Shown here piece after piece: positions 1-55,051 of a DNA stretch of 55,051 bases. The notes below the pieces were generated by a model. That model was not told the DNA's origin, made no database searches, and was given only the letters and a program-made list of their open reading frames with translations. The translations under genes were made by a program, and so were the position numbers. The DNA comes from an uncultured bacterium (GTDB taxonomy: Bacteria; Desulfobacterota_D; UBA1144): the NCBI GenBank assembly GCA_913050325.1, contig CAJWZP010000008.1, forward strand, positions 1 to 55,051. Direction: 5' to 3'. Position 1 is the stretch's first letter; every line of letters begins with the position of its first letter.

Positions 1-804
1 GAGGTGTATATGGGAGCTACAGATACAGTTAGACAATCAGTTAATGTTCAAAGAATGAAATTACTTGGAGCAGATGTTATACCCGTAACTTCAGGTTCCC
101 AGACATTAAAAGATGCTTTGAATGAAGCATTAAGAGATTGGGTAACTAATATTGAGGACACTTTTTACATAATAGGTAGTGTCGCAGGACCTCATCCTTA
201 TCCAATGATTGTTAGAGACTTCCAATCTGTTATTGGTATTGAATCAAGAAGACAATTTATGAAAGATAACAATAAATTACCAGATCTTTTAATAGCATGC
301 GTTGGAGGAGGATCTAATGCAATGGGATTATTTTATCCTTTTTTAAATGATAAAAATGTTCGTATGATAGGTGTTGAAGCAGGTGGAAGTGGAATAAAAT
401 CTGGTTTCCATTCAGCAAGTATTGTTGCTGGCTCAGTTGGTGTTCTTCATGGAAGTAAAACATACATACTTCAAGACAATCAAGGTCAAGTAATTGAAAC
501 TCATTCTGTTTCCGCAGGTCTTGATTATCCTGGTGTAGGCCCTGAGCACTCATTTCTAAAAGATGTCAAAAGAGTTGAATATGTCTCAGTGAATGACATT
601 GAAGCAGTTAAAGCTTTACAATATTTTTCTGAAAAAGAGGGAATAATTTCTGCTTTAGAAACATCACATGCACTCGCATATGCAATGAAAATTGCGAAAA
701 AAATGAATAAAAATCAAAGTATAATAGTAAACCTCTCCGGGAGAGGTGACAAAGATTTACAATCAGTAAATGAGTTTATTAATAAAAATGGGCAAAAACA
801 ATAA
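1..804 (+). CDS. trpB: Tryptophan synthase beta subunit, 5' end cut by window edge
   Basis: TrpB joins indole and serine to make tryptophan, using PLP, in the alpha2-beta2 complex with TrpA. The reading frame is open from base 1 (EVYMGA...), so the gene begins outside the window and only the C-terminal ~267 residues are visible. Seen here are the PLP-phosphate loop GGGSNAMG and the C-terminal SGRGDKD. The catalytic lysine lies upstream and is not visible. The stop codon directly abuts the trpA start, so the two are probably translationally coupled. The first in-frame ATG at base 10 is internal to the protein and is not a start. Confidence 0.97.
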
Positions 805-1602
805 ATGAGATTGCTCAATAAAGTTCTAAATGATAATCAAAATAATTCATTAAGTTTTGTTTCTTACATAACAGCTGGCGATCCTGACATTTCAACAAGT
901 TTAAAAATAATGGAAAAACTCGTTGAAAATGGTGTTGGTATTATTGAACTCGGAATACCTTTTTCGGATCCAATATCTGATGGTCCAACAATTCAAAAAG
1001 CTAGCGAGAGAGCATTAAAAAATAAAATTACAATCGATGATGTTTTAAAACTTATAAAGAAATTTAGGGAGAAATATCAAACTCCGATAATACTATTCGG
1101 ATATTATAATCCTTTTTTGAAATATGGATTAGATAAATTGATGAAAAAAATTAAAGATGCTGGTGCAGATGGTATTTTAGTAGTTGATTTACCACCAGAG
1201 GAGTCTGAAATTATTCAGAAATCTGTTGATAGAGTTAATCTCGAGCTAATATATTTACTTGCTCCAACTAGTACAAAATACAGGATTGAAACAATTTCAA
1301 AATTATCAAACTCCTTCATTTATTTGGTTTCGGTTACTGGTGTTACCGGAGCTAGAAAAGAACTAGATAAAAATCTATATCCATTCATTGAAAAAATTAG
1401 AAAATCTACTAATAAGCCAATATGTGTAGGATTTGGAATATCCAAGCCAGATCATGTTAAAAAATTGAAAAATAAAGCTAATGGTATTGTTATAGGAAGT
1501 GCTTTTATTAAGATTATTGAAGAAAATCTTCATAACAAAAAAGATATTTTGAATAAAATTTCAAAATTTACGAAAAAAATTTACAAATCCACTAAAATTT
1601 AA
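805..1602 (+). CDS. trpA: Tryptophan synthase alpha subunit
   Basis: TrpA cleaves indole-3-glycerol phosphate to indole and glyceraldehyde-3-phosphate and channels indole to TrpB. At 265 aa it has the usual family length. The catalytic glutamate is in ELGIPFSDP and the catalytic aspartate in the following SDGPT segment. Further TIM-barrel motifs are VVDLPPEE, VTGVTGAR and VGFGISKP, the last two forming the phosphate site. The ATG follows the trpB stop codon with no spacer. It is the last gene of the visible trp operon; a ~96 bp gap with two inverted repeats separates it from the next gene. Confidence 0.97.
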   Translation: MRLLNKVLNDNQNNSLSFVSYITAGDPDISTSLKIMEKLVENGVGIIELGIPFSDPISDGPTIQKASERALKNKITIDDVLKLIKKFREKYQTPIILFGYYNPFLKYGLDKLMKKIKDAGADGILVVDLPPEESEIIQKSVDRVNLELIYLLAPTSTKYRIETISKLSNSFIYLVSVTGVTGARKELDKNLYPFIEKIRKSTNKPICVGFGISKPDHVKKLKNKANGIVIGSAFIKIIEENLHNKKDILNKISKFTKKIYKSTKI

Positions 1603-1620
1603 AGACTTTAATCTTAATTA

Positions 1621-1640
1621 AATATATGGCAACATATATT
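1621..1640. repeat. Perfect 8-bp inverted repeat, 4-nt spacer
   Basis: AATATATG-GCAA-CATATATT lies just after trpA. Eight base pairs match perfectly, but it is AT-rich and no T-run follows, so it is a poor intrinsic terminator. It may be a protein-binding palindrome or chance in AT-rich DNA. Confidence 0.45.
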
Positions 1641-1646
1641 ATTCAT

Positions 1647-1665
1647 TATCTCAAATATTGAGATA
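1647..1665. repeat. Perfect 8-bp inverted repeat, 3-nt spacer; possible operator
   Basis: TATCTCAA-ATA-TTGAGATA lies about 33 bp before the start of the first acyl-CoA ligase. The dyad is perfect and has no T-tract, so it looks more like a regulator binding site than a terminator. It sits seven bases after another perfect dyad. Confidence 0.5.
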
Positions 1666-1698
1666 GTTCACAGTAAATTAATGGAGGAATATCGAGTT

Positions 1699-3423
1699 AT
1701 GGAATTACTATTTAAAACCAGATCCACTGAATACACAGGGCCTGGGGAATTGCCTAATGGCAGTCTTGACGACACAAGCAATTGGCAACCTATGACCAAA
1801 TATTTAGAAGCTGGAGCTGAAAATTATCCTGATAAGGCAATGTTTAAAATAGCCAATAATGATGGAGAAGTTGTAGAAACTTATACGTATAAGGAAACTA
1901 ATGATAAAGCCAATCAAGTAGCAAATGGTTTAATATCAAAAGTTGGAGTTAAAAAAGGTGATAAAGTTGGTATGTATATGCTTAACTGTGCCGAGTTTGT
2001 TTTATCTATATTGGCAATTCACAAAACTGGTGGAATTCAAGTTCCAATAAATAAGGATGAAAAAGGAGAAAGATTAGCTTATATAATTAACTATTCAGAT
2101 CAAGTTGCTCTAGTAGTTGACCCTTCTGGTTTATCCCTTATAGAAGATATAGCTGACAAATTAGAAAACTTAAAATTAATATATGTAACAGGAGATGCCG
2201 CAAATGTTCCTGAAAAAATAGGAAATATTCCAGCCGAACCATTTAATAGTCTTACAGAATTCCCATCCGAAAATCCTGGGGTGGATGTACAAATTAGTGA
2301 TAAAGAAAGATGTATGTTTACATCTGGAACAACTGGAATGCCTAAAGGTGTTGTTAGAGAACATGGTGGTGTTGTTCTAACTGTTAGAGCCTACATGCAA
2401 CAGCAAGGGGTTAGAAGTGATGATACACTTATGAGTGTACTTTCTCTAGGTCACGCAAATGCACAAGCTTTGTGTTTATTCTGTGCAATTGGTGCTGGTG
2501 CAACAGCGGTGTTTTTCCCTAAATTCTCTGCATCGAACTTTTTCAAATGGGCACATGATTGTGGTGCTACTTGCGTTAACATGCTTGGAGCGGTTGCGGA
2601 ATATCTTTATGCATCTAAACCTAGTGAATATGATCAAAAACATAAAATAAGAATTATGCTTGGTTCTCCTGCACCAAGGAATTTAGATGAATTCCAAAAA
2701 AGGTTTAATGTTAGAGTTATAGATGGTTATGGCTCAACAGAAATGGGTATGGTGCTTTGGAAAAATCCTGAGGACGTAAGAGCAGGATCATGTGGATATC
2801 CTACAGAAGGTTTTTATGTTGAATTAAGAAATCCTGAAAATATTCAAGAAGTCATAAGACCACATTGGGATCCATATATAGATCCCACTCCTCCTGATTC
2901 AGCAAAAGGAATTCTTTATATTAGACCATTAGTTCCAAATACGACTTTAAATGAATATTTCAAAGATGAAAGAAGAACCAGAGAAGCTTTTGATGATGAT
3001 GGGTTTTTCAATTCTGATGATGTAATGGCTTGTGGTACTGATGGGAGATATTATTTTATTGGTAGACACACTAGATTAAGAGTATCTGGTGAAAATGTTG
3101 ATCCAGTAGCTGTTGCCGACTTAGCCCTTATGCACCCTGCTGTTCAAGATGCAATTGCTGTCGGATTAAGACTCCCAGACGTTTCAGACGATGAACTGAA
3201 ACTTAATATAATTCTTAAAGACGGAGAAAAATTTGATGAAGCCGAATTTTGTACCTGGATGGCTGAGCAATGTATAATTGCTATGGTGCCAAGGTTCATC
3301 GAAATTTTTGATGGCTGGCCAATGACTGCTACTCAAAAAGTTAAAGTGGCTGAATTAAAAGAGATTACTGATAAAACATGGGATAGAGCGAAAGCTGGCC
3401 TAAAATTTAGTGCTAGAAAATAA
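1699..3423 (+). CDS. CaiC-like acyl-CoA ligase (AMP-forming), copy 1
   Basis: This is an ANL-superfamily adenylate-forming enzyme that activates a carboxylic acid to its CoA thioester. The P-loop TSGTTGMPKG, the GYGSTEMG motif, the GR.TRLRVSGENVDP hinge region and the C-terminal lysine in TQKVKV are all present. The overall type resembles crotonobetaine/carnitine-CoA ligase CaiC; the real substrate is not determined. I start at ATG 1699 rather than 1681 because GGAGGA at 1683-1688 forms a well-placed ribosome binding site and this start aligns exactly with the N-terminus of the adjacent paralogue. 574 aa. Two inverted repeats lie upstream. Confidence 0.9.
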   Translation: MELLFKTRSTEYTGPGELPNGSLDDTSNWQPMTKYLEAGAENYPDKAMFKIANNDGEVVETYTYKETNDKANQVANGLISKVGVKKGDKVGMYMLNCAEFVLSILAIHKTGGIQVPINKDEKGERLAYIINYSDQVALVVDPSGLSLIEDIADKLENLKLIYVTGDAANVPEKIGNIPAEPFNSLTEFPSENPGVDVQISDKERCMFTSGTTGMPKGVVREHGGVVLTVRAYMQQQGVRSDDTLMSVLSLGHANAQALCLFCAIGAGATAVFFPKFSASNFFKWAHDCGATCVNMLGAVAEYLYASKPSEYDQKHKIRIMLGSPAPRNLDEFQKRFNVRVIDGYGSTEMGMVLWKNPEDVRAGSCGYPTEGFYVELRNPENIQEVIRPHWDPYIDPTPPDSAKGILYIRPLVPNTTLNEYFKDERRTREAFDDDGFFNSDDVMACGTDGRYYFIGRHTRLRVSGENVDPVAVADLALMHPAVQDAIAVGLRLPDVSDDELKLNIILKDGEKFDEAEFCTWMAEQCIIAMVPRFIEIFDGWPMTATQKVKVAELKEITDKTWDRAKAGLKFSARK

Positions 3424-3426
3424 TTT

Positions 3427-5154
3427 ATGCAGCTTTTTTTCCGACCTACTGAAAATAAATATGAGGGAGAAGGAATTCTCCCTCATGGAACTTTTAACAA
3501 TACAAATGACTGGAATCCTTTAATTAAGTATTTAGAAAAAGGTGCTATAGAGTTTCCCGATAAAACAATGTTTAAAATGGGAGATGGAAATGGCAAGATT
3601 ATAGAACAATTTACATACAAGGAAACCAATCAGAGAGCTAATCAAATTGCTAATTACCTTATTGAAAACTGTTCTATTCAAAGTGAAGACAAAATAGGAA
3701 TTTTCATGCTTAATTCCTCAGAGTTTGTTTTTTCAATACTAGCTACTCATAAAACTGGGGCAATTCAAGTTCCTGTTAATAAAGATGAAAAAGGTGAACG
3801 ACTTTTATATGTGATTAATTATTCTGAGATGAAAGTTTTAATTATTGATAAAAGTGCGATTGATTTAATTGAACCAATAGCTAGTAAATTTGAAAATTTG
3901 GAAAAAATTTTTATTTCAGGAAGCGAAGGAAGTATTCCTAGTAGTTTAGGAAATATTAATTGTGAAAAATTTGAATCATTTAATAACGGGAGCATTGATA
4001 ATCCAGATATTGAACTAACTATAGCTAATAAAGAAAGGTGTATGTTTACATCTGGTACAACCGGCATGCCAAAAGGTGTAGTAAGAGAACACGGTGGAGT
4101 ACTTATGACAGTTAGAAGTTATATACAACATCAAGGTATCAGAAGTGATGATACTTTAATGAGTGTTTTATCCTTAGGCCATGCAAATGCTCAAGCAATG
4201 TGTTTATTTGCTGCTATTGGTGCAGGGTGTACAGCAGTCTTTTTTCCCAAATTTTCTGCTTCTAATTTCTGGAAATGGGCACATGACTGTGGGGCAACAG
4301 TAACGAATTTCCTTGGGGCGGTTGCAGAATACCTATGGTCAGCAAAGCCTAGTGATTATGATCAAAAACATAATGTTAGAATTGTTCTAGCAGGTCCTGC
4401 TCCGAGAAATTTAATAGAATTTGAAAAAAGATTTAATCTTAAAATAGTTGAAGGATATGGGTCTACTGAAATGGGGATGCCTCTGTGGAAAAGCCCCGAA
4501 GATGCTAGAGTTGGTTCATGTGGATATCCAGTTGAGGGTTATTATTTAGAAATCCGAAATCCTGAAAATATTGAGGAGGTAATAAAGCCTCATTGGGATC
4601 CAAGTATTGAAGAGAAACCCCCAGAATCTGCGAAAGGATTATTATTCATTAGGCCAAATGTGCCAAATACAACTTTAAATGAGTATTTTAAAGATGAGAG
4701 AAGGACTAGAGAAGCTTTTGATGATGATGGCTTTTTTAATTCTGATGATTTATTTGCTGCAGGAACTGACGGAAGATATTACTTTATTGGTAGATATTCA
4801 AGATTAAGAGTTTCTGGTGAAAATGTTGATCCCATAGCGGTTGCCGACCTTGCTTTAATGCATCCTGCGATTCAAGATGCAATTGCAGTAGGATTAAGAC
4901 TTCCAGATATTTCTGATGATGAGCTTAAATTAAATATAATAATAAAAGATGGTGAAAAATTTGATGAAGCCGAGTTCTGCACTTGGATGGCTGAGCAATG
5001 TATAGTTGCAATGGTTCCAAGATTCATTGAGATATTTGATGGAGGGTTCCCAATGACTGCGTCGCAAAAAGTTAAAGTCGCTGATTTAAAAGAAATAACA
5101 GATAGAACATGGGATAGAGCCAAATCAGGGTTAAAATTTAGCTCTAGAAAATAA
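3427..5154 (+). CDS. CaiC-like acyl-CoA ligase (AMP-forming), copy 2
   Basis: This 575-aa paralogue lies 3 bp downstream of the previous ligase and is co-linear with it over its full length, differing by a one-residue insertion near the C-terminus (DGGFPMT against DGWPMT). The adenylation motifs TSGTTGMPKG, GYGSTEMG and TASQKVKV are intact, so both copies should be active. By eye the C-terminal third is nearly identical to copy 1, while residues ~130-200 diverge. The pair is a tandem duplication in one operon. Likely function is CoA activation of a short or betaine-type carboxylate; this is inferred from family only. Confidence 0.9.
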   Translation: MQLFFRPTENKYEGEGILPHGTFNNTNDWNPLIKYLEKGAIEFPDKTMFKMGDGNGKIIEQFTYKETNQRANQIANYLIENCSIQSEDKIGIFMLNSSEFVFSILATHKTGAIQVPVNKDEKGERLLYVINYSEMKVLIIDKSAIDLIEPIASKFENLEKIFISGSEGSIPSSLGNINCEKFESFNNGSIDNPDIELTIANKERCMFTSGTTGMPKGVVREHGGVLMTVRSYIQHQGIRSDDTLMSVLSLGHANAQAMCLFAAIGAGCTAVFFPKFSASNFWKWAHDCGATVTNFLGAVAEYLWSAKPSDYDQKHNVRIVLAGPAPRNLIEFEKRFNLKIVEGYGSTEMGMPLWKSPEDARVGSCGYPVEGYYLEIRNPENIEEVIKPHWDPSIEEKPPESAKGLLFIRPNVPNTTLNEYFKDERRTREAFDDDGFFNSDDLFAAGTDGRYYFIGRYSRLRVSGENVDPIAVADLALMHPAIQDAIAVGLRLPDISDDELKLNIIIKDGEKFDEAEFCTWMAEQCIVAMVPRFIEIFDGGFPMTASQKVKVADLKEITDRTWDRAKSGLKFSSRK

Positions 5155-5194
5155 CTTCTGATTCCTTACAGTTATAATCAAATAAATCTTAAAA

Positions 5195-7360
5195 ATGGTT
5201 CAATTTGTATCAAACTTAAAAATAAAAATAATTACTTTGTTTCTAATTATAAATCTTTTTGGATTTGCTTACTCATGCTACTCTGAGCAATTGTTGAATC
5301 AAGATGTTGATATTTCATCAGGATCTACTGTTTCACATTCTACACAAGTAATACAACAACTAACAGGTGGTCCTTATACAATAGATAATGAGGGAACAAT
5401 TGAAGCATCAAATATTACTTCGCATGCAGAAGCAATTCTATTAGAAGTTGGAACATCGGTTGACAACTCTGGTCTAATTACAACTAATGGAAGTGCAAAT
5501 ATAAATGGTATAAATTTTGAAAATAACTCGGAAACCAATTCTGTAACTAACAGTGGAACAATTCAATCAAACACGACAGGAAACTATGGAGGAGGAATCA
5601 TAATTAATGAATCAAGTGTATCAGAAATAGTTAATACATCTACTGGAACAATTAGAGTTATTGATTCATTAGTGAATTCCGCTCCCATAAGAGTGAATGC
5701 CGGAGGTTTAGTAAATAAAATTGAAAATAATGGGACAATATCCGCAACTGGTTCTAAACACTCTCGTGGAATAATCTCAATTAATACCGGAATTATTAAT
5801 CAGCTTGTCAATACAGGAACTATTTCTGCTCAAGGTGGGAGCAATTCTAATCATGGCATTGCCATTTGGAATAACAGTGGAACTAACTTAACAAATTCGG
5901 GGTCAATTTCAGGCACGGGGGGAACCTCTTCATACGGTATAAGAGTTGGTAGTGAGGGAAATATTTCTTCGATTACAAATTCAGGAACAATAACTGGGGG
6001 TACTTATGGTATTGCAAATTCTAATAATATTACAAACATAATAAATACTGGAACTATTACAGGCAGTGCGGGTTATGGTATTCACAACAATGAGGGTAGT
6101 ATTACAAATCTTACAAATTCACAAAATAATCTCACTTTACTGGGGAACCTGCCAACAAACTATTACATAAAAGTTAATAGCACAACAAGTTACGGCAAAA
6201 TAACAATTACTAATCCCAATGGGTCAATGAATGTAGGAGTTACTGATGACTCAACCCTTTCAGTAGGAACATATTCTGCAGTAATAAATGGACTTTCAGC
6301 GGAAAATATATCAAATAGTTCTGGAACCTTCATAGATAACAACAACCATTACAAATATTCAATAAATAATTCAACTGGAACACAGTGGGATTTAATAATT
6401 GATGATCTAACCTCTGATACTCAATGTTCGGTTGATTCAAATAATCCTGGTTGTTCAAAAACAAAATGTATAACCACATCAATAGAAACAACATTAAATA
6501 CATTAGCAAATGGAAATTTTGCACACATGAATACTTATGATTGCAACACCTTTGGCAGAGATGGTAACTGTATTTCAATAGGTGGAAGATACATTTCAAT
6601 TAATGACCCAAAGTCTGAAACTAGTGGAATAGTTTTAGTCTATGGAAAAAAACATTCACAAAATTTCAGATGGGGTGGATTTATTCACTACAATATTAAT
6701 TACAATACATCATCTAATCTTACTCTAAGTGATAAAGTTCCATTAATTGGTTTCTATGGAGTTTGGAACGAAAATGAAGATAAATCTGGTTTACAATTTA
6801 AAATTGGTAATTCATATCAAGCTATAAATGCAACTATAATACGACCACAAGCAGGAGCTTCTGAAAAAGCTAAAGGAGAAACCAAAATTACTGCAAACAA
6901 ATTCATTTTAGAATTAAGAGATAATATTTTTTTATCCGACATAACGACAGTTTCACCCTATTTGGCAATGAGATATTCAGAAAAATATCAAAAGGGTTAT
7001 ACCGAAAAAAATGTTGATCTGCCTCTTACTTTTAATAAAATATTTGATAATTCTTGGTCTGTTATAGGTGGACTAAAATATAATTTTAAAATTAATCAAA
7101 AATACAGATTTGATGGAACTTTTGGTATAGAACATGATATTTCTCATAATGTATCAAAACTATCACCGAACGGTGTTTCTGGTATTACAACTGTAGACTT
7201 AACAAAAAACCATAGGTCCACCAGATATATTGTATCATTTGGGCTAGACAACATGATAACTAAAAATCAGATTTTAAGATTAAAAGTACAATATGAAGAA
7301 CTTCCTTATCAGGGAATGAATGAATCAAATATATATGCTACTTATAATTTTTTATTTTAA
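5195..7360 (+). CDS. Autotransporter with repeat-rich passenger and C-terminal beta-barrel
   Basis: This is a 721-aa type V secretion protein. Residues ~9-30 form a hydrophobic signal segment. The passenger (~35-400) is built of imperfect N.GTI / NSGTI repeats typical of a beta-helix. Residues ~460-721 look like an autotransporter beta-barrel, with alternating amphipathic strands and a terminal phenylalanine (YNFLF). A linker at ~405-450 holds five cysteines (TQC, PGC, TKC, YDC, GNC), which is unusual for such passengers. It sits alone between the ligase pair and glnB. Role is probably surface adhesion or display; the target is unknown. Confidence 0.8.
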   Translation: MVQFVSNLKIKIITLFLIINLFGFAYSCYSEQLLNQDVDISSGSTVSHSTQVIQQLTGGPYTIDNEGTIEASNITSHAEAILLEVGTSVDNSGLITTNGSANINGINFENNSETNSVTNSGTIQSNTTGNYGGGIIINESSVSEIVNTSTGTIRVIDSLVNSAPIRVNAGGLVNKIENNGTISATGSKHSRGIISINTGIINQLVNTGTISAQGGSNSNHGIAIWNNSGTNLTNSGSISGTGGTSSYGIRVGSEGNISSITNSGTITGGTYGIANSNNITNIINTGTITGSAGYGIHNNEGSITNLTNSQNNLTLLGNLPTNYYIKVNSTTSYGKITITNPNGSMNVGVTDDSTLSVGTYSAVINGLSAENISNSSGTFIDNNNHYKYSINNSTGTQWDLIIDDLTSDTQCSVDSNNPGCSKTKCITTSIETTLNTLANGNFAHMNTYDCNTFGRDGNCISIGGRYISINDPKSETSGIVLVYGKKHSQNFRWGGFIHYNINYNTSSNLTLSDKVPLIGFYGVWNENEDKSGLQFKIGNSYQAINATIIRPQAGASEKAKGETKITANKFILELRDNIFLSDITTVSPYLAMRYSEKYQKGYTEKNVDLPLTFNKIFDNSWSVIGGLKYNFKINQKYRFDGTFGIEHDISHNVSKLSPNGVSGITTVDLTKNHRSTRYIVSFGLDNMITKNQILRLKVQYEELPYQGMNESNIYATYNFLF

Positions 7361-7453
7361 AAAGTACTTAAAATATATTATTTTAAAGATATAACTGATA
7401 TTTAGATATATTATGTTGGTACCAGAAAATAAATAAAGAAATTTTTTCATAAT

Positions 7454-7469
7454 TGGCATGCAAATTGCC
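7454..7469 (+). promoter_or_regulatory. Sigma-54 (-24/-12) promoter for glnBA
   Basis: TGGCAT-GCAAA-TTGCC matches the sigma-54 consensus TGGCAC-N5-TTGCW. The invariant GG (7455-7456) and GC (7467-7468) are separated by exactly 10 bp. It lies ~90 bp before glnB, a classic nitrogen-regulated target. TGGCA and TGCCA also form a dyad here, so a repressor site is a less likely alternative. A perfect TGGTACCA palindrome lies at 7417-7424. Confidence 0.75.
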
Positions 7470-7494
7470 ATCTGATTAATGAAACTAATATTTT

Positions 7495-7545
7495 AGGGAT
7501 TTTTTCAATTTATGTCATAATATTTGAAGTAATCTTAAAATCCCT
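7495..7545 (+). promoter_or_regulatory. Leader hairpin next to the glnB ribosome binding site
   Basis: AGGGATTTT (7495-7503) is perfectly complementary to AAAATCCCT (7537-7545), with a 33-nt AT-rich loop. The stem ends three bases before the strong ribosome binding site AGGAGGA (7548-7554) and lies downstream of the start site expected from the sigma-54 promoter. It could modulate translation of glnB. I see no match to the known glutamine riboswitch core. Confidence 0.45.
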
Positions 7546-7559
7546 TTAGGAGGATCCAG

Positions 7560-7898
7560 ATGAAAATGATTCAGGCGATAATTAAGCCATTCAAGCTTGA
7601 CGATGTAAAAGAAGCCTTAAAAGCGGTAGGTGTAACTGGTATGACAGTTTCTGAGGTTAAAGGTTTTGGAAGACAAAAAGGGCACACTGAAGTTTATAGA
7701 GGTGCAGAATATGAAATTGAATTTATTCCAAAGATTCAATTAGATATTGCTGTTTCTGACGATAAAGTTGACAGTGTTGTTAAAGCAATTCAAGAATCTG
7801 CTAACACAAATAAAATTGGTGATGGTAAGATATTTGTCCTATCAGTCGAACAAGCAATAAGAATTAGAACAGGAGAAACTGGCGACTCTGCTGTATAA
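7560..7898 (+). CDS. glnB: Nitrogen regulatory protein P-II
   Basis: PII is a trimeric sensor of 2-oxoglutarate, ATP/ADP and glutamine state that controls nitrogen assimilation. At 112 aa it has the exact family length. The T-loop carries the uridylylation site Tyr51 in [10 protein letters not shown], and the N-terminal [20 protein letters not shown] is canonical. AGGAGGA precedes the ATG by six bases. It forms an operon with glnA 24 bp downstream, behind a sigma-54-type promoter. It could be the GlnK paralogue, but linkage to glnA rather than amtB favours glnB. Confidence 0.97.
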
Positions 7899-7922
7899 AT
7901 TTAAACACAAGGAGATAATAAA

Positions 7923-9341
7923 ATGGCTAAAACAGTTAATGACGTATTAAAGTTAATAAAGACTAAAAAAATTGAATTTGTTGATTTAAGGTTTTGTGAT
8001 ATATTTGGTCGCTGGCAACATACCAGCTTTCCTTCTGCAGAAATTGATGCAGGCACTTTTAAAGATGGAATGGGATTCGATGGGTCCAGTATTAGAGGAT
8101 GGCAAGCTATAAATAATAGCGATATGATTATTCTTCCTGATCCAACAACAGCAGTTGTTGATCCCTTTATGGCACATCCAACATTATCGTTAATTTGTGA
8201 TGTAGCTGACCCATTAACTAAAGAAAGATACGATCTTGATCCAAGATATATTGCAACTAAAGCAGAAAATTATCTTAAAAAAACTAAGATTGGAGATACA
8301 TGTTATTTTGGTCCTGAGTTAGAATTTTTTGTATTTGACGATGTAAGATATCAGTCAACACCGAATTCATCTTTTTATCAACTTGATTCTGAAGAAGCAG
8401 AATGGAATTCTGGTGAGGACGAGGTTCCTAATCTAGGACATAAAGCAAGATATAAAGAGGGATACTTTCCATTATCTCCATTAGATACTTATCAAGATAT
8501 AAGATCAGATATGGTTAAAGTTATGCAAGAATGTGGCTTACATGTTGAGTGCCATCACCATGAAGTTGGTGGTCCTGGACAATCAGAAATTGATTTAAGA
8601 TTTGCTCCATTAAAAAAGATGGCTGATGACACATTATGGTATAAATATATTGTAAAAAATGTAGCAAAAAATCATGGAAAATCAGCAACATTTATGCCAA
8701 AACCGGTATTTGCCGATAATGGCTCAGGAATGCATGTCCACCAGTCAATTTGGAAAGGCTCAAAGCCCTTATTTGCAGGAAATAAATATGCTGGGTTAAG
8801 TGATATGGCCTTATATTACATTGGTGGAATTTTAAAACATGCAAGAGCCTTGTGTGCCTTTACTAATTCAACCATAAATTCTTATAAAAGGTTAGTACCA
8901 GGCTATGAAGCTCCAATCGTTTTAGCGCATTCAGCAAGAAATAGGAGCGCCGCTATTAGAATTCCAATGTACTCTGATAGTCCTAAAGCTAAAAGAATTG
9001 AGACAAGATTCCCTGACCCTGCTGGAAATTGTTATTTAATATTCTCTGCAATGTTAATGGCCGGATTAGATGGGATTAAAAATAAAATTAAACCTACTAA
9101 AGAATTAGAAGAGGATATTTATGAACTTTCAGAAAAAGAACTTTCAAAATATCCATCAGTTCCAGCGGCTTTGGAAGAGTCACTAGAAGAATTAAAAAAA
9201 GATCATAAATTTTTGTTAGAAGGTGATGTTTTCACAAAAGAATTTATCGAGGGATACATTAATTATAAAATGGATGAAGAGATAACACCGTGGAGAACTA
9301 GACCAAATCCATTAGAATTTGTAATGTACTACAGCGTATAA
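7923..9341 (+). CDS. glnA: Glutamine synthetase, type I
   Basis: GlnA makes glutamine from glutamate, ammonia and ATP as a dodecamer. The 472-aa length fits the GSI-beta subtype. Seen are the MGFDGSSIRGW latch region, the metal-binding segments FGPELEFFVFD and VGGPGQSEIDLRF, the HVHQSIW segment and the NRSAAIRIP motif. A tyrosine at residue 400 in DIYELSEKE matches the adenylylation site of enteric GSI, so GlnE-type control is plausible. The ribosome binding site AAGGAGA is well placed. A strong terminator follows immediately. Confidence 0.98.
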   Translation: MAKTVNDVLKLIKTKKIEFVDLRFCDIFGRWQHTSFPSAEIDAGTFKDGMGFDGSSIRGWQAINNSDMIILPDPTTAVVDPFMAHPTLSLICDVADPLTKERYDLDPRYIATKAENYLKKTKIGDTCYFGPELEFFVFDDVRYQSTPNSSFYQLDSEEAEWNSGEDEVPNLGHKARYKEGYFPLSPLDTYQDIRSDMVKVMQECGLHVECHHHEVGGPGQSEIDLRFAPLKKMADDTLWYKYIVKNVAKNHGKSATFMPKPVFADNGSGMHVHQSIWKGSKPLFAGNKYAGLSDMALYYIGGILKHARALCAFTNSTINSYKRLVPGYEAPIVLAHSARNRSAAIRIPMYSDSPKAKRIETRFPDPAGNCYLIFSAMLMAGLDGIKNKIKPTKELEEDIYELSEKELSKYPSVPAALEESLEELKKDHKFLLEGDVFTKEFIEGYINYKMDEEITPWRTRPNPLEFVMYYSV

Positions 9342-9346
9342 ATTTT

Positions 9347-9385
9347 AAGCCCTAATTTATTATTATATTTTAAATTAGGGCTTTT
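9347..9385. terminator. Intrinsic terminator after glnA, shared with nth
   Basis: A 13-bp perfect stem (9347-9359 with 9371-9383) containing AAGCCC/GGGCTT and an 11-nt loop is followed by a run of T. It ends the glnBA transcript. The stop codon of the convergent nth gene lies inside it, so it may also serve the minus strand. Confidence 0.85.
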
Positions 9386-10028
9386 TCGCTTTAAAAGCTT
9401 TTCTTCTTTTTGGATAACATTTTTGACAAATTTCACACTGTCTTCCATCACAGCCTCTTGCTGTACAAAATTCACGACCATAAAAAATTATTTGCAAATG
9501 AAGTTTGTTCCAATTTTCTTTAGGAAATATACTTTTTAAATCTTCTTCGGTCTTTTTAACATTCTTACCATTAGTAAGTCCCCATCTTTGGGCTAGCCTA
9601 TGTATATGTGTATCAACTGGAAATGCAGGAATATTGAAAGCTTGTGAAACAACTACACTGGCTGTTTTATGACCAACCCCAGGTAGTTTTTCTAAATCTT
9701 TTAATTCTCTGGGAACTTTTCCTTTATATTGATTTACTAAAATTTTAGATAATTTTAAAATAGCCTTAGATTTTTGGGGAGCAAGTCCACAGGGTCTAAT
9801 TATTTTGTATATTTTATTCAAAGATACTTTACTCATTTTTTCGGCATTATTTGCCTCAGAGAATAGCTTAGGCGTTATTTTATTGACTCTCTCATCAGTG
9901 CACTGTGCACTTAATAAAACTGCAATCAATAACTGAAAAGTTGATTTGCTATTTAAAGGAATTGGAGTCTTTGGGTACAATTTATCCAATTTTTTTTGAA
10001 TATAACTAGCTCTATCTTTTTTAAGCAA
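9375..10028 (-). CDS. nth: Endonuclease III, variant C-terminal cysteine cluster
   Basis: Nth is a DNA glycosylase/AP lyase for oxidised pyrimidines. Seen are the helix-hairpin-helix LPGVGHKTASVV with the catalytic lysine and the catalytic aspartate in VDTHIHRLA. The usual C-terminal iron-sulfur ligands follow C-x6-C-x2-C-x5-C; here the cysteines run CTARGC-DGRQC-EICQKC, a different spacing with five cysteines. Start is TTG 10028 with AGAGG upstream; no in-frame ATG fits the family N-terminus. 217 aa is normal. The gene diverges from uvrC, another repair gene. Confidence 0.93.
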   Translation of the reverse strand: MLKKDRASYIQKKLDKLYPKTPIPLNSKSTFQLLIAVLLSAQCTDERVNKITPKLFSEANNAEKMSKVSLNKIYKIIRPCGLAPQKSKAILKLSKILVNQYKGKVPRELKDLEKLPGVGHKTASVVVSQAFNIPAFPVDTHIHRLAQRWGLTNGKNVKKTEEDLKSIFPKENWNKLHLQIIFYGREFCTARGCDGRQCEICQKCYPKRRKAFKAKKP

Positions 10029-10107
10029 TAAATTTAACCTCTTTACGCTTTAAATATAACGTAATTAAACCATTTTTTAATTAAATAAATCAGCTAATCT
10101 AATATCT

Positions 10108-11751
10108 GTGGATATAAAAGATTTAAACATGGATGTTATACCTCAAGATCCTGGAATATATATTTTTAAAGGTGAAAAAGGTGAAAATCTATATGTTGGA
10201 AAAGCTAAAAACTTAAAAAATCGATTGAGATCATATTTCGGAAACAGCAGAGATAAGAGGATGAATATTAATTATTTAATGCTAGAGGCTCGTACTTTAG
10301 ATTTTATAACTACTCAAACTGAAGATGAAGCTTTAATGCTAGAGAATAAAAATATTAAACTCAGACAACCAAAATACAATGTTCTTTTAAAAGATGACAA
10401 AACATATTCTTCTCTAAGACTTGAAATTAATGAAGAATTTCCAAGAATATCAATTGTTAGAAAATGTACAGATAAAAATTCTTTATATCTTGGACCATTT
10501 AAATCATCAGAAAATTTAAGAAAAACAAAAAGATTTTTACAGAAAACTTTTGGAATTAGAGATTGTTCAAATAACAAATTTACACAACATAAAAAAAGAG
10601 CTTGTCTTTATAAATTTATAGGAATGTGTGTGGGACCCTGTGATGAAATAGATCTCAAAAATACTTATGAAAAAAATTTCACTCAATTAAAAGATATATT
10701 TAAAGGAAAAATCGGTAGGTTTAAAAAAATTATAGAAGATAAAATGATTGAGTTTGCTAAGAGAGAAAAGTTTGAAGAGGCCTCTTTTCTTAGAGATGAG
10801 TTAGAAAGATTAGATAATAATAATTATTTTGATACTATAAACTCTGAAAACTTAAAAAATACTGATGTCATTGGAATCATAGAGAATGATAATCATATTC
10901 AAATATCAATTTTATTTTTTAGAGGTGGTTATATAATTGACAAGGCCGACCTCTTTGCAACATCAAAATTAAAAGATATTAATCTTGAAGTTCATCAAAT
11001 GTTAAAACAATTTTATGCTTTAAAATCTTCGATTCCTAAAAAAATAATAATATCAAATCAATTCAAATTTATTGATGAATTTAAAATAGATCTAAAAAAT
11101 TTAAATATTTTTGATACAAGAATTGAGTGTGTTTCTAAAGGTCGTAAAAAAACTTTGGTAGAAATGGCCGAAAAGAATGCAAAAATGCAATTAGAATCTA
11201 ATGTTATTCATGAAAAATTCGTCGATGAAAATTTAAATAATATTAAAAATAAACTTAAATTAATTACTACTCCGGTAAGGATAGAGTGTTTTGATATATC
11301 TAATACTCAAGGGACAAATGCAGTTGCTTCAATGGTTGTCTTTAAAAACTGTGAGCCAGCAAAAAAATACTACAGAAAATTTAAAATTCAGACTAAAGGT
11401 CCAAATGATTATGAAATGATGAAGGAAGCAATAAGCAGAAGAATTAAAAGATTTGACCAAGATGGCTGGGAAAAGCCCGATCTCATTCTAATAGATGGAG
11501 GTAAAGGACATCTAAATAAAATCAAAGATTTAATACCAAATGGTATTGGGGTTGCTTCAATTGCTAAACCTAGAAAGAATGAAGTTGTTGATAAAATATA
11601 TATTCCAGAAAGAAAAGATCCTGTAAATTTTGATGATTGTAATAAAACTTTGAATATCTTGATAAATTTAAGAGATGAAGCTCATAGATTTGCAATTACT
11701 TTTCATAAATCTAGACGATCAAAAGAAATGTTAGGAAAGCTAGCTACTTAA
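10108..11751 (+). CDS. uvrC: UvrABC excinuclease subunit C lacking the C-terminal HhH domain
   Basis: UvrC makes the two incisions in nucleotide excision repair. Domains in order are GIY-YIG (PGIYIFKG..LYVGKAKNLKNRL, residues ~15-45), a cysteine cluster with CLYKFIGMCVGPC, the UVR motif (~210-245) and the RNase H-like nuclease (RIECFDISNTQG, LILIDGGKGH). The protein stops at 547 aa just after the conserved RDEAHRFAITFHKSRRSK. The usual ~50-60-residue tandem helix-hairpin-helix domain is absent, and downstream DNA is occupied by convergent argF. Start is GTG 10108; ATG 10129 is an alternative. Confidence 0.95.
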   Translation: MDIKDLNMDVIPQDPGIYIFKGEKGENLYVGKAKNLKNRLRSYFGNSRDKRMNINYLMLEARTLDFITTQTEDEALMLENKNIKLRQPKYNVLLKDDKTYSSLRLEINEEFPRISIVRKCTDKNSLYLGPFKSSENLRKTKRFLQKTFGIRDCSNNKFTQHKKRACLYKFIGMCVGPCDEIDLKNTYEKNFTQLKDIFKGKIGRFKKIIEDKMIEFAKREKFEEASFLRDELERLDNNNYFDTINSENLKNTDVIGIIENDNHIQISILFFRGGYIIDKADLFATSKLKDINLEVHQMLKQFYALKSSIPKKIIISNQFKFIDEFKIDLKNLNIFDTRIECVSKGRKKTLVEMAEKNAKMQLESNVIHEKFVDENLNNIKNKLKLITTPVRIECFDISNTQGTNAVASMVVFKNCEPAKKYYRKFKIQTKGPNDYEMMKEAISRRIKRFDQDGWEKPDLILIDGGKGHLNKIKDLIPNGIGVASIAKPRKNEVVDKIYIPERKDPVNFDDCNKTLNILINLRDEAHRFAITFHKSRRSKEMLGKLAT

Positions 11752-12636
11752 AATGTAATCTATTAAAGCCATAGCTGTATAAAGTTTATTTTCAGCTTGT
11801 TTGTATATAATAGAATTCTCAGAATTAAGTACTTCTTCAGTAACCTCTTCACCAATATGTGCGGGTAGACAGTGCATAAATACTACTTTTTTATTAGCAT
11901 TATTTATAATATCTTTTGAGATTTGAAAGTTTTTAAAAGCTTTAAGTCTTTTTCTATTTTCTTTCTCCATTCCCATACTGGTCCAAACGTCTGTGTATAT
12001 AACGTCGACATCTTTTGTTGATTTCATTATATTATTAGAAATTTTTAATTTTTTAAAATCTTTATTAATTTTCTTCAAGCTTTTATTATATTCATCAGGG
12101 CAACAAAAGAATATATTTAAGTCTAAAACTTTGACTGCTAATGCAAATGAATTAGAAATATTATTAGAATCTCCAACATAAGCAATTTTCAGGGATTTTA
12201 AAGATTTATTATTAAAATGCTCTTTCATAGTAAATAGATCAGAAAGTATTTGAGTTGGATGCTCAAATTCTGATAACGCATTGATTACAGGTATTGTCGC
12301 CTTACTGTTAAAATCTAACAATTTATTATGAGAATCTGTTCTATAAACAAGACCATCCAAATATAGTGAAAACATTCTAGCAGTCTCAAATATTGATTCA
12401 CCTCTCGATAGTTGAGTATCACTCTTATTAATAAAAATTGGATATGCACCAAGTTTTGCTATTGCAGACTCAAAAGAGAGCCTGGTTCTAGTTGAAAACT
12501 TCTCAAATAAAAGACCAATGGTTTTACCTTTATACTTATTAATAGTTTTATTTTTTTTAAATTTTTTAATGTTTTTGAATATTTTATTAATTGACGCACT
12601 ATCTAAATCTAAAATAGATGTAATTGATTTATTCAT
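11740..12636 (-). CDS. argF: Ornithine carbamoyltransferase
   Basis: ArgF makes citrulline from ornithine and carbamoyl phosphate in arginine synthesis. The carbamoyl-phosphate motif STRTRLSFE, the HPTQ motif and the ornithine-site HCLPAH are present. 298 aa is near the usual 300-310. It overlaps argD by 8 bp and is the last gene of the minus-strand run xerC-hslV-hslU-argB-argD-argF. Its 3' end overlaps uvrC by 12 bp, convergently. Confidence 0.96.
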   Translation of the reverse strand: MNKSITSILDLDSASINKIFKNIKKFKKNKTINKYKGKTIGLLFEKFSTRTRLSFESAIAKLGAYPIFINKSDTQLSRGESIFETARMFSLYLDGLVYRTDSHNKLLDFNSKATIPVINALSEFEHPTQILSDLFTMKEHFNNKSLKSLKIAYVGDSNNISNSFALAVKVLDLNIFFCCPDEYNKSLKKINKDFKKLKISNNIMKSTKDVDVIYTDVWTSMGMEKENRKRLKAFKNFQISKDIINNANKKVVFMHCLPAHIGEEVTEEVLNSENSIIYKQAENKLYTAMALIDYILSS

Positions 12637-13822
12637 TTATTTCCTCCATTACTTCATCCATGATTTTTAAGCTTTCAACAATTTCAGTTTTTTTAACATT
12701 TAATGGAGGCAACAATCTAATGTTAAATTTTTCTGTCAAAAGTACCAATAGACCTTTTTTTAAACATAGAGATGAAAATTTCTTTGCTTTTTTTTCATTA
12801 AAAAACTCTATTGCTAATATTAAACCTAATCCTCTTACGTCTTTAACCATACTATTTTTTTTATAAATTTTTAGATTATTTAGAAAAAAATTACCTTTTT
12901 TTACAACCGAGTCTAGAAATGATTTTTTATTTATTTGACTCAACATTGAAAGTCCAGATGCCATAGCTAACGGGTTTCCACCCATTGTTGTCCCATGAGA
13001 CCCAGGTGTTAGAAAATCTGCAACATCTGGAGATGCTATAATTGCTCCAGCAGGTAGGCCTCCACCTAAAGCTTTTGCTAACGTTATAATATCAGGCTTA
13101 AAATCATAATGTTGAAATGAAAATAGCTTACCTGTTCTACCCATGCCAGCTTGTACCTCATCAGCAATGAGAAGAATATTATTTTTTTTGCATAAAGAAT
13201 TTAATTCTTTTAAGTAATTTTTATCAGCAATTTTAACTCCTGCTTCGCCTTGAATAGGTTCAATAATTACAGCAAGTATGTCTTTATATTTTTTAATTAA
13301 GTTTTTAAAATGAGAAATGTCATTAAATTTTGTATTTTTAAATCCAGACACTAAAGGATAAAAACCTTCTTTATATTTTTTTGGCCAAGTTGCAGTTAGT
13401 GATCCGAATGTTCTTCCGTGGAAGGCGCCAGTAACTGAAACAATAATTTTTTTGTTATTAAATATTCCCCATTTTCTTGCAAGTTTAAATGCTGCTTCAT
13501 TAGCTTCGGTACCGCTATTACAGAAAAATACTTTATGCCCTGGCAAGGAGGAAACCAAAGATTTTGCAAATTTTACTTGATTTTCAATTAAAAAAAGATT
13601 TGAAATATGAACTAATTTATCTAATTGCTTAGTAATAGAATTTTTAATTTTTAAATTATCATGCCCTAAATTATTTACTGCAATTCCAGTGATAAAATCT
13701 AAATACTTTTTAGATGTCGAATCATATACATAAGTACCTTTTCCATGAGTTATTGAAATAGGATATCTAGAATAATTACCTATTACATATTTCAGGTTGT
13801 CGTTTTTAAGATTTTTTATCAA
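12629..13822 (-). CDS. argD: Acetylornithine aminotransferase
   Basis: ArgD is a PLP class-III aminotransferase converting N-acetylglutamate semialdehyde to N-acetylornithine; many also act as succinyldiaminopimelate aminotransferase in lysine synthesis. The PLP lysine is in ITLAKALGGGLPAGA, with ADEVQAGMGRTG and the GTEANEAA phosphate-binding segment. 397 aa is normal. One base separates it from argB, and it overlaps argF by 8 bp, so the three arg genes form one tight operon. Confidence 0.95.
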   Translation of the reverse strand: MIKNLKNDNLKYVIGNYSRYPISITHGKGTYVYDSTSKKYLDFITGIAVNNLGHDNLKIKNSITKQLDKLVHISNLFLIENQVKFAKSLVSSLPGHKVFFCNSGTEANEAAFKLARKWGIFNNKKIIVSVTGAFHGRTFGSLTATWPKKYKEGFYPLVSGFKNTKFNDISHFKNLIKKYKDILAVIIEPIQGEAGVKIADKNYLKELNSLCKKNNILLIADEVQAGMGRTGKLFSFQHYDFKPDIITLAKALGGGLPAGAIIASPDVADFLTPGSHGTTMGGNPLAMASGLSMLSQINKKSFLDSVVKKGNFFLNNLKIYKKNSMVKDVRGLGLILAIEFFNEKKAKKFSSLCLKKGLLVLLTEKFNIRLLPPLNVKKTEIVESLKIMDEVMEEINE

Positions 13823-13823
13823 G

Positions 13824-14678
13824 TTATCCTCTTAATAATATTTCAGTTCCAATTCCTGAATCTGTAAACATTTCTAATATGATAGCATTATCAGTTCTAC
13901 CATCAATAATATGAGCTTTTTTTACCCCATTAGTAAGTGCATCAACCAAACATCCAACTTTGGGAACCATTCCTTTTTCTATAATTCCCTTGTTAATTAA
14001 ACTATTGGCCGATCTCTTGGTGAGAGATGAAATTAAATTATTATTTTGATCTTTGATACCTCTTACATTTGTTAAAATTATCAATTTTTCGGCTTTTAAT
14101 GATGATGCAATTTTTGAAGCTGCATTATCTGCATTAATATTAAATATTAAGCCTTCTTTATTGATCCCAAGGGGGGTTATAACAGGAATATAATCAGAGT
14201 CTAAATAATTTTTAATTAATGATTTATTAACTTTTATGATTTCCCCAACTCTTCCAATATCAATATTTTTTTTTGGTTTAAATTTTTTTACTAATAGTAG
14301 TTCTTTATTTTTTCCACAGAGGCCTATGGATTTTAAACCATTTTCTTTAATTTTATTAACTATTTTTTTATTAATTGTTTTCCATAAAACACTTTCAACA
14401 ATTTTAATTGTTTCGGAACAAGTCACTCTTAAACCATCGATAAAGTTTGATGGAATTTTCTTTAACTTTAAAGCTTTTGAAATTTCAGGTCCACCTCCAT
14501 GGACTACAATGGGCTTAATTCCTACAAGTTTCATTAAAATAATATCTTTAGCAAATTTTAGGAAATCGTCTGTCCCTATACTTCCTCCATACTTAACAAC
14601 AACTATTTTATTATTAAATTCTTTGATATATGGTAATGCTTCAACCAAAGTTTGTGCAATTTTTATATATTTTTTCAT
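13824..14678 (-). CDS. argB: Acetylglutamate kinase
   Basis: ArgB phosphorylates N-acetylglutamate, the second step of arginine synthesis. Seen are VVKYGGSIGTDD, VVHGGGPEIS and FNINADNAASKIA, which bind ATP and substrate. The N-terminus (KIAQTLVEALPYIKEF) has the extra helix found in arginine-sensitive hexameric kinases, so feedback inhibition by arginine is likely. 284 aa is standard. It lies 17 bp after hslU on the same strand. Confidence 0.96.
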   Translation of the reverse strand: MKKYIKIAQTLVEALPYIKEFNNKIVVVKYGGSIGTDDFLKFAKDIILMKLVGIKPIVVHGGGPEISKALKLKKIPSNFIDGLRVTCSETIKIVESVLWKTINKKIVNKIKENGLKSIGLCGKNKELLLVKKFKPKKNIDIGRVGEIIKVNKSLIKNYLDSDYIPVITPLGINKEGLIFNINADNAASKIASSLKAEKLIILTNVRGIKDQNNNLISSLTKRSANSLINKGIIEKGMVPKVGCLVDALTNGVKKAHIIDGRTDNAIILEMFTDSGIGTEILLRG

Positions 14679-14695
14679 AATATAAGAAATAGGAA

Positions 14696-16012
14696 TTATA
14701 AAATATATTTACTTAAATCTCTATCTTTAACTATACTTTCTAATTTTTTATTAACATAATCTGAATCTATTGAAATTTCTTTATCTTTCATGTCAGGAGC
14801 TGAAAATGATATATCCTCAATAATTTTTTCTAATACGGTATGTAATCTTCGAGCACCTATATTTTCATTTTGTTCATTAATTTGTACTGATATATTTGCA
14901 ATCTCTTCAACTGCATCATCAGTAAATTTAATATTAATTGATTCAGTTTTCAGTAATTCTTTATATTGTTTTAAAAGAGCATTGTTTGGCTCAGTTAAAA
15001 TATTTTTAAAATCTTTTGCATCGAGTGAATTTAACTCTACTCTGATAGGAAACCTCCCCTGCAATTCGGGTATTAAATCTGATGGCTTACTCGTATGGAA
15101 AGCACCTGCACCAATAAAGAGTATGTGATCTGTCTTTATCATTCCATATTTTGTCTTAATTGATGAACCCTCTACAATTGGCAGGAGATCTCTTTGTACC
15201 CCTTCACGTGAAATATCAGGACCTGAGCTGGAGGACGAACCTCTTGCAATTTTATCTATTTCATCAATAAAAATTATCCCTAACTGTTCAGCTCTAATGA
15301 TTGCATCCTCGTTAATTTTATCTTTATCTAATAACTTATCTGCCTCTATATCTATATATATTTTATATGCATCAACAACTTTTACTTTTCTTTTTTTTTC
15401 TTTTTCAGGGAAAAAATTTGCCAGCATATCAGACATGTTATTATCAATATCTTCATTAGGATTATTAGACATAACTTGAATGGGTGAGAATTTAACGGGT
15501 ATAGAAATTTCTATTTCTCTTTCATCTAACTTACCCTCTCTAAACATTTTTCGAAATTTTTGACGTGTGTCATTATTTTTTTCTTCTTTATATAATAGAT
15601 TATCTAAAATTCTTTCTTCAGCCATTTCTTCAGCCTTAGCATTTATAGATATTTTCTTTAGATCAGATTCCATATTGACAGAAATTTCTACTAAATCTCT
15701 TACCATGGATTCAACATCTCTTCCTACATATCCAACCTCAGTAAACTTGGAAGCTTCAATTTTAATAAAAGGTGCATTAGATAATTTTGCAAGACGTCTT
15801 GCAATCTCTGTTTTACCAACTCCTGTAGGTCCAATCATTAAGATGTTTTTTGGCAAAATTTCATCCTTCAAATTAGAGCTAACCTTTTGCCTTCTCCATC
15901 TATTTCTTAAAGCAATTGCTACAGCTTTTTTTGCTTCAGATTGACCAATGATATATTTATCTAGTTCTGATACTGTTTCTCTGGGTGTTAATAAAATTTC
16001 ATCCATAATCAT
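14696..16012 (-). CDS. hslU: HslU ATPase subunit of the HslUV protease
   Basis: HslU is the AAA+ unfoldase that feeds proteins to HslV. Walker [10 protein letters not shown], the pore loop GYVGRD, Walker [12 protein letters not shown] and the sensor region GRFPIRVEL are visible, with the family-specific I-domain between (~110-230). 438 aa is normal. Start is ATG 16012, which overlaps the hslV stop codon as ATGA, implying translational coupling; ATG 16006 is an alternative. Confidence 0.97.
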
Positions 16013-16545
16013 TTTAAAACTTCAGTAGTAATTGAATTATTTGTATATATGCAAATTTCAGATGCAATAGTTAAAGAATTTATTGTAATCTCACTCGCAC
16101 TTAATTCGGAGTAATTATATAAGGCTTTTGCAGCTGAATAGGCGTAAAAACCACCGGATCCTACTGAACAAATTGGTATATCAGGTTCTATGACATCGCC
16201 ACTTCCTGATATAAGAAAAATCTCATTTTTATCAGCAACTATCATCATTGCTTCTAAAGTTTTTAATATTTTATCAGTTCTCCACTCTTTGGCTAATTCA
16301 ACTGATGATCTTCTGAGATTACCCTTAAACTCATCTAACTTTGCTTCAAATTTTTCAAACAATGTTATGGCATCTGCGGTAGCACCTGCAAATCCAATCA
16401 ATATTTGATTATTATAAACTTTTCTTACCTTTTTGGCTCCCGACTTTAGTATAGAATCTCCAAAAGATACTTGACCGTCACCACTAATTGAAACTTCATT
16501 ATCTTTTTTAACACATAAAATTGTTGTTGCTTTAATTTGCTTCAT
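16009..16545 (-). CDS. hslV: HslV peptidase subunit of the HslUV protease
   Basis: HslV is the proteasome-like threonine peptidase of HslUV. A short six-residue leader (MKQIKA) precedes TTILCV, so cleavage would expose the catalytic N-terminal threonine. The motif [12 protein letters not shown] and the lysine in GAKKVRKV are conserved. 178 aa is typical. It overlaps xerC by 14 bp and hslU by 4 bp. The order recombinase-hslV-hslU resembles the codVWX arrangement of Bacillus. Confidence 0.97.
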
Positions 16546-17461
16546 CTTTATTATAAAAATCCTTAATTAAATTATACTTCTTTTTTATTTGATTTACATG
16601 TTCATAAATCTCTGTTGATACAATATTTTTGTGCCCTAACATTGTTTGTACTTGAGCTGTTGTGGCACCATTTACAATTAATGCTGTTGCAAATGAGTGT
16701 CTTAATGAATGTGGGTGTATTCCATATCCTAGATATTTCATAGAAATATTGGAAACAGCTTTGTAGACAATTTGTCTTGATATCTTTTTATATTGTTTTG
16801 TAATAAAAATATATGAATAATTATCTATAAAAGTTTCAATGTAACTCTTCAAAGGGTTAAATAAATAATTATTATCTATTGGGATACTTGTTATTTTACC
16901 CCCTTTTCTTTTAATATTTTTTATCTCTTTATTTATAAAATCTATATCATTAACTTTTATATTTATTATTTCTGATGCTCTTAATCCAGAAAAAATTAAT
17001 AACAAAAAAATAACAATATTTCTTCGTTTAATCATATCCTTGGATTTATCAAATTCAGTTAATAAAGTTTTAGTTAAAGTGTAAATTTTTTTTTGATCAA
17101 GATAATTAGTTGGAGTTTTTTGTAATTTATACTTACCTACTAATTCTTTTCTATTTATATCTTTTATATAATTTTTTTCAATAACCTTTTCTCTTTTTAA
17201 AAAATCTAAAAATTTTGATATTGAAGAGATTTTTTTAACAACTGTACTTTTTTTATAGTTATCAACATTTAATGTTAATAAATCTTCGAAATATTTTACT
17301 AAAGAATCTTCTTGAAACATTACTTTTAAGTTAGAATCATGAATTTTATTCATTTTTATATAATGATTTATATCATCAAAATAAGTTTTTACAGTCTCAA
17401 CGGAAAAACCTTTACCATTTAAAAATTTTTTATATTGTATCAACAAGTTTTCAACACTCAT
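16532..17461 (-). CDS. xerC: XerC/CodV-like tyrosine recombinase
   Basis: This is a site-specific recombinase, probably acting at dif to resolve chromosome dimers. The catalytic set is seen: Arg in SGLRASEI, Lys in KRKGGKITS, HSLRHSFAT (H..R), the histidine in LGHKNIVS and the Tyr nucleophile in TEIYEHV. The N-terminal SAM-like domain spans residues ~1-95. I start at ATG 17461 (MSVENLL) rather than the two TTG codons just before it, because a consensus promoter places +1 exactly at this ATG. It leads the hslVU-arg run. No partner xerD is in the window. Confidence 0.85.
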   Translation of the reverse strand: MSVENLLIQYKKFLNGKGFSVETVKTYFDDINHYIKMNKIHDSNLKVMFQEDSLVKYFEDLLTLNVDNYKKSTVVKKISSISKFLDFLKREKVIEKNYIKDINRKELVGKYKLQKTPTNYLDQKKIYTLTKTLLTEFDKSKDMIKRRNIVIFLLLIFSGLRASEIINIKVNDIDFINKEIKNIKRKGGKITSIPIDNNYLFNPLKSYIETFIDNYSYIFITKQYKKISRQIVYKAVSNISMKYLGYGIHPHSLRHSFATALIVNGATTAQVQTMLGHKNIVSTEIYEHVNQIKKKYNLIKDFYNKDEAN

Positions 17462-17467
17462 CAACAA

Positions 17468-17497
17468 ATTATATAATCTTTAAAAAAATTATGTCAA
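17468..17497 (-). promoter_or_regulatory. Consensus sigma-70 promoter, leaderless start for xerC
   Basis: TTGACA (17497-17492) and TATAAT (17473-17468) are both perfect consensus, separated by 18 bp. TATAAT ends 6 nt before the xerC ATG at 17461, so transcription should begin at or beside the start codon. No Shine-Dalgarno sequence is present. Confidence 0.75.
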
Positions 17498-17513
17498 TTC
17501 TAAAATTTATAAA

Positions 17514-17542
17514 TTGATGAAGTATCGAGTATGTGAGATAAT
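17514..17542 (+). promoter_or_regulatory. Sigma-70 promoter, leaderless start for carD
   Basis: TTGATG (17514-17519), 17 bp, GATAAT (17537-17542), then 6 nt to the GTG start at 17549. There is no Shine-Dalgarno sequence, so the transcript is probably leaderless. It lies back to back with the xerC promoter. Confidence 0.6.
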
Positions 17543-17548
17543 ATATAA

Positions 17549-18055
17549 GTGTATAAAGTAGGCGATAATGCAGTATATCCTTCACATGGCCTAGTTAAAA
17601 TAATCTCTATTGAAAAAAAACAAATCGGAGATCAAGAATTAAATTTCCTAATACTTCAAGTAATTGAGAGTGATATAACAGTTATGATTCCTGAAGGATC
17701 AGTTCAAGCCAGAGGGCTTAGACCTGTTGCTAAAAAAAATGAACTTAAAAATTTATGGTCTTTGATTAAAGGTAAAAGTAAATATAAAATTCCTGAAAAT
17801 TTAAGTTGGAATAAAAGATATAGGACATATACAGAAAAGCTTAAAAGCGGAAATATTATAATGGCAGGTGAGGTATTTAGGGAAATTAATGATATATCCA
17901 AGAATAAAGATTTATCATTTGGGGAACAAAAAATTCTTGAAACAGCATTCAATCGAATAGTCAAAGAATTAAGTGCGTCATTAAAAACTAAAGAAGAGGA
18001 TGTTTATATTGATATAAAAAAACTCTTAATTAGATCTGACTCAATTAATATTTAA
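17549..18055 (+). CDS. carD: CarD-family transcription regulator
   Basis: CarD-family proteins bind the RNA polymerase beta subunit and stabilise open promoter complexes. The N-terminal RNAP-interaction domain is recognisable from YKVGDNAVYPSHGLVKI and the MIPEGSVQARGLR segment; the C-terminal half is helical and lysine-rich (DNA-binding). 168 aa is standard. The TVMIP wording is closer to deltaproteobacterial and Firmicutes forms than alphaproteobacterial ones, by recollection. Start is GTG; an upstream ATG at 17531 is followed at once by a stop. Confidence 0.9.
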   Translation: MYKVGDNAVYPSHGLVKIISIEKKQIGDQELNFLILQVIESDITVMIPEGSVQARGLRPVAKKNELKNLWSLIKGKSKYKIPENLSWNKRYRTYTEKLKSGNIIMAGEVFREINDISKNKDLSFGEQKILETAFNRIVKELSASLKTKEEDVYIDIKKLLIRSDSINI

Positions 18056-19444
18056 TTTCTTTCCAACCGAATTATTTTTAGTATTAAATTTCAAAAAATC
18101 TAAAATCGTGCTGAAGATATCAATTGTTCTAATAGGAAAGTCATTTATGATTTTTTTATTTAAGATTATAGGTATTTGCATATGTTCTCTTCTCAAAGAA
18201 CCATGAGAAGACCTATGTTCAGGAAATTCATATTTTTCTCTAAAATCATATCCATTGTTAGCGCTCACTATTATATCTCCTGACCTATTTGATTTAAAAA
18301 TTTGAACAATTTGAACAATTGCATCTGGATAATCAGTATTAATTGTTAGCTCTAATAATTTGTCAGCACTATAAAAACCTTCTGAAATATTATATTTAAA
18401 TGGATCATTAATTAATGGTTGATAATAAATATCAGATTCAGCATCTCTAATGATTGCTTTACCATTCATACTTTCAACTATTATTTCTTCCTTGGGATTT
18501 TTATAAGCAACAATATCTACCGCATCATTTTTTAGTAACAAATTTAAAAAATCTTTATGATTATTTATATTAAATTTTTCTGACCAATTGAAATTCTCAT
18601 TTAAATAAATATGCGCCATTGAGTTACCTGATACCATAACCGAACAATTAAAATCTTTGTAAAATTTTTGTAATATTAATGGATAATAGAAAACTTGTTT
18701 ACCGATACTTTTACAGAAATCAACTAAGTCAAAATGCCTATTTGTATTTGTATGACCATGATCACTTGTTATAATTAAAAGACTATCATTCCATAGATTA
18801 TTTTTTTTTAATTTACTAACTAATAATCCAAGGTTATCATCAAATTTTTTATATAGTTCCCTTACATCACTATGATCTGATCCTTTAATATGTGAAATTG
18901 AGTCTATTCCATAAAGACAACAAAAATAAAAATTAAAGTCATCATTTAATACCTTAAATAATTTTTTAAATGCTGATGAATCAATTATGGTCGAACCGTA
19001 AAAATGTGAAAGTAATTTATAAAATATTTTAGAGTTCCTTGTTAAATTTTGTGATTTTTTAAGCCCCTTGGTAATCTCATTAAAAATTGAAATCGACTTA
19101 GGTATTATCTCAAACAGAGTTTTATATGATTTTTTAATATCTGAATTGAAATAAATATTTTCGAAACCTACATAGCTTCTATGTGAACCAGAATCAAATT
19201 TTCTTTTACTATACATATTTTTATCAAACCATCTAATACCGGGCATATTAGCCGGTCCAGGATATGTTCCAGTCAAAAAAGGTATGTATGCTGGACCAGT
19301 AGTTGATGGAAAAACAGTAACACCTTCATTGTGTGAACCTTCATCAATAATTTTTTTTAAATTTGGTAAATTATTTTTTTTAAGTTCCTCGAATAAAATA
19401 TCAGATCTGGCTCCATCTAATAGAAGAAATATTACTTTTTTCAA
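18041..19444 (-). CDS. Alkaline-phosphatase-superfamily phosphodiesterase (nucleotide pyrophosphatase type)
   Basis: The N-terminus FLLLDGARSDIL supplies the first metal aspartate and FPSTTGPAY the nucleophile threonine of type I phosphodiesterase/nucleotide pyrophosphatases. SDHGHTNTNRHF and the HRSSHGS segment provide further metal ligands. 467 aa. There is no clear signal peptide, so it is probably cytoplasmic. Substrate unknown (phosphodiester or sulfate-type). The start is TTG 19444, since no in-frame ATG precedes LLLDGAR. It overlaps the 3' end of carD by 15 bp, and lies 16 bp after the small gene upstream. Confidence 0.8.
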   Translation of the reverse strand: MKKVIFLLLDGARSDILFEELKKNNLPNLKKIIDEGSHNEGVTVFPSTTGPAYIPFLTGTYPGPANMPGIRWFDKNMYSKRKFDSGSHRSYVGFENIYFNSDIKKSYKTLFEIIPKSISIFNEITKGLKKSQNLTRNSKIFYKLLSHFYGSTIIDSSAFKKLFKVLNDDFNFYFCCLYGIDSISHIKGSDHSDVRELYKKFDDNLGLLVSKLKKNNLWNDSLLIITSDHGHTNTNRHFDLVDFCKSIGKQVFYYPLILQKFYKDFNCSVMVSGNSMAHIYLNENFNWSEKFNINNHKDFLNLLLKNDAVDIVAYKNPKEEIIVESMNGKAIIRDAESDIYYQPLINDPFKYNISEGFYSADKLLELTINTDYPDAIVQIVQIFKSNRSGDIIVSANNGYDFREKYEFPEHRSSHGSLRREHMQIPIILNKKIINDFPIRTIDIFSTILDFLKFNTKNNSVGKKLNIN

Positions 19445-19460
19445 ACTATGTAACCTAACT

Positions 19461-19772
19461 TTAATTTAATTTGTTTTGATCTTTCCATTCTTCCTCTGTA
19501 ATTATAAAGCCATCCTTATCTCTGAAAACTCCTTTATCTCTATTATTATCATCAATTTCATCATTCCATCTTTCATTTCTCAACCATCTTTCTGGATGGG
19601 GGACATATTTTTCTTCACCTGTAGTTTTATATAAAATATTAAAACGTCTAGCTAACTCTTGTGGCGATAATGATGTTTTGATTTTAATATAAACTTCTTT
19701 AGCTTTTTTTTTATTTACTTTTCTACCAAGTAATAATTTCCAGAAAAGTTCAAATTCGTCTTTTTTTTCCAT
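19461..19772 (-). CDS. Small protein resembling C-terminal region of phage replication proteins
   Basis: This is a 103-aa soluble protein. It begins with an aromatic-basic helix (FWKLLLGRKVNKKKAKEVY) and contains KYVPHPERWLRNERWNDE. That combination closely resembles the conserved tail of phage-type replication or helicase-loader proteins (W..YP.K-type helix, then HP..WLN.ERW.DE). The rest of such proteins is absent and there are no phage genes nearby, so it may be a domesticated fragment. Function not assigned. It is probably co-transcribed with the phosphodiesterase gene. Confidence 0.6.
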   Translation of the reverse strand: MEKKDEFELFWKLLLGRKVNKKKAKEVYIKIKTSLSPQELARRFNILYKTTGEEKYVPHPERWLRNERWNDEIDDNNRDKGVFRDKDGFIITEEEWKDQNKLN

Positions 19773-19834
19773 AATATTATATAATTAATGTGTCTAAATT
19801 TTACCTATAATTAAAATATTTACTAATAACTAAT

Positions 19835-21007
19835 TTATCTAAAAGCTTTTAATTTTTTAAGTAAAGCTTTTAATTTGTTTATATGTTTCAGTGTGTGATT
19901 CGACATTAAAGTTATTCTTATTCTAGATGATCCTTTTGGAACAGATGGAGGCCTAACCGCAGGAATATAAATTCCATTATCAAATAAAAATTTTGATATT
20001 TTCAATGTTTTAATTTCACTTCCAAATATTATTGGAATTATTGGAGTGCCACTACTGACATATTCAAAATTATTTTCTTTTAGAAAATTAGTAATACTAT
20101 TAATATTAAAAAATAATTTTTCTCTTAATTTTTTAGATTTTTGTATATTTTCTATAGCAACAATCGAGGTCATTAAATTTGATGCAGGTAAAGAGGTATC
20201 AAAAATAAATGACCTTGCTCTATTTTTTAAAAAATCTATGAAAACTTTTGAGCCTGCAACGTATCCTCCAACCGAGCCAACAGCCTTAGAAAGAGTTCCC
20301 ATACAGATATCAATATTTTTTTGTACACCAAACATTTCAGATGCACCACTACCATCTTTTCCTAAGACTCCAGTTGCATGAGCTTCATCTATCATTGATA
20401 TACAATTGTACCTCTTAGACAACGAAACTATTTCATCCAATGGCGCAATGTCTCCATCCATACTAAAAACACTATCCGTTATAATTATTTTTCTTACATT
20501 GGATTTAATTTTTTTTAATTCATCTTCAAGATGAGTCATATCGCAATGTCTATAAATAATAATATTTGCTTTTGACATTCTTGCACCATCAATCAAAGAG
20601 GCATGATTAAGTTCATCGCTGAAAATTAAATCACCCTTTCTAGCTATTGAAGATATAACCCCAATATTTGCCAAGTAGCCTGAGCTAAAAATAATTGCAT
20701 CTTGAGTTTTTTTAAATTTTGCTATTTTTCTTTCAAGTTTATTATGCAAATCTGATGTACCGGTAACTAGTCTTGATCCACCTGTACCAGTACCATATTT
20801 TTCTAAAATTTTTGATGAACGGCTGATAACTTGTCTTTTCGTGGTCATCCCCAAATAATTATTTGATGCGAATTGAATATACTTTTTTTTACCAATAGAA
20901 ATTTCAGGGGACATACTTGATTCAATTTCTATTAATTTTCTATGTAAATTTTTCTTTTTGATTCCATTTACTTCATTAATCAGCCAATTGTTGAAATCTT
21001 TATTCAT
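19835..21007 (-). CDS. bioF: 8-amino-7-oxononanoate synthase
   Basis: BioF condenses pimeloyl-ACP/CoA with alanine in biotin synthesis, using PLP. The PLP lysine is in TLSKAVGSVGGYV; FASNNYLGM, TGTGGSRLVTG and IDEAHATGVLG are conserved alpha-oxoamine synthase motifs. 390 aa is normal. It could in principle be the related glycine C-acetyltransferase, but its place directly after bioB and bioA settles it as bioF. It overlaps bioA by 8 bp and ends the bio operon here. Confidence 0.94.
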   Translation of the reverse strand: MNKDFNNWLINEVNGIKKKNLHRKLIEIESSMSPEISIGKKKYIQFASNNYLGMTTKRQVISRSSKILEKYGTGTGGSRLVTGTSDLHNKLERKIAKFKKTQDAIIFSSGYLANIGVISSIARKGDLIFSDELNHASLIDGARMSKANIIIYRHCDMTHLEDELKKIKSNVRKIIITDSVFSMDGDIAPLDEIVSLSKRYNCISMIDEAHATGVLGKDGSGASEMFGVQKNIDICMGTLSKAVGSVGGYVAGSKVFIDFLKNRARSFIFDTSLPASNLMTSIVAIENIQKSKKLREKLFFNINSITNFLKENNFEYVSSGTPIIPIIFGSEIKTLKISKFLFDNGIYIPAVRPPSVPKGSSRIRITLMSNHTLKHINKLKALLKKLKAFR

Positions 21008-22322
21008 TGTTTTCAGTTACTTCTTTTATGGCTTTATATGTAGATCTTGCAAGTTTTTTTATTTCGGATTCATTAATTGATATGGGTGGCATTAAGACTA
21101 TAGTATTTCCTAAAGGTCTAAGTAAAACACCTTCATTGAGTACATGATCGCAAACTTTCTTTCCGATTCTATCTCTGATATCAAAATCAATTTTTTTATT
21201 TTTATCTTTTACTAGATCTATACCAGCCATAAGTCCTTTATTCCTAACATCCCCTACATTTTTTAACCCTTTAAACTCCTTTAGTTCATTTTCAAAAATT
21301 TCTATTTTATCTTTTAACTTTATTAAAGTTTTATCATTTTCAAAAATTTCTAAATTTGCAATAGCTGCAGCACATGAAAGAGGGTTTCCCGAATAACTAT
21401 GACCGTGAAAAAAAGCTTTTAACTCTTCATAGTCACCTAAAAAAGTATCAAAGATATCTTGTGTTGTTATTGTAGCCGAGAGTGGTAAATACCCACCAGT
21501 CAGACCTTTTCCTAATACTAATATATCTGGAGTAACAGAATCATGTTCACAGGCAAACATCTTTCCTGTTCTACCGAAACCAGTTGCCACTTCGTCAAGA
21601 ATTAGTAGAATATTATATTCATCACACATTCCTCTTACCTTTTTTAAATAACCATCACTTGCAACTTTCATCCCTCCAGCCGCTTGAACATATGGTTCTA
21701 ATATTAACGCAGCAATTTCGTTCGAGTTTTCACTTAAAGTTAAATTGAGCTCGTTTAAAAAAGACTCAGTATTATCATATGAACTAACTTTGAAACTTTC
21801 AAAAAGCAAAGGTTCAAATGTTGAATGAAAAAGATCAATACCACCAACAGAAACTGCACCTAACGTATCACCATGGTACCCATCCTTAAGACAAACAAAC
21901 TTCTTTTTTTCTGGCTTTCCTTTTAATATCCAATATTGAAATGCCATTTTTAAACCAACTTCAACAGCACTAGCTCCATCACCTGAATAAAATACTTTCC
22001 TCAAACCATCAGGAGATATATCTATTAGCTTTTTAGCTAATATTGATGCGGACGGATTTGTAACACCAAGTAAAGTTGAATGTGCAATTTTATCAATTTG
22101 TTTTTTTATAGCCTTATTTATATTTTCAGAATTATGGCCGTGGATGTTAACCCATAAGGATGATACCCCATCAATGTACCTATTACCTTCCGAATCAATT
22201 AGATATATTCCTTCAGAATCCTCTATAACTAGTGGTGATTCCTCAGCATATTCTTTCATCTGAGTAAAAGGATGCCAAATATACTCTAAATCATATTCTT
22301 GAATTTTTGTTTTTGAAGACAT
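21000..22322 (-). CDS. bioA: Adenosylmethionine-8-amino-7-oxononanoate aminotransferase
   Basis: BioA transfers an amino group (usually from S-adenosylmethionine) to KAPA to give DAPA. The start region YIWHPFTQM is diagnostic for BioA; DGVSSLWVNIHGH, YSGDGASAVEVG, DEVATGFGRTG and the PLP lysine in LGKGLTGGYLPLSA are also seen. 440 aa is normal. It is 2 bp from bioB and overlaps bioF by 8 bp. Confidence 0.96.
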   Translation of the reverse strand: MSSKTKIQEYDLEYIWHPFTQMKEYAEESPLVIEDSEGIYLIDSEGNRYIDGVSSLWVNIHGHNSENINKAIKKQIDKIAHSTLLGVTNPSASILAKKLIDISPDGLRKVFYSGDGASAVEVGLKMAFQYWILKGKPEKKKFVCLKDGYHGDTLGAVSVGGIDLFHSTFEPLLFESFKVSSYDNTESFLNELNLTLSENSNEIAALILEPYVQAAGGMKVASDGYLKKVRGMCDEYNILLILDEVATGFGRTGKMFACEHDSVTPDILVLGKGLTGGYLPLSATITTQDIFDTFLGDYEELKAFFHGHSYSGNPLSCAAAIANLEIFENDKTLIKLKDKIEIFENELKEFKGLKNVGDVRNKGLMAGIDLVKDKNKKIDFDIRDRIGKKVCDHVLNEGVLLRPLGNTIVLMPPISINESEIKKLARSTYKAIKEVTENNE

Positions 22323-22324
22323 CT

Positions 22325-23317
22325 CTAAATTTTATTGTTATACCTATCCATTATTGGCATTTGTAAATCTTCTATCATTTTTAAGTCATCTTCTGGAGGT
22401 CTACCTTCAGTTGTAAGATAATTTCCAATTATCATTCCATTTGCTCCCGCAACTATTCCCATAGACTGTAAATCTCTAAGTGTTATTTCTCTACCTCCAC
22501 CAGACATTAAAACTTTATCGGGCATTATCAATCTCCATATAGCTATTGTTTTGACAGCTTCAATACTCGGCAAAGGCTTTAAATGTCCCAAAGGTGTTCC
22601 AGGTCTTGGGTTTAAAAAATTAATAGGAACTGTATGTGGATCTAATTCTTTTATTTCGAATGCAAATTTAATTCTTTGTTCAACAGATTCCCCCATTCCA
22701 ATAATTCCACCACAACAAAGTTCCATACCAGCTTCTTTAGCCAGCTTTGCGGTACCTAGTCTTTCATCGTAACTGTGTGTTGTACAAATATTAGGAAAGA
22801 ACTCCCTGCATGCTTCAAGATTGTGATTATATCTCCAAACTCCTGCCTTACCTAATGCAAATGCTTGTTCCCTGGTTAAACTCCCAAGAGAGCAACCTAT
22901 TTCTAAATTAGTATTCTTTTTAACTAAATGAATGGATTCTAAAACTTTTTCGAATTGTTTTTTACTTGGACCTTTTACAGCAATTACGATACAAAAATCA
23001 AAAGCTCCCATCTTTTGTGATTGAATTGCAGCCTGTAACACTTCATCTGGATCTAAGACTGCGTGCTTAGATATTGGAGAAGAAAAGTGAACCGACTGAG
23101 AACAGAAAGAACAGTCCTCGGAACAGTCACCTGTTTTAGCACTTATAATTGATCTCAGAAAAACCCCATCACCTTTATATTTAACAGTAACTTTTCTGGC
23201 CAAGCTTGTAAGTTCTAAAACTTTTTCTTTAGGTATTTTTGTAAGCTCAAGTGCTTGTTCAAAATCAATAGACTCATTATTATCAAGAATTTGTTTCTCT
23301 AATTTCTTTAAATCCAT
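22325..23317 (-). CDS. bioB: Biotin synthase
   Basis: BioB is a radical-SAM enzyme that inserts sulfur into dethiobiotin. The SAM-cluster motif CSEDCSFC is present, followed by SQSVHF; the remaining [2Fe-2S] ligand region and the C-terminal GGREITLRD and GNYLTTEGR segments are conserved. 330 aa. AAAGGGG lies just before the ATG. It leads the bioBAF operon. bioC and bioD are not adjacent and must be elsewhere or replaced. Confidence 0.97.
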   Translation of the reverse strand: MDLKKLEKQILDNNESIDFEQALELTKIPKEKVLELTSLARKVTVKYKGDGVFLRSIISAKTGDCSEDCSFCSQSVHFSSPISKHAVLDPDEVLQAAIQSQKMGAFDFCIVIAVKGPSKKQFEKVLESIHLVKKNTNLEIGCSLGSLTREQAFALGKAGVWRYNHNLEACREFFPNICTTHSYDERLGTAKLAKEAGMELCCGGIIGMGESVEQRIKFAFEIKELDPHTVPINFLNPRPGTPLGHLKPLPSIEAVKTIAIWRLIMPDKVLMSGGGREITLRDLQSMGIVAGANGMIIGNYLTTEGRPPEDDLKMIEDLQMPIMDRYNNKI

Positions 23318-23344
23318 AACAGTGTCCCCTTTAAAACATTAACT

Positions 23345-23373
23345 ATTTTACATATAATGTATATTTTATTCAA
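23345..23373 (-). promoter_or_regulatory. Candidate sigma-70 promoter for bioBAF
   Basis: On the minus strand TTGAAT (23373-23368) and TAAAAT (23350-23345) are 17 bp apart. This gives a short leader that includes the bioB ribosome binding site AAAGGGG. No clear BirA operator is recognised. Confidence 0.4.
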
Positions 23374-23382
23374 TTGCTTAAA

Positions 23383-23883
23383 ATGGAAAAAAAATTAGAT
23401 AATTTGAAAATTCAATTTTGGTCTAAAATAAGGGATTACTTTAAGAAAATTCATGATATTGGAGAATTTAATGATAATTTATTCAATTATGATGATATTC
23501 CTCGAGTCTTTTACAAAAATAGAGTTGTTTTGCCAAAAAATATCTTAATTAAGTATTTAAATAATAATAATTTAGTAGAAATTGAAAGGTTTATCCTTAA
23601 CACATTTATTCTATCTTTAAATTTATTTTTAAAATTCGATGAGAAAAATATTAAAATTTTAGCAGATTCAATTTGTTGTATTGAATTTGGCAGTATAGAA
23701 GGAACAAAAACACAATTAGAACAGGCTTTTTTTTATAAAATCTATAAAGATATAATATTAAATAAATCTTTTAATGATGTAGGGTTGGAGGAAAAGCAAA
23801 ACTTAATTAAAAATATATATAAAAAGATTAATGAATGGAATAAAGATAAAAGTTTATATAGAAAAGATATTGATAATTTATAA
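23383..23883 (+). CDS. Hypothetical protein, 166 aa, soluble
   Basis: I do not recognise this protein. It is lysine-, asparagine- and isoleucine-rich with no signal peptide or membrane segment, and mostly helical by composition. A mid-region CCIEFGSIEG and a C-terminal helical stretch (KQNLIKNIYKKINEW) are the only distinctive parts. I start at ATG 23383; the TTG nine bases upstream is also in frame. It lies between the divergent bioB gene and the convergent mqnC (14 bp away), so it is probably monocistronic. Confidence 0.6.
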   Translation: MEKKLDNLKIQFWSKIRDYFKKIHDIGEFNDNLFNYDDIPRVFYKNRVVLPKNILIKYLNNNNLVEIERFILNTFILSLNLFLKFDEKNIKILADSICCIEFGSIEGTKTQLEQAFFYKIYKDIILNKSFNDVGLEEKQNLIKNIYKKINEWNKDKSLYRKDIDNL

Positions 23884-23896
23884 ATATTTGCATCCA

Positions 23897-24967
23897 TTAA
23901 TACTCTTTAATTTTTTCATAGAATGTATCTCTTTGTATAGGTTGAAAACCCTCTGATCTAATTATATGTACTATCTCTTCAATTCCTGCTCTATAGGGAT
24001 TATTTGCAGACTTTAAAACATTCTCTTGAAGTAAAGTTCCACCAACATCATTAGCTCCATAATGGAGTGAAACTCCTCCAACCTTAAAGCCTTGAGTAAA
24101 CCATGAGCCTTGAATATATTTAAAATTATCCAAGAAAATTCTCGATAAACCTAAAACTCTAAGGTACCTGTCTCCCCCAATTTCAGTAGAAATTTTATTT
24201 TCCATAAAAGTGTTTTCAGGCTTAAAAGTCCAAGGGATAAAAGATAAAAAATTAGAAGTTTTATCTTGCAAATTTCTAATTTTAAAAAGATGTTCAATAA
24301 TATCTTCATCCTCTTCTGCATGTCCAAACATCATTGTTGCAGTTGATTTAAACCCAATATTATGAGCCTCTTCAGTAATTCGCATCCAATTATCTGCATC
24401 AATTTTTAAAGGACTTATTCTTTTTCTAACTCTATTAGATAAAACTTCAGCACCACCACCTGGAATAGTTCTTAATCCATGATTCCAAAAATTTTTAAGG
24501 ACTTCTTTCGTACTTATCTTTGAATATTTTGCAACTGAAAAAACTTCAGGAGCAGAAAAAGCATGTAAATGAATATTTGGTACTTCACTTGTTATTTTAT
24601 CAATTATTTCTAGATAATATTCTAATCTTAACTCTGGATTGTGCCCTCCTTGAAGGAGAACTGTGGTGGCTCCATTATGATACGATGTTTTTACTATTTC
24701 TAATATTTTGTCTACAGTCAAAGTGTATGAATCACTATGTTCTTTTTTTCTCCAAAAGGCGCAAAAGGAACAATCTGTCTCACAAATATTTGTATAATTT
24801 GGATTAGTATCTATTACGAATGAAACATTTGTGGATGGATCTAAGGAATTCTTTCTAATCATAGCAATTCTTCCAATATCCAAAGTATTAATATTGTCTA
24901 ATATATAATGAGCATCATCTTTATCAATACGCTCAGAATTGATTACTTTTTGCAAAATATCATGCAT
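23897..24967 (-). CDS. mqnC: Cyclic dehypoxanthinyl futalosine synthase (menaquinone synthesis)
   Basis: MqnC is a radical-SAM enzyme of the futalosine route to menaquinone, cyclising dehypoxanthine futalosine. The cluster motif CETDCSFCAFWRK is typical, followed by QGGHNPEL, the GGAEVLS segment, MFGHAEEDED and a C-terminal HYGANDVGGT motif. 356 aa matches MqnC; the related MqnE is longer and lacks the FCAFWR wording. No other mqn gene is in the window. The start lacks a Shine-Dalgarno sequence but has a -10-like box 6 nt upstream. Confidence 0.88.
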   Translation of the reverse strand: MHDILQKVINSERIDKDDAHYILDNINTLDIGRIAMIRKNSLDPSTNVSFVIDTNPNYTNICETDCSFCAFWRKKEHSDSYTLTVDKILEIVKTSYHNGATTVLLQGGHNPELRLEYYLEIIDKITSEVPNIHLHAFSAPEVFSVAKYSKISTKEVLKNFWNHGLRTIPGGGAEVLSNRVRKRISPLKIDADNWMRITEEAHNIGFKSTATMMFGHAEEDEDIIEHLFKIRNLQDKTSNFLSFIPWTFKPENTFMENKISTEIGGDRYLRVLGLSRIFLDNFKYIQGSWFTQGFKVGGVSLHYGANDVGGTLLQENVLKSANNPYRAGIEEIVHIIRSEGFQPIQRDTFYEKIKEY

Positions 24968-24973
24968 AATTTT

Positions 24974-25001
24974 ATTAAAACGAAATAAATTATATTTTCA
25001 A
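24974..25001 (-). promoter_or_regulatory. Candidate leaderless promoter for mqnC
   Basis: On the minus strand TTGAAA (25001-24996), 16 bp, TTTAAT (24979-24974), then 6 nt to the mqnC ATG at 24967. There is no Shine-Dalgarno sequence. Confidence 0.4.
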
Positions 25002-25034
25002 TTAATTAATAGTATTAGTATAAAATTTATTCTT

Positions 25035-25724
25035 ATGATTAAAAAATTATTTTTTTTATTTTTAATATTTACATTAAATTTGAATTCTTCAGAAATAAAG
25101 AAGTTTTTCAACCCTAGAACTATAATTGTTGATGAAATATCACAACTAAGCTCAAATAAAAAGAAAGAAATTGAAAAAGTAAGATATAAGAGTGATGTTG
25201 AATATATATTTATTGATGGAAAAAAGTTTAATTTTAGTAAAACTTTTGAACTTAATGGAGAGAACAATTTAAAAATAAAAATTTACAAGTTTAAAATAAA
25301 GGTTGCTGAATTTATATCTAATGGAGAAGATGCGACATTTAATAGAATATTTAAAGATGAAAAAAAAAGAAGCGAAGAAAATTTAAATCTAAGAATTTTT
25401 ACCAAGAGGCTAGATTTACCGATTAAGACTTTTGAACTTATAAATATTTTAAAAGGTACAATATTCACTCCATTTGAATCCGCAAAAATTTTACCATTCA
25501 AAAATAATATTTTAAAAATAAAAGAAGATGGAATTACTTTTTTTGTAAATGATCAAATGCAAATTAATAAAGTTTCTATTGATGATGGTAGGTATGCAAT
25601 TGTGGAGTATTTTGATTTTAGAGAAATTAAAGGATTAAGCTATAAAGTACCATTTAAAATTTCACTAAAAACAAATAAATTCAAAATGTTTATAAAACAT
25701 AAAAAAGTGGTTATTAAAAATTAA
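25035..25724 (+). CDS. Secreted protein of unknown function upstream of ptsH
   Basis: 229 aa. The N-terminus MIKKLFFLFLIFTLNLNSSE is a typical signal peptide (basic, hydrophobic, then polar with likely cleavage near SS-E). The mature part is lysine-rich and probably beta-rich and periplasmic. I do not recognise a family. I start at ATG 25035, since a start at 24939 would overlap the divergent mqnC gene and hide the signal peptide. One base separates its stop from ptsH, so the two are probably co-transcribed. Confidence 0.65.
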   Translation: MIKKLFFLFLIFTLNLNSSEIKKFFNPRTIIVDEISQLSSNKKKEIEKVRYKSDVEYIFIDGKKFNFSKTFELNGENNLKIKIYKFKIKVAEFISNGEDATFNRIFKDEKKRSEENLNLRIFTKRLDLPIKTFELINILKGTIFTPFESAKILPFKNNILKIKEDGITFFVNDQMQINKVSIDDGRYAIVEYFDFREIKGLSYKVPFKISLKTNKFKMFIKHKKVVIKN

Positions 25725-25725
25725 T

Positions 25726-25992
25726 ATGGTTAAAACTTTAAAATTAATAAACAAACTAGGGCTTCATGCTCGTGCTTCATCAAAATTAGTGGAAATATCC
25801 AATAAATATATTTCTGATATTTTTATCGAATATAATGGGCTTAAAGTTAATGCAAAAAGCATTCTGGGACTTCTTTCATTAGCTGCAAGTTACGGAACTG
25901 AAATCAAAATTCATATTGAAGGAACCGATAGCAGTGATGCATTGAATGAACTTGAAAATTTAATCAATAATAAATTTGGTGAATCCGAATGA
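25726..25992 (+). CDS. ptsH: Phosphocarrier protein HPr
   Basis: HPr carries phosphate from enzyme I to PTS acceptors. The active-site histidine is residue 14 in GLHARASSKL, and a serine at residue 45 in KSILGLLSLAAS sits at the HPr-kinase regulatory position. 88 aa is standard. It overlaps ptsI by 4 bp. No EIIA, EIIB or EIIC genes lie nearby, which suggests a regulatory rather than a transport PTS, though such genes may be elsewhere. Confidence 0.95.
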   Translation: MVKTLKLINKLGLHARASSKLVEISNKYISDIFIEYNGLKVNAKSILGLLSLAASYGTEIKIHIEGTDSSDALNELENLINNKFGESE

Positions 25993-27734
25993 GTTATGAA
26001 AAAAAAGGCGTAGCAGTTTCACATGGATTTGTGTCAGGAAATATTATATTAATTAATCAGGCACGTACGATTGTTGAAAAGAAAAAAATAACAAAAAGTG
26101 AGATATATACTGAGATTAATAGGCTACAAACTGCATTAGAACTATCCCTGAAAGAAATTAGTGAACTAAAAAACTCAAGTTCCTATGGATTAAAGTCAGA
26201 ACATATAGATATATTAGACTTTAATATTTTAGTTTTAGAAGATGAAATTCTTGTTTCAGAGGTTATACAAAAAATAAAAAAAGAATTAATTAATGCTGAA
26301 TGGGCTCTGAACAGTGTATTAACTGATAAAAGCAAAAATTTTTCTAAGGTAAAAGACCTTTATATGCAAGAAAGACTTGCAGATTTTTATTATATTGCTG
26401 AAAGACTTATTAAAAATTTACGTGGAAAAAGTGAATCATCAATTGAATTCAAAAAAAATTCAATTTTACTTGCACATGATTTATCTCCACTAGATGCACT
26501 TAAATATTGCCAAAATTCTAATGTTGTTGGATTAATAATGGATTTGGGAGGACCTACCTCTCACACAGCTATTATAGCTAGATCTTTAAATCTTACTTCA
26601 ATAATGTCGTTAGGTGATTTAAGCCATCAATTACCTCCGGGACAAAAAGTCTATGTTGATGGATATAAAGGAATTGTTTCGTGGCAATTAAAAAAAGATG
26701 AAAAAGAAGAAATGATCAAACTTGATAAAGAGTATAAGATTTTAGAAGAGAATCTTTTAGAATTTTCAAAATTATCCTCTGTAACAAAGGATAAATTTAA
26801 AATATTTACAAAAGCTAATATCGAAATAGTTTCTGAAATAAATTCAGCAATAAGATATGGTGCAGAAGGAATTGGAATGTACCGTACCGAATTTTTATTT
26901 ACTAGTACCGATCGCTTCCCGACACAAGATGAGCAATTTGATAATTATATTAATCTTTTGTCCTCAAATCACTTTGATGAAGTTACAATTAGAACATTGG
27001 ATATTGGTGGTGATAAATTAGCAACACAAGGGGAAGATGAAATTAATCCTGCTATGGGTGTCAGAGGAATTAGATACTCCCTTGCTAATGTTGAGATGTT
27101 TGCAGATCAAATTGAGGCAATTTTAAGAGTTTGTAATACAACTAAGAAAAAAATAAAAATATTACTGCCCATGGTTTCAACAATAGAAGAAATAATAGAA
27201 GCTAATGAGATTATTAATAATATTAATATGAAATATAAACTTAATGAACTATTTGAAATAGGTGTTGTCATTGAAACTCCTTCTGCTGCATTAATTACCA
27301 AAGAAATAAGTAGTAAGGTTGATTTTATTAGTATAGGAACCAACGACTTGATTCAATACGTTTTGGCAGCAGATAGGAACAATAAAGATTTAAGGTCAAT
27401 ATGGAATTACTATCAACCATCAATTATAAAAATGTTATATAATATTGTTACCTCTGTTGAAAATAATAAATATGTTTCAGTATGTGGAGAAATGGCAAGT
27501 AATTTATTAAGTTTACCAATTTTTGTTGGACTTAAAGTAAATGAACTGAGTATGAATTCACACTCAATTCCTATAATCAAGAGTGCAATGAATGAATTAG
27601 AACAGCATTATTGTGAAGATGTTCTGAAAGAATGCTTAAAAATGAGTAGACATTCCGAGATAGAAAACTATCTAAAAGAAACAATTAACAGTAATATTCA
27701 AAAAGCTAAATCGGTAATTAAATATGAATTTTAA
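25989..27734 (+). CDS. ptsI: PTS enzyme I
   Basis: Enzyme I autophosphorylates from phosphoenolpyruvate and passes phosphate to HPr. The phospho-histidine is residue 192 in GGPTSHTAIIARSL. The PEP-binding barrel shows GIGMYRTEFLF, the MGVRGIRYSL segment, the ISIGTNDLIQY motif and the C-terminal VCGEMAS with the active-site cysteine. 581 aa, without the N-terminal GAF domain of PtsP, so it is the sugar-type architecture. The ATG overlaps the end of ptsH (ATGA). Confidence 0.96.
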   Translation: MSYEKKGVAVSHGFVSGNIILINQARTIVEKKKITKSEIYTEINRLQTALELSLKEISELKNSSSYGLKSEHIDILDFNILVLEDEILVSEVIQKIKKELINAEWALNSVLTDKSKNFSKVKDLYMQERLADFYYIAERLIKNLRGKSESSIEFKKNSILLAHDLSPLDALKYCQNSNVVGLIMDLGGPTSHTAIIARSLNLTSIMSLGDLSHQLPPGQKVYVDGYKGIVSWQLKKDEKEEMIKLDKEYKILEENLLEFSKLSSVTKDKFKIFTKANIEIVSEINSAIRYGAEGIGMYRTEFLFTSTDRFPTQDEQFDNYINLLSSNHFDEVTIRTLDIGGDKLATQGEDEINPAMGVRGIRYSLANVEMFADQIEAILRVCNTTKKKIKILLPMVSTIEEIIEANEIINNINMKYKLNELFEIGVVIETPSAALITKEISSKVDFISIGTNDLIQYVLAADRNNKDLRSIWNYYQPSIIKMLYNIVTSVENNKYVSVCGEMASNLLSLPIFVGLKVNELSMNSHSIPIIKSAMNELEQHYCEDVLKECLKMSRHSEIENYLKETINSNIQKAKSVIKYEF

Positions 27735-28056
27735 TAAGAAAGTAATGTATTTATATATTGATAAAAATTGTACAATTTGTAGTAACTTTGGAAAAAAAAT
27801 AGTTAAGCAAAATCAAAATATAAAAATTAAAGACTATACAGTGAAAGGAAAATCAATTATTTTTGAAACAGATAAAAATATTTACTATGAATTTGAAGCT
27901 ATAAACAAAGCTTTAGAAACTATAGGAATTGAAAATAAGATATTGAAACTAATTCTAAAAACACCTAAATTTTTACAAAAGTTATTATATAAAATATTAT
28001 CGAGATCCAGAAAAATTATTTCTTTATTTTTCCAGCATAATCAAACCAAAATCTAA
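27724..28056 (+). CDS. DCC-like (DUF393/YuxK-type) thiol-disulfide protein, short
   Basis: 110 aa. VMYLYIDKNCTICSNFGK resembles the DCC-family start (DG.CP.C), with a C-x-x-C pair that could be redox-active. The C-terminal EAINKALETIG and the hydrophobic/basic tail (LLYKILSRSRKII) match the YuxK-type layout. The central part is shorter than usual. Function in the family is poorly known. The start overlaps ptsI by 11 bp; ATG 27745 is an alternative. The 3' end overlaps the convergent aldolase gene by 41 bp. Confidence 0.55.
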   Translation: MNFNKKVMYLYIDKNCTICSNFGKKIVKQNQNIKIKDYTVKGKSIIFETDKNIYYEFEAINKALETIGIENKILKLILKTPKFLQKLLYKILSRSRKIISLFFQHNQTKI

Positions 28057-29128
28057 GCCTATTTTTTTGTGGGTTATAAGATTCAAGCCTTTTAATATTT
28101 TCTTTTGATAATGCTCTCTTAACATTATTTTGTGAATATAAATAAAGATGTGATTTAAAAACATCTTCAATTTCCTTAGCTTTTAAAATATTTTCTGAAA
28201 CAAAGAAAATTTTCTTTTTGAAATAAATTACACGTGGATAATTATTATATTTCTTATAAAAATTCATTAGATTTTTTTTAATATTTGAATTTACATTTAA
28301 TATATCAATTCCACAGTAAAGTAAACTATCAGGGTTAAGTGGTTTTTTTACCTTTGATAAATTATTTTTTTTCAAAAAAGAATTAATTTTATAGTCCTCG
28401 CATAGTGTTACCGAGAGATTTTTATAACCAATAATTTCAAGATTTTTTGAAATAATGGTTGTTTGCTTATAATCGTTAAAATCGAGTTTTAAATATTTTT
28501 CAATTTTATTTGTTATGTATTCGGTAAAATTAAACAAACCATTTATAGAAGACGAAGTGCATATTAATCCATGATTTTCTAATATAAAACCACAAGAAAT
28601 TGCTCTCGGCACTTTACCGTTCAAAATATTATAAATTTCTTGTGCCAAAGCTATACCAGGAGTTTTATAGTTTATATAAAAGATATTATTTTTACTTATA
28701 TCACTTTTAAAAATTTTTTTAAATAATTCACGTGATGAAGCTTGAACACTCATCATATTACAAGCTAATGGATGCAGGTGAATAGTATATTTTTTTAGAA
28801 TTGAATGTGCAAGAGTTTCAATTGATGGATTTGATCCAGAATGTAAAGATTCTGATAATATATTAAATGACCTATTTTCATCCTTAATATGAATTTCTTT
28901 ATCTTTAACAGAATTTAAATATTTCAAAAGTATTTTATTATCAACTTCAGAATAACCATTTTCATAACTTAATTCTGCCAGAGAATATCCGCTAGATTTT
29001 ATTAACATTTTATTACCAAATTTAATTGACGAGTTTCCGCCTGCAGCTTGAATTAAATCATAGCGTTGACCGTAATAATTGGAAATTTTGATTAATTTTT
29101 TTACTAAATCTTTATTTTTTTTAACCAT
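28016..29128 (-). CDS. Class II aldolase/adducin-family protein
   Basis: 370 aa. The N-terminal AAGGNSSIKF and the zinc-site segment IHLHPLACNMM match class II aldolases (fuculose/rhamnulose-phosphate aldolase fold), with a later histidine in ENHGLICTS supplying a third ligand. The C-terminal ~130 residues do not match the minimal aldolase domain and may be an extra domain. It overlaps the epimerase gene by 25 bp, so the pair is coupled and probably acts on the same sugar or glycan precursor. Substrate unknown. Confidence 0.75.
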   Translation of the reverse strand: MVKKNKDLVKKLIKISNYYGQRYDLIQAAGGNSSIKFGNKMLIKSSGYSLAELSYENGYSEVDNKILLKYLNSVKDKEIHIKDENRSFNILSESLHSGSNPSIETLAHSILKKYTIHLHPLACNMMSVQASSRELFKKIFKSDISKNNIFYINYKTPGIALAQEIYNILNGKVPRAISCGFILENHGLICTSSSINGLFNFTEYITNKIEKYLKLDFNDYKQTTIISKNLEIIGYKNLSVTLCEDYKINSFLKKNNLSKVKKPLNPDSLLYCGIDILNVNSNIKKNLMNFYKKYNNYPRVIYFKKKIFFVSENILKAKEIEDVFKSHLYLYSQNNVKRALSKENIKRLESYNPQKNRLRFWFDYAGKIKK

Positions 29129-30090
29129 TTTCTATTTTCTTGATGCCATTTAAATGTTTTAGAAACTCCAATTTCAAATTTAGTTGATGGCTCCCATTTT
29201 ATTAAATCAAAAGTCTTATCAATATTAGCAGACGTATATTTAACATCCACTAATAGAGAACGTGTTTTTTTAATTTTGTTAGGGGTATTTGATAATTTTT
29301 TAATCGTATTCAAAAGGTTATTTATTTTTATTGGTCTATTATTTCCCAAATTGAGGATGTTAAAACCTTTTAGCTTTTGAGATTTAAATATTCCTGTAGC
29401 AATGTCGTCAACATATGTAAAATCTCTCTTTTGATTACCATCTCCATAAAGAGTTATTTGTTTTTTTCTCAAATTAGATTCAATAAAGATAAAAGGACTC
29501 ATATCAGGTCGGCCAAAAGGTCCATAAACAGTAAAAAATCTAAGAATTGTTATATTAATTTTATGGATTTTATTTATGGCGTGCATTAATACTTCTGATG
29601 ATTTCTTCGAGGCTGCATAATTTGATACAGGACTACTGGTTTCTGAATCAACACTAAAACTTTTTTCATTAGAGTTACCGTACACACTAGATGTTGATGC
29701 ATGTACAATTTTATTAATTTTAAATTTTAATGCGCATTGTGCTATATTTAATGCCCCCATTAAATTTGATTGAAAATATAATCTAGGTTCTGACGTTGAT
29801 TTTCTGACTCCTGTTTTTGCTGCTAGATTTATAATAGCAATTGGTTTAGTGCCCTTATTAAAAAATTTAAATATATTTTCTAACTTGGATAAATTTTCAA
29901 TATCACATTTTTTAAAAATAAAATTTTTATCTCTTTTTAAGTGATCTAGCCTCTTTTTTTTAAGTTGTTTATCGTAGCTATCATTTATGTTATCAATCCC
30001 TAAAACTTTATAACCTTTTTTTAAATATAATAAACCTGTATGATATCCAATAAAACCAGCACAGCCGGTTAATATGATTTTTTTACTCAT
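29104..30090 (-). CDS. NAD-dependent nucleotide-sugar epimerase (UDP-glucuronate 4-epimerase type)
   Basis: 328-aa extended short-chain dehydrogenase. The NAD motif TGCAGFIGYHTGLLYLKKG is at the N-terminus. The Ser-Tyr-Lys triad is visible in STSSVYG and NYAASKKSSE. DNINDSYDKQLKKKRL is the wording typical of UDP-glucuronate epimerases (WbpP/GalE-like). Cytoplasmic. It precedes the aldolase gene and diverges from a flippase gene, marking a small glycan-synthesis locus. Confidence 0.88.
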   Translation of the reverse strand: MSKKIILTGCAGFIGYHTGLLYLKKGYKVLGIDNINDSYDKQLKKKRLDHLKRDKNFIFKKCDIENLSKLENIFKFFNKGTKPIAIINLAAKTGVRKSTSEPRLYFQSNLMGALNIAQCALKFKINKIVHASTSSVYGNSNEKSFSVDSETSSPVSNYAASKKSSEVLMHAINKIHKINITILRFFTVYGPFGRPDMSPFIFIESNLRKKQITLYGDGNQKRDFTYVDDIATGIFKSQKLKGFNILNLGNNRPIKINNLLNTIKKLSNTPNKIKKTRSLLVDVKYTSANIDKTFDLIKWEPSTKFEIGVSKTFKWHQENRKWLKKIKI

Positions 30091-30138
30091 GGATAACTAA
30101 ATATAACCTACTTTGCCATTATTAAAAAATATGATTAA

Positions 30139-30167
30139 TTTAATAAAATCTAATATAGAATTATCAT
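30139..30167 (+). promoter_or_regulatory. Candidate leaderless promoter for the flippase gene
   Basis: TTTAAT (30139-30144), 17 bp, TATCAT (30162-30167), then 6 nt to ATG 30174. There is no Shine-Dalgarno sequence. Confidence 0.45.
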
Positions 30168-30173
30168 ATTCAC

Positions 30174-31481
30174 ATGTATATCAATGAAATTTATAAAAGA
30201 GTTATTAAAAATTTTAAACTACTAGGGAGTGGTAAAATTTTGGGTGGAATTTCTTCTGCTTTAACTATTTTTATAGTTGCTAGAGAAATTGGTGTTAAAA
30301 ACTTTGGGATACTATCCATTGCTATTTCATTTGTAGAAATTTGTAACATACTTCTAAGTTTAAGAGTATGGGAAGCAACAATTAAATTTTTAGGAGATCA
30401 TAAAAATGATACGACTATTCGTTCCGATATTTTATGTTGGTCATTAAAATTAAGTTTAAAAACTTCTATTATAGCTTGTGTAATAATATGTTCATTTTCA
30501 TATTTTTTTATAGATTATATTTTTAATTTTGAGATAAATCTATTAAACCTAATTCTAATTTATAGCTTTTTATGTATTTTAGTTACTACTAATGAAACTA
30601 TTGATAGTTTTTTTAGATCATCAGATTCATATAAATATATATTGATTAATAATTCTTTATCAAATTTAATAAGATTTGTAATAGTATTAATAATTCTTCA
30701 ATTTACTGACAGAATGGAGTTAATAATTTTAGGTATGGGGTCTTCAATATTTGTGGGTTTTTTAATCAGAATTAAATTTCTAATAGAATTATTTACTAAG
30801 CTTAGCTATTCTTTTAAATTCAAAAATATTAAAAGTTTTGGGCCAAAAAGAGATTTTTTAAAATTTGCTATTTCAACTCATTTAGCAAGTATTATTAATT
30901 TAGCTAATGAAAAGAATCTTGGAGTTTTATTAATAGGATATATTGCTGGACCTTTCTATTCTGGACTATTTAAAGCCGCTAGAAGTATCGCGAAATTACT
31001 TAGACGAATTATGGATCCAATATTAGAAATTGCATATCCTGAATTTGTAATATTAGTAAAAGAAAAAAAATTAGCTGATCTCCAAAAATTAATTTTTAAT
31101 TCCACCAAAATTTTAGGGATAGCATCATTGACGATAGGCTCGATAATATTACTATTTTCAAAAAATATAATCTCAATTTTTTTTGGGGTTGATTACCTAG
31201 ATGCAAGCTCAGCTTTAGTTTTATTGATAATTGCTGGGTTAATTAACAATTTATCATATTGGATAACTCCTGCAATTTTATCATTCAACAAACCAAGAGT
31301 TCTTCTTATTATGTCTTTTTTTATATCCATATTATATATATTAATTTTGTATCCTTTAATTACCGAATTTCAACACGTTGGAGCTGCTTCTGCAGGTATA
31401 GTAAGGTCGATGTTAGTTTTAACTATTGGAACATTAATTTACAAAAATATATCTAAAAAAGAATCTTCTACCTTGGTGTAG
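30174..31481 (+). CDS. Polysaccharide flippase (Wzx/MOP superfamily)
   Basis: 435-aa integral membrane protein with about 12 hydrophobic segments and short charged loops, typical of O-antigen/lipid-linked oligosaccharide flippases. The N-terminal GSGKILGGISSALTIF followed by VAREIGVKNFGILSIA matches the MOP-family start. Likely moves an undecaprenyl-linked glycan across the inner membrane. Neighbouring epimerase and aldolase genes support a glycan role. The cargo is unknown. The 3' end overlaps the convergent aldo/keto reductase by 14 bp. Confidence 0.85.
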   Translation: MYINEIYKRVIKNFKLLGSGKILGGISSALTIFIVAREIGVKNFGILSIAISFVEICNILLSLRVWEATIKFLGDHKNDTTIRSDILCWSLKLSLKTSIIACVIICSFSYFFIDYIFNFEINLLNLILIYSFLCILVTTNETIDSFFRSSDSYKYILINNSLSNLIRFVIVLIILQFTDRMELIILGMGSSIFVGFLIRIKFLIELFTKLSYSFKFKNIKSFGPKRDFLKFAISTHLASIINLANEKNLGVLLIGYIAGPFYSGLFKAARSIAKLLRRIMDPILEIAYPEFVILVKEKKLADLQKLIFNSTKILGIASLTIGSIILLFSKNIISIFFGVDYLDASSALVLLIIAGLINNLSYWITPAILSFNKPRVLLIMSFFISILYILILYPLITEFQHVGAASAGIVRSMLVLTIGTLIYKNISKKESSTLV

Positions 31482-32490
31482 GTTTTGTAATTGAATCTGA
31501 AAAAGGTTGTTCAAGTAACTTAGAATGCGAATCATCCCATAACTTATTAACTATATCAATTTCATTCTGAGACAACTGTTTTAAATCACTACATTTTGAA
31601 TAGTTCTTAATTTCAGCTTTAGTTGTAAAATTAGGCAATACAGAACAGATATTTTTTTGGAAAAGTGAATAAAGAATCGCAGTTTGACCCATTGACCTAT
31701 CATGCTCATTAAATAAAAACTCTAAATCCTTTTTTGCTTTAAGACCATTCATCATCCATTTTTGTTTTCTATGGCTTCTGTGATCATCGGATGAAAAAGT
31801 TTTATTTTCATCAAAATTACCATCCAGTATTCCTGAAGCATGAGGTACTCTGGCTATATATCCAATGTCTGTATCTTTTGAATTTTCCAATAAAGTCTTT
31901 GATGGCTCTTGTTCTAATAGATTCAAAATAATTTGTAGTGATGTTGGATTTTTTTTAATTGAGGCAATACCCTCCTCTAGCCATCCAATATCAGGCCCTA
32001 AAGCCATACCCCAACATCTTATTTTACCCTCATCTACTAGTTCATTTAAAGTTTCAATTACCTCATCATTATTTATAAAGTCAAATCTAGGGTTATGCAT
32101 CTGATAAATATCAATATAATCAGTTTTTAATCTCTTAAGACTCTGTTCACATGAATATTTAATATCTTTTTTCGAAAATTTTTGTGGAAGTTCTCTATGC
32201 CCTTTTCTCTCACCACTGTTAGAATAAATGTCATATCCAAATTTTGTAGCAATGATTATTTCGCGTCTTGATCCTGAGAAAGCCTTTTCTACAATTTCCT
32301 CACCATATCCGTTTCCATAGACATCAGCAGTATCAAAAAAATTAATTCCATTATCCAAAGCAAATCTTAGCAATTCGATCCCGACACTCTCTTCTTTTAC
32401 ACCCCACCACTTTGTGGCAACAGACCAAACACCAAATCCAACCTCTGAAACGCTTATTTCGGGACATTTGGGGAAATTTCTATAATTCAT
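31468..32490 (-). CDS. Aldo/keto reductase
   Basis: 340 aa TIM-barrel oxidoreductase. The catalytic tetrad is seen as DTADVYGNG (Asp, Tyr), IIATKFG (Lys) and IYQMHNP (His). The C-terminal NADPH-binding part includes ILYSLFQ. Substrate not deducible. The ATG directly follows the trxB stop codon, so it is in a trxB operon, perhaps sharing NADPH-dependent redox roles. Confidence 0.9.
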   Translation of the reverse strand: MNYRNFPKCPEISVSEVGFGVWSVATKWWGVKEESVGIELLRFALDNGINFFDTADVYGNGYGEEIVEKAFSGSRREIIIATKFGYDIYSNSGERKGHRELPQKFSKKDIKYSCEQSLKRLKTDYIDIYQMHNPRFDFINNDEVIETLNELVDEGKIRCWGMALGPDIGWLEEGIASIKKNPTSLQIILNLLEQEPSKTLLENSKDTDIGYIARVPHASGILDGNFDENKTFSSDDHRSHRKQKWMMNGLKAKKDLEFLFNEHDRSMGQTAILYSLFQKNICSVLPNFTTKAEIKNYSKCSDLKQLSQNEIDIVNKLWDDSHSKLLEQPFSDSITKPTPR

Positions 32491-33420
32491 CTATGCTATA
32501 TCCTCTAAATATCTTTCAGCATCTATAGCAGCCATACAGCCAGAACCCGCCGCTGTTATTGCCTGTCTATAAATACTATCTTGTACATCACCACAAGCAA
32601 AAATTCCTTTTAAATTAGTTTTTGAAGTTTTATCTTGAGTTTTAATATAACCATTTTCATCAATTTGAATAGTATCCTTAAACAAATCAATATTGGGGTT
32701 ATGGCCTATTGCAATAAATACACCATCTGTCTGAATGTCTTCTATTTGATTGTTGTTTATATCTTTTAACTTTATACCATTTAAACCACTTGAATGGTCG
32801 CCTAAAAACTCTATAGGGGTTTTCTCTAACAAAAATTTAATTTTCTTATTCTTTTTTGCACGATCTATCATTATTTTTGAAGCTCTCAACTTATTACGTC
32901 TGTGAATAATAGTTACGGATTTTGCAAATTTAGTAAGGAAAATTGCTTCTTCCATTGCACTATCACCACCTCCTATAACATGAATATTTTTATCTTTATA
33001 GAAAAAACCATCACAAGTGGCACATGTAGAAAGCCCCCTACCCATGAGAATACTTTCCCCATCAATATTTAGAAGTTTTGCTGAAGCACCTGTTGCAATT
33101 ATAATTGAATCTGTTGAATATTTTTCTTCACCTACGCTAACTATATAAGGATATTTATCAGTTATTACTGAATCAACATTTTTTAATATACATTCGGCAC
33201 CAAATCTTTTTGCCTGATTACGCAACATATCCATCAAGTCTGGACCCATAACACCTTCTGGGAATCCTGGAAAATTTTCAACATCAGTAGTCATTGTTAG
33301 TTGTCCGCCAGCCTGAAACCCTTCAAAAACTATCGGCGATAAGTTTGCTCTAGCTGCATAAATTGCAGCTGTAAGGCCTGCTGGTCCTGAACCAATTATA
33401 ATTACTTTTTTATTTTCCAT
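32491..33420 (-). CDS. trxB: Thioredoxin reductase
   Basis: TrxB passes electrons from NADPH through FAD to thioredoxin. Seen are the FAD motif IGSGPAGLTAAIYAARANL, the redox pair in CATCDGFFY, the NADPH motif GGGDSAMEEA and the C-terminal FACGDVQDSIYRQ. 309 aa is standard. AGGTGATG precedes the ATG. It diverges from ygfZ and leads the aldo/keto reductase gene. Confidence 0.97.
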   Translation of the reverse strand: MENKKVIIIGSGPAGLTAAIYAARANLSPIVFEGFQAGGQLTMTTDVENFPGFPEGVMGPDLMDMLRNQAKRFGAECILKNVDSVITDKYPYIVSVGEEKYSTDSIIIATGASAKLLNIDGESILMGRGLSTCATCDGFFYKDKNIHVIGGGDSAMEEAIFLTKFAKSVTIIHRRNKLRASKIMIDRAKKNKKIKFLLEKTPIEFLGDHSSGLNGIKLKDINNNQIEDIQTDGVFIAIGHNPNIDLFKDTIQIDENGYIKTQDKTSKTNLKGIFACGDVQDSIYRQAITAAGSGCMAAIDAERYLEDIA

Positions 33421-33449
33421 TTTTCATCACCTATAAAATTATTTATCAT
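33421..33449 (+). promoter_or_regulatory. Candidate leaderless promoter for ygfZ
   Basis: TTTTCA (33421-33426), 17 bp, TATCAT (33444-33449), then 6 nt to ATG 33456. The same -10 hexamer and spacing occur before the flippase gene. There is no Shine-Dalgarno sequence. Confidence 0.4.
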
Positions 33450-33455
33450 AATAAC

Positions 33456-34307
33456 ATGAAGATTGATTCCTTACATTCCCAAATATTTAAGAAAAATGTT
33501 TACTTGTTAACAGGTAAAGACTATCTTAAATTTTTTAATAATATAACAACTAATAAAATAGAAATGAACAATGATAGAAATGAAGTTAGAACGTTATGGT
33601 TAAATAATAAAGGAAGAATTATTCATGATATATCGTTATTGTGGGATATTGATAAATCCAAAGAGAATTATGAAAAAACTTACTTAGTTGAAAATATTAG
33701 CTTTGAAAATTTAGAAGAGAATATTAATAAATATAAATTATCAATGGATATTGAAATAAATAAAACTAAACTTTTATATTCAACTGTGAGCGAATGTAAA
33801 AATGAAAATAAAAGTTTTACCGAGTTTTATCCAAACAAGAATAAAATATTAATTAATGAGAGTGAGAAATTGTTTGAAATGAATAAATCAAATCTTGAAA
33901 ATTACATTATGAATGGAAATCCAATTAGTATTAATGCATTTAAAAATAAGACCCCTATGGAATTAAATCTGTGGAGCTTAATAGATTTCAAAAAAGGTTG
34001 CTACTTGGGACAGGAAATAGTTGCCAGAGTAAGATATAGAGGTCAGGTGAAAAGAAATTTTGCTTATATTAAAATAAATAGCTTAATATCAAATATAAAA
34101 AATCTTAAAATATTAAAAAATAATGAGGAGATTGGTGAAGTTGTTGCATTAGAATATTCTGATAAAAATAATTTATACTTTTCTTCTTTTATTAATCATG
34201 AAGAAAATAAAGAGCAAGAAGCCTATCTAATGTCAGAAGATAAAAAAATTGAGTGTAAAATATTAAAAAATAATTTTAAAGAATTAAATGAAAAAAGCTT
34301 AACTTGA
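33456..34307 (+). CDS. ygfZ: YgfZ/GcvT-like folate-binding Fe-S cluster repair protein
   Basis: The signature KKGCYLGQEIVARVRYRGQVKR (KGC[YF]-x-GQE) identifies YgfZ, a tetrahydrofolate-binding protein needed for activity of some iron-sulfur enzymes such as MiaB. 283 aa is on the short side of normal. The N-terminal half carries the GcvT-like fold (LTGKDYLKFFNN.TTN). Many Fe-S enzymes (BioB, MqnC, Nth) are encoded nearby. The 3' end overlaps the convergent PUR gene by 9 bp. Confidence 0.9.
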   Translation: MKIDSLHSQIFKKNVYLLTGKDYLKFFNNITTNKIEMNNDRNEVRTLWLNNKGRIIHDISLLWDIDKSKENYEKTYLVENISFENLEENINKYKLSMDIEINKTKLLYSTVSECKNENKSFTEFYPNKNKILINESEKLFEMNKSNLENYIMNGNPISINAFKNKTPMELNLWSLIDFKKGCYLGQEIVARVRYRGQVKRNFAYIKINSLISNIKNLKILKNNEEIGEVVALEYSDKNNLYFSSFINHEENKEQEAYLMSEDKKIECKILKNNFKELNEKSLT

Positions 34308-34520
34308 AGAGGCTTTACTGATAACTTCCAGCAGATGGTCTTGGAATTCTCCAAGTCCATCCACGGGAATTACTATGCTAGATCTTCCACCACTAACTTC
34401 GGTGATTCGAAGAAATTGGCCTTTATGATTCTCTTTTAAATCAAAAAAAAATTTTTTAGTTTCAACTTCAAGTTTACTACTAAAAACATCTTTTGATTGT
34501 TTTGATCTATCCTCTTGCAT
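34299..34520 (-). CDS. PUR-alpha-type single-repeat nucleic-acid-binding protein
   Basis: 73 aa. Residues ~22-66 (KKFFFDLKENHKGQFLRI, then TEVSGGRSSIVIPVDGLGEF) align well with a PUR repeat of eukaryotic PURA (K.FY.D.K.N..GRFLKIAEV.....S.......EF.D.L). PUR-domain proteins bind single-stranded DNA and RNA; bacterial ones such as Borrelia BpuR dimerise from one repeat. It lies 6 bp after the thiolase gene in the same orientation. Function here is inferred from fold only. Confidence 0.8.
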   Translation of the reverse strand: MQEDRSKQSKDVFSSKLEVETKKFFFDLKENHKGQFLRITEVSGGRSSIVIPVDGLGEFQDHLLEVISKASSS

Positions 34521-34526
34521 ATCTAT

Positions 34527-35708
34527 CTAGGCATTGGGGTTTTCAATAACCATTGCAATACCTTGTCCTCCACCCACACATAATGAAACAAGACCTCTTT
34601 TGGCCTTTCTTCTTTGCATTTCATGTAAGAGTTTAACAATTAAAATTGTTCCAGACGCTCCGATAGGGTGACCAAGTGCAACGGCTCCACCATTAACATT
34701 CAATTTCTCAGCAGGAATAGGAAAATCACTTAAAACAGCCAAAGATTGAACGGCAAATGCTTCATTTAGCTCAACTAAATCTATATCATCTATTGTTAAG
34801 CCTGCTTTAGCTAAAGCTTTATTCATAGCAGGCACGGGGCCAATACCCATAACAGATGGTTCAACACCTGAAACCGCATAAGATATTACCTCTCCAACAG
34901 GCTTTAAGCCTAGTTCTTTAGCTTTCTCTTCTGATGAAACAATCATTGCAGCAGCTCCATCATTAATACCTGAAGCATTACCTGCTGTAACTGAACCATC
35001 TTCAGTAAATACTGGCTTTAATCTGCTCAATGCAGCCATTGAAACCTCACGAGGATGTTCGTCAGTATCAAAGACACCTTTTGCCAATTCAACGGGAACA
35101 ATCTCTGGTTTGAAAACACCTGTTCTCATTGCTTTTTTTGCTTTACCTTGACTTTCAATAGCAAATTTATCCTGTTCCTCTCTGGATATGTTGTATTTTT
35201 CTGCAAGATTTTCAGCAGTCATTCCCATATGGTAATTGTTGAATATGTCCCATAGGCCATCATATACCATACCATCAAGAACTTGATCGCTAGCTTCAAG
35301 AGCCATTCTATATCCATATCTTGCTTTTGGTAAAATAAATGGTGCTAAATTCATATTTTCAATACCACCAGCGAGAACACATTCAGCATCTCCCGCCTTA
35401 ATTGCCATAGCAGCATTAGCGACAGATTGAACACCAGACGCACATACTCTATTAAGAGAATATGACGGTGTATCATAATCTAAGCCAGCTCCTAAAGCTA
35501 CTTGTCTTGCAGGATTTTGACCTTGTCCTGCTCCAAGAATATTACCCATAATACACTCATCGATTTGTGTAGGCTCAATCCCTGTTCTTTTTAAAATTTC
35601 TTTTACTACAGTTACACCTAACTTAACAGCAGAAACATCTTGAAGGGCTCCTCCAAAAGTTCCTATCGCTGTTCTTAAAGGCTCACTAATAACTACTTTA
35701 GTAGACAT
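34527..35708 (-). CDS. Acetyl-CoA acetyltransferase (thiolase)
   Basis: 393-aa biosynthetic-type thiolase. The acyl-enzyme cysteine is in [11 protein letters not shown], the histidine in [10 protein letters not shown] and the second cysteine in CVGGGQG. It condenses two acetyl-CoA to acetoacetyl-CoA, the first step of the ethylmalonyl-CoA pathway (later enzymes at 46-50 kb). GGGGGA lies before the ATG. A PUR-domain gene follows after 6 bp. It could be PhaA or AtoB by name; I leave the symbol empty. Confidence 0.93.
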
Positions 35709-35789
35709 TATAAATCCCCCTATGTCTTATTTTTATTGGTTTTTTAAAAAGTAAAAACTTATAAATTGTACCAAAAATATCCAAAATAA

Positions 35790-35818
35790 TAAACATTTTA
35801 TTAATTTAAGAGTATTAT
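35790..35818 (+). promoter_or_regulatory. Candidate leaderless promoter for ddl
   Basis: TAAACA (35790-35795), 17 bp, TATTAT (35813-35818), then 6 nt to ATG 35825. There is no convincing Shine-Dalgarno sequence. Confidence 0.45.
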
Positions 35819-35824
35819 TGAATA

Positions 35825-36922
35825 ATGGTTAAAAAAAATGTTGCAATTATATTTGGTGGAGTTTCTGTTGAGCATGAAATATCTATAATTTCAGCAAATT
35901 CCATATTAAACAATATAGATAAAAAAAAATTTAACCCGATTGGCATTTATATTTCAAAAAAAGGGATTTTACAGCATTGTAAAATTAATAGGAAAGAAAA
36001 AAAACTCAATTTCAAGCCATATGAATCGTCTATTAGCGTGACTCCAGGTGGAAAAAAAGTATTTTTATTAAATGGTGAAAGACCTATAAAAGTTGATATA
36101 ATTTTTCCAATTATACATGGAACGACCGGAGAAGACGGAGCAATTCAAGGTTTTATCAAAATTTTGAATATTGCGTCAGTGGGTTCAGATGTATTAAGTT
36201 CATCATTAACTATGAATAAAATTTTATCTAAGGATATTGTGACAAAAAACGATATAAAAACTTGTAAATATTTAATAGTGCATGAGAAATCATTAGATAA
36301 TGATATAAAAAAAGTAAAAAAAGAAATTGGTACACCTTGTTTTGTAAAAACATCAAATCTTGGTTCAAGTATAGGAATTTATAAAATTAATAATTTTAAC
36401 AATATAAAAAAATATATCAGAAAAGCATTTAAATTTTCTAATGAAGTCTTTGTTGAGGAAGCTGTTATAAAAGCTCAAGAAATTGAAGTTAGTGTTTTTG
36501 GATATAAAGATGAAATCTTTGTTTCAACACCAGGAGAAATAAAACCATCATCTGAATTCTATGATTATAAAGCTAAATATGTTGATAATAAATCGGAATT
36601 AATAATTCCTGCTACTATATGTAACAAAAATAAAAGTTTAGAAAAAAAAATTAAAAGTGATGCAAAAAAAATATTTAAAGAGTTAAAATGTGAGGGTATG
36701 GCAAGAATAGATTTCTTATATGGAAAAACTAAAAAAAGTAATAGCAAAGGTTTATTTTTCAGTGAAGTAAACTCAATTCCAGGATTTACGGACATAAGTA
36801 TGTTTCCTAAATTAATTAATTATTCAGGTATTACTTATAGAAATTTAATTACTAAATTAATTAATATATCAATTAAAAAATTCAAAGATGAAAAAAAATT
36901 TATAAAATCTTTTACTAATTAA
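35825..36922 (+). CDS. ddl: D-alanine--D-alanine ligase
   Basis: Ddl joins two D-alanines for peptidoglycan synthesis with an ATP-grasp fold. The N-terminal IIFGGVSVEHEISI, the PIIHGTTGEDGAIQGF segment, the ATP-grasp LGSSIGIYKI and the C-terminal EVNSIPGFTDISMFP are diagnostic. 365 aa is the longer DdlA-like length. It stands alone, divergent from the thiolase gene, not in the mur cluster. It overlaps the convergent EamA gene by 8 bp. Confidence 0.95.
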   Translation: MVKKNVAIIFGGVSVEHEISIISANSILNNIDKKKFNPIGIYISKKGILQHCKINRKEKKLNFKPYESSISVTPGGKKVFLLNGERPIKVDIIFPIIHGTTGEDGAIQGFIKILNIASVGSDVLSSSLTMNKILSKDIVTKNDIKTCKYLIVHEKSLDNDIKKVKKEIGTPCFVKTSNLGSSIGIYKINNFNNIKKYIRKAFKFSNEVFVEEAVIKAQEIEVSVFGYKDEIFVSTPGEIKPSSEFYDYKAKYVDNKSELIIPATICNKNKSLEKKIKSDAKKIFKELKCEGMARIDFLYGKTKKSNSKGLFFSEVNSIPGFTDISMFPKLINYSGITYRNLITKLINISIKKFKDEKKFIKSFTN

Positions 36923-37805
36923 TATTGTCTTTTCTAAAAAGTAAAAGAATAAAAACTCCTGCAATAATTAAAAATCCACCAGCCAATTTAAAATAATCCG
37001 GAATTGTATCAAAGTAAATATAAGATAGATAAACAACGAATACTGCTTCTAATGGTGTTATTGCGGTTGTTCTTGAAACATCAACTAATTTTATAGCTTG
37101 AAATTGAAAAGCTTTACCTATAAATGCTCCACATGTTCCACCCAGCAATATCATGATAAAGTCATTTAGATTTGGAATTTGAAATTTATTAAAAATTATA
37201 AGATAAAAAAAGCCAATTATTACCACGCCAGTAGACCTTAAAGTTGCTACCATAATCATATTTAAATCTGATGCAGTTTTCTTTACAATAATAAATAAAA
37301 TGGAATAAAAAAACGCAGCAGATATTGCATAAAATGACCCTATAAGTTCAATGCGCGTATTATTAAATGTGATTAATGATCCCCCAATGATTGTTAAAAA
37401 AATTCCTAATACTTCAGTTTTTGATAATCTTTCTTTTAAAAAAAATACTCCCAAAATAACAGCAAATAGAACTTGAAATTTCATCAGAAAAGAAGTTGCA
37501 GGTGGACCTATTATTCTTAATGCTATAACCCATGAAGCTGCACCAAAAACAGTAACTATTGATGATAAGATCATTATTTTTTTATACTTTCCTAAATCCG
37601 ATAAAGGAACTTTAAATTTAAACCCCAGAGCTGTAAAAAAAAATCTTTTAAATACAGCAACAAGAAAAGCTCCAAAGAACCAATAAAAAGCGACTGTTTC
37701 TGGATATAAAGAGTCAGAAATTTTTTTACCAAATATATAAGAAAATGCAGTGAAAAAAGCTGTACCTATAATAAAAAAATAACCTAATAAAATTTTATTT
37801 TTCAT
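36915..37805 (-). CDS. EamA/DMT-family permease
   Basis: 296 aa with ten hydrophobic segments forming two EamA repeats. The second half includes IGKAFQFQAIKLVDVSRTTAITPLEAVFVV, typical of RhaT/YdcZ-like drug/metabolite transporters. Inner membrane. Substrate unknown. It lies 21 bp after exbD on the same strand and is probably the last gene of the lysA-exbB-exbD run. Confidence 0.85.
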   Translation of the reverse strand: MKNKILLGYFFIIGTAFFTAFSYIFGKKISDSLYPETVAFYWFFGAFLVAVFKRFFFTALGFKFKVPLSDLGKYKKIMILSSIVTVFGAASWVIALRIIGPPATSFLMKFQVLFAVILGVFFLKERLSKTEVLGIFLTIIGGSLITFNNTRIELIGSFYAISAAFFYSILFIIVKKTASDLNMIMVATLRSTGVVIIGFFYLIIFNKFQIPNLNDFIMILLGGTCGAFIGKAFQFQAIKLVDVSRTTAITPLEAVFVVYLSYIYFDTIPDYFKLAGGFLIIAGVFILLLFRKDNIN

Positions 37806-37826
37806 ATATTTTGAACCTATGTTGAA

Positions 37827-38231
37827 CTAATTATCAGATCTTTTGACAGCAATTCCAATTTTTTCAAAACCTGATGATTTTATCAAATCCATAATCTTTA
37901 CAACATAACCATGATCAATCGTTTCATCAGCTTTAATAACTATTGTTTTTGTAGAGTCTTGACTGATTAAAAAATTTTTTACTTCATCAAAAAATAAAAA
38001 TTTATCATTAATATAAATTTTATTATTTTTTTCAATACTTACGATTATTTGTTGCTCAGATAGAGTTTCTGAGCTTTTTGCTTTTGGAAGCTTTATATTT
38101 AAACTTGATGTGATTTCACTAAAATTTAAAGATAATGCAAAAAATATTAAAAGATTAAAAACAACATCAACAATAGGTGTTAAATCTAAATTCGTTTCTG
38201 AATTTAAATTAATTTTTTTTGAAAAATTCAC
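37827..38231 (-). CDS. exbD: ExbD/TolR-family protein
   Basis: 134 aa with one N-terminal membrane segment containing the conserved proton-path aspartate in LDLTPIVDVVFNLLIFF and a periplasmic domain after it. It works with the ExbB-like protein encoded just upstream (1-bp overlap) to energise an outer-membrane process. The matching TonB candidate is at 51.3 kb. It could equally be TolR; no TolA, TolB or Pal genes are here to decide. Confidence 0.88.
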   Translation of the reverse strand: MNFSKKINLNSETNLDLTPIVDVVFNLLIFFALSLNFSEITSSLNIKLPKAKSSETLSEQQIIVSIEKNNKIYINDKFLFFDEVKNFLISQDSTKTIVIKADETIDHGYVVKIMDLIKSSGFEKIGIAVKRSDN

Positions 38232-38845
38232 TAATTTTTAATCCTATTAATAATTTTTTTTGACTCGTCTTGCAATTCTACTGAAATGTTTAATATTTTA
38301 GAATTTAAATATTTGTATCCTACATAAGTTGGGATTGCTACAAGGAGGCCAAAAGCAGTAGTATATAGAGCCTCTGATATTCCACCTGCTAAGCTTGGTG
38401 GGTCAACAACAGTTTGTGTTGATATTACTTTAAAAACAGTAATCATCCCAGATATTGTTCCTAAAAGCCCTAACAAGGTACAAATATTACTTAGTGATCC
38501 TAAAATTTCATTTGATTCAGATAGTTTATATATATTTTTTTGTCCCTCATCTTCTAATGTTGATTCAATAAAAAGAGCATCTTTATCTCTGTTTAGTAAA
38601 ATAATCTCAACTAGACTTGAAAAAATAGTTTTGTCACTTTCACAAAGTGCTAATGCTTTATCAAAATTTTTACTGTCTATATTTAAATTAATTTGAGTAA
38701 TAAAGTTTTTAGAAATAATCTTATCTTTTGAAATCAAAAAAAATTTTTTTAAGAAAATTGATAGCGCGATAATTGAACAAACTAGAATCGGATATATGAA
38801 AAAGCCGCCTTTTGTAAATATTGAGATCAATAAAGAATCATTCAT
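38231..38845 (-). CDS. exbB: ExbB/TolQ/MotA-type proton channel protein
   Basis: 204 aa with three membrane segments. The family core GLLGTISGMITVFKVIS is seen, followed by the GGISEALYTTAFGLLVAIP helix. I start at ATG 38845, which has GAGG six bases upstream, rather than ATG 38857. The start overlaps the lysA stop by 8 bp, so expression is coupled to lysA. It pairs with the exbD gene. TolQ is the alternative name. Confidence 0.88.
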   Translation of the reverse strand: MNDSLLISIFTKGGFFIYPILVCSIIALSIFLKKFFLISKDKIISKNFITQINLNIDSKNFDKALALCESDKTIFSSLVEIILLNRDKDALFIESTLEDEGQKNIYKLSESNEILGSLSNICTLLGLLGTISGMITVFKVISTQTVVDPPSLAGGISEALYTTAFGLLVAIPTYVGYKYLNSKILNISVELQDESKKIINRIKN

Positions 38846-40085
38846 AATTTTCCTCATTTTCTAACATTTGATTAATAGTTTCTCTCTTCCTAATTGAAAT
38901 ATGTTTATTATTATCAACCAGAACCTCAGAAACTTTAGGTCGAGTATTATAATTTGATGACATAACTTGGCCATAAGCTCCAGCAGAGTGGATTAAGAGC
39001 AAGTCGCCTTTTTTACATCTAGGTAATTGAACATTCGTTCCTAAAACATCTCCTGTTTCGCAAATTGGTCCAACGATTTCATATGATATTTTTTCATTTG
39101 TAGTTGAATTAACTTTTTCTATCTTGTGGTAAGCATTATAAAGTGAAGGTCTTAACAAATCATTCATTCCAGCATCCACAATTAAAAAGTGTTTTCCATA
39201 ATTATTTTTTTCATATTGAGCCGATGTAACTAAAAAACCTGCATTTCCTACTAACGATCTTCCTGGCTCAATAATTAAACTACAGTCTATATCTTTAAAC
39301 TTATTTAATATACTAGATGCAAATTCTTTTTTTGTCGGAGGCATATCATCATCTGAATATTTTATCCCGAGTCCTCCACCAATATCAAAGTGCGTAATTT
39401 TTATATTATTTTCTTTTAAATTATTATATAGATCTATTAGTCTTTCCAGAGAATCTACAAAAGATCCAATATCAAATATTTGTGAACCAATGTGTGCATC
39501 AATTCCAATAGGATTTACATTTTTTAAATTAGCTGCTTTTTCATAAACATTTACTGATTGATTTATATCAATACCAAATTTACTTGTTTTTAATCCTGTT
39601 GATATATATGGATGAGTTTTAGGATCTATGTCAGGATTAACTCTAATTGAAATATTAGCAATTTTATTTTGTTTTGAGGCTATAAAGTTTATATTTTCCA
39701 TTTCATCCAAAGATTCAACATTAAAAAATAATATTCCATACTTTAAAGATTCTGCTATTTCTTCATCACTTTTAGCTACACCTGAAAAAACAATTTTTGA
39801 TGGGTCTGCATTTATTCTCTTAAGTCTTTCAAGTTCACCCAAAGATACAATATCAAAGCCAGCTCCGAGTTCTTTGAATATATTTAAAATTTTTAGATTT
39901 GATGATGCTTTAACTGAATAGCAGACTAAAACATCTTTCTTCATATTAAAAGCTGTTTGATATTCTTTAAATTCTTTAATTAAACTACTTTTGCTATATA
40001 CATAACATGGAGTTGAATATTTTTTTGCAATTTCTTCGATTGATATATCTTCTATATAAAGCTGATTATTTTTTGTTCTCAACAT
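38838..40085 (-). CDS. lysA: Diaminopimelate decarboxylase
   Basis: LysA decarboxylates meso-diaminopimelate to lysine. The PLP lysine is in CYSVKASSN; other conserved parts are DIGGGLGIKY, IIEPGRSLVGNAG and GPICETGDVLG, which holds the active-site cysteine. I start at ATG 40085 (415 aa); an in-frame GTG at 40109 would add eight residues. TATAAT ends nine bases before this ATG, so the transcript may have almost no leader. It leads the lysA-exbB-exbD-EamA run. Confidence 0.94.
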   Translation of the reverse strand: MLRTKNNQLYIEDISIEEIAKKYSTPCYVYSKSSLIKEFKEYQTAFNMKKDVLVCYSVKASSNLKILNIFKELGAGFDIVSLGELERLKRINADPSKIVFSGVAKSDEEIAESLKYGILFFNVESLDEMENINFIASKQNKIANISIRVNPDIDPKTHPYISTGLKTSKFGIDINQSVNVYEKAANLKNVNPIGIDAHIGSQIFDIGSFVDSLERLIDLYNNLKENNIKITHFDIGGGLGIKYSDDDMPPTKKEFASSILNKFKDIDCSLIIEPGRSLVGNAGFLVTSAQYEKNNYGKHFLIVDAGMNDLLRPSLYNAYHKIEKVNSTTNEKISYEIVGPICETGDVLGTNVQLPRCKKGDLLLIHSAGAYGQVMSSNYNTRPKVSEVLVDNNKHISIRKRETINQMLENEENYE

Positions 40086-40200
40086 ATCAAATATATTATA
40101 TCCTGACACTTTAAATAATTATAATTTTAAGGATTGGGGTTATAAATTAAATAAATATCATATAAAGGTCTTCCTGATAAAATTTAAATGTAATACAATG

Positions 40201-40229
40201 TTGAATTTAAAACTTCCTTTTGATACAAT
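40201..40229 (+). promoter_or_regulatory. Sigma-70 promoter for the 66-aa repeat protein
   Basis: TTGAAT (40201-40206), 17 bp, TACAAT (40224-40229). Expected +1 near 40236 gives a ~15-nt leader that contains the strong ribosome binding site AGGAGGT (40239-40245). Confidence 0.65.
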
Positions 40230-40250
40230 TTATATATCAGGAGGTGCAAT

Positions 40251-40451
40251 ATGCCAGATAATCACAATTCACCACAAAGAAACTGGGCTAGACAAGTAAG
40301 CCAGGATTTTGCTCAATCATCGCATGATCCTCAAAAAGCTCTTGGATACGCTGGTCATGTTCCAGGTCATCAGAACTGGGCTGCTAAAGTAGGTTTAGAT
40401 TTTGGAAGACCTGAAAATCAATCTAAGCATAAAAGAGCTGTAAACCAGTAA
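40251..40451 (+). CDS. Small 66-aa protein with a duplicated NWA..V..DF motif
   Basis: I do not recognise this family. The protein is hydrophilic, rich in His, Gln, Asn and Lys, with no membrane segment. It contains two copies of a 12-residue motif: NWARQVSQDFAQ at residues 11-22 and NWAAKVGLDFGR at 42-53, joined by a HDPQKALGYAGHVPGHQ linker. It has its own good promoter, an ideal ribosome binding site (AGGAGGT, five bases before ATG) and a strong terminator, so it is a real and probably highly expressed gene. Role unknown; a nucleic-acid- or metal-binding role is only a guess. Confidence 0.8.
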   Translation: MPDNHNSPQRNWARQVSQDFAQSSHDPQKALGYAGHVPGHQNWAAKVGLDFGRPENQSKHKRAVNQ

Positions 40452-40462
40452 TTTTTGATTTT

Positions 40463-40493
40463 AAAAAGGTTAGACACTTAGTCTGACCTTTTT
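40463..40493 (+). terminator. Intrinsic terminator after the 66-aa gene
   Basis: AAAAAGGTTAGAC (40463-40475) pairs with GTCTGACCTTTTT (40481-40493), with one G-U pair and a 5-nt loop. It ends in a T-run. Confidence 0.85.
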
Positions 40494-40505
40494 ACTTTTC
40501 CATTA

Positions 40506-40949
40506 ATGTTAAAAAAAATCCTTTATTTTGTTTCAAATACTTTTGAATTTATAATTTCGATTGGGTTATGTGCATTATGTGTTTTTTGCTTTTATTTTTA
40601 TGCACCCTATCCATTTGATTCTGTTAATATTTTATTTTATTTTGAATTTTTATTTGATTTTTTTACAAATGATACATTTTCAAATATTTTAAAATTTTAT
40701 ATATTCTGCTTCCTTTTAGGGATTATTCATTTATATATTTATAAAAGAGTTAATATTGGAAGATTTTGGATAGGATTAATATCTACATTTTTTACTTGGA
40801 TTACATATTTAGTAATTTTATTAATCTTTTTTTCATTTGAGAGAATTAAATATATGTCTATATATATTTTTCAAGATTTAATAGGTTTTTTTATTTTTTA
40901 TTGCTTATTGTCTATAATTTATAAAAAGTCAGGAGATCTTAAAAGGTGA
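40506..40949 (+). CDS. Hypothetical integral membrane protein, 147 aa
   Basis: About four hydrophobic segments, very rich in Phe, Ile and Tyr, with short basic loops (YKRVNIGRFW, YKKSGDLKR). I do not recognise a family. It begins 12 bp after the terminator of the preceding gene, and its stop overlaps the glutaredoxin start by 4 bp (GTGA), so the two are probably co-transcribed. Confidence 0.65.
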   Translation: MLKKILYFVSNTFEFIISIGLCALCVFCFYFYAPYPFDSVNILFYFEFLFDFFTNDTFSNILKFYIFCFLLGIIHLYIYKRVNIGRFWIGLISTFFTWITYLVILLIFFSFERIKYMSIYIFQDLIGFFIFYCLLSIIYKKSGDLKR

Positions 40950-41197
40950 AAATCGTTATTTACACAACAAGTTATTGCCCGTTTTGTGATGCCGCAAAAA
41001 ACCTACTTAAATCATTAAATATTGAATTTGATGAAGTAGATTTAACAGATAATCTAGAAGAAAGATTAGAAATTTCCACGAAATATAATTGGAGAACCGT
41101 CCCACTAATTTTAATAAATAATAAACTTATAGGTGGTTTTGATGAGTTAAATAATTTGAATAATAACGGCGAACTTGAGTCATTATTATCATCTTAA
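40946..41197 (+). CDS. grx: Glutaredoxin (GrxC type)
   Basis: 83-aa dithiol glutaredoxin. The redox motif is CPFCDAAK, close to the N-terminus; the cis-proline is in WRTVPLILIN, and GGFDELNNL completes the glutathione-binding site. It reduces protein disulfides and glutathione mixed disulfides in the cytoplasm. Start is GTG 40946, overlapping the stop of the upstream membrane-protein gene. The 3' end overlaps the convergent SOD-like gene by 9 bp. Confidence 0.93.
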   Translation: MKIVIYTTSYCPFCDAAKNLLKSLNIEFDEVDLTDNLEERLEISTKYNWRTVPLILINNKLIGGFDELNNLNNNGELESLLSS

Positions 41198-41671
41198 ATA
41201 TATTTCAGAACATATTATTTTCTTACCCAATTCATCTGATAATATAAATGATGAGCCATTAAAGTCTGATAATGATTGTTCAACTTTAGGGTCTAATATA
41301 ATTCTTTCGATAAATAACGTTTGATTAAAATCTTTGACCTTTCCTGTATATCTATTTATTTCTTTTTTAACGTAAAAAGTATATAAATTTTCCCTATCAA
41401 AAAACTTTATTTTGGGTCCTGAAGCTTCAAAATCAGGGGAATTACACTTTCCTATTTCATAGAAATCTAAAGAATATTTACCAGGAATTAAGCCCTTAAT
41501 TGAAATTCTAATGTTTGAGCCATTACCTTGTTGGGTTAATTCTACAGTTCCTACATCTTCATTCCTATAGTTAATAAATAATCCATCTGAAATAAAAACT
41601 TCCGAATCAGAACATGAAAAAATTGTAAAAAAAATAATTAATAAAGAAATATATATTTTATTTTTTGCCAA
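41189..41671 (-). CDS. Lipoprotein with a degenerate Cu/Zn-superoxide-dismutase-like fold
   Basis: 160 aa with a lipobox signal (FFTIFSC). Residues ~60-85 (GLIPGKYSLDFYEIGKCNSPDF, then EASGP) track the SodC motif GL.PG.HGFH.HE.G.C..P.F.SAG, but the copper histidines are replaced (HxH becomes DFY). The C-terminal KIICSEI matches the last SodC segment, so the disulfide cysteines appear kept while metal ligands are lost. It is probably not an active dismutase. It overlaps trhO by 14 bp. Confidence 0.65.
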   Translation of the reverse strand: MAKNKIYISLLIIFFTIFSCSDSEVFISDGLFINYRNEDVGTVELTQQGNGSNIRISIKGLIPGKYSLDFYEIGKCNSPDFEASGPKIKFFDRENLYTFYVKKEINRYTGKVKDFNQTLFIERIILDPKVEQSLSDFNGSSFILSDELGKKIICSEIYLR

Positions 41672-42575
41672 TATGACTTGTACCCCTTAGTCTTGATAAT
41701 TCGACCTGTTTTTGTCGCTCTTTTAATCTTAACAGCTGTTTAGAAGATAAAGAATCGACACACTTTGGGCAATGAATACCCTCTTTATATGATTCTAACT
41801 TTGTTTCTTCAATACTCAATGGCTCATTACATGCATGACACATGATGTAGTTTCCAACTGAAAGGTCTTGATTTACAGAAACTCTATTATCAAAAACAAA
41901 ACATTCCCCTTCCCATTTTGATTTCTCTTTATTTTTTTCCATATCTTCTAAATATTTTATAATCCCACCTTGTAACTGATAAACATTTTTAAAACCTAAA
42001 TTAAGCATATAAGAACTAGCTTTCTCACATCTTATTCCGCCTGTACAGTACATTGCAATTTTTTTATTTTTATGAAGTGTTAATTTTTCAACAAAGTCTG
42101 GAAAATGTTTAAAGTTGATTAAATTTGGTACTATTGAATTCTTGAACTTACCAATTTTAGACTCGTAGTAGTTTCTTGTATCAATTAATATTACATCTTT
42201 CTCATTTAAAAGATTATTCCATTCATTTGAGTTTATATATGTTCCAACTTTTTTATTTGGATCAGAAGATTTTGAATTTCCTAAACTTATAATTTCATCT
42301 TTTATTTTAATTCTTAGTCTATGAAATGGTTTTTTTTGGGTATAAGAAATTTTTATTTCGGAAAAATCAATATTAAAATTATTTACAATAAAATCTATAA
42401 CTTGATTTATAGAATCATTATCACCTGCCAACATACCATTTATTCCTTCTTTTGCTAAAATAATTGTTCCAAGAATTTTTTGCTTAACCAAAAGACTATC
42501 GATAATATCTTTAGTCTTTTGACACGATGAAATTTTTAAAAATTTATAAAATCCAATTATTTTAAAGGTATTCAT
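41658..42575 (-). CDS. trhO: tRNA uridine-34 hydroxylase (rhodanese-type)
   Basis: TrhO (YceA) hydroxylates U34 of tRNA in an oxygen-dependent way, starting cmo5U/mo5U synthesis. A ferredoxin-like N-terminal half (~1-90) precedes a rhodanese domain with the catalytic loop CTGGIRCEKAS. A C-terminal cysteine pair region (CHACNEPL..CPKC) may bind zinc. 305 aa is normal. It lies 29 bp after the UPF0104 gene. Confidence 0.92.
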   Translation of the reverse strand: MNTFKIIGFYKFLKISSCQKTKDIIDSLLVKQKILGTIILAKEGINGMLAGDNDSINQVIDFIVNNFNIDFSEIKISYTQKKPFHRLRIKIKDEIISLGNSKSSDPNKKVGTYINSNEWNNLLNEKDVILIDTRNYYESKIGKFKNSIVPNLINFKHFPDFVEKLTLHKNKKIAMYCTGGIRCEKASSYMLNLGFKNVYQLQGGIIKYLEDMEKNKEKSKWEGECFVFDNRVSVNQDLSVGNYIMCHACNEPLSIEETKLESYKEGIHCPKCVDSLSSKQLLRLKERQKQVELSRLRGTSHIGKK

Positions 42576-42604
42576 TGGATATATATTACCAGTATGAAAC
42601 TAAA

Positions 42605-43573
42605 TTAATTAACTTCTTTGGCATCGGAAATATCCTCTGGTAAAAAGATGCTACCAATTGGTAATAGTAATGCATCACCTAAAACAGTTATTACTCTAAA
42701 GATTATGATTCCTATTGTGGGGTCATCTGGTCCAAAAATGGGAGATAATAAAGTAATTACTATAAACTCTCTTACACCTATTCCTCCTGGAGCTCCTGGA
42801 ATTACAAACATACCAAGCCAAGTAATTGTAAATAGAGCCACTACATATAAAAAGGTAATCTCCATCCCTAATAATTTATTAAAAACAAAATACTCTACTA
42901 ACCCCATTCCATAGAAAAAGCCTAGAAGCAGCAACATTAACTTTAGCATTCTATAAATATTTCCTGTATTAAAAGATGATTTATAATTTTTTAAAGCTTT
43001 AAAAAGATAGAATACAATTGCTAATGCACCAAAAGCTAAAATACCAAGTGAAAAACCTTTTAACTTTCCTCCAGAAAAATCTTTTATTTTATTAATTAAT
43101 TCATCTGACAAAGCAAAAGATCCTGTAATAGTTGATATTAAAACTATCATTAACCCTATCAATACCATAAAAACTATTTCTAAAAAATAACTCTGCACAA
43201 CATTGCTTTTTGAAGGACCAAGTTGGGTAGCATAATATATTCTGGCGACAACATGCATTAAGTTTGATGGTATATATTTATATATTTGTGTTTTAGTATA
43301 AATACCTATAATTCTCCATTTAGGTAATTCAGAACCATGGAGTAATTCAAGCATATATCTCCAACCAGTTGCTAAAAACCCCATAAGAAAGACATATATT
43401 GCGATAAAAAATATTATATATGGAATCCAAGCATAGCTTACTTTTGCTTTTGCAGCTTCCAAATCTATATTGATTACATTTTGATATACAAAATAAAGAG
43501 CTGCAATGCTTATAATCCAACCTAAAATTTCAATCAGTTTTTTCTTAAAAGGTTTATTTTGTTTCTCAGTCAT
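42605..43573 (-). CDS. UPF0104/lysylphosphatidylglycerol-synthase-type membrane protein
   Basis: 322 aa with about eight membrane segments. The signature GAPGGIGVREFI is that of the LPG synthase/AglD transmembrane domain family, whose members flip or bind lipid-linked head groups. No catalytic aminoacyl-transfer domain is attached. I start at ATG 43573 (MTEKQNK) with AAGGGAAG upstream; the longer TTG start at 43597 lacks such a site. Likely a lipid or polysaccharide flippase/permease; substrate unknown. Confidence 0.8.
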   Translation of the reverse strand: MTEKQNKPFKKKLIEILGWIISIAALYFVYQNVINIDLEAAKAKVSYAWIPYIIFFIAIYVFLMGFLATGWRYMLELLHGSELPKWRIIGIYTKTQIYKYIPSNLMHVVARIYYATQLGPSKSNVVQSYFLEIVFMVLIGLMIVLISTITGSFALSDELINKIKDFSGGKLKGFSLGILAFGALAIVFYLFKALKNYKSSFNTGNIYRMLKLMLLLLGFFYGMGLVEYFVFNKLLGMEITFLYVVALFTITWLGMFVIPGAPGGIGVREFIVITLLSPIFGPDDPTIGIIIFRVITVLGDALLLPIGSIFLPEDISDAKEVN

Positions 43574-43683
43574 TAATCTTCCCTTAATTTTGTTCAATCA
43601 TACTATATTTAAATTATAATTGAAACATTTATTAAATTGATTTAATATTTTAATTATAGAGGGAGAAGAGATGTAGTGTATTT

Positions 43684-44241
43684 ATGTTAATTAATTTATT
43701 ATCAACTTTTTTTCTATCTACAAAGTTTTACTTATCAATACATGACAATAAAAACTATATTCCTACTTCTAAAGCTTTAAATGTAATTATTATTGCTACT
43801 CTACTTGATGATGTAGCATATTATGTCTTTGATAATAAATATGCCTTAAGCAATTTTAGTTTTATTTTTTATTTTTTTGAAATAATAATTTCTGTATTCT
43901 TTTTATCAATGTTTTCAAGACTTTTAGGTGCTGGCCACAGGATTTCTCAATACAATTTAATTCTTAAAGCATATTCTTATACATTGTCTCCTGTAATTAT
44001 AGGTTCAATTATTTTAATTATCATTTCAATATTTACATCCTTAAATGAAACTCACCCCCAAGCTTTATCAATAGGAGCATTAATTGTTTTAATGGGATGG
44101 TTATGGGTATGTCAATTCTTAATGATTAATACTATTTTCAAGAAGATAGGTTTTATAAAAAGAATTTTTCTTTTTTTAATTACAGTCGGTATCTATATTG
44201 GAATGGATAAATTTAAAAAATTTATATACATGACATTTTAA
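43684..44241 (+). CDS. Hypothetical membrane protein, 185 aa (possibly Yip1-like)
   Basis: Five to six hydrophobic segments, the first after ~45 residues. Composition (polytopic, with a YSYTLSPVIIG motif) recalls Yip1-domain proteins, but I cannot confirm it. Start ATG 43684 has a purine-rich GGGAGAAGAG well upstream, followed by a two-codon ATG-TAG mini-frame. It converges with the next gene after 9 bp. Confidence 0.6.
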   Translation: MLINLLSTFFLSTKFYLSIHDNKNYIPTSKALNVIIIATLLDDVAYYVFDNKYALSNFSFIFYFFEIIISVFFLSMFSRLLGAGHRISQYNLILKAYSYTLSPVIIGSIILIIISIFTSLNETHPQALSIGALIVLMGWLWVCQFLMINTIFKKIGFIKRIFLFLITVGIYIGMDKFKKFIYMTF

Positions 44242-44250
44242 TTTTAATTA

Positions 44251-44976
44251 TTATCTTTTTTTATCGGGATCCCAATAGTCTACTATTCTAAAGGTATCAA
44301 TTATATAGTTTAGTCCTTTTAGAAAACTTCTAGCATCATCTACAATTTCTAAAAGTATTCTTGGAGTAGTTTTTATACTAATAGGATCAACCTTTTTTAA
44401 ACTATCATGAATTAACAAAAATAAATCTGCAGCCATTAAGTCTATATCCTCTAATTGGATTTTAATATTTGATATTCCATAATTTTTTTCAAATATTTTT
44501 TTTAAATTATTCAAATCATCACAATTGCTCTCAAGTTCTCTTTTAATTTGATCAAATGTATCAACAACTCTTGAACATCGCCTCGGAGGATGAGTTTCAA
44601 ATGTTATGATTGGAGAATCATTATTAACATACGAGTGAACTAATCCAGTATCATAATGATAATAATTTTGATTATTTCTTGAGTTTTTTATAGACGTACT
44701 AATGTTATTTATCAAATTTGTAATGTTGTTTGAGGATTGATTAATATTAAGATTTGTCCAATAGGTTATCGTTTCAACAAAGAACGGATCCATTAAAACA
44801 TTAATATCTCTTTCGAGTGACCAAAATAAATATTTTGGTTTTTTTGTAGATAAATATTTATTAATTAGCAAATGTCTAGAAAAACAATCATCGTTCAAAG
44901 TTGGTGGAAAATAATCAACATTGTCCCCATCCTCATAAACAAATTGTTGCGAATCAAAATTAATATAAACACTCAA
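44251..44976 (-). CDS. Hypothetical soluble protein, 241 aa
   Basis: I do not recognise a family. It is acidic and Asn/Asp/Ile-rich, with no signal peptide or membrane segment. Notable parts are YLFWSLERDINVLMDPFF, FETHPPRRCSRVVD and a C-terminal IVDYWDPDKKR. It lies 2 bp after the next upstream gene (44979-45521) and is transcribed with it and the cyclophilin gene. Confidence 0.6.
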   Translation of the reverse strand: MSVYINFDSQQFVYEDGDNVDYFPPTLNDDCFSRHLLINKYLSTKKPKYLFWSLERDINVLMDPFFVETITYWTNLNINQSSNNITNLINNISTSIKNSRNNQNYYHYDTGLVHSYVNNDSPIITFETHPPRRCSRVVDTFDQIKRELESNCDDLNNLKKIFEKNYGISNIKIQLEDIDLMAADLFLLIHDSLKKVDPISIKTTPRILLEIVDDARSFLKGLNYIIDTFRIVDYWDPDKKR

Positions 44977-44978
44977 TT

Positions 44979-45521
44979 TTATCTAGCCATTATTATATAC
45001 AAACATTTTTTTTCGAGGTTTAAACCTTTAGATTCGAAAAAATTATAATAAATATAAATGTTAGTTTTAGAATTCCATATAAGTTTAGCATTTGTTGCAC
45101 TGCCTTTATCTACAGCATAATGTTTTCCATTTTGACCTAAAGAAAAATATTTTAACCTTTTACAGTCTTTGATTCCTCGAGTCATATAGCCTATCAATGC
45201 CACTTTATTATCTTTTGAGCCACCATAGATTGTTTTTATATTTTCTATATTTTCTAAAATTGTATCTTTTGAGTAAAAAATTAAATCTTTTTTACTTACA
45301 CTTTTCAAAGCATCTTTCTCAATATCGTTCAATGGAAAATTACTGCTATTAACTATTTCTGAACCTAGTAAGATTCCATCTACTGAGTCAATTCTCGAAT
45401 CAATTAATTCATGATTTGAATTTTTAAATAGAAAAAAAATTGAAAAAATACCCAAGAGTAGTACATATGATATAGGCGTTATGGTCCATTTATATTCTCT
45501 AATCAAGTCTTTTAATTTCAT
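44979..45521 (-). CDS. Hypothetical protein with one N-terminal membrane anchor, 180 aa
   Basis: A basic N-terminus (MKLKDLIREYKW) precedes one membrane helix at ~17-33, then a ~145-residue domain. The segments SVDGILLGSEIVNSSNF and YGGSKDNKVALIGYMTRG are the most distinctive; an Asn/Tyr-rich tail ends in two hydrophobic strands. I recognise no family. GGGAGAG lies before the ATG, 21 bp after ppiB. Probably inner-membrane with a periplasmic domain; works with the gene that follows, by position only. Confidence 0.6.
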   Translation of the reverse strand: MKLKDLIREYKWTITPISYVLLLGIFSIFFLFKNSNHELIDSRIDSVDGILLGSEIVNSSNFPLNDIEKDALKSVSKKDLIFYSKDTILENIENIKTIYGGSKDNKVALIGYMTRGIKDCKRLKYFSLGQNGKHYAVDKGSATNAKLIWNSKTNIYIYYNFFESKGLNLEKKCLYIIMAR

Positions 45522-45542
45522 AATAGCTCTCCCAACTATCTT

Positions 45543-46004
45543 TTACTGTGGTCTTACTTTAATCATCTTATCAGGATCTTGAACCATACCACTTTGATCG
45601 GTACCTTTTTTTAATCCATCAATTAGCTCCATTCCTTCAATAACTTCACCCCAAATAGTATATTGGCCATCTAACCAACTTGCATCATTGTAACAAATAA
45701 AAAATTGAGAATTTGCACTATTAGGATCACTAGATCTTGCCATCGATGCAATACCTCTAGTATGCTTTTCATCACTAAATTCTGCTTTTAAATTTGGCTT
45801 ATCTGATGAACCTGTCCCTGTACCAGTTGGGTCTCCTGTCTGTGCCATAAAATCTGGAATTACTCTATGAAATACTACTCCATCATAAAACCCCTCTTCT
45901 GCTAACTCAACAATACGTTGGACATGATTAGGTGCTAAATCAGGTCTTAATTTAATTTTTACATTACCTGTTTCTAACTCTATTAATATAAATTCATAAC
46001 TCAT
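45543..46004 (-). CDS. ppiB: Peptidyl-prolyl cis-trans isomerase, cyclophilin type
   Basis: 153-aa cytoplasmic cyclophilin without signal peptide. The active-site residues are visible in VVFHRVIPDFMAQTGDPTG (Arg, Phe, Gln) and NSQFFICYND; the tryptophan of ASWLDGQYTIWGEV is in place. It catalyses proline isomerisation during folding. AAGG lies before the ATG. It leads a three-gene minus-strand unit with two unknown proteins and diverges from the acyl-CoA dehydrogenase operon. Confidence 0.94.
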   Translation of the reverse strand: MSYEFILIELETGNVKIKLRPDLAPNHVQRIVELAEEGFYDGVVFHRVIPDFMAQTGDPTGTGTGSSDKPNLKAEFSDEKHTRGIASMARSSDPNSANSQFFICYNDASWLDGQYTIWGEVIEGMELIDGLKKGTDQSGMVQDPDKMIKVRPQ

Positions 46005-46074
46005 TTCAAATCCTTATAATCTTTAATATTGTAAATATATATTTTTTTTTAATAATTTGAAAGATTTTATTCAC

Positions 46075-46102
46075 TTTAATTTCAAATATACCATTGTATA
46101 AT
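46075..46102 (+). promoter_or_regulatory. Candidate promoter of the ethylmalonyl-CoA operon
   Basis: A perfect TATAAT (46097-46102) with a weak TTTAAT (46075-46080) 16 bp upstream. The ~50-nt leader contains GTCGCGCCCC, a GC island in very AT-rich DNA. GGAGGA lies before the ATG at 46160. Confidence 0.5.
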
Positions 46103-46159
46103 TAATAGTAACAATGTCGCGCCCCAAAAGTTATTTTAGTATTTATTGGAGGAACAATT

Positions 46160-47326
46160 ATGTCTTTTATAACAAACGACCATGAAGAGTTCAGATCAGC
46201 TGTCAGAAAATTCACTCAAGAGGAAATAGTACCTATTGCAGCAGATATAGACTCGTATAAATATCCAGATATACCTCAAGAGATTATTAAAAAAATGGCT
46301 GAGCAGGGATATTTTGGAGTCATCTTTCCCGAAGAATATGATGGTTTAGGTCTTGATTACATAACCTTGTCTATTGTTTCAGAAGAACTCAGTAAAGGTC
46401 TATTGAGTGTAGGGAGTGTAATGACCAGAGGAATTTTAACTGGAACTTTATTGTTAGCTCATGGAACAGAAGATCAAAAAAAGCGTTTTTTACCTGGTAT
46501 TGCAACTGGAGAGTATATGACAGCAGCCGCGTTTACAGAACCTGATTTTGGTTCTGACTCCGGTGGTATGATTACTAAAGCTACAAAAGTTGATGGTGGT
46601 TATATTCTAAATGGTTCCAAAGCATGGTGTACTTATGCTAATAGGGCAAATTACCTAACAGTACTTGCAAGGACAGATTCAGATTTAAGTAAAAGACATA
46701 AAGGATTAAGTATTTTTATGGTTGAAAAAGATCCCGGTGAAGATATAGATCATCCTAATATTAAAGGGGAACCAATTCCCACTGTTGGATATCATGGAAT
46801 GAAATCATACAATCTTTCACTTGAAGATGTTTTTGTTCCTGAAGAAAATCTAATTGGAACAGAAGAAAATAGAGGTTTTTATCAATTAATGGAAACTTAT
46901 GAAGCAGCTCGACTTCAAACTGCCGCAAGAGCGGTTGGTGTAGCACAAGCGGCTTTTGATTTCTCATTACAATATTCAAAAGAAAGAGAGCAGTTTGGTA
47001 AACCAATCTCAGAACACCAAGCTATAAGAATGAAGTTGTCCGAAATGGCAACTGAACTTGAGGCTGCTAGACAGTTAGTTTATTATGCTGCATCAATGAA
47101 AGATTCTGGTAAAAGATGTGATCTTGAAGCCGGTATGGCCAAAATAAAATCTGCTAAAGCTGCAGAATATGTCACTAGAGAAGCTATGCAAATACTTGGC
47201 GGATATGGATACTCCAAAGAATTCCCTGTGGAAAGATTTTGGAGAGATGCAAGAGTAATAAGTATTTTCGAAGGGACAAGTGAAATACAACACGAAGTCA
47301 TTGCAAAATCCTTATTAAATAAGTAA
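46160..47326 (+). CDS. Acyl-CoA dehydrogenase, probable methylsuccinyl-CoA dehydrogenase role
   Basis: 388-aa FAD-dependent acyl-CoA dehydrogenase. The FAD-site AAAFTEPDFGSDSGG, the REQFGKPI motif and the catalytic glutamate (residue 371) in IFEGTSEIQ are present, followed by a typical C-terminus. It is co-directional with malyl-CoA lyase and ethylmalonyl-CoA mutase, so it may oxidise methylsuccinyl-CoA to mesaconyl-CoA; known Mcd enzymes are longer (~550 aa). A general short-chain or branched acyl-CoA dehydrogenase is the alternative. Confidence 0.88.
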   Translation: MSFITNDHEEFRSAVRKFTQEEIVPIAADIDSYKYPDIPQEIIKKMAEQGYFGVIFPEEYDGLGLDYITLSIVSEELSKGLLSVGSVMTRGILTGTLLLAHGTEDQKKRFLPGIATGEYMTAAAFTEPDFGSDSGGMITKATKVDGGYILNGSKAWCTYANRANYLTVLARTDSDLSKRHKGLSIFMVEKDPGEDIDHPNIKGEPIPTVGYHGMKSYNLSLEDVFVPEENLIGTEENRGFYQLMETYEAARLQTAARAVGVAQAAFDFSLQYSKEREQFGKPISEHQAIRMKLSEMATELEAARQLVYYAASMKDSGKRCDLEAGMAKIKSAKAAEYVTREAMQILGGYGYSKEFPVERFWRDARVISIFEGTSEIQHEVIAKSLLNK

Positions 47327-47351
47327 TTCTTAATATTTGGAGGAAAATAGA

Positions 47352-48383
47352 ATGTTTATATTAGACGAAGGAACTAGAGTTGTAGTACCAAGAACCGAGT
47401 TAACTTACCCTGGGCACAACATGAAGCTTCATACGAACGCAGCAAGTGCCGAGAAAACACCCGTAGATCATGTAATGGCGGATTTAGAGGATGCTTGCCC
47501 TTATGAATTTAAAGGAGATAAAAGCAGGGCAACAATGGTTGAGGCATTAAATACGCTTGATTTTGGTAAAAAAGTTATAACAGTGAGACCAAATAATATT
47601 AGATCAGAATTTTTTAGAGGAGATATGGAAGCAATCTTAAGTGGAGCTGTTGATAAATTTCATGGAATTATAATTCCCAAATGTAATGGCCCTGAAGATG
47701 TAAAACTTGTTTCAGATACACTTGATGAATTAGAGCAGAAAAATGGTTGGAAAACTAAGTTGGCGATAGAGGCTTTAATTGAAAGACCTGGTGCATTAGA
47801 ATCTGCATTGGATATGGCTCAAGCTTCACCAAGGATGGCAGGATTAATTTTTGGTATTGCTGATTATACTGCTGAACTTGGTGTAGACCCAAGTGCTTGC
47901 TTAGATATACAAAATGAAGTTTTTTATTACGAAAAAAAAGCAGTTATAACAGCAGCTAAAGCAGCTGGTCTTCATGCAATTGACAACGTTTATCTAGGAC
48001 TATGGAGAAAGGATGATACTCCTGAAAGAGTAAAGGAAGTTGAAGAAGGTCTTCGTAAGAAGGTTCAAGGTTCAGCCTTGATAGGAATGGATGGAACATG
48101 GGTTATTCATCCTCAGCAAGCTATCATATCTAATGAAGCTTTTACTCCAAACGAAGAACAGGTAAAAGCTGCAAAACACCAACTTGATTTTTATCATGAA
48201 ATGGGTGGAGGTTCAATGTTTGATCCAGAAACTGGTGAAATGATAGATGAAGCAACTGCTAAAATTGCACTCATGAGAGTTTCAAAAGCCTATTTAGCAG
48301 GCTTAGTTGATAAAGAATATTTGGATTCCATGGCTGAAAAAAGTAAATCAATAACTGGTTATGATATACTTGGAAATAACTAG
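47352..48383 (+). CDS. mcl: L-malyl-CoA/beta-methylmalyl-CoA lyase
   Basis: 343-aa HpcH/HpaI-family lyase. Metal- and CoA-binding residues are in MADLEDACP and ALIERPGALE, with LIFGIADYTAELG as the Mcl-type motif and DGTWVIHPQQ later. It splits beta-methylmalyl-CoA into glyoxylate and propionyl-CoA, or malyl-CoA into glyoxylate and acetyl-CoA. I start at ATG 47352, since GGAGG at 47339-47343 serves it and the upstream TTG at 47337 lies in that site. It is 25 bp after the dehydrogenase and 9 bp before the mutase gene. Confidence 0.9.
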   Translation: MFILDEGTRVVVPRTELTYPGHNMKLHTNAASAEKTPVDHVMADLEDACPYEFKGDKSRATMVEALNTLDFGKKVITVRPNNIRSEFFRGDMEAILSGAVDKFHGIIIPKCNGPEDVKLVSDTLDELEQKNGWKTKLAIEALIERPGALESALDMAQASPRMAGLIFGIADYTAELGVDPSACLDIQNEVFYYEKKAVITAAKAAGLHAIDNVYLGLWRKDDTPERVKEVEEGLRKKVQGSALIGMDGTWVIHPQQAIISNEAFTPNEEQVKAAKHQLDFYHEMGGGSMFDPETGEMIDEATAKIALMRVSKAYLAGLVDKEYLDSMAEKSKSITGYDILGNN

Positions 48384-48392
48384 TAAAAAGTT

Positions 48393-50354
48393 ATGGAAAA
48401 AAAAATTGATAGACCTTGGATAATGAGAACCTATGCTGGACATACAACAGCAGAGGATACGAATAAATTATTTAAAACTAATTTGTCCAAAGGTCAAACA
48501 GGTTTAAGTGTAGCTTTTGATCTACCGACTCAGACTGGTTATGATTCTGATCACATATTGGCTCAAGGCGAAGTGGGTAAAGTAGGAGTTCCGATATCTA
48601 ATATATCTGATATGGAACAATTATTTGAAGATATACCATTGGATAAAATGAATACTTCAATGACTATAAATGCTACCGCAGCCTGGCTTCTTGCACTTTA
48701 TTGTGGTGTAGCGAAAAATAACAATATAGATCTAAATTTACTTCAAGGTACAACACAGAATGATTTACTAAAAGAATATCTATCTAGAGGCACTTATATT
48801 TTTCCACCTAAACAATCCATTAAAATAATATCTGACATGATTATTTTTTGTTATAAACATATTCCAAAATGGAACCCTACAAATATCTGTAGCTACCATT
48901 TACAAGAAGCTGGTGCAACACCTGTTCAAGAAGTGGCTTTTGCTTTATCAAATGCCATATGCATTTTAGATTCAGTTAGAGATTCTGGGCAAATTCCAGA
49001 TGATGACTTTCAAAAAGTTGTTGGAAGAATTTCTTTTTTTGTTAATGCTGGAATAAGATTTATTGAAGAGCTTTGTAAAATGAGAGCATTTACAGAAATG
49101 TGGGATGAAATATGTACTACAAGATATAATGTTAAAGACCCAAAATATAAAAGATTTAGATATGGAGTACAGGTTAATTCACTAGGGTTAACAGCTCAAC
49201 AACCTGAAAATAATGTGGCAAGAATAATTATTGAAATGCTTGCGGTAACTCTAAGTAAAGATTCAAGAGCAAGAGCTGTTCAATTGCCTGGATGGAATGA
49301 AGCTCTAGGCTTGCCTAGACCTTGGGATCAACAATGGTCCTTAAGATTTCAGCAAATCTTAGCCTTTGAAACTGACTTATTAGAATATGATGATATTTTT
49401 GAGGGTTCAAAGGTAATAAATGAGAAAGTAAAAAATTTAAAAGAAGAAGCTTATGAAGAGATTAAAAAAATAGATGATATGGGAGGTGCTGCAGTTGCAC
49501 TTGAAAATGGATATATGAAAGAGTCTCTAGTTGCATCATTATCCAAAAGAGCTAAACAAATCGAGGATGGTGATAAAAAAGTTATTGGTGTAAATTGTTT
49601 TACAGAATCTGAGGAGTCACCAATTGGGGCAAATGAGTCTATACAAAAGGTTGATGATAATCTTGTTAAGAAAAAAATAGATAGTCTTATAGAGTTCAAG
49701 AAAAATAGAGATAGTAAAAAAGTTGATAAATCACTCAAAAATTTAAAAATAGCCGTAGAAAATTCAGAAAATATAATGGATGCGACCATAGATTGTGTAG
49801 TTAATGGAGTAACTACAGGTGAATGGTCTGAAAAATTAAGGGAAATATTTGGAGAATACAGGCCGCCAACGGGAACTTCTATTACAACTGGTATAGATGA
49901 TGAAGAAATACGTAAAGTCAGAAGTAAAGTTAATGATGTATCAAAAAAACTAGGTAGACCTATAAAAATTCTAATTGGAAAACCTGGTTTAGATGGACAC
50001 TCAAATGGTGCGGAACAAATTGCAGTTAGAGCAAGAGATGTTGGAATGGAAGTAATCTACCATGGTATAAGATTAACTCCTGATGAAATTGTCAGTACAA
50101 TTGAACAAGAAAATGTAGATTTAGTTGGCTTAAGTATTCTGTCAGGTTCCCACTTGTCTATTGTTCCTAAAATAATTGATATGATAAAAAATAAAGGGTT
50201 TGAAAATACTCCGTTGATAGTTGGAGGCATAATACCAGATGAAGATCATATCATCTTAAAAAACAATGGTGTTAAAGCTGTTTATACACCAAAAGACTAT
50301 TCATTAAATGAAATTATGTCTGATTTTGCAAATATAGTTGATAACAGTATATAA
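48393..50354 (+). CDS. ecm: Ethylmalonyl-CoA mutase (B12-dependent)
   Basis: 653-aa acyl-CoA mutase converting ethylmalonyl-CoA to methylsuccinyl-CoA with adenosylcobalamin. RPWIMRTYAGHTTAEDTN is the Ecm/MeaA wording rather than that of methylmalonyl-CoA mutase. KGQTGLSVAFDLPTQTGYD lines the active site. The C-terminal B12 domain (~525-650) has the D-x-H-x-x-G motif in GLDGHSNGAEQ and GLSILSGSH. Third gene of the operon. A single-chain protein with its own B12 domain, as in known Ecm. No crotonyl-CoA carboxylase/reductase is in the window. Confidence 0.93.
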   Translation: MEKKIDRPWIMRTYAGHTTAEDTNKLFKTNLSKGQTGLSVAFDLPTQTGYDSDHILAQGEVGKVGVPISNISDMEQLFEDIPLDKMNTSMTINATAAWLLALYCGVAKNNNIDLNLLQGTTQNDLLKEYLSRGTYIFPPKQSIKIISDMIIFCYKHIPKWNPTNICSYHLQEAGATPVQEVAFALSNAICILDSVRDSGQIPDDDFQKVVGRISFFVNAGIRFIEELCKMRAFTEMWDEICTTRYNVKDPKYKRFRYGVQVNSLGLTAQQPENNVARIIIEMLAVTLSKDSRARAVQLPGWNEALGLPRPWDQQWSLRFQQILAFETDLLEYDDIFEGSKVINEKVKNLKEEAYEEIKKIDDMGGAAVALENGYMKESLVASLSKRAKQIEDGDKKVIGVNCFTESEESPIGANESIQKVDDNLVKKKIDSLIEFKKNRDSKKVDKSLKNLKIAVENSENIMDATIDCVVNGVTTGEWSEKLREIFGEYRPPTGTSITTGIDDEEIRKVRSKVNDVSKKLGRPIKILIGKPGLDGHSNGAEQIAVRARDVGMEVIYHGIRLTPDEIVSTIEQENVDLVGLSILSGSHLSIVPKIIDMIKNKGFENTPLIVGGIIPDEDHIILKNNGVKAVYTPKDYSLNEIMSDFANIVDNSI

Positions 50355-50355
50355 A

Positions 50356-51012
50356 TTATCTTCTATTTTTTCCGTATCTCAATTCTTCTTCATATGTTTG
50401 GAATTCTTCAATATATTTCTCTTTAAATTCTTTAAACCTTCTTGATTCCTCTAAAGCAGAATTTATTTCAGATAAAACAACTGAATTATTTTCAGGATCA
50501 ATAGATAAAAAGACTTCCAAATCCCCTTGCTTCCAAATATATGTTTCAAAGGAATAAATAGACGATTCAGATGTTGGTTCCGAATAGTTATCAACTAAAA
50601 AATTATACAAAGCAGATACGATTTGATCTAAATTTGTTGAATTAAGTGCATCAATAAAAATTCTAGATGAAAGGAAATCTCCATCAAAAAAATCGACGTT
50701 TGATTCTATATTTTTATATGAAAAAGAATTTTTTGTATCAAGAAGACTGCCGTCTACTGAATAAATTTTTAAATCTTTTCTAGAATCTCTGGATGAGGAA
50801 AACTTAATATTCTTTTCATCTAGCTTTTTTTCTAATTTACCACCTGTAATTTTTGAGTTAAAACCTGAAACTAAATTGTATGATTTAAAATCAATATTTT
50901 CGGCTTGCTTATCTTCTGGAAAGGCCCAGTCAGGCCTTTTTTCCCATGTATCAGAAACCCACGAGCAGGAAAATAGAATTAATGACAATATTATGATACC
51001 AAAATGTTTCAT
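50356..51012 (-). CDS. Lipoprotein, 218 aa, unknown function
   Basis: The N-terminus FGIIILSLILFSCSW has a lipobox with cysteine at residue 16. The mature part is acidic and Ser/Asp-rich, with a C-terminal charged helical region (ESRRFKEFKEKYIEEFQTYEEELR) that may be a coiled coil. I recognise no family. It is convergent with ecm (1 bp apart) and 3 bp after the small secreted gene upstream; both may be periplasmic partners. Confidence 0.65.
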   Translation of the reverse strand: MKHFGIIILSLILFSCSWVSDTWEKRPDWAFPEDKQAENIDFKSYNLVSGFNSKITGGKLEKKLDEKNIKFSSSRDSRKDLKIYSVDGSLLDTKNSFSYKNIESNVDFFDGDFLSSRIFIDALNSTNLDQIVSALYNFLVDNYSEPTSESSIYSFETYIWKQGDLEVFLSIDPENNSVVLSEINSALEESRRFKEFKEKYIEEFQTYEEELRYGKNRR

Positions 51013-51015
51013 ATT

Positions 51016-51228
51016 TTAATATTTATCTCTAGGAGTACCTGGTTTTAATTTCTTATTTTTATTATCAGATTGTTTATTTGTAAAATCTTTAATCTTAACC
51101 TCAATTGTATGATGTTTTACTTCTTTATTTTTTTTCCCATAATTCCAATCCTTACGAGGTGATGCCTCGACAACAATTAGAAAACTTTGGACTAGAAATA
51201 AAAAAACAGAAACCCTAATAAAAAACAT
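51016..51228 (-). CDS. Small secreted basic protein, 70 aa
   Basis: Residues 1-23 are a signal peptide (FFIRVSVFLFLVQSFLIVVEA). The mature ~47 residues are very rich in Lys, Asn and Asp with a KHHTIEV segment. Unrecognised. It leads the adjacent lipoprotein gene and has TATTAT eight bases before its ATG, so it probably has almost no leader. It diverges from tonB. Confidence 0.5.
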   Translation of the reverse strand: MFFIRVSVFLFLVQSFLIVVEASPRKDWNYGKKNKEVKHHTIEVKIKDFTNKQSDNKNKKLKPGTPRDKY

Positions 51229-51263
51229 CTATACTTATAATACATCTTATGCGGTTAAAATAA

Positions 51264-52058
51264 ATGAAAAAAATAATTAAAAAAATAAAGAGAAATATAT
51301 ACTTATTTTTATCTATACTAATTCATACTCTAATTTTTTTGATAGCTCTTTTTCTATCTGATTTTGATCTAATTTATAAAAAACCCTTAAAATATATTCA
51401 AATAACAGATATCACACAGGAAAGTAATGAAATTGATAATGATGCAGATAAACTAGCCAAAAAAAGTAATAAAGCTAAAAATGAGATTGCACCAAAAGGC
51501 AAAATCGATAATTTTGAACAACCTTCAATAAAAAGTAAAAAATCTGATTTATCAAGAAAAAACAAAGAAGAGTCAGATAATAAAAAAAAGAAAAAGGTTG
51601 ATTTCGGAGATTTAGCAAAAAAAGAGGAGGAAAAAGATGAAAAGGATTCAAAGGAAAATATAAAAACAGAAGAAAATATTTTTAAGCCTAAGATAACATC
51701 TAAAGATTCTTTCAGTAATGAAGAAACTGTTGATTTAGATACTAAACAATTTAAATATATTTCTTATTTCATGAAAATTAAAAGAAAAATTGAGATGGTA
51801 TGGTCTTATCCAAAAGAAGCTTATAGAAAAGGTCAGACAGGTAAAGTTCTTATTCTTATGTCTTTAAATAAAACTGGAAAATTAATAGATGTTAAAGTTC
51901 TCAATTCCTCGGGATATAAATTATTAGATAGCGAAGCTAAAAATTCAATTGTGGATGCAGCTCCATATCCACCATTTCCATCTTCATGGGGTAATCTTGA
52001 AAAATTAAATATAAGAGTTTCATTTTCATACCAAGTAGGCTCTTGGGGATTTAGATAA
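51264..52058 (+). CDS. tonB: TonB-like energy-transducing protein
   Basis: 264 aa. A basic N-terminus precedes one membrane helix (~11-33), then a long Lys/Glu/Asp/Ser-rich linker (~45-170) in place of the usual proline-rich spacer. The C-terminal ~80 residues, YPKEAYRKGQTGKVLILMSL through VLNSSGYKLLDSEAKNSI, match the TonB C-terminal domain. It links ExbB/ExbD (38 kb) to outer-membrane receptors. TolA is an alternative given the charged linker, but the Y-P-A-x-G-x-G-V layout favours TonB. It overlaps purM by 8 bp. Confidence 0.82.
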   Translation: MKKIIKKIKRNIYLFLSILIHTLIFLIALFLSDFDLIYKKPLKYIQITDITQESNEIDNDADKLAKKSNKAKNEIAPKGKIDNFEQPSIKSKKSDLSRKNKEESDNKKKKKVDFGDLAKKEEEKDEKDSKENIKTEENIFKPKITSKDSFSNEETVDLDTKQFKYISYFMKIKRKIEMVWSYPKEAYRKGQTGKVLILMSLNKTGKLIDVKVLNSSGYKLLDSEAKNSIVDAAPYPPFPSSWGNLEKLNIRVSFSYQVGSWGFR

Positions 52059-53070
52059 TTTCGAAACCTTTTTCTTTAACAACCTCTCCTATTACAAAAA
52101 ATCTCTCATTTAATTTTGCTAATTTTTTTGATATTTCCAAAAGTTTTTTCTTGTCAATTATAATAGCCATTCCAATTCCCATATTAAAAACTCTCGACAT
52201 TTCCTCAAATGATAATCCAGATCTTTTCATAATATCATTAAAAACTTTTGGTATTTTCCAATTGTCTTTAAATATTTTGATACCGTAATCTTTATTCACT
52301 GATCTCGGAATATTTTCAATTAATCCCCCACCAGTTATATTTGCAATTCCTAAAATACCAGATTTTTTATTATATATTTTGTTAATTAAATTCACATAGA
52401 TTCTAGTTGGTTTCATTAATGATTCTAATAAAACTTTATTATTTTTTCTTTTTAATTCTTTTGGACTATATAGTTTTCTAATCAAAGAATAGCCATTAGA
52501 ATGAGGGCCTGATGATGGCAAGCCAATTATTAAATTACCTTTTTTTACTTTGTTAATATCTATCATGTTTTGATAATCAACAATACCAGTACAAAATCCT
52601 GCGATATCAAATTCTTTAGAACTATACATTCCTGGCATTTCAGCTGTTTCACCGCCTACAATAGAACAGTTTGCATCTAGACATCCTTTAGAAATCCCTT
52701 TTACAATTCTTGAATGATAAGTTGATGAGAGTTTTGATGTAGCTATATAATCTAAAAAAAATAATGGTTTTCCACCTGTACAAATTAAATCATTTACGCA
52801 CATTGCAACAAGATCAATACCTAAACCAGATATTTTATCTGTAGCAACACCTAGTTGAACTTTGGTGCCAACACCATCTGTACAAGAAACTAGAACAGGA
52901 TTTTTTATGTTTTTTGTATTTAATTTATATAATGCAGCAAAAGAAGTTGTATTTCCAAGTACATTTTTGGATAGTGTTTTTTTAACAAATGGCTGAATCT
53001 TTTTTACAAACAGATTTCCTTCATCAATATTGACTCCAGATTTCTTATAAGTAATTTTTTTATTCACCAT
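52051..53070 (-). CDS. purM: Phosphoribosylformylglycinamidine cyclo-ligase (AIR synthetase)
   Basis: PurM makes aminoimidazole ribotide in purine synthesis. The N-terminal YKKSGVNIDEGN, the CTDGVGTKVQLG motif, GLGIDLVAMCVNDL and GGETAEMPGMY are diagnostic. 339 aa is standard. It begins inside the end of the 51-residue membrane-protein gene (11-bp overlap), so it is transcribed from the alternative complex III operon, which is an unusual pairing. Confidence 0.96.
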   Translation of the reverse strand: MVNKKITYKKSGVNIDEGNLFVKKIQPFVKKTLSKNVLGNTTSFAALYKLNTKNIKNPVLVSCTDGVGTKVQLGVATDKISGLGIDLVAMCVNDLICTGGKPLFFLDYIATSKLSSTYHSRIVKGISKGCLDANCSIVGGETAEMPGMYSSKEFDIAGFCTGIVDYQNMIDINKVKKGNLIIGLPSSGPHSNGYSLIRKLYSPKELKRKNNKVLLESLMKPTRIYVNLINKIYNKKSGILGIANITGGGLIENIPRSVNKDYGIKIFKDNWKIPKVFNDIMKRSGLSFEEMSRVFNMGIGMAIIIDKKKLLEISKKLAKLNERFFVIGEVVKEKGFEII

Positions 53071-53215
53071 AATATATGTTAAATATAGTACGAATTAGAT
53101 GAGGAATAAAGGGTCCAAGCATTGAAATAGTTACTAACAATGAAATAAACCCGAAAACACCTAATGCAAATCCAATCGCTCCACCTTTCCCTAATAAGTT
53201 ACTTTTTTTATCCAT
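53060..53215 (-). CDS. 51-aa single-span membrane protein in the alternative complex III operon
   Basis: A short frame (ATG 53215 to TAA 53062-53060) too small for a usual ORF list. It encodes MDKKSNLLGKGG, one hydrophobic span AIGFALGVFGFISLLVTISM (residues ~13-32), then LGPFIPHLIRTIFN and a short tail. Its ATG overlaps the actF stop as TAATG and its stop overlaps the purM start, so it is translationally coupled on both sides. It may be a small accessory subunit (ActG-like position) of alternative complex III. Membership is inferred from position only. Confidence 0.65.
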   Translation of the reverse strand: MDKKSNLLGKGGAIGFALGVFGFISLLVTISMLGPFIPHLIRTIFNIYYGE

Positions 53216-54444
53216 TAGTGATGATCTCCGCCCTCTAATTTTTTAATCAAATATTTATCATTAGAAGCATAAACTGGAAATAATGATAAAAATTTAGTGA
53301 CACACAATAAAAATAAACTTAAAAAACCAAATGTTACCAATACAACCTCAAGACCAATGTGAAAATGATCGTGCATTAATGAAGGATATATAAGCCATAT
53401 TTTTTCTAAAAATAAACCACATAATGAAACGGTTGCTATTGAAACCATAACAGGTTTAACTAATTTATTAGTTCTAGGTATTAGTGAAACAAATGGTATA
53501 ACAAAAACACATGTAAGAATGACCCATATAAAAGTTCTATAAGGTTCTTGGAAGACTCTTAATCCTACATAGCCTGTTTCTTCAGGCATATTTCCATACC
53601 AAACAGGTAAAAATTGAGAGTACATGCTATAAAGCCAAAAAACAGACAATCCAAACATTAACTTGCCGCAGTCATAAAATTGCATTTCTGTAATTACTTT
53701 ATCTAGTTTAAATTTCAAAGTTAACATTGATGATATGATAACTGTCAGCATTAAAGCACCTAACACAGAAGCCATAAAGTAATATACTCCAAATAAAGTG
53801 CTATAAAAATGAGAGTCCAAAGACATCATAAAATCAAAGGCAAGAAAGCTCATAGAAAGTGCATAGATAAAGGCTATTGCAATTGATAATTTATATAGTT
53901 TTGAATCGAAATTACCTTCATTTTCCTTTAGAGGTTTAGAAAGAAAAGCAAAAAAACCTTTGGTTAAATTAGTTCCAGCTAAATCTTGTCTTAATGAATT
54001 ATATAAATAAAAATAAATTAAAATATGAAGGCCACCTACAAAAAGATATGTTCTAGAGAATACAAAAACTTCGTTGAGCCAAATAGCTTTTTGACTATAA
54101 TATGGTTTTGTTGTCATGTAAGGAAGAGTATATTCGCCTCCAATATAAATAAAAATTATAAATATAAAAACAAAAGGAATAAAGGAACCTAACGATTCAA
54201 AAATTCTTATTAGGGGCCTACCCCAACTTGATTCAGTAATCCTCATTGCAGAAGCAAATAATAAAGCTCCGTGGCTTAAGCCAGCCCAAAAAAGAAAATT
54301 TAAATGAAAAGCAGTCCAAGCCATATCAGCATGACTCCCCAATGCATAATAAACAAAGGATCCAAAACCAACTATTATTCCTATATAAAATAATTTGGTT
54401 AAACCTTTCGAAAAAACTAAAATCTTATTTAAATCTTCACTCAT
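53215..54444 (-). CDS. actF: Alternative complex III membrane subunit ActF
   Basis: 409 aa with about ten membrane helices, of the NrfD/PsrC-like quinone-interacting type. The segment LPVWYGNMPEETGYVGLRV is characteristic of ActC/ActF subunits of quinol:cytochrome c oxidoreductase (ACIII). A His-rich end (GGDHH) closes it. It is encoded 7 bp after actE and 1-bp coupled to the small membrane protein that follows. It oxidises menaquinol as part of the complex. Confidence 0.87.
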   Translation of the reverse strand: MSEDLNKILVFSKGLTKLFYIGIIVGFGSFVYYALGSHADMAWTAFHLNFLFWAGLSHGALLFASAMRITESSWGRPLIRIFESLGSFIPFVFIFIIFIYIGGEYTLPYMTTKPYYSQKAIWLNEVFVFSRTYLFVGGLHILIYFYLYNSLRQDLAGTNLTKGFFAFLSKPLKENEGNFDSKLYKLSIAIAFIYALSMSFLAFDFMMSLDSHFYSTLFGVYYFMASVLGALMLTVIISSMLTLKFKLDKVITEMQFYDCGKLMFGLSVFWLYSMYSQFLPVWYGNMPEETGYVGLRVFQEPYRTFIWVILTCVFVIPFVSLIPRTNKLVKPVMVSIATVSLCGLFLEKIWLIYPSLMHDHFHIGLEVVLVTFGFLSLFLLCVTKFLSLFPVYASNDKYLIKKLEGGDHH

Positions 54445-54451
54445 AATAAAT

Positions 54452-54967
54452 CTACTGCTGCTTAATTTTTCCTTGTAAGTATCTTACGTAGTAAACGATA
54501 TCCCATGCTTCTTGCTCATTAATTCTAGCATAAGCAGGCATCATAACTTTTCCACCATATCTTATATATGCATAAATATAGCCATCAGTTCTTTTTTGTG
54601 TCTGAGCTTGCTTAAGATTTACTGGATAGAAATACGCGTTTTTTCTCAGATCATTTTTAATGACTGGGCCATATCCACCCCCATCCATACCATGGCAAGC
54701 ATAACAGTAAGTTTGATAAAGCTCTTTACCTTGTTTAATTGATTCGGTTCCTCTATTAGGACCTACTCCAATTTCTTCATATTCAGTTCTTTCAAGCTCT
54801 CTATTTTCTTCTTCTAATCTTATATTATTATCAGGATATTCTCTTGCCTCTTCATACGGTTTGACGCTTGGTGCATCCCACATATCTGTTGACCATGGAA
54901 GTGCAAAAGAGGAACAAGCAAAAGAAAAATTCAAGATAAAAACTAAAACAGAAATATTATTCTTCAT
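54452..54967 (-). CDS. actE: Alternative complex III monohaem cytochrome c subunit ActE
   Basis: 171 aa. A signal segment (ISVLVFILNFSFACSSFA) may include a lipobox cysteine, as in characterised ActE lipoproteins. One haem c motif, CYACH, is followed by GMDGGGYGP, and the axial methionine is likely in KVMMPAYARI. The C-terminal helix ends in YYVRYLQGKI. I start at ATG 54967 with GGGGGA upstream; ATG 54982 is also in frame but lacks a site. It overlaps the upstream frame by 11 bp. Confidence 0.87.
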   Translation of the reverse strand: MKNNISVLVFILNFSFACSSFALPWSTDMWDAPSVKPYEEAREYPDNNIRLEEENRELERTEYEEIGVGPNRGTESIKQGKELYQTYCYACHGMDGGGYGPVIKNDLRKNAYFYPVNLKQAQTQKRTDGYIYAYIRYGGKVMMPAYARINEQEAWDIVYYVRYLQGKIKQQ

Positions 54968-55051
54968 TATTTCCCCCTTCATTTTTTTCTTTAACCGGGG
55001 TCGACTTTGATAACATTGGAGTTTTTACTTCAACATCTTTCTTTTCTTCAG
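54957..55051 (-). CDS. actD: C-terminal tail of the gene upstream of actE (probable ActD), cut by window edge
   Basis: An open frame enters from the right edge and ends at TAA 54959-54957. The 30 visible residues are highly charged (EEKKDVEVKTPMLSK, then a Lys/Glu/Asn-rich end GGNNEE). In ACIII operons ActD precedes ActE, so this is likely its tail, but the visible part has no domain. The stop overlaps the actE start. Confidence 0.5.
   Translation of the reverse strand, partial: EEKKDVEVKTPMLSKSTPVKEKNEGGNNEE

Follow-up and report, generated by a model that had tools for sequence, protein, structure and literature searches.

The 55,051-nucleotide stretch of DNA analysed here (the window) carries a small gene, at 53060..53215 on the minus strand, whose 51-amino-acid product is likely to be a lineage-specific, single-span accessory (supernumerary) membrane subunit of alternative complex III (ACIII) in Candidatus Dadabacteria, an association that we infer. 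The gene is recognized from its open reading frame, from its conservation after actF and from its pN/pS ratio. It is almost certainly a real gene, and with high probability its product belongs to ACIII biology, as either a subunit or an assembly factor. The protein represents a family that is new and previously undescribed, of a kind already familiar. Many bacteria have ACIII in place of cytochrome bc1, and what subunits it contains is guesswork beyond the four organisms that have been studied structurally. In a widespread uncultured group, ACIII now gains a small protein family that is conserved and unnamed. The profile lets annotators call a gene missed by family libraries, and the finding suggests that different lineages have independent accessory subunits.

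Within the act operon (actABCDEF-smORF) the small gene takes seventh place. Coupling joins its start codon to the stop codon of actF, and its occurrence coincides exactly with that of ActF. Its product, read from an ATG in the minus-strand frame 53060-53215, is MDKKSNLLGKGGAIGFALGVFGFISLLVTISMLGPFIPHLIRTIFNIYYGE. Position 53215 is both the end of actF and the start of the small gene, a single A closing the stop codon of the one and opening the ATG of the other, and the resulting TAATG stop/start overlap (53213..53217, minus strand) provides for translational coupling. At its other end (53060), the small gene overlaps purM, which starts at 53070, by 11 bp. The first-pass annotation had given these coordinates, the length, the strand and both overlaps, all of which are exact in the sequence. 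Furthermore, the list of open reading frames of the window contains no opposite-strand frame of at least 30 amino acids across the small gene. A GGAG ribosome-binding motif, recognized from the sequence and from relatives, lies within the 3' end of actF (53226..53229, minus strand), 10 bases 5' of the small-gene ATG. Among 47 scored loci of relatives, the actF stop and the small-gene start overlap in 31 and are at most four bases apart in 43 altogether; among the other four, one has a frameshift at the end of actF (G010), and for another the script chose an internal start (G052). Similarly, a motif of the GGAG or GGAGG type is found about 6-12 bases upstream of the small gene, within the C-terminal codons of ActF, in nearly all relatives. 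In most relatives this motif is encoded in the conserved Gly-Gly-His end of ActF (53218-53235 in window coordinates), and the conservation of the ActF C-terminus may partly be a constraint on the RNA, which has to supply the small gene with its ribosome-binding site. At the G010 locus (L006, contig C18), actF has an early TGA or frameshift near its 3' end, probably an assembly error or a recent change, and the small gene is intact there.

The 409-amino-acid actF product (53215..54444, minus strand), an NrfD-like ACIII membrane subunit, matched the ActF chains of Flavobacterium (6btm_F; 3.6e-28) and Rhodothermus (6f0k_F; 5.7e-28) ACIII in phmmer searches. A model of ActF from a close relative of the same family gave TM-scores, on the target, of 0.82-0.86 against five known ActF chains (including 6btm_F, 8k9e_F, 6lod_F and 6f0k_F), the query in this case including the small protein at its end. 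Upstream lies actE (54452..54982, minus strand), which encodes the monoheme cytochrome c subunit (PF00034, E=3.6e-13) and has the same place in the operon of a sister genome (G001, locus L059). In that genome the operon is contiguous and reads actA, actB, actC, actD, actE, actF, small gene, purM. It thus holds, in order, a pentaheme ActA (five CxxCH motifs), ActB, NrfD-like ActC (PF03916) and ActF, ActD (PF11821, E=2.5e-41, 235 amino acids) and monoheme ActE, with matches to cytochrome families. As actD precedes actE there, the 5'-open frame at the contig edge of the window (54957..55049, minus strand) is probably the C-terminal end of actD. The contig terminates inside the act operon (54957-55051), probably in actD, and an ActC-type match is found near the end of another contig of the same genome (C5, 124159-125139 of 125914).

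The distribution of the small gene was determined with a family profile, built from a 35-row alignment of small proteins and searched against 58 genomes of the phylum Candidatus Dadabacteria. The profile matched 56 of the 58, with one copy in each (E 5e-11 to 2e-27), and by coordinates every one of these matches adjoins ActF on the same strand. The two genomes without the small gene (G030 and G047) are also without a detectable ActF. When the small protein was used as a single query, all 14 genomes of its own family were recovered, and other families only weakly. The comparison proposed in the first-pass annotation bears out the gene: relatives keep an unbroken frame 3' of actF, the protein is conserved and synonymous sites turn over. 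In the window's own family (14 sequences) mean pS is 0.67 and pN 0.16 (pN/pS 0.24), and in a second family (13 sequences) the corresponding values are 0.68, 0.14 and 0.21. Synonymous sites are therefore near saturation while the amino-acid sequence is kept. Variable columns at codon positions 1, 2 and 3 number 22, 14 and 43 of 46 in the first family and 23, 14 and 43 of 46 in the second; because variation falls mostly at third positions, it is the amino acids that are conserved and not the DNA. Separately, in three records that bear the title Candidatus Dadabacteria (J088, J046 and J135; loci L078, L124 and L135) ActF is only 29-36% identical and the small gene is missing; perhaps they carry the wrong label and belong to other groups.

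These data bear on two explanations in which the peptide would have no importance of its own. A frame this short, for which Pfam and NCBIfam matches are absent, might be open by chance; however, its presence in 56 of 58 genomes and the codon-position pattern contradict this, and we consider the chance-frame reading ruled out, with a negligible probability. The 11-bp overlap with purM could likewise suggest that the frame serves purM (52051..53070, minus strand; TIGR00878, E=2e-110) as a leader or couples its translation. However, this overlap is specific to the window's genus, and purM lies 3' of the small gene only in families f1 and f3. Other genera have a different spacing or no purM there, an enoyl-CoA-hydratase-like frame or others following instead, mostly more than 100 bases away, and the small frame persists regardless. 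As most relatives are without a downstream purM, and as selection acts on the amino acids, the leader reading is also largely ruled out; we regard it as very improbable. Since the downstream gene varies, ActF is the constant partner, and the unit is actF and the small gene.

The small proteins have a charged N-terminus and a single hydrophobic stretch, after which come a Gly shared by all, a Pro shared by nearly all, and a short tail. The hydrophobic span is present in all 35 aligned members; the tail reads IAPLMNKLPW in many lineages, and that of the window's family is longer and amphipathic. AlphaFold, run with the family alignment, predicts a helix at residues 3-33, a kink at the Gly-Pro and a second helix at 37-49 (mean pLDDT 85.7, pTM 0.48). 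The one clear membrane span that had been proposed for this protein is thus borne out, by the predicted helix at 3-33 and by the hydrophobic stretch of the alignment. Neither a CxxCH motif nor a cysteine cluster occurs in the 35 rows, and, as there is no cofactor-binding motif, the protein would have no redox role. Against Pfam and NCBIfam, the window's protein had no match above a curated cut-off (the best, to DUF3285, scored 13.2 bits where the cut-off is 25), and among the 35 members no family was common to more than five (best E 0.0056). We also modelled a read-through fusion of ActF and the small protein, purely as a device, the two frames being in register in some relatives; with five fused rows in the alignment, ActF had pLDDT values mostly above 85 and the small part only 48-64, which gives no confident placement.

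The first-pass annotation had described a small membrane protein coupled to ACIII, in the position of an ActG-type subunit. In Chloroflexus aurantiacus the act genes are ordered actABCDEFG (Caur_0621-0627), with actG directly after actF (PMC3150298). ActG is a predicted ACIII membrane protein without redox cofactors; in Rhodothermus marinus it was seen by mass spectrometry, without density, and it is missing from some act clusters, while ActH of the R. marinus complex is lineage-specific (PMC5928083). The window's protein likewise is encoded in the act cluster after actF, is a small membrane protein without cofactor motifs and is not in every act cluster. It could therefore be a true ActG orthologue that has diverged past sequence recognition, a reading that we consider improbable. 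In a search of the PDB (including the ACIII entries 6lod and 8k9e) the profile found no ACIII chain at E<=10, and the 72 ACIII loci searched from other phyla (Gemmatimonadetes, Bacteroidetes-type, 'Deltaproteobacteria', Oligoflexales and others) yielded no matching frame. Similarly, 25 of the whole genomes carrying these loci gave a single match, weak (E=0.023) and within a 379-amino-acid frame, 17 genomes of another phylum gave no homologue, and no relative of the small protein was found among solved structures. Homology to ActG was judged here on the ACIII chains of the PDB. Furthermore, the ActG of Chloroflexus has been called specific to Chloroflexus (PMC9316378), which conflicts with PMC5928083 on whether Rhodothermus has a Chloroflexus-like ActG, so that the gene slot alone is weak evidence for ActG identity. 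Judged by sequence comparison, the protein appears ActG-like in position and probable role, and membership of the ActG family is not supported: unlike ActG, it has no detectable sequence relation to the ACIII chains in the PDB and, as far as searched, is confined to Dadabacteria. Thus, of the original proposal, a real protein tied to ACIII by its gene position and occupying the slot of Chloroflexus actG has held up, and descent from ActG has not. As a candidate membrane subunit that lacks cofactors and is encoded in the same operon, the protein also resembles ActD (PF11821), but ActD has a separate gene of 235 amino acids in that operon, and in R. marinus it has two spans (PMC5928083).

A point against a stable subunit is that an assembly factor would leave the same genomic pattern. 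A dedicated assembly or insertion factor for ACIII, acting as a transient partner of ActF, would be equally expected to show coupling, co-occurrence and selection, and other respiratory enzymes do have small membrane proteins that serve in their assembly. However, many of the very small one-span proteins that end such operons have, when studied, turned out to be subunits, and we consider a transient factor unlikely, if worth keeping in mind. CydX, CcoQ and PetG/L/N, for example, are proteins of about 30-60 amino acids with one helix, encoded within or at the end of an operon and often unannotated. The small protein is similar in size, helix number and operon place and belongs with a different enzyme, a likeness that carries no claim of sequence relationship. 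As an accessory subunit, it would be translated in coupling with ActF, its single helix then inserting beside the nascent ActF and packing on the membrane domain of ActC, ActF and ActD. At the membrane surface, the conserved Gly-Pro turn and the short helix at the C-terminus would stabilize ACIII or help to assemble it, in a role like that of the one-span accessory subunits CydX, CcoQ and the small cytochrome b6f subunits. As ACIII structures from other phyla have no relative of it in sequence, the complex can work without the small protein. On balance, we lean towards a phylum-wide, obligate ACIII subunit of Dadabacteria with a binding site of its own, for example on the ActF C-terminus or an oxidase partner, and unrelated to ActG or ActH. 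If this is true, ACIII, like the mitochondrial complexes, has gained lineage-specific supernumerary subunits several times.

In the library of papers that was searched, none links Dadabacteria with ACIII. In the window's genome there was no match to cytochrome b (the assembly is 92.7% complete, and control genomes gave matches) and one COX1, on another contig; ACIII is therefore probably its only complex III. Genomes of the window's own family are near 1 Mb, a size resembling that of streamlined marine Dadabacteria (about 1.22 Mb; PMC8115339). The purine biosynthesis gene purM (52051-53070) ends the act operon in the small-genome families f1 and f3 and not in the larger-genome families. Finally, beside a TonB-like gene (51264-52058) lie two small genes for predicted exported proteins or lipoproteins (51016-51228 and 50356-51012), one of them without a Pfam match; the pair is convergent with the act operon, and its order is kept in the sister genome.
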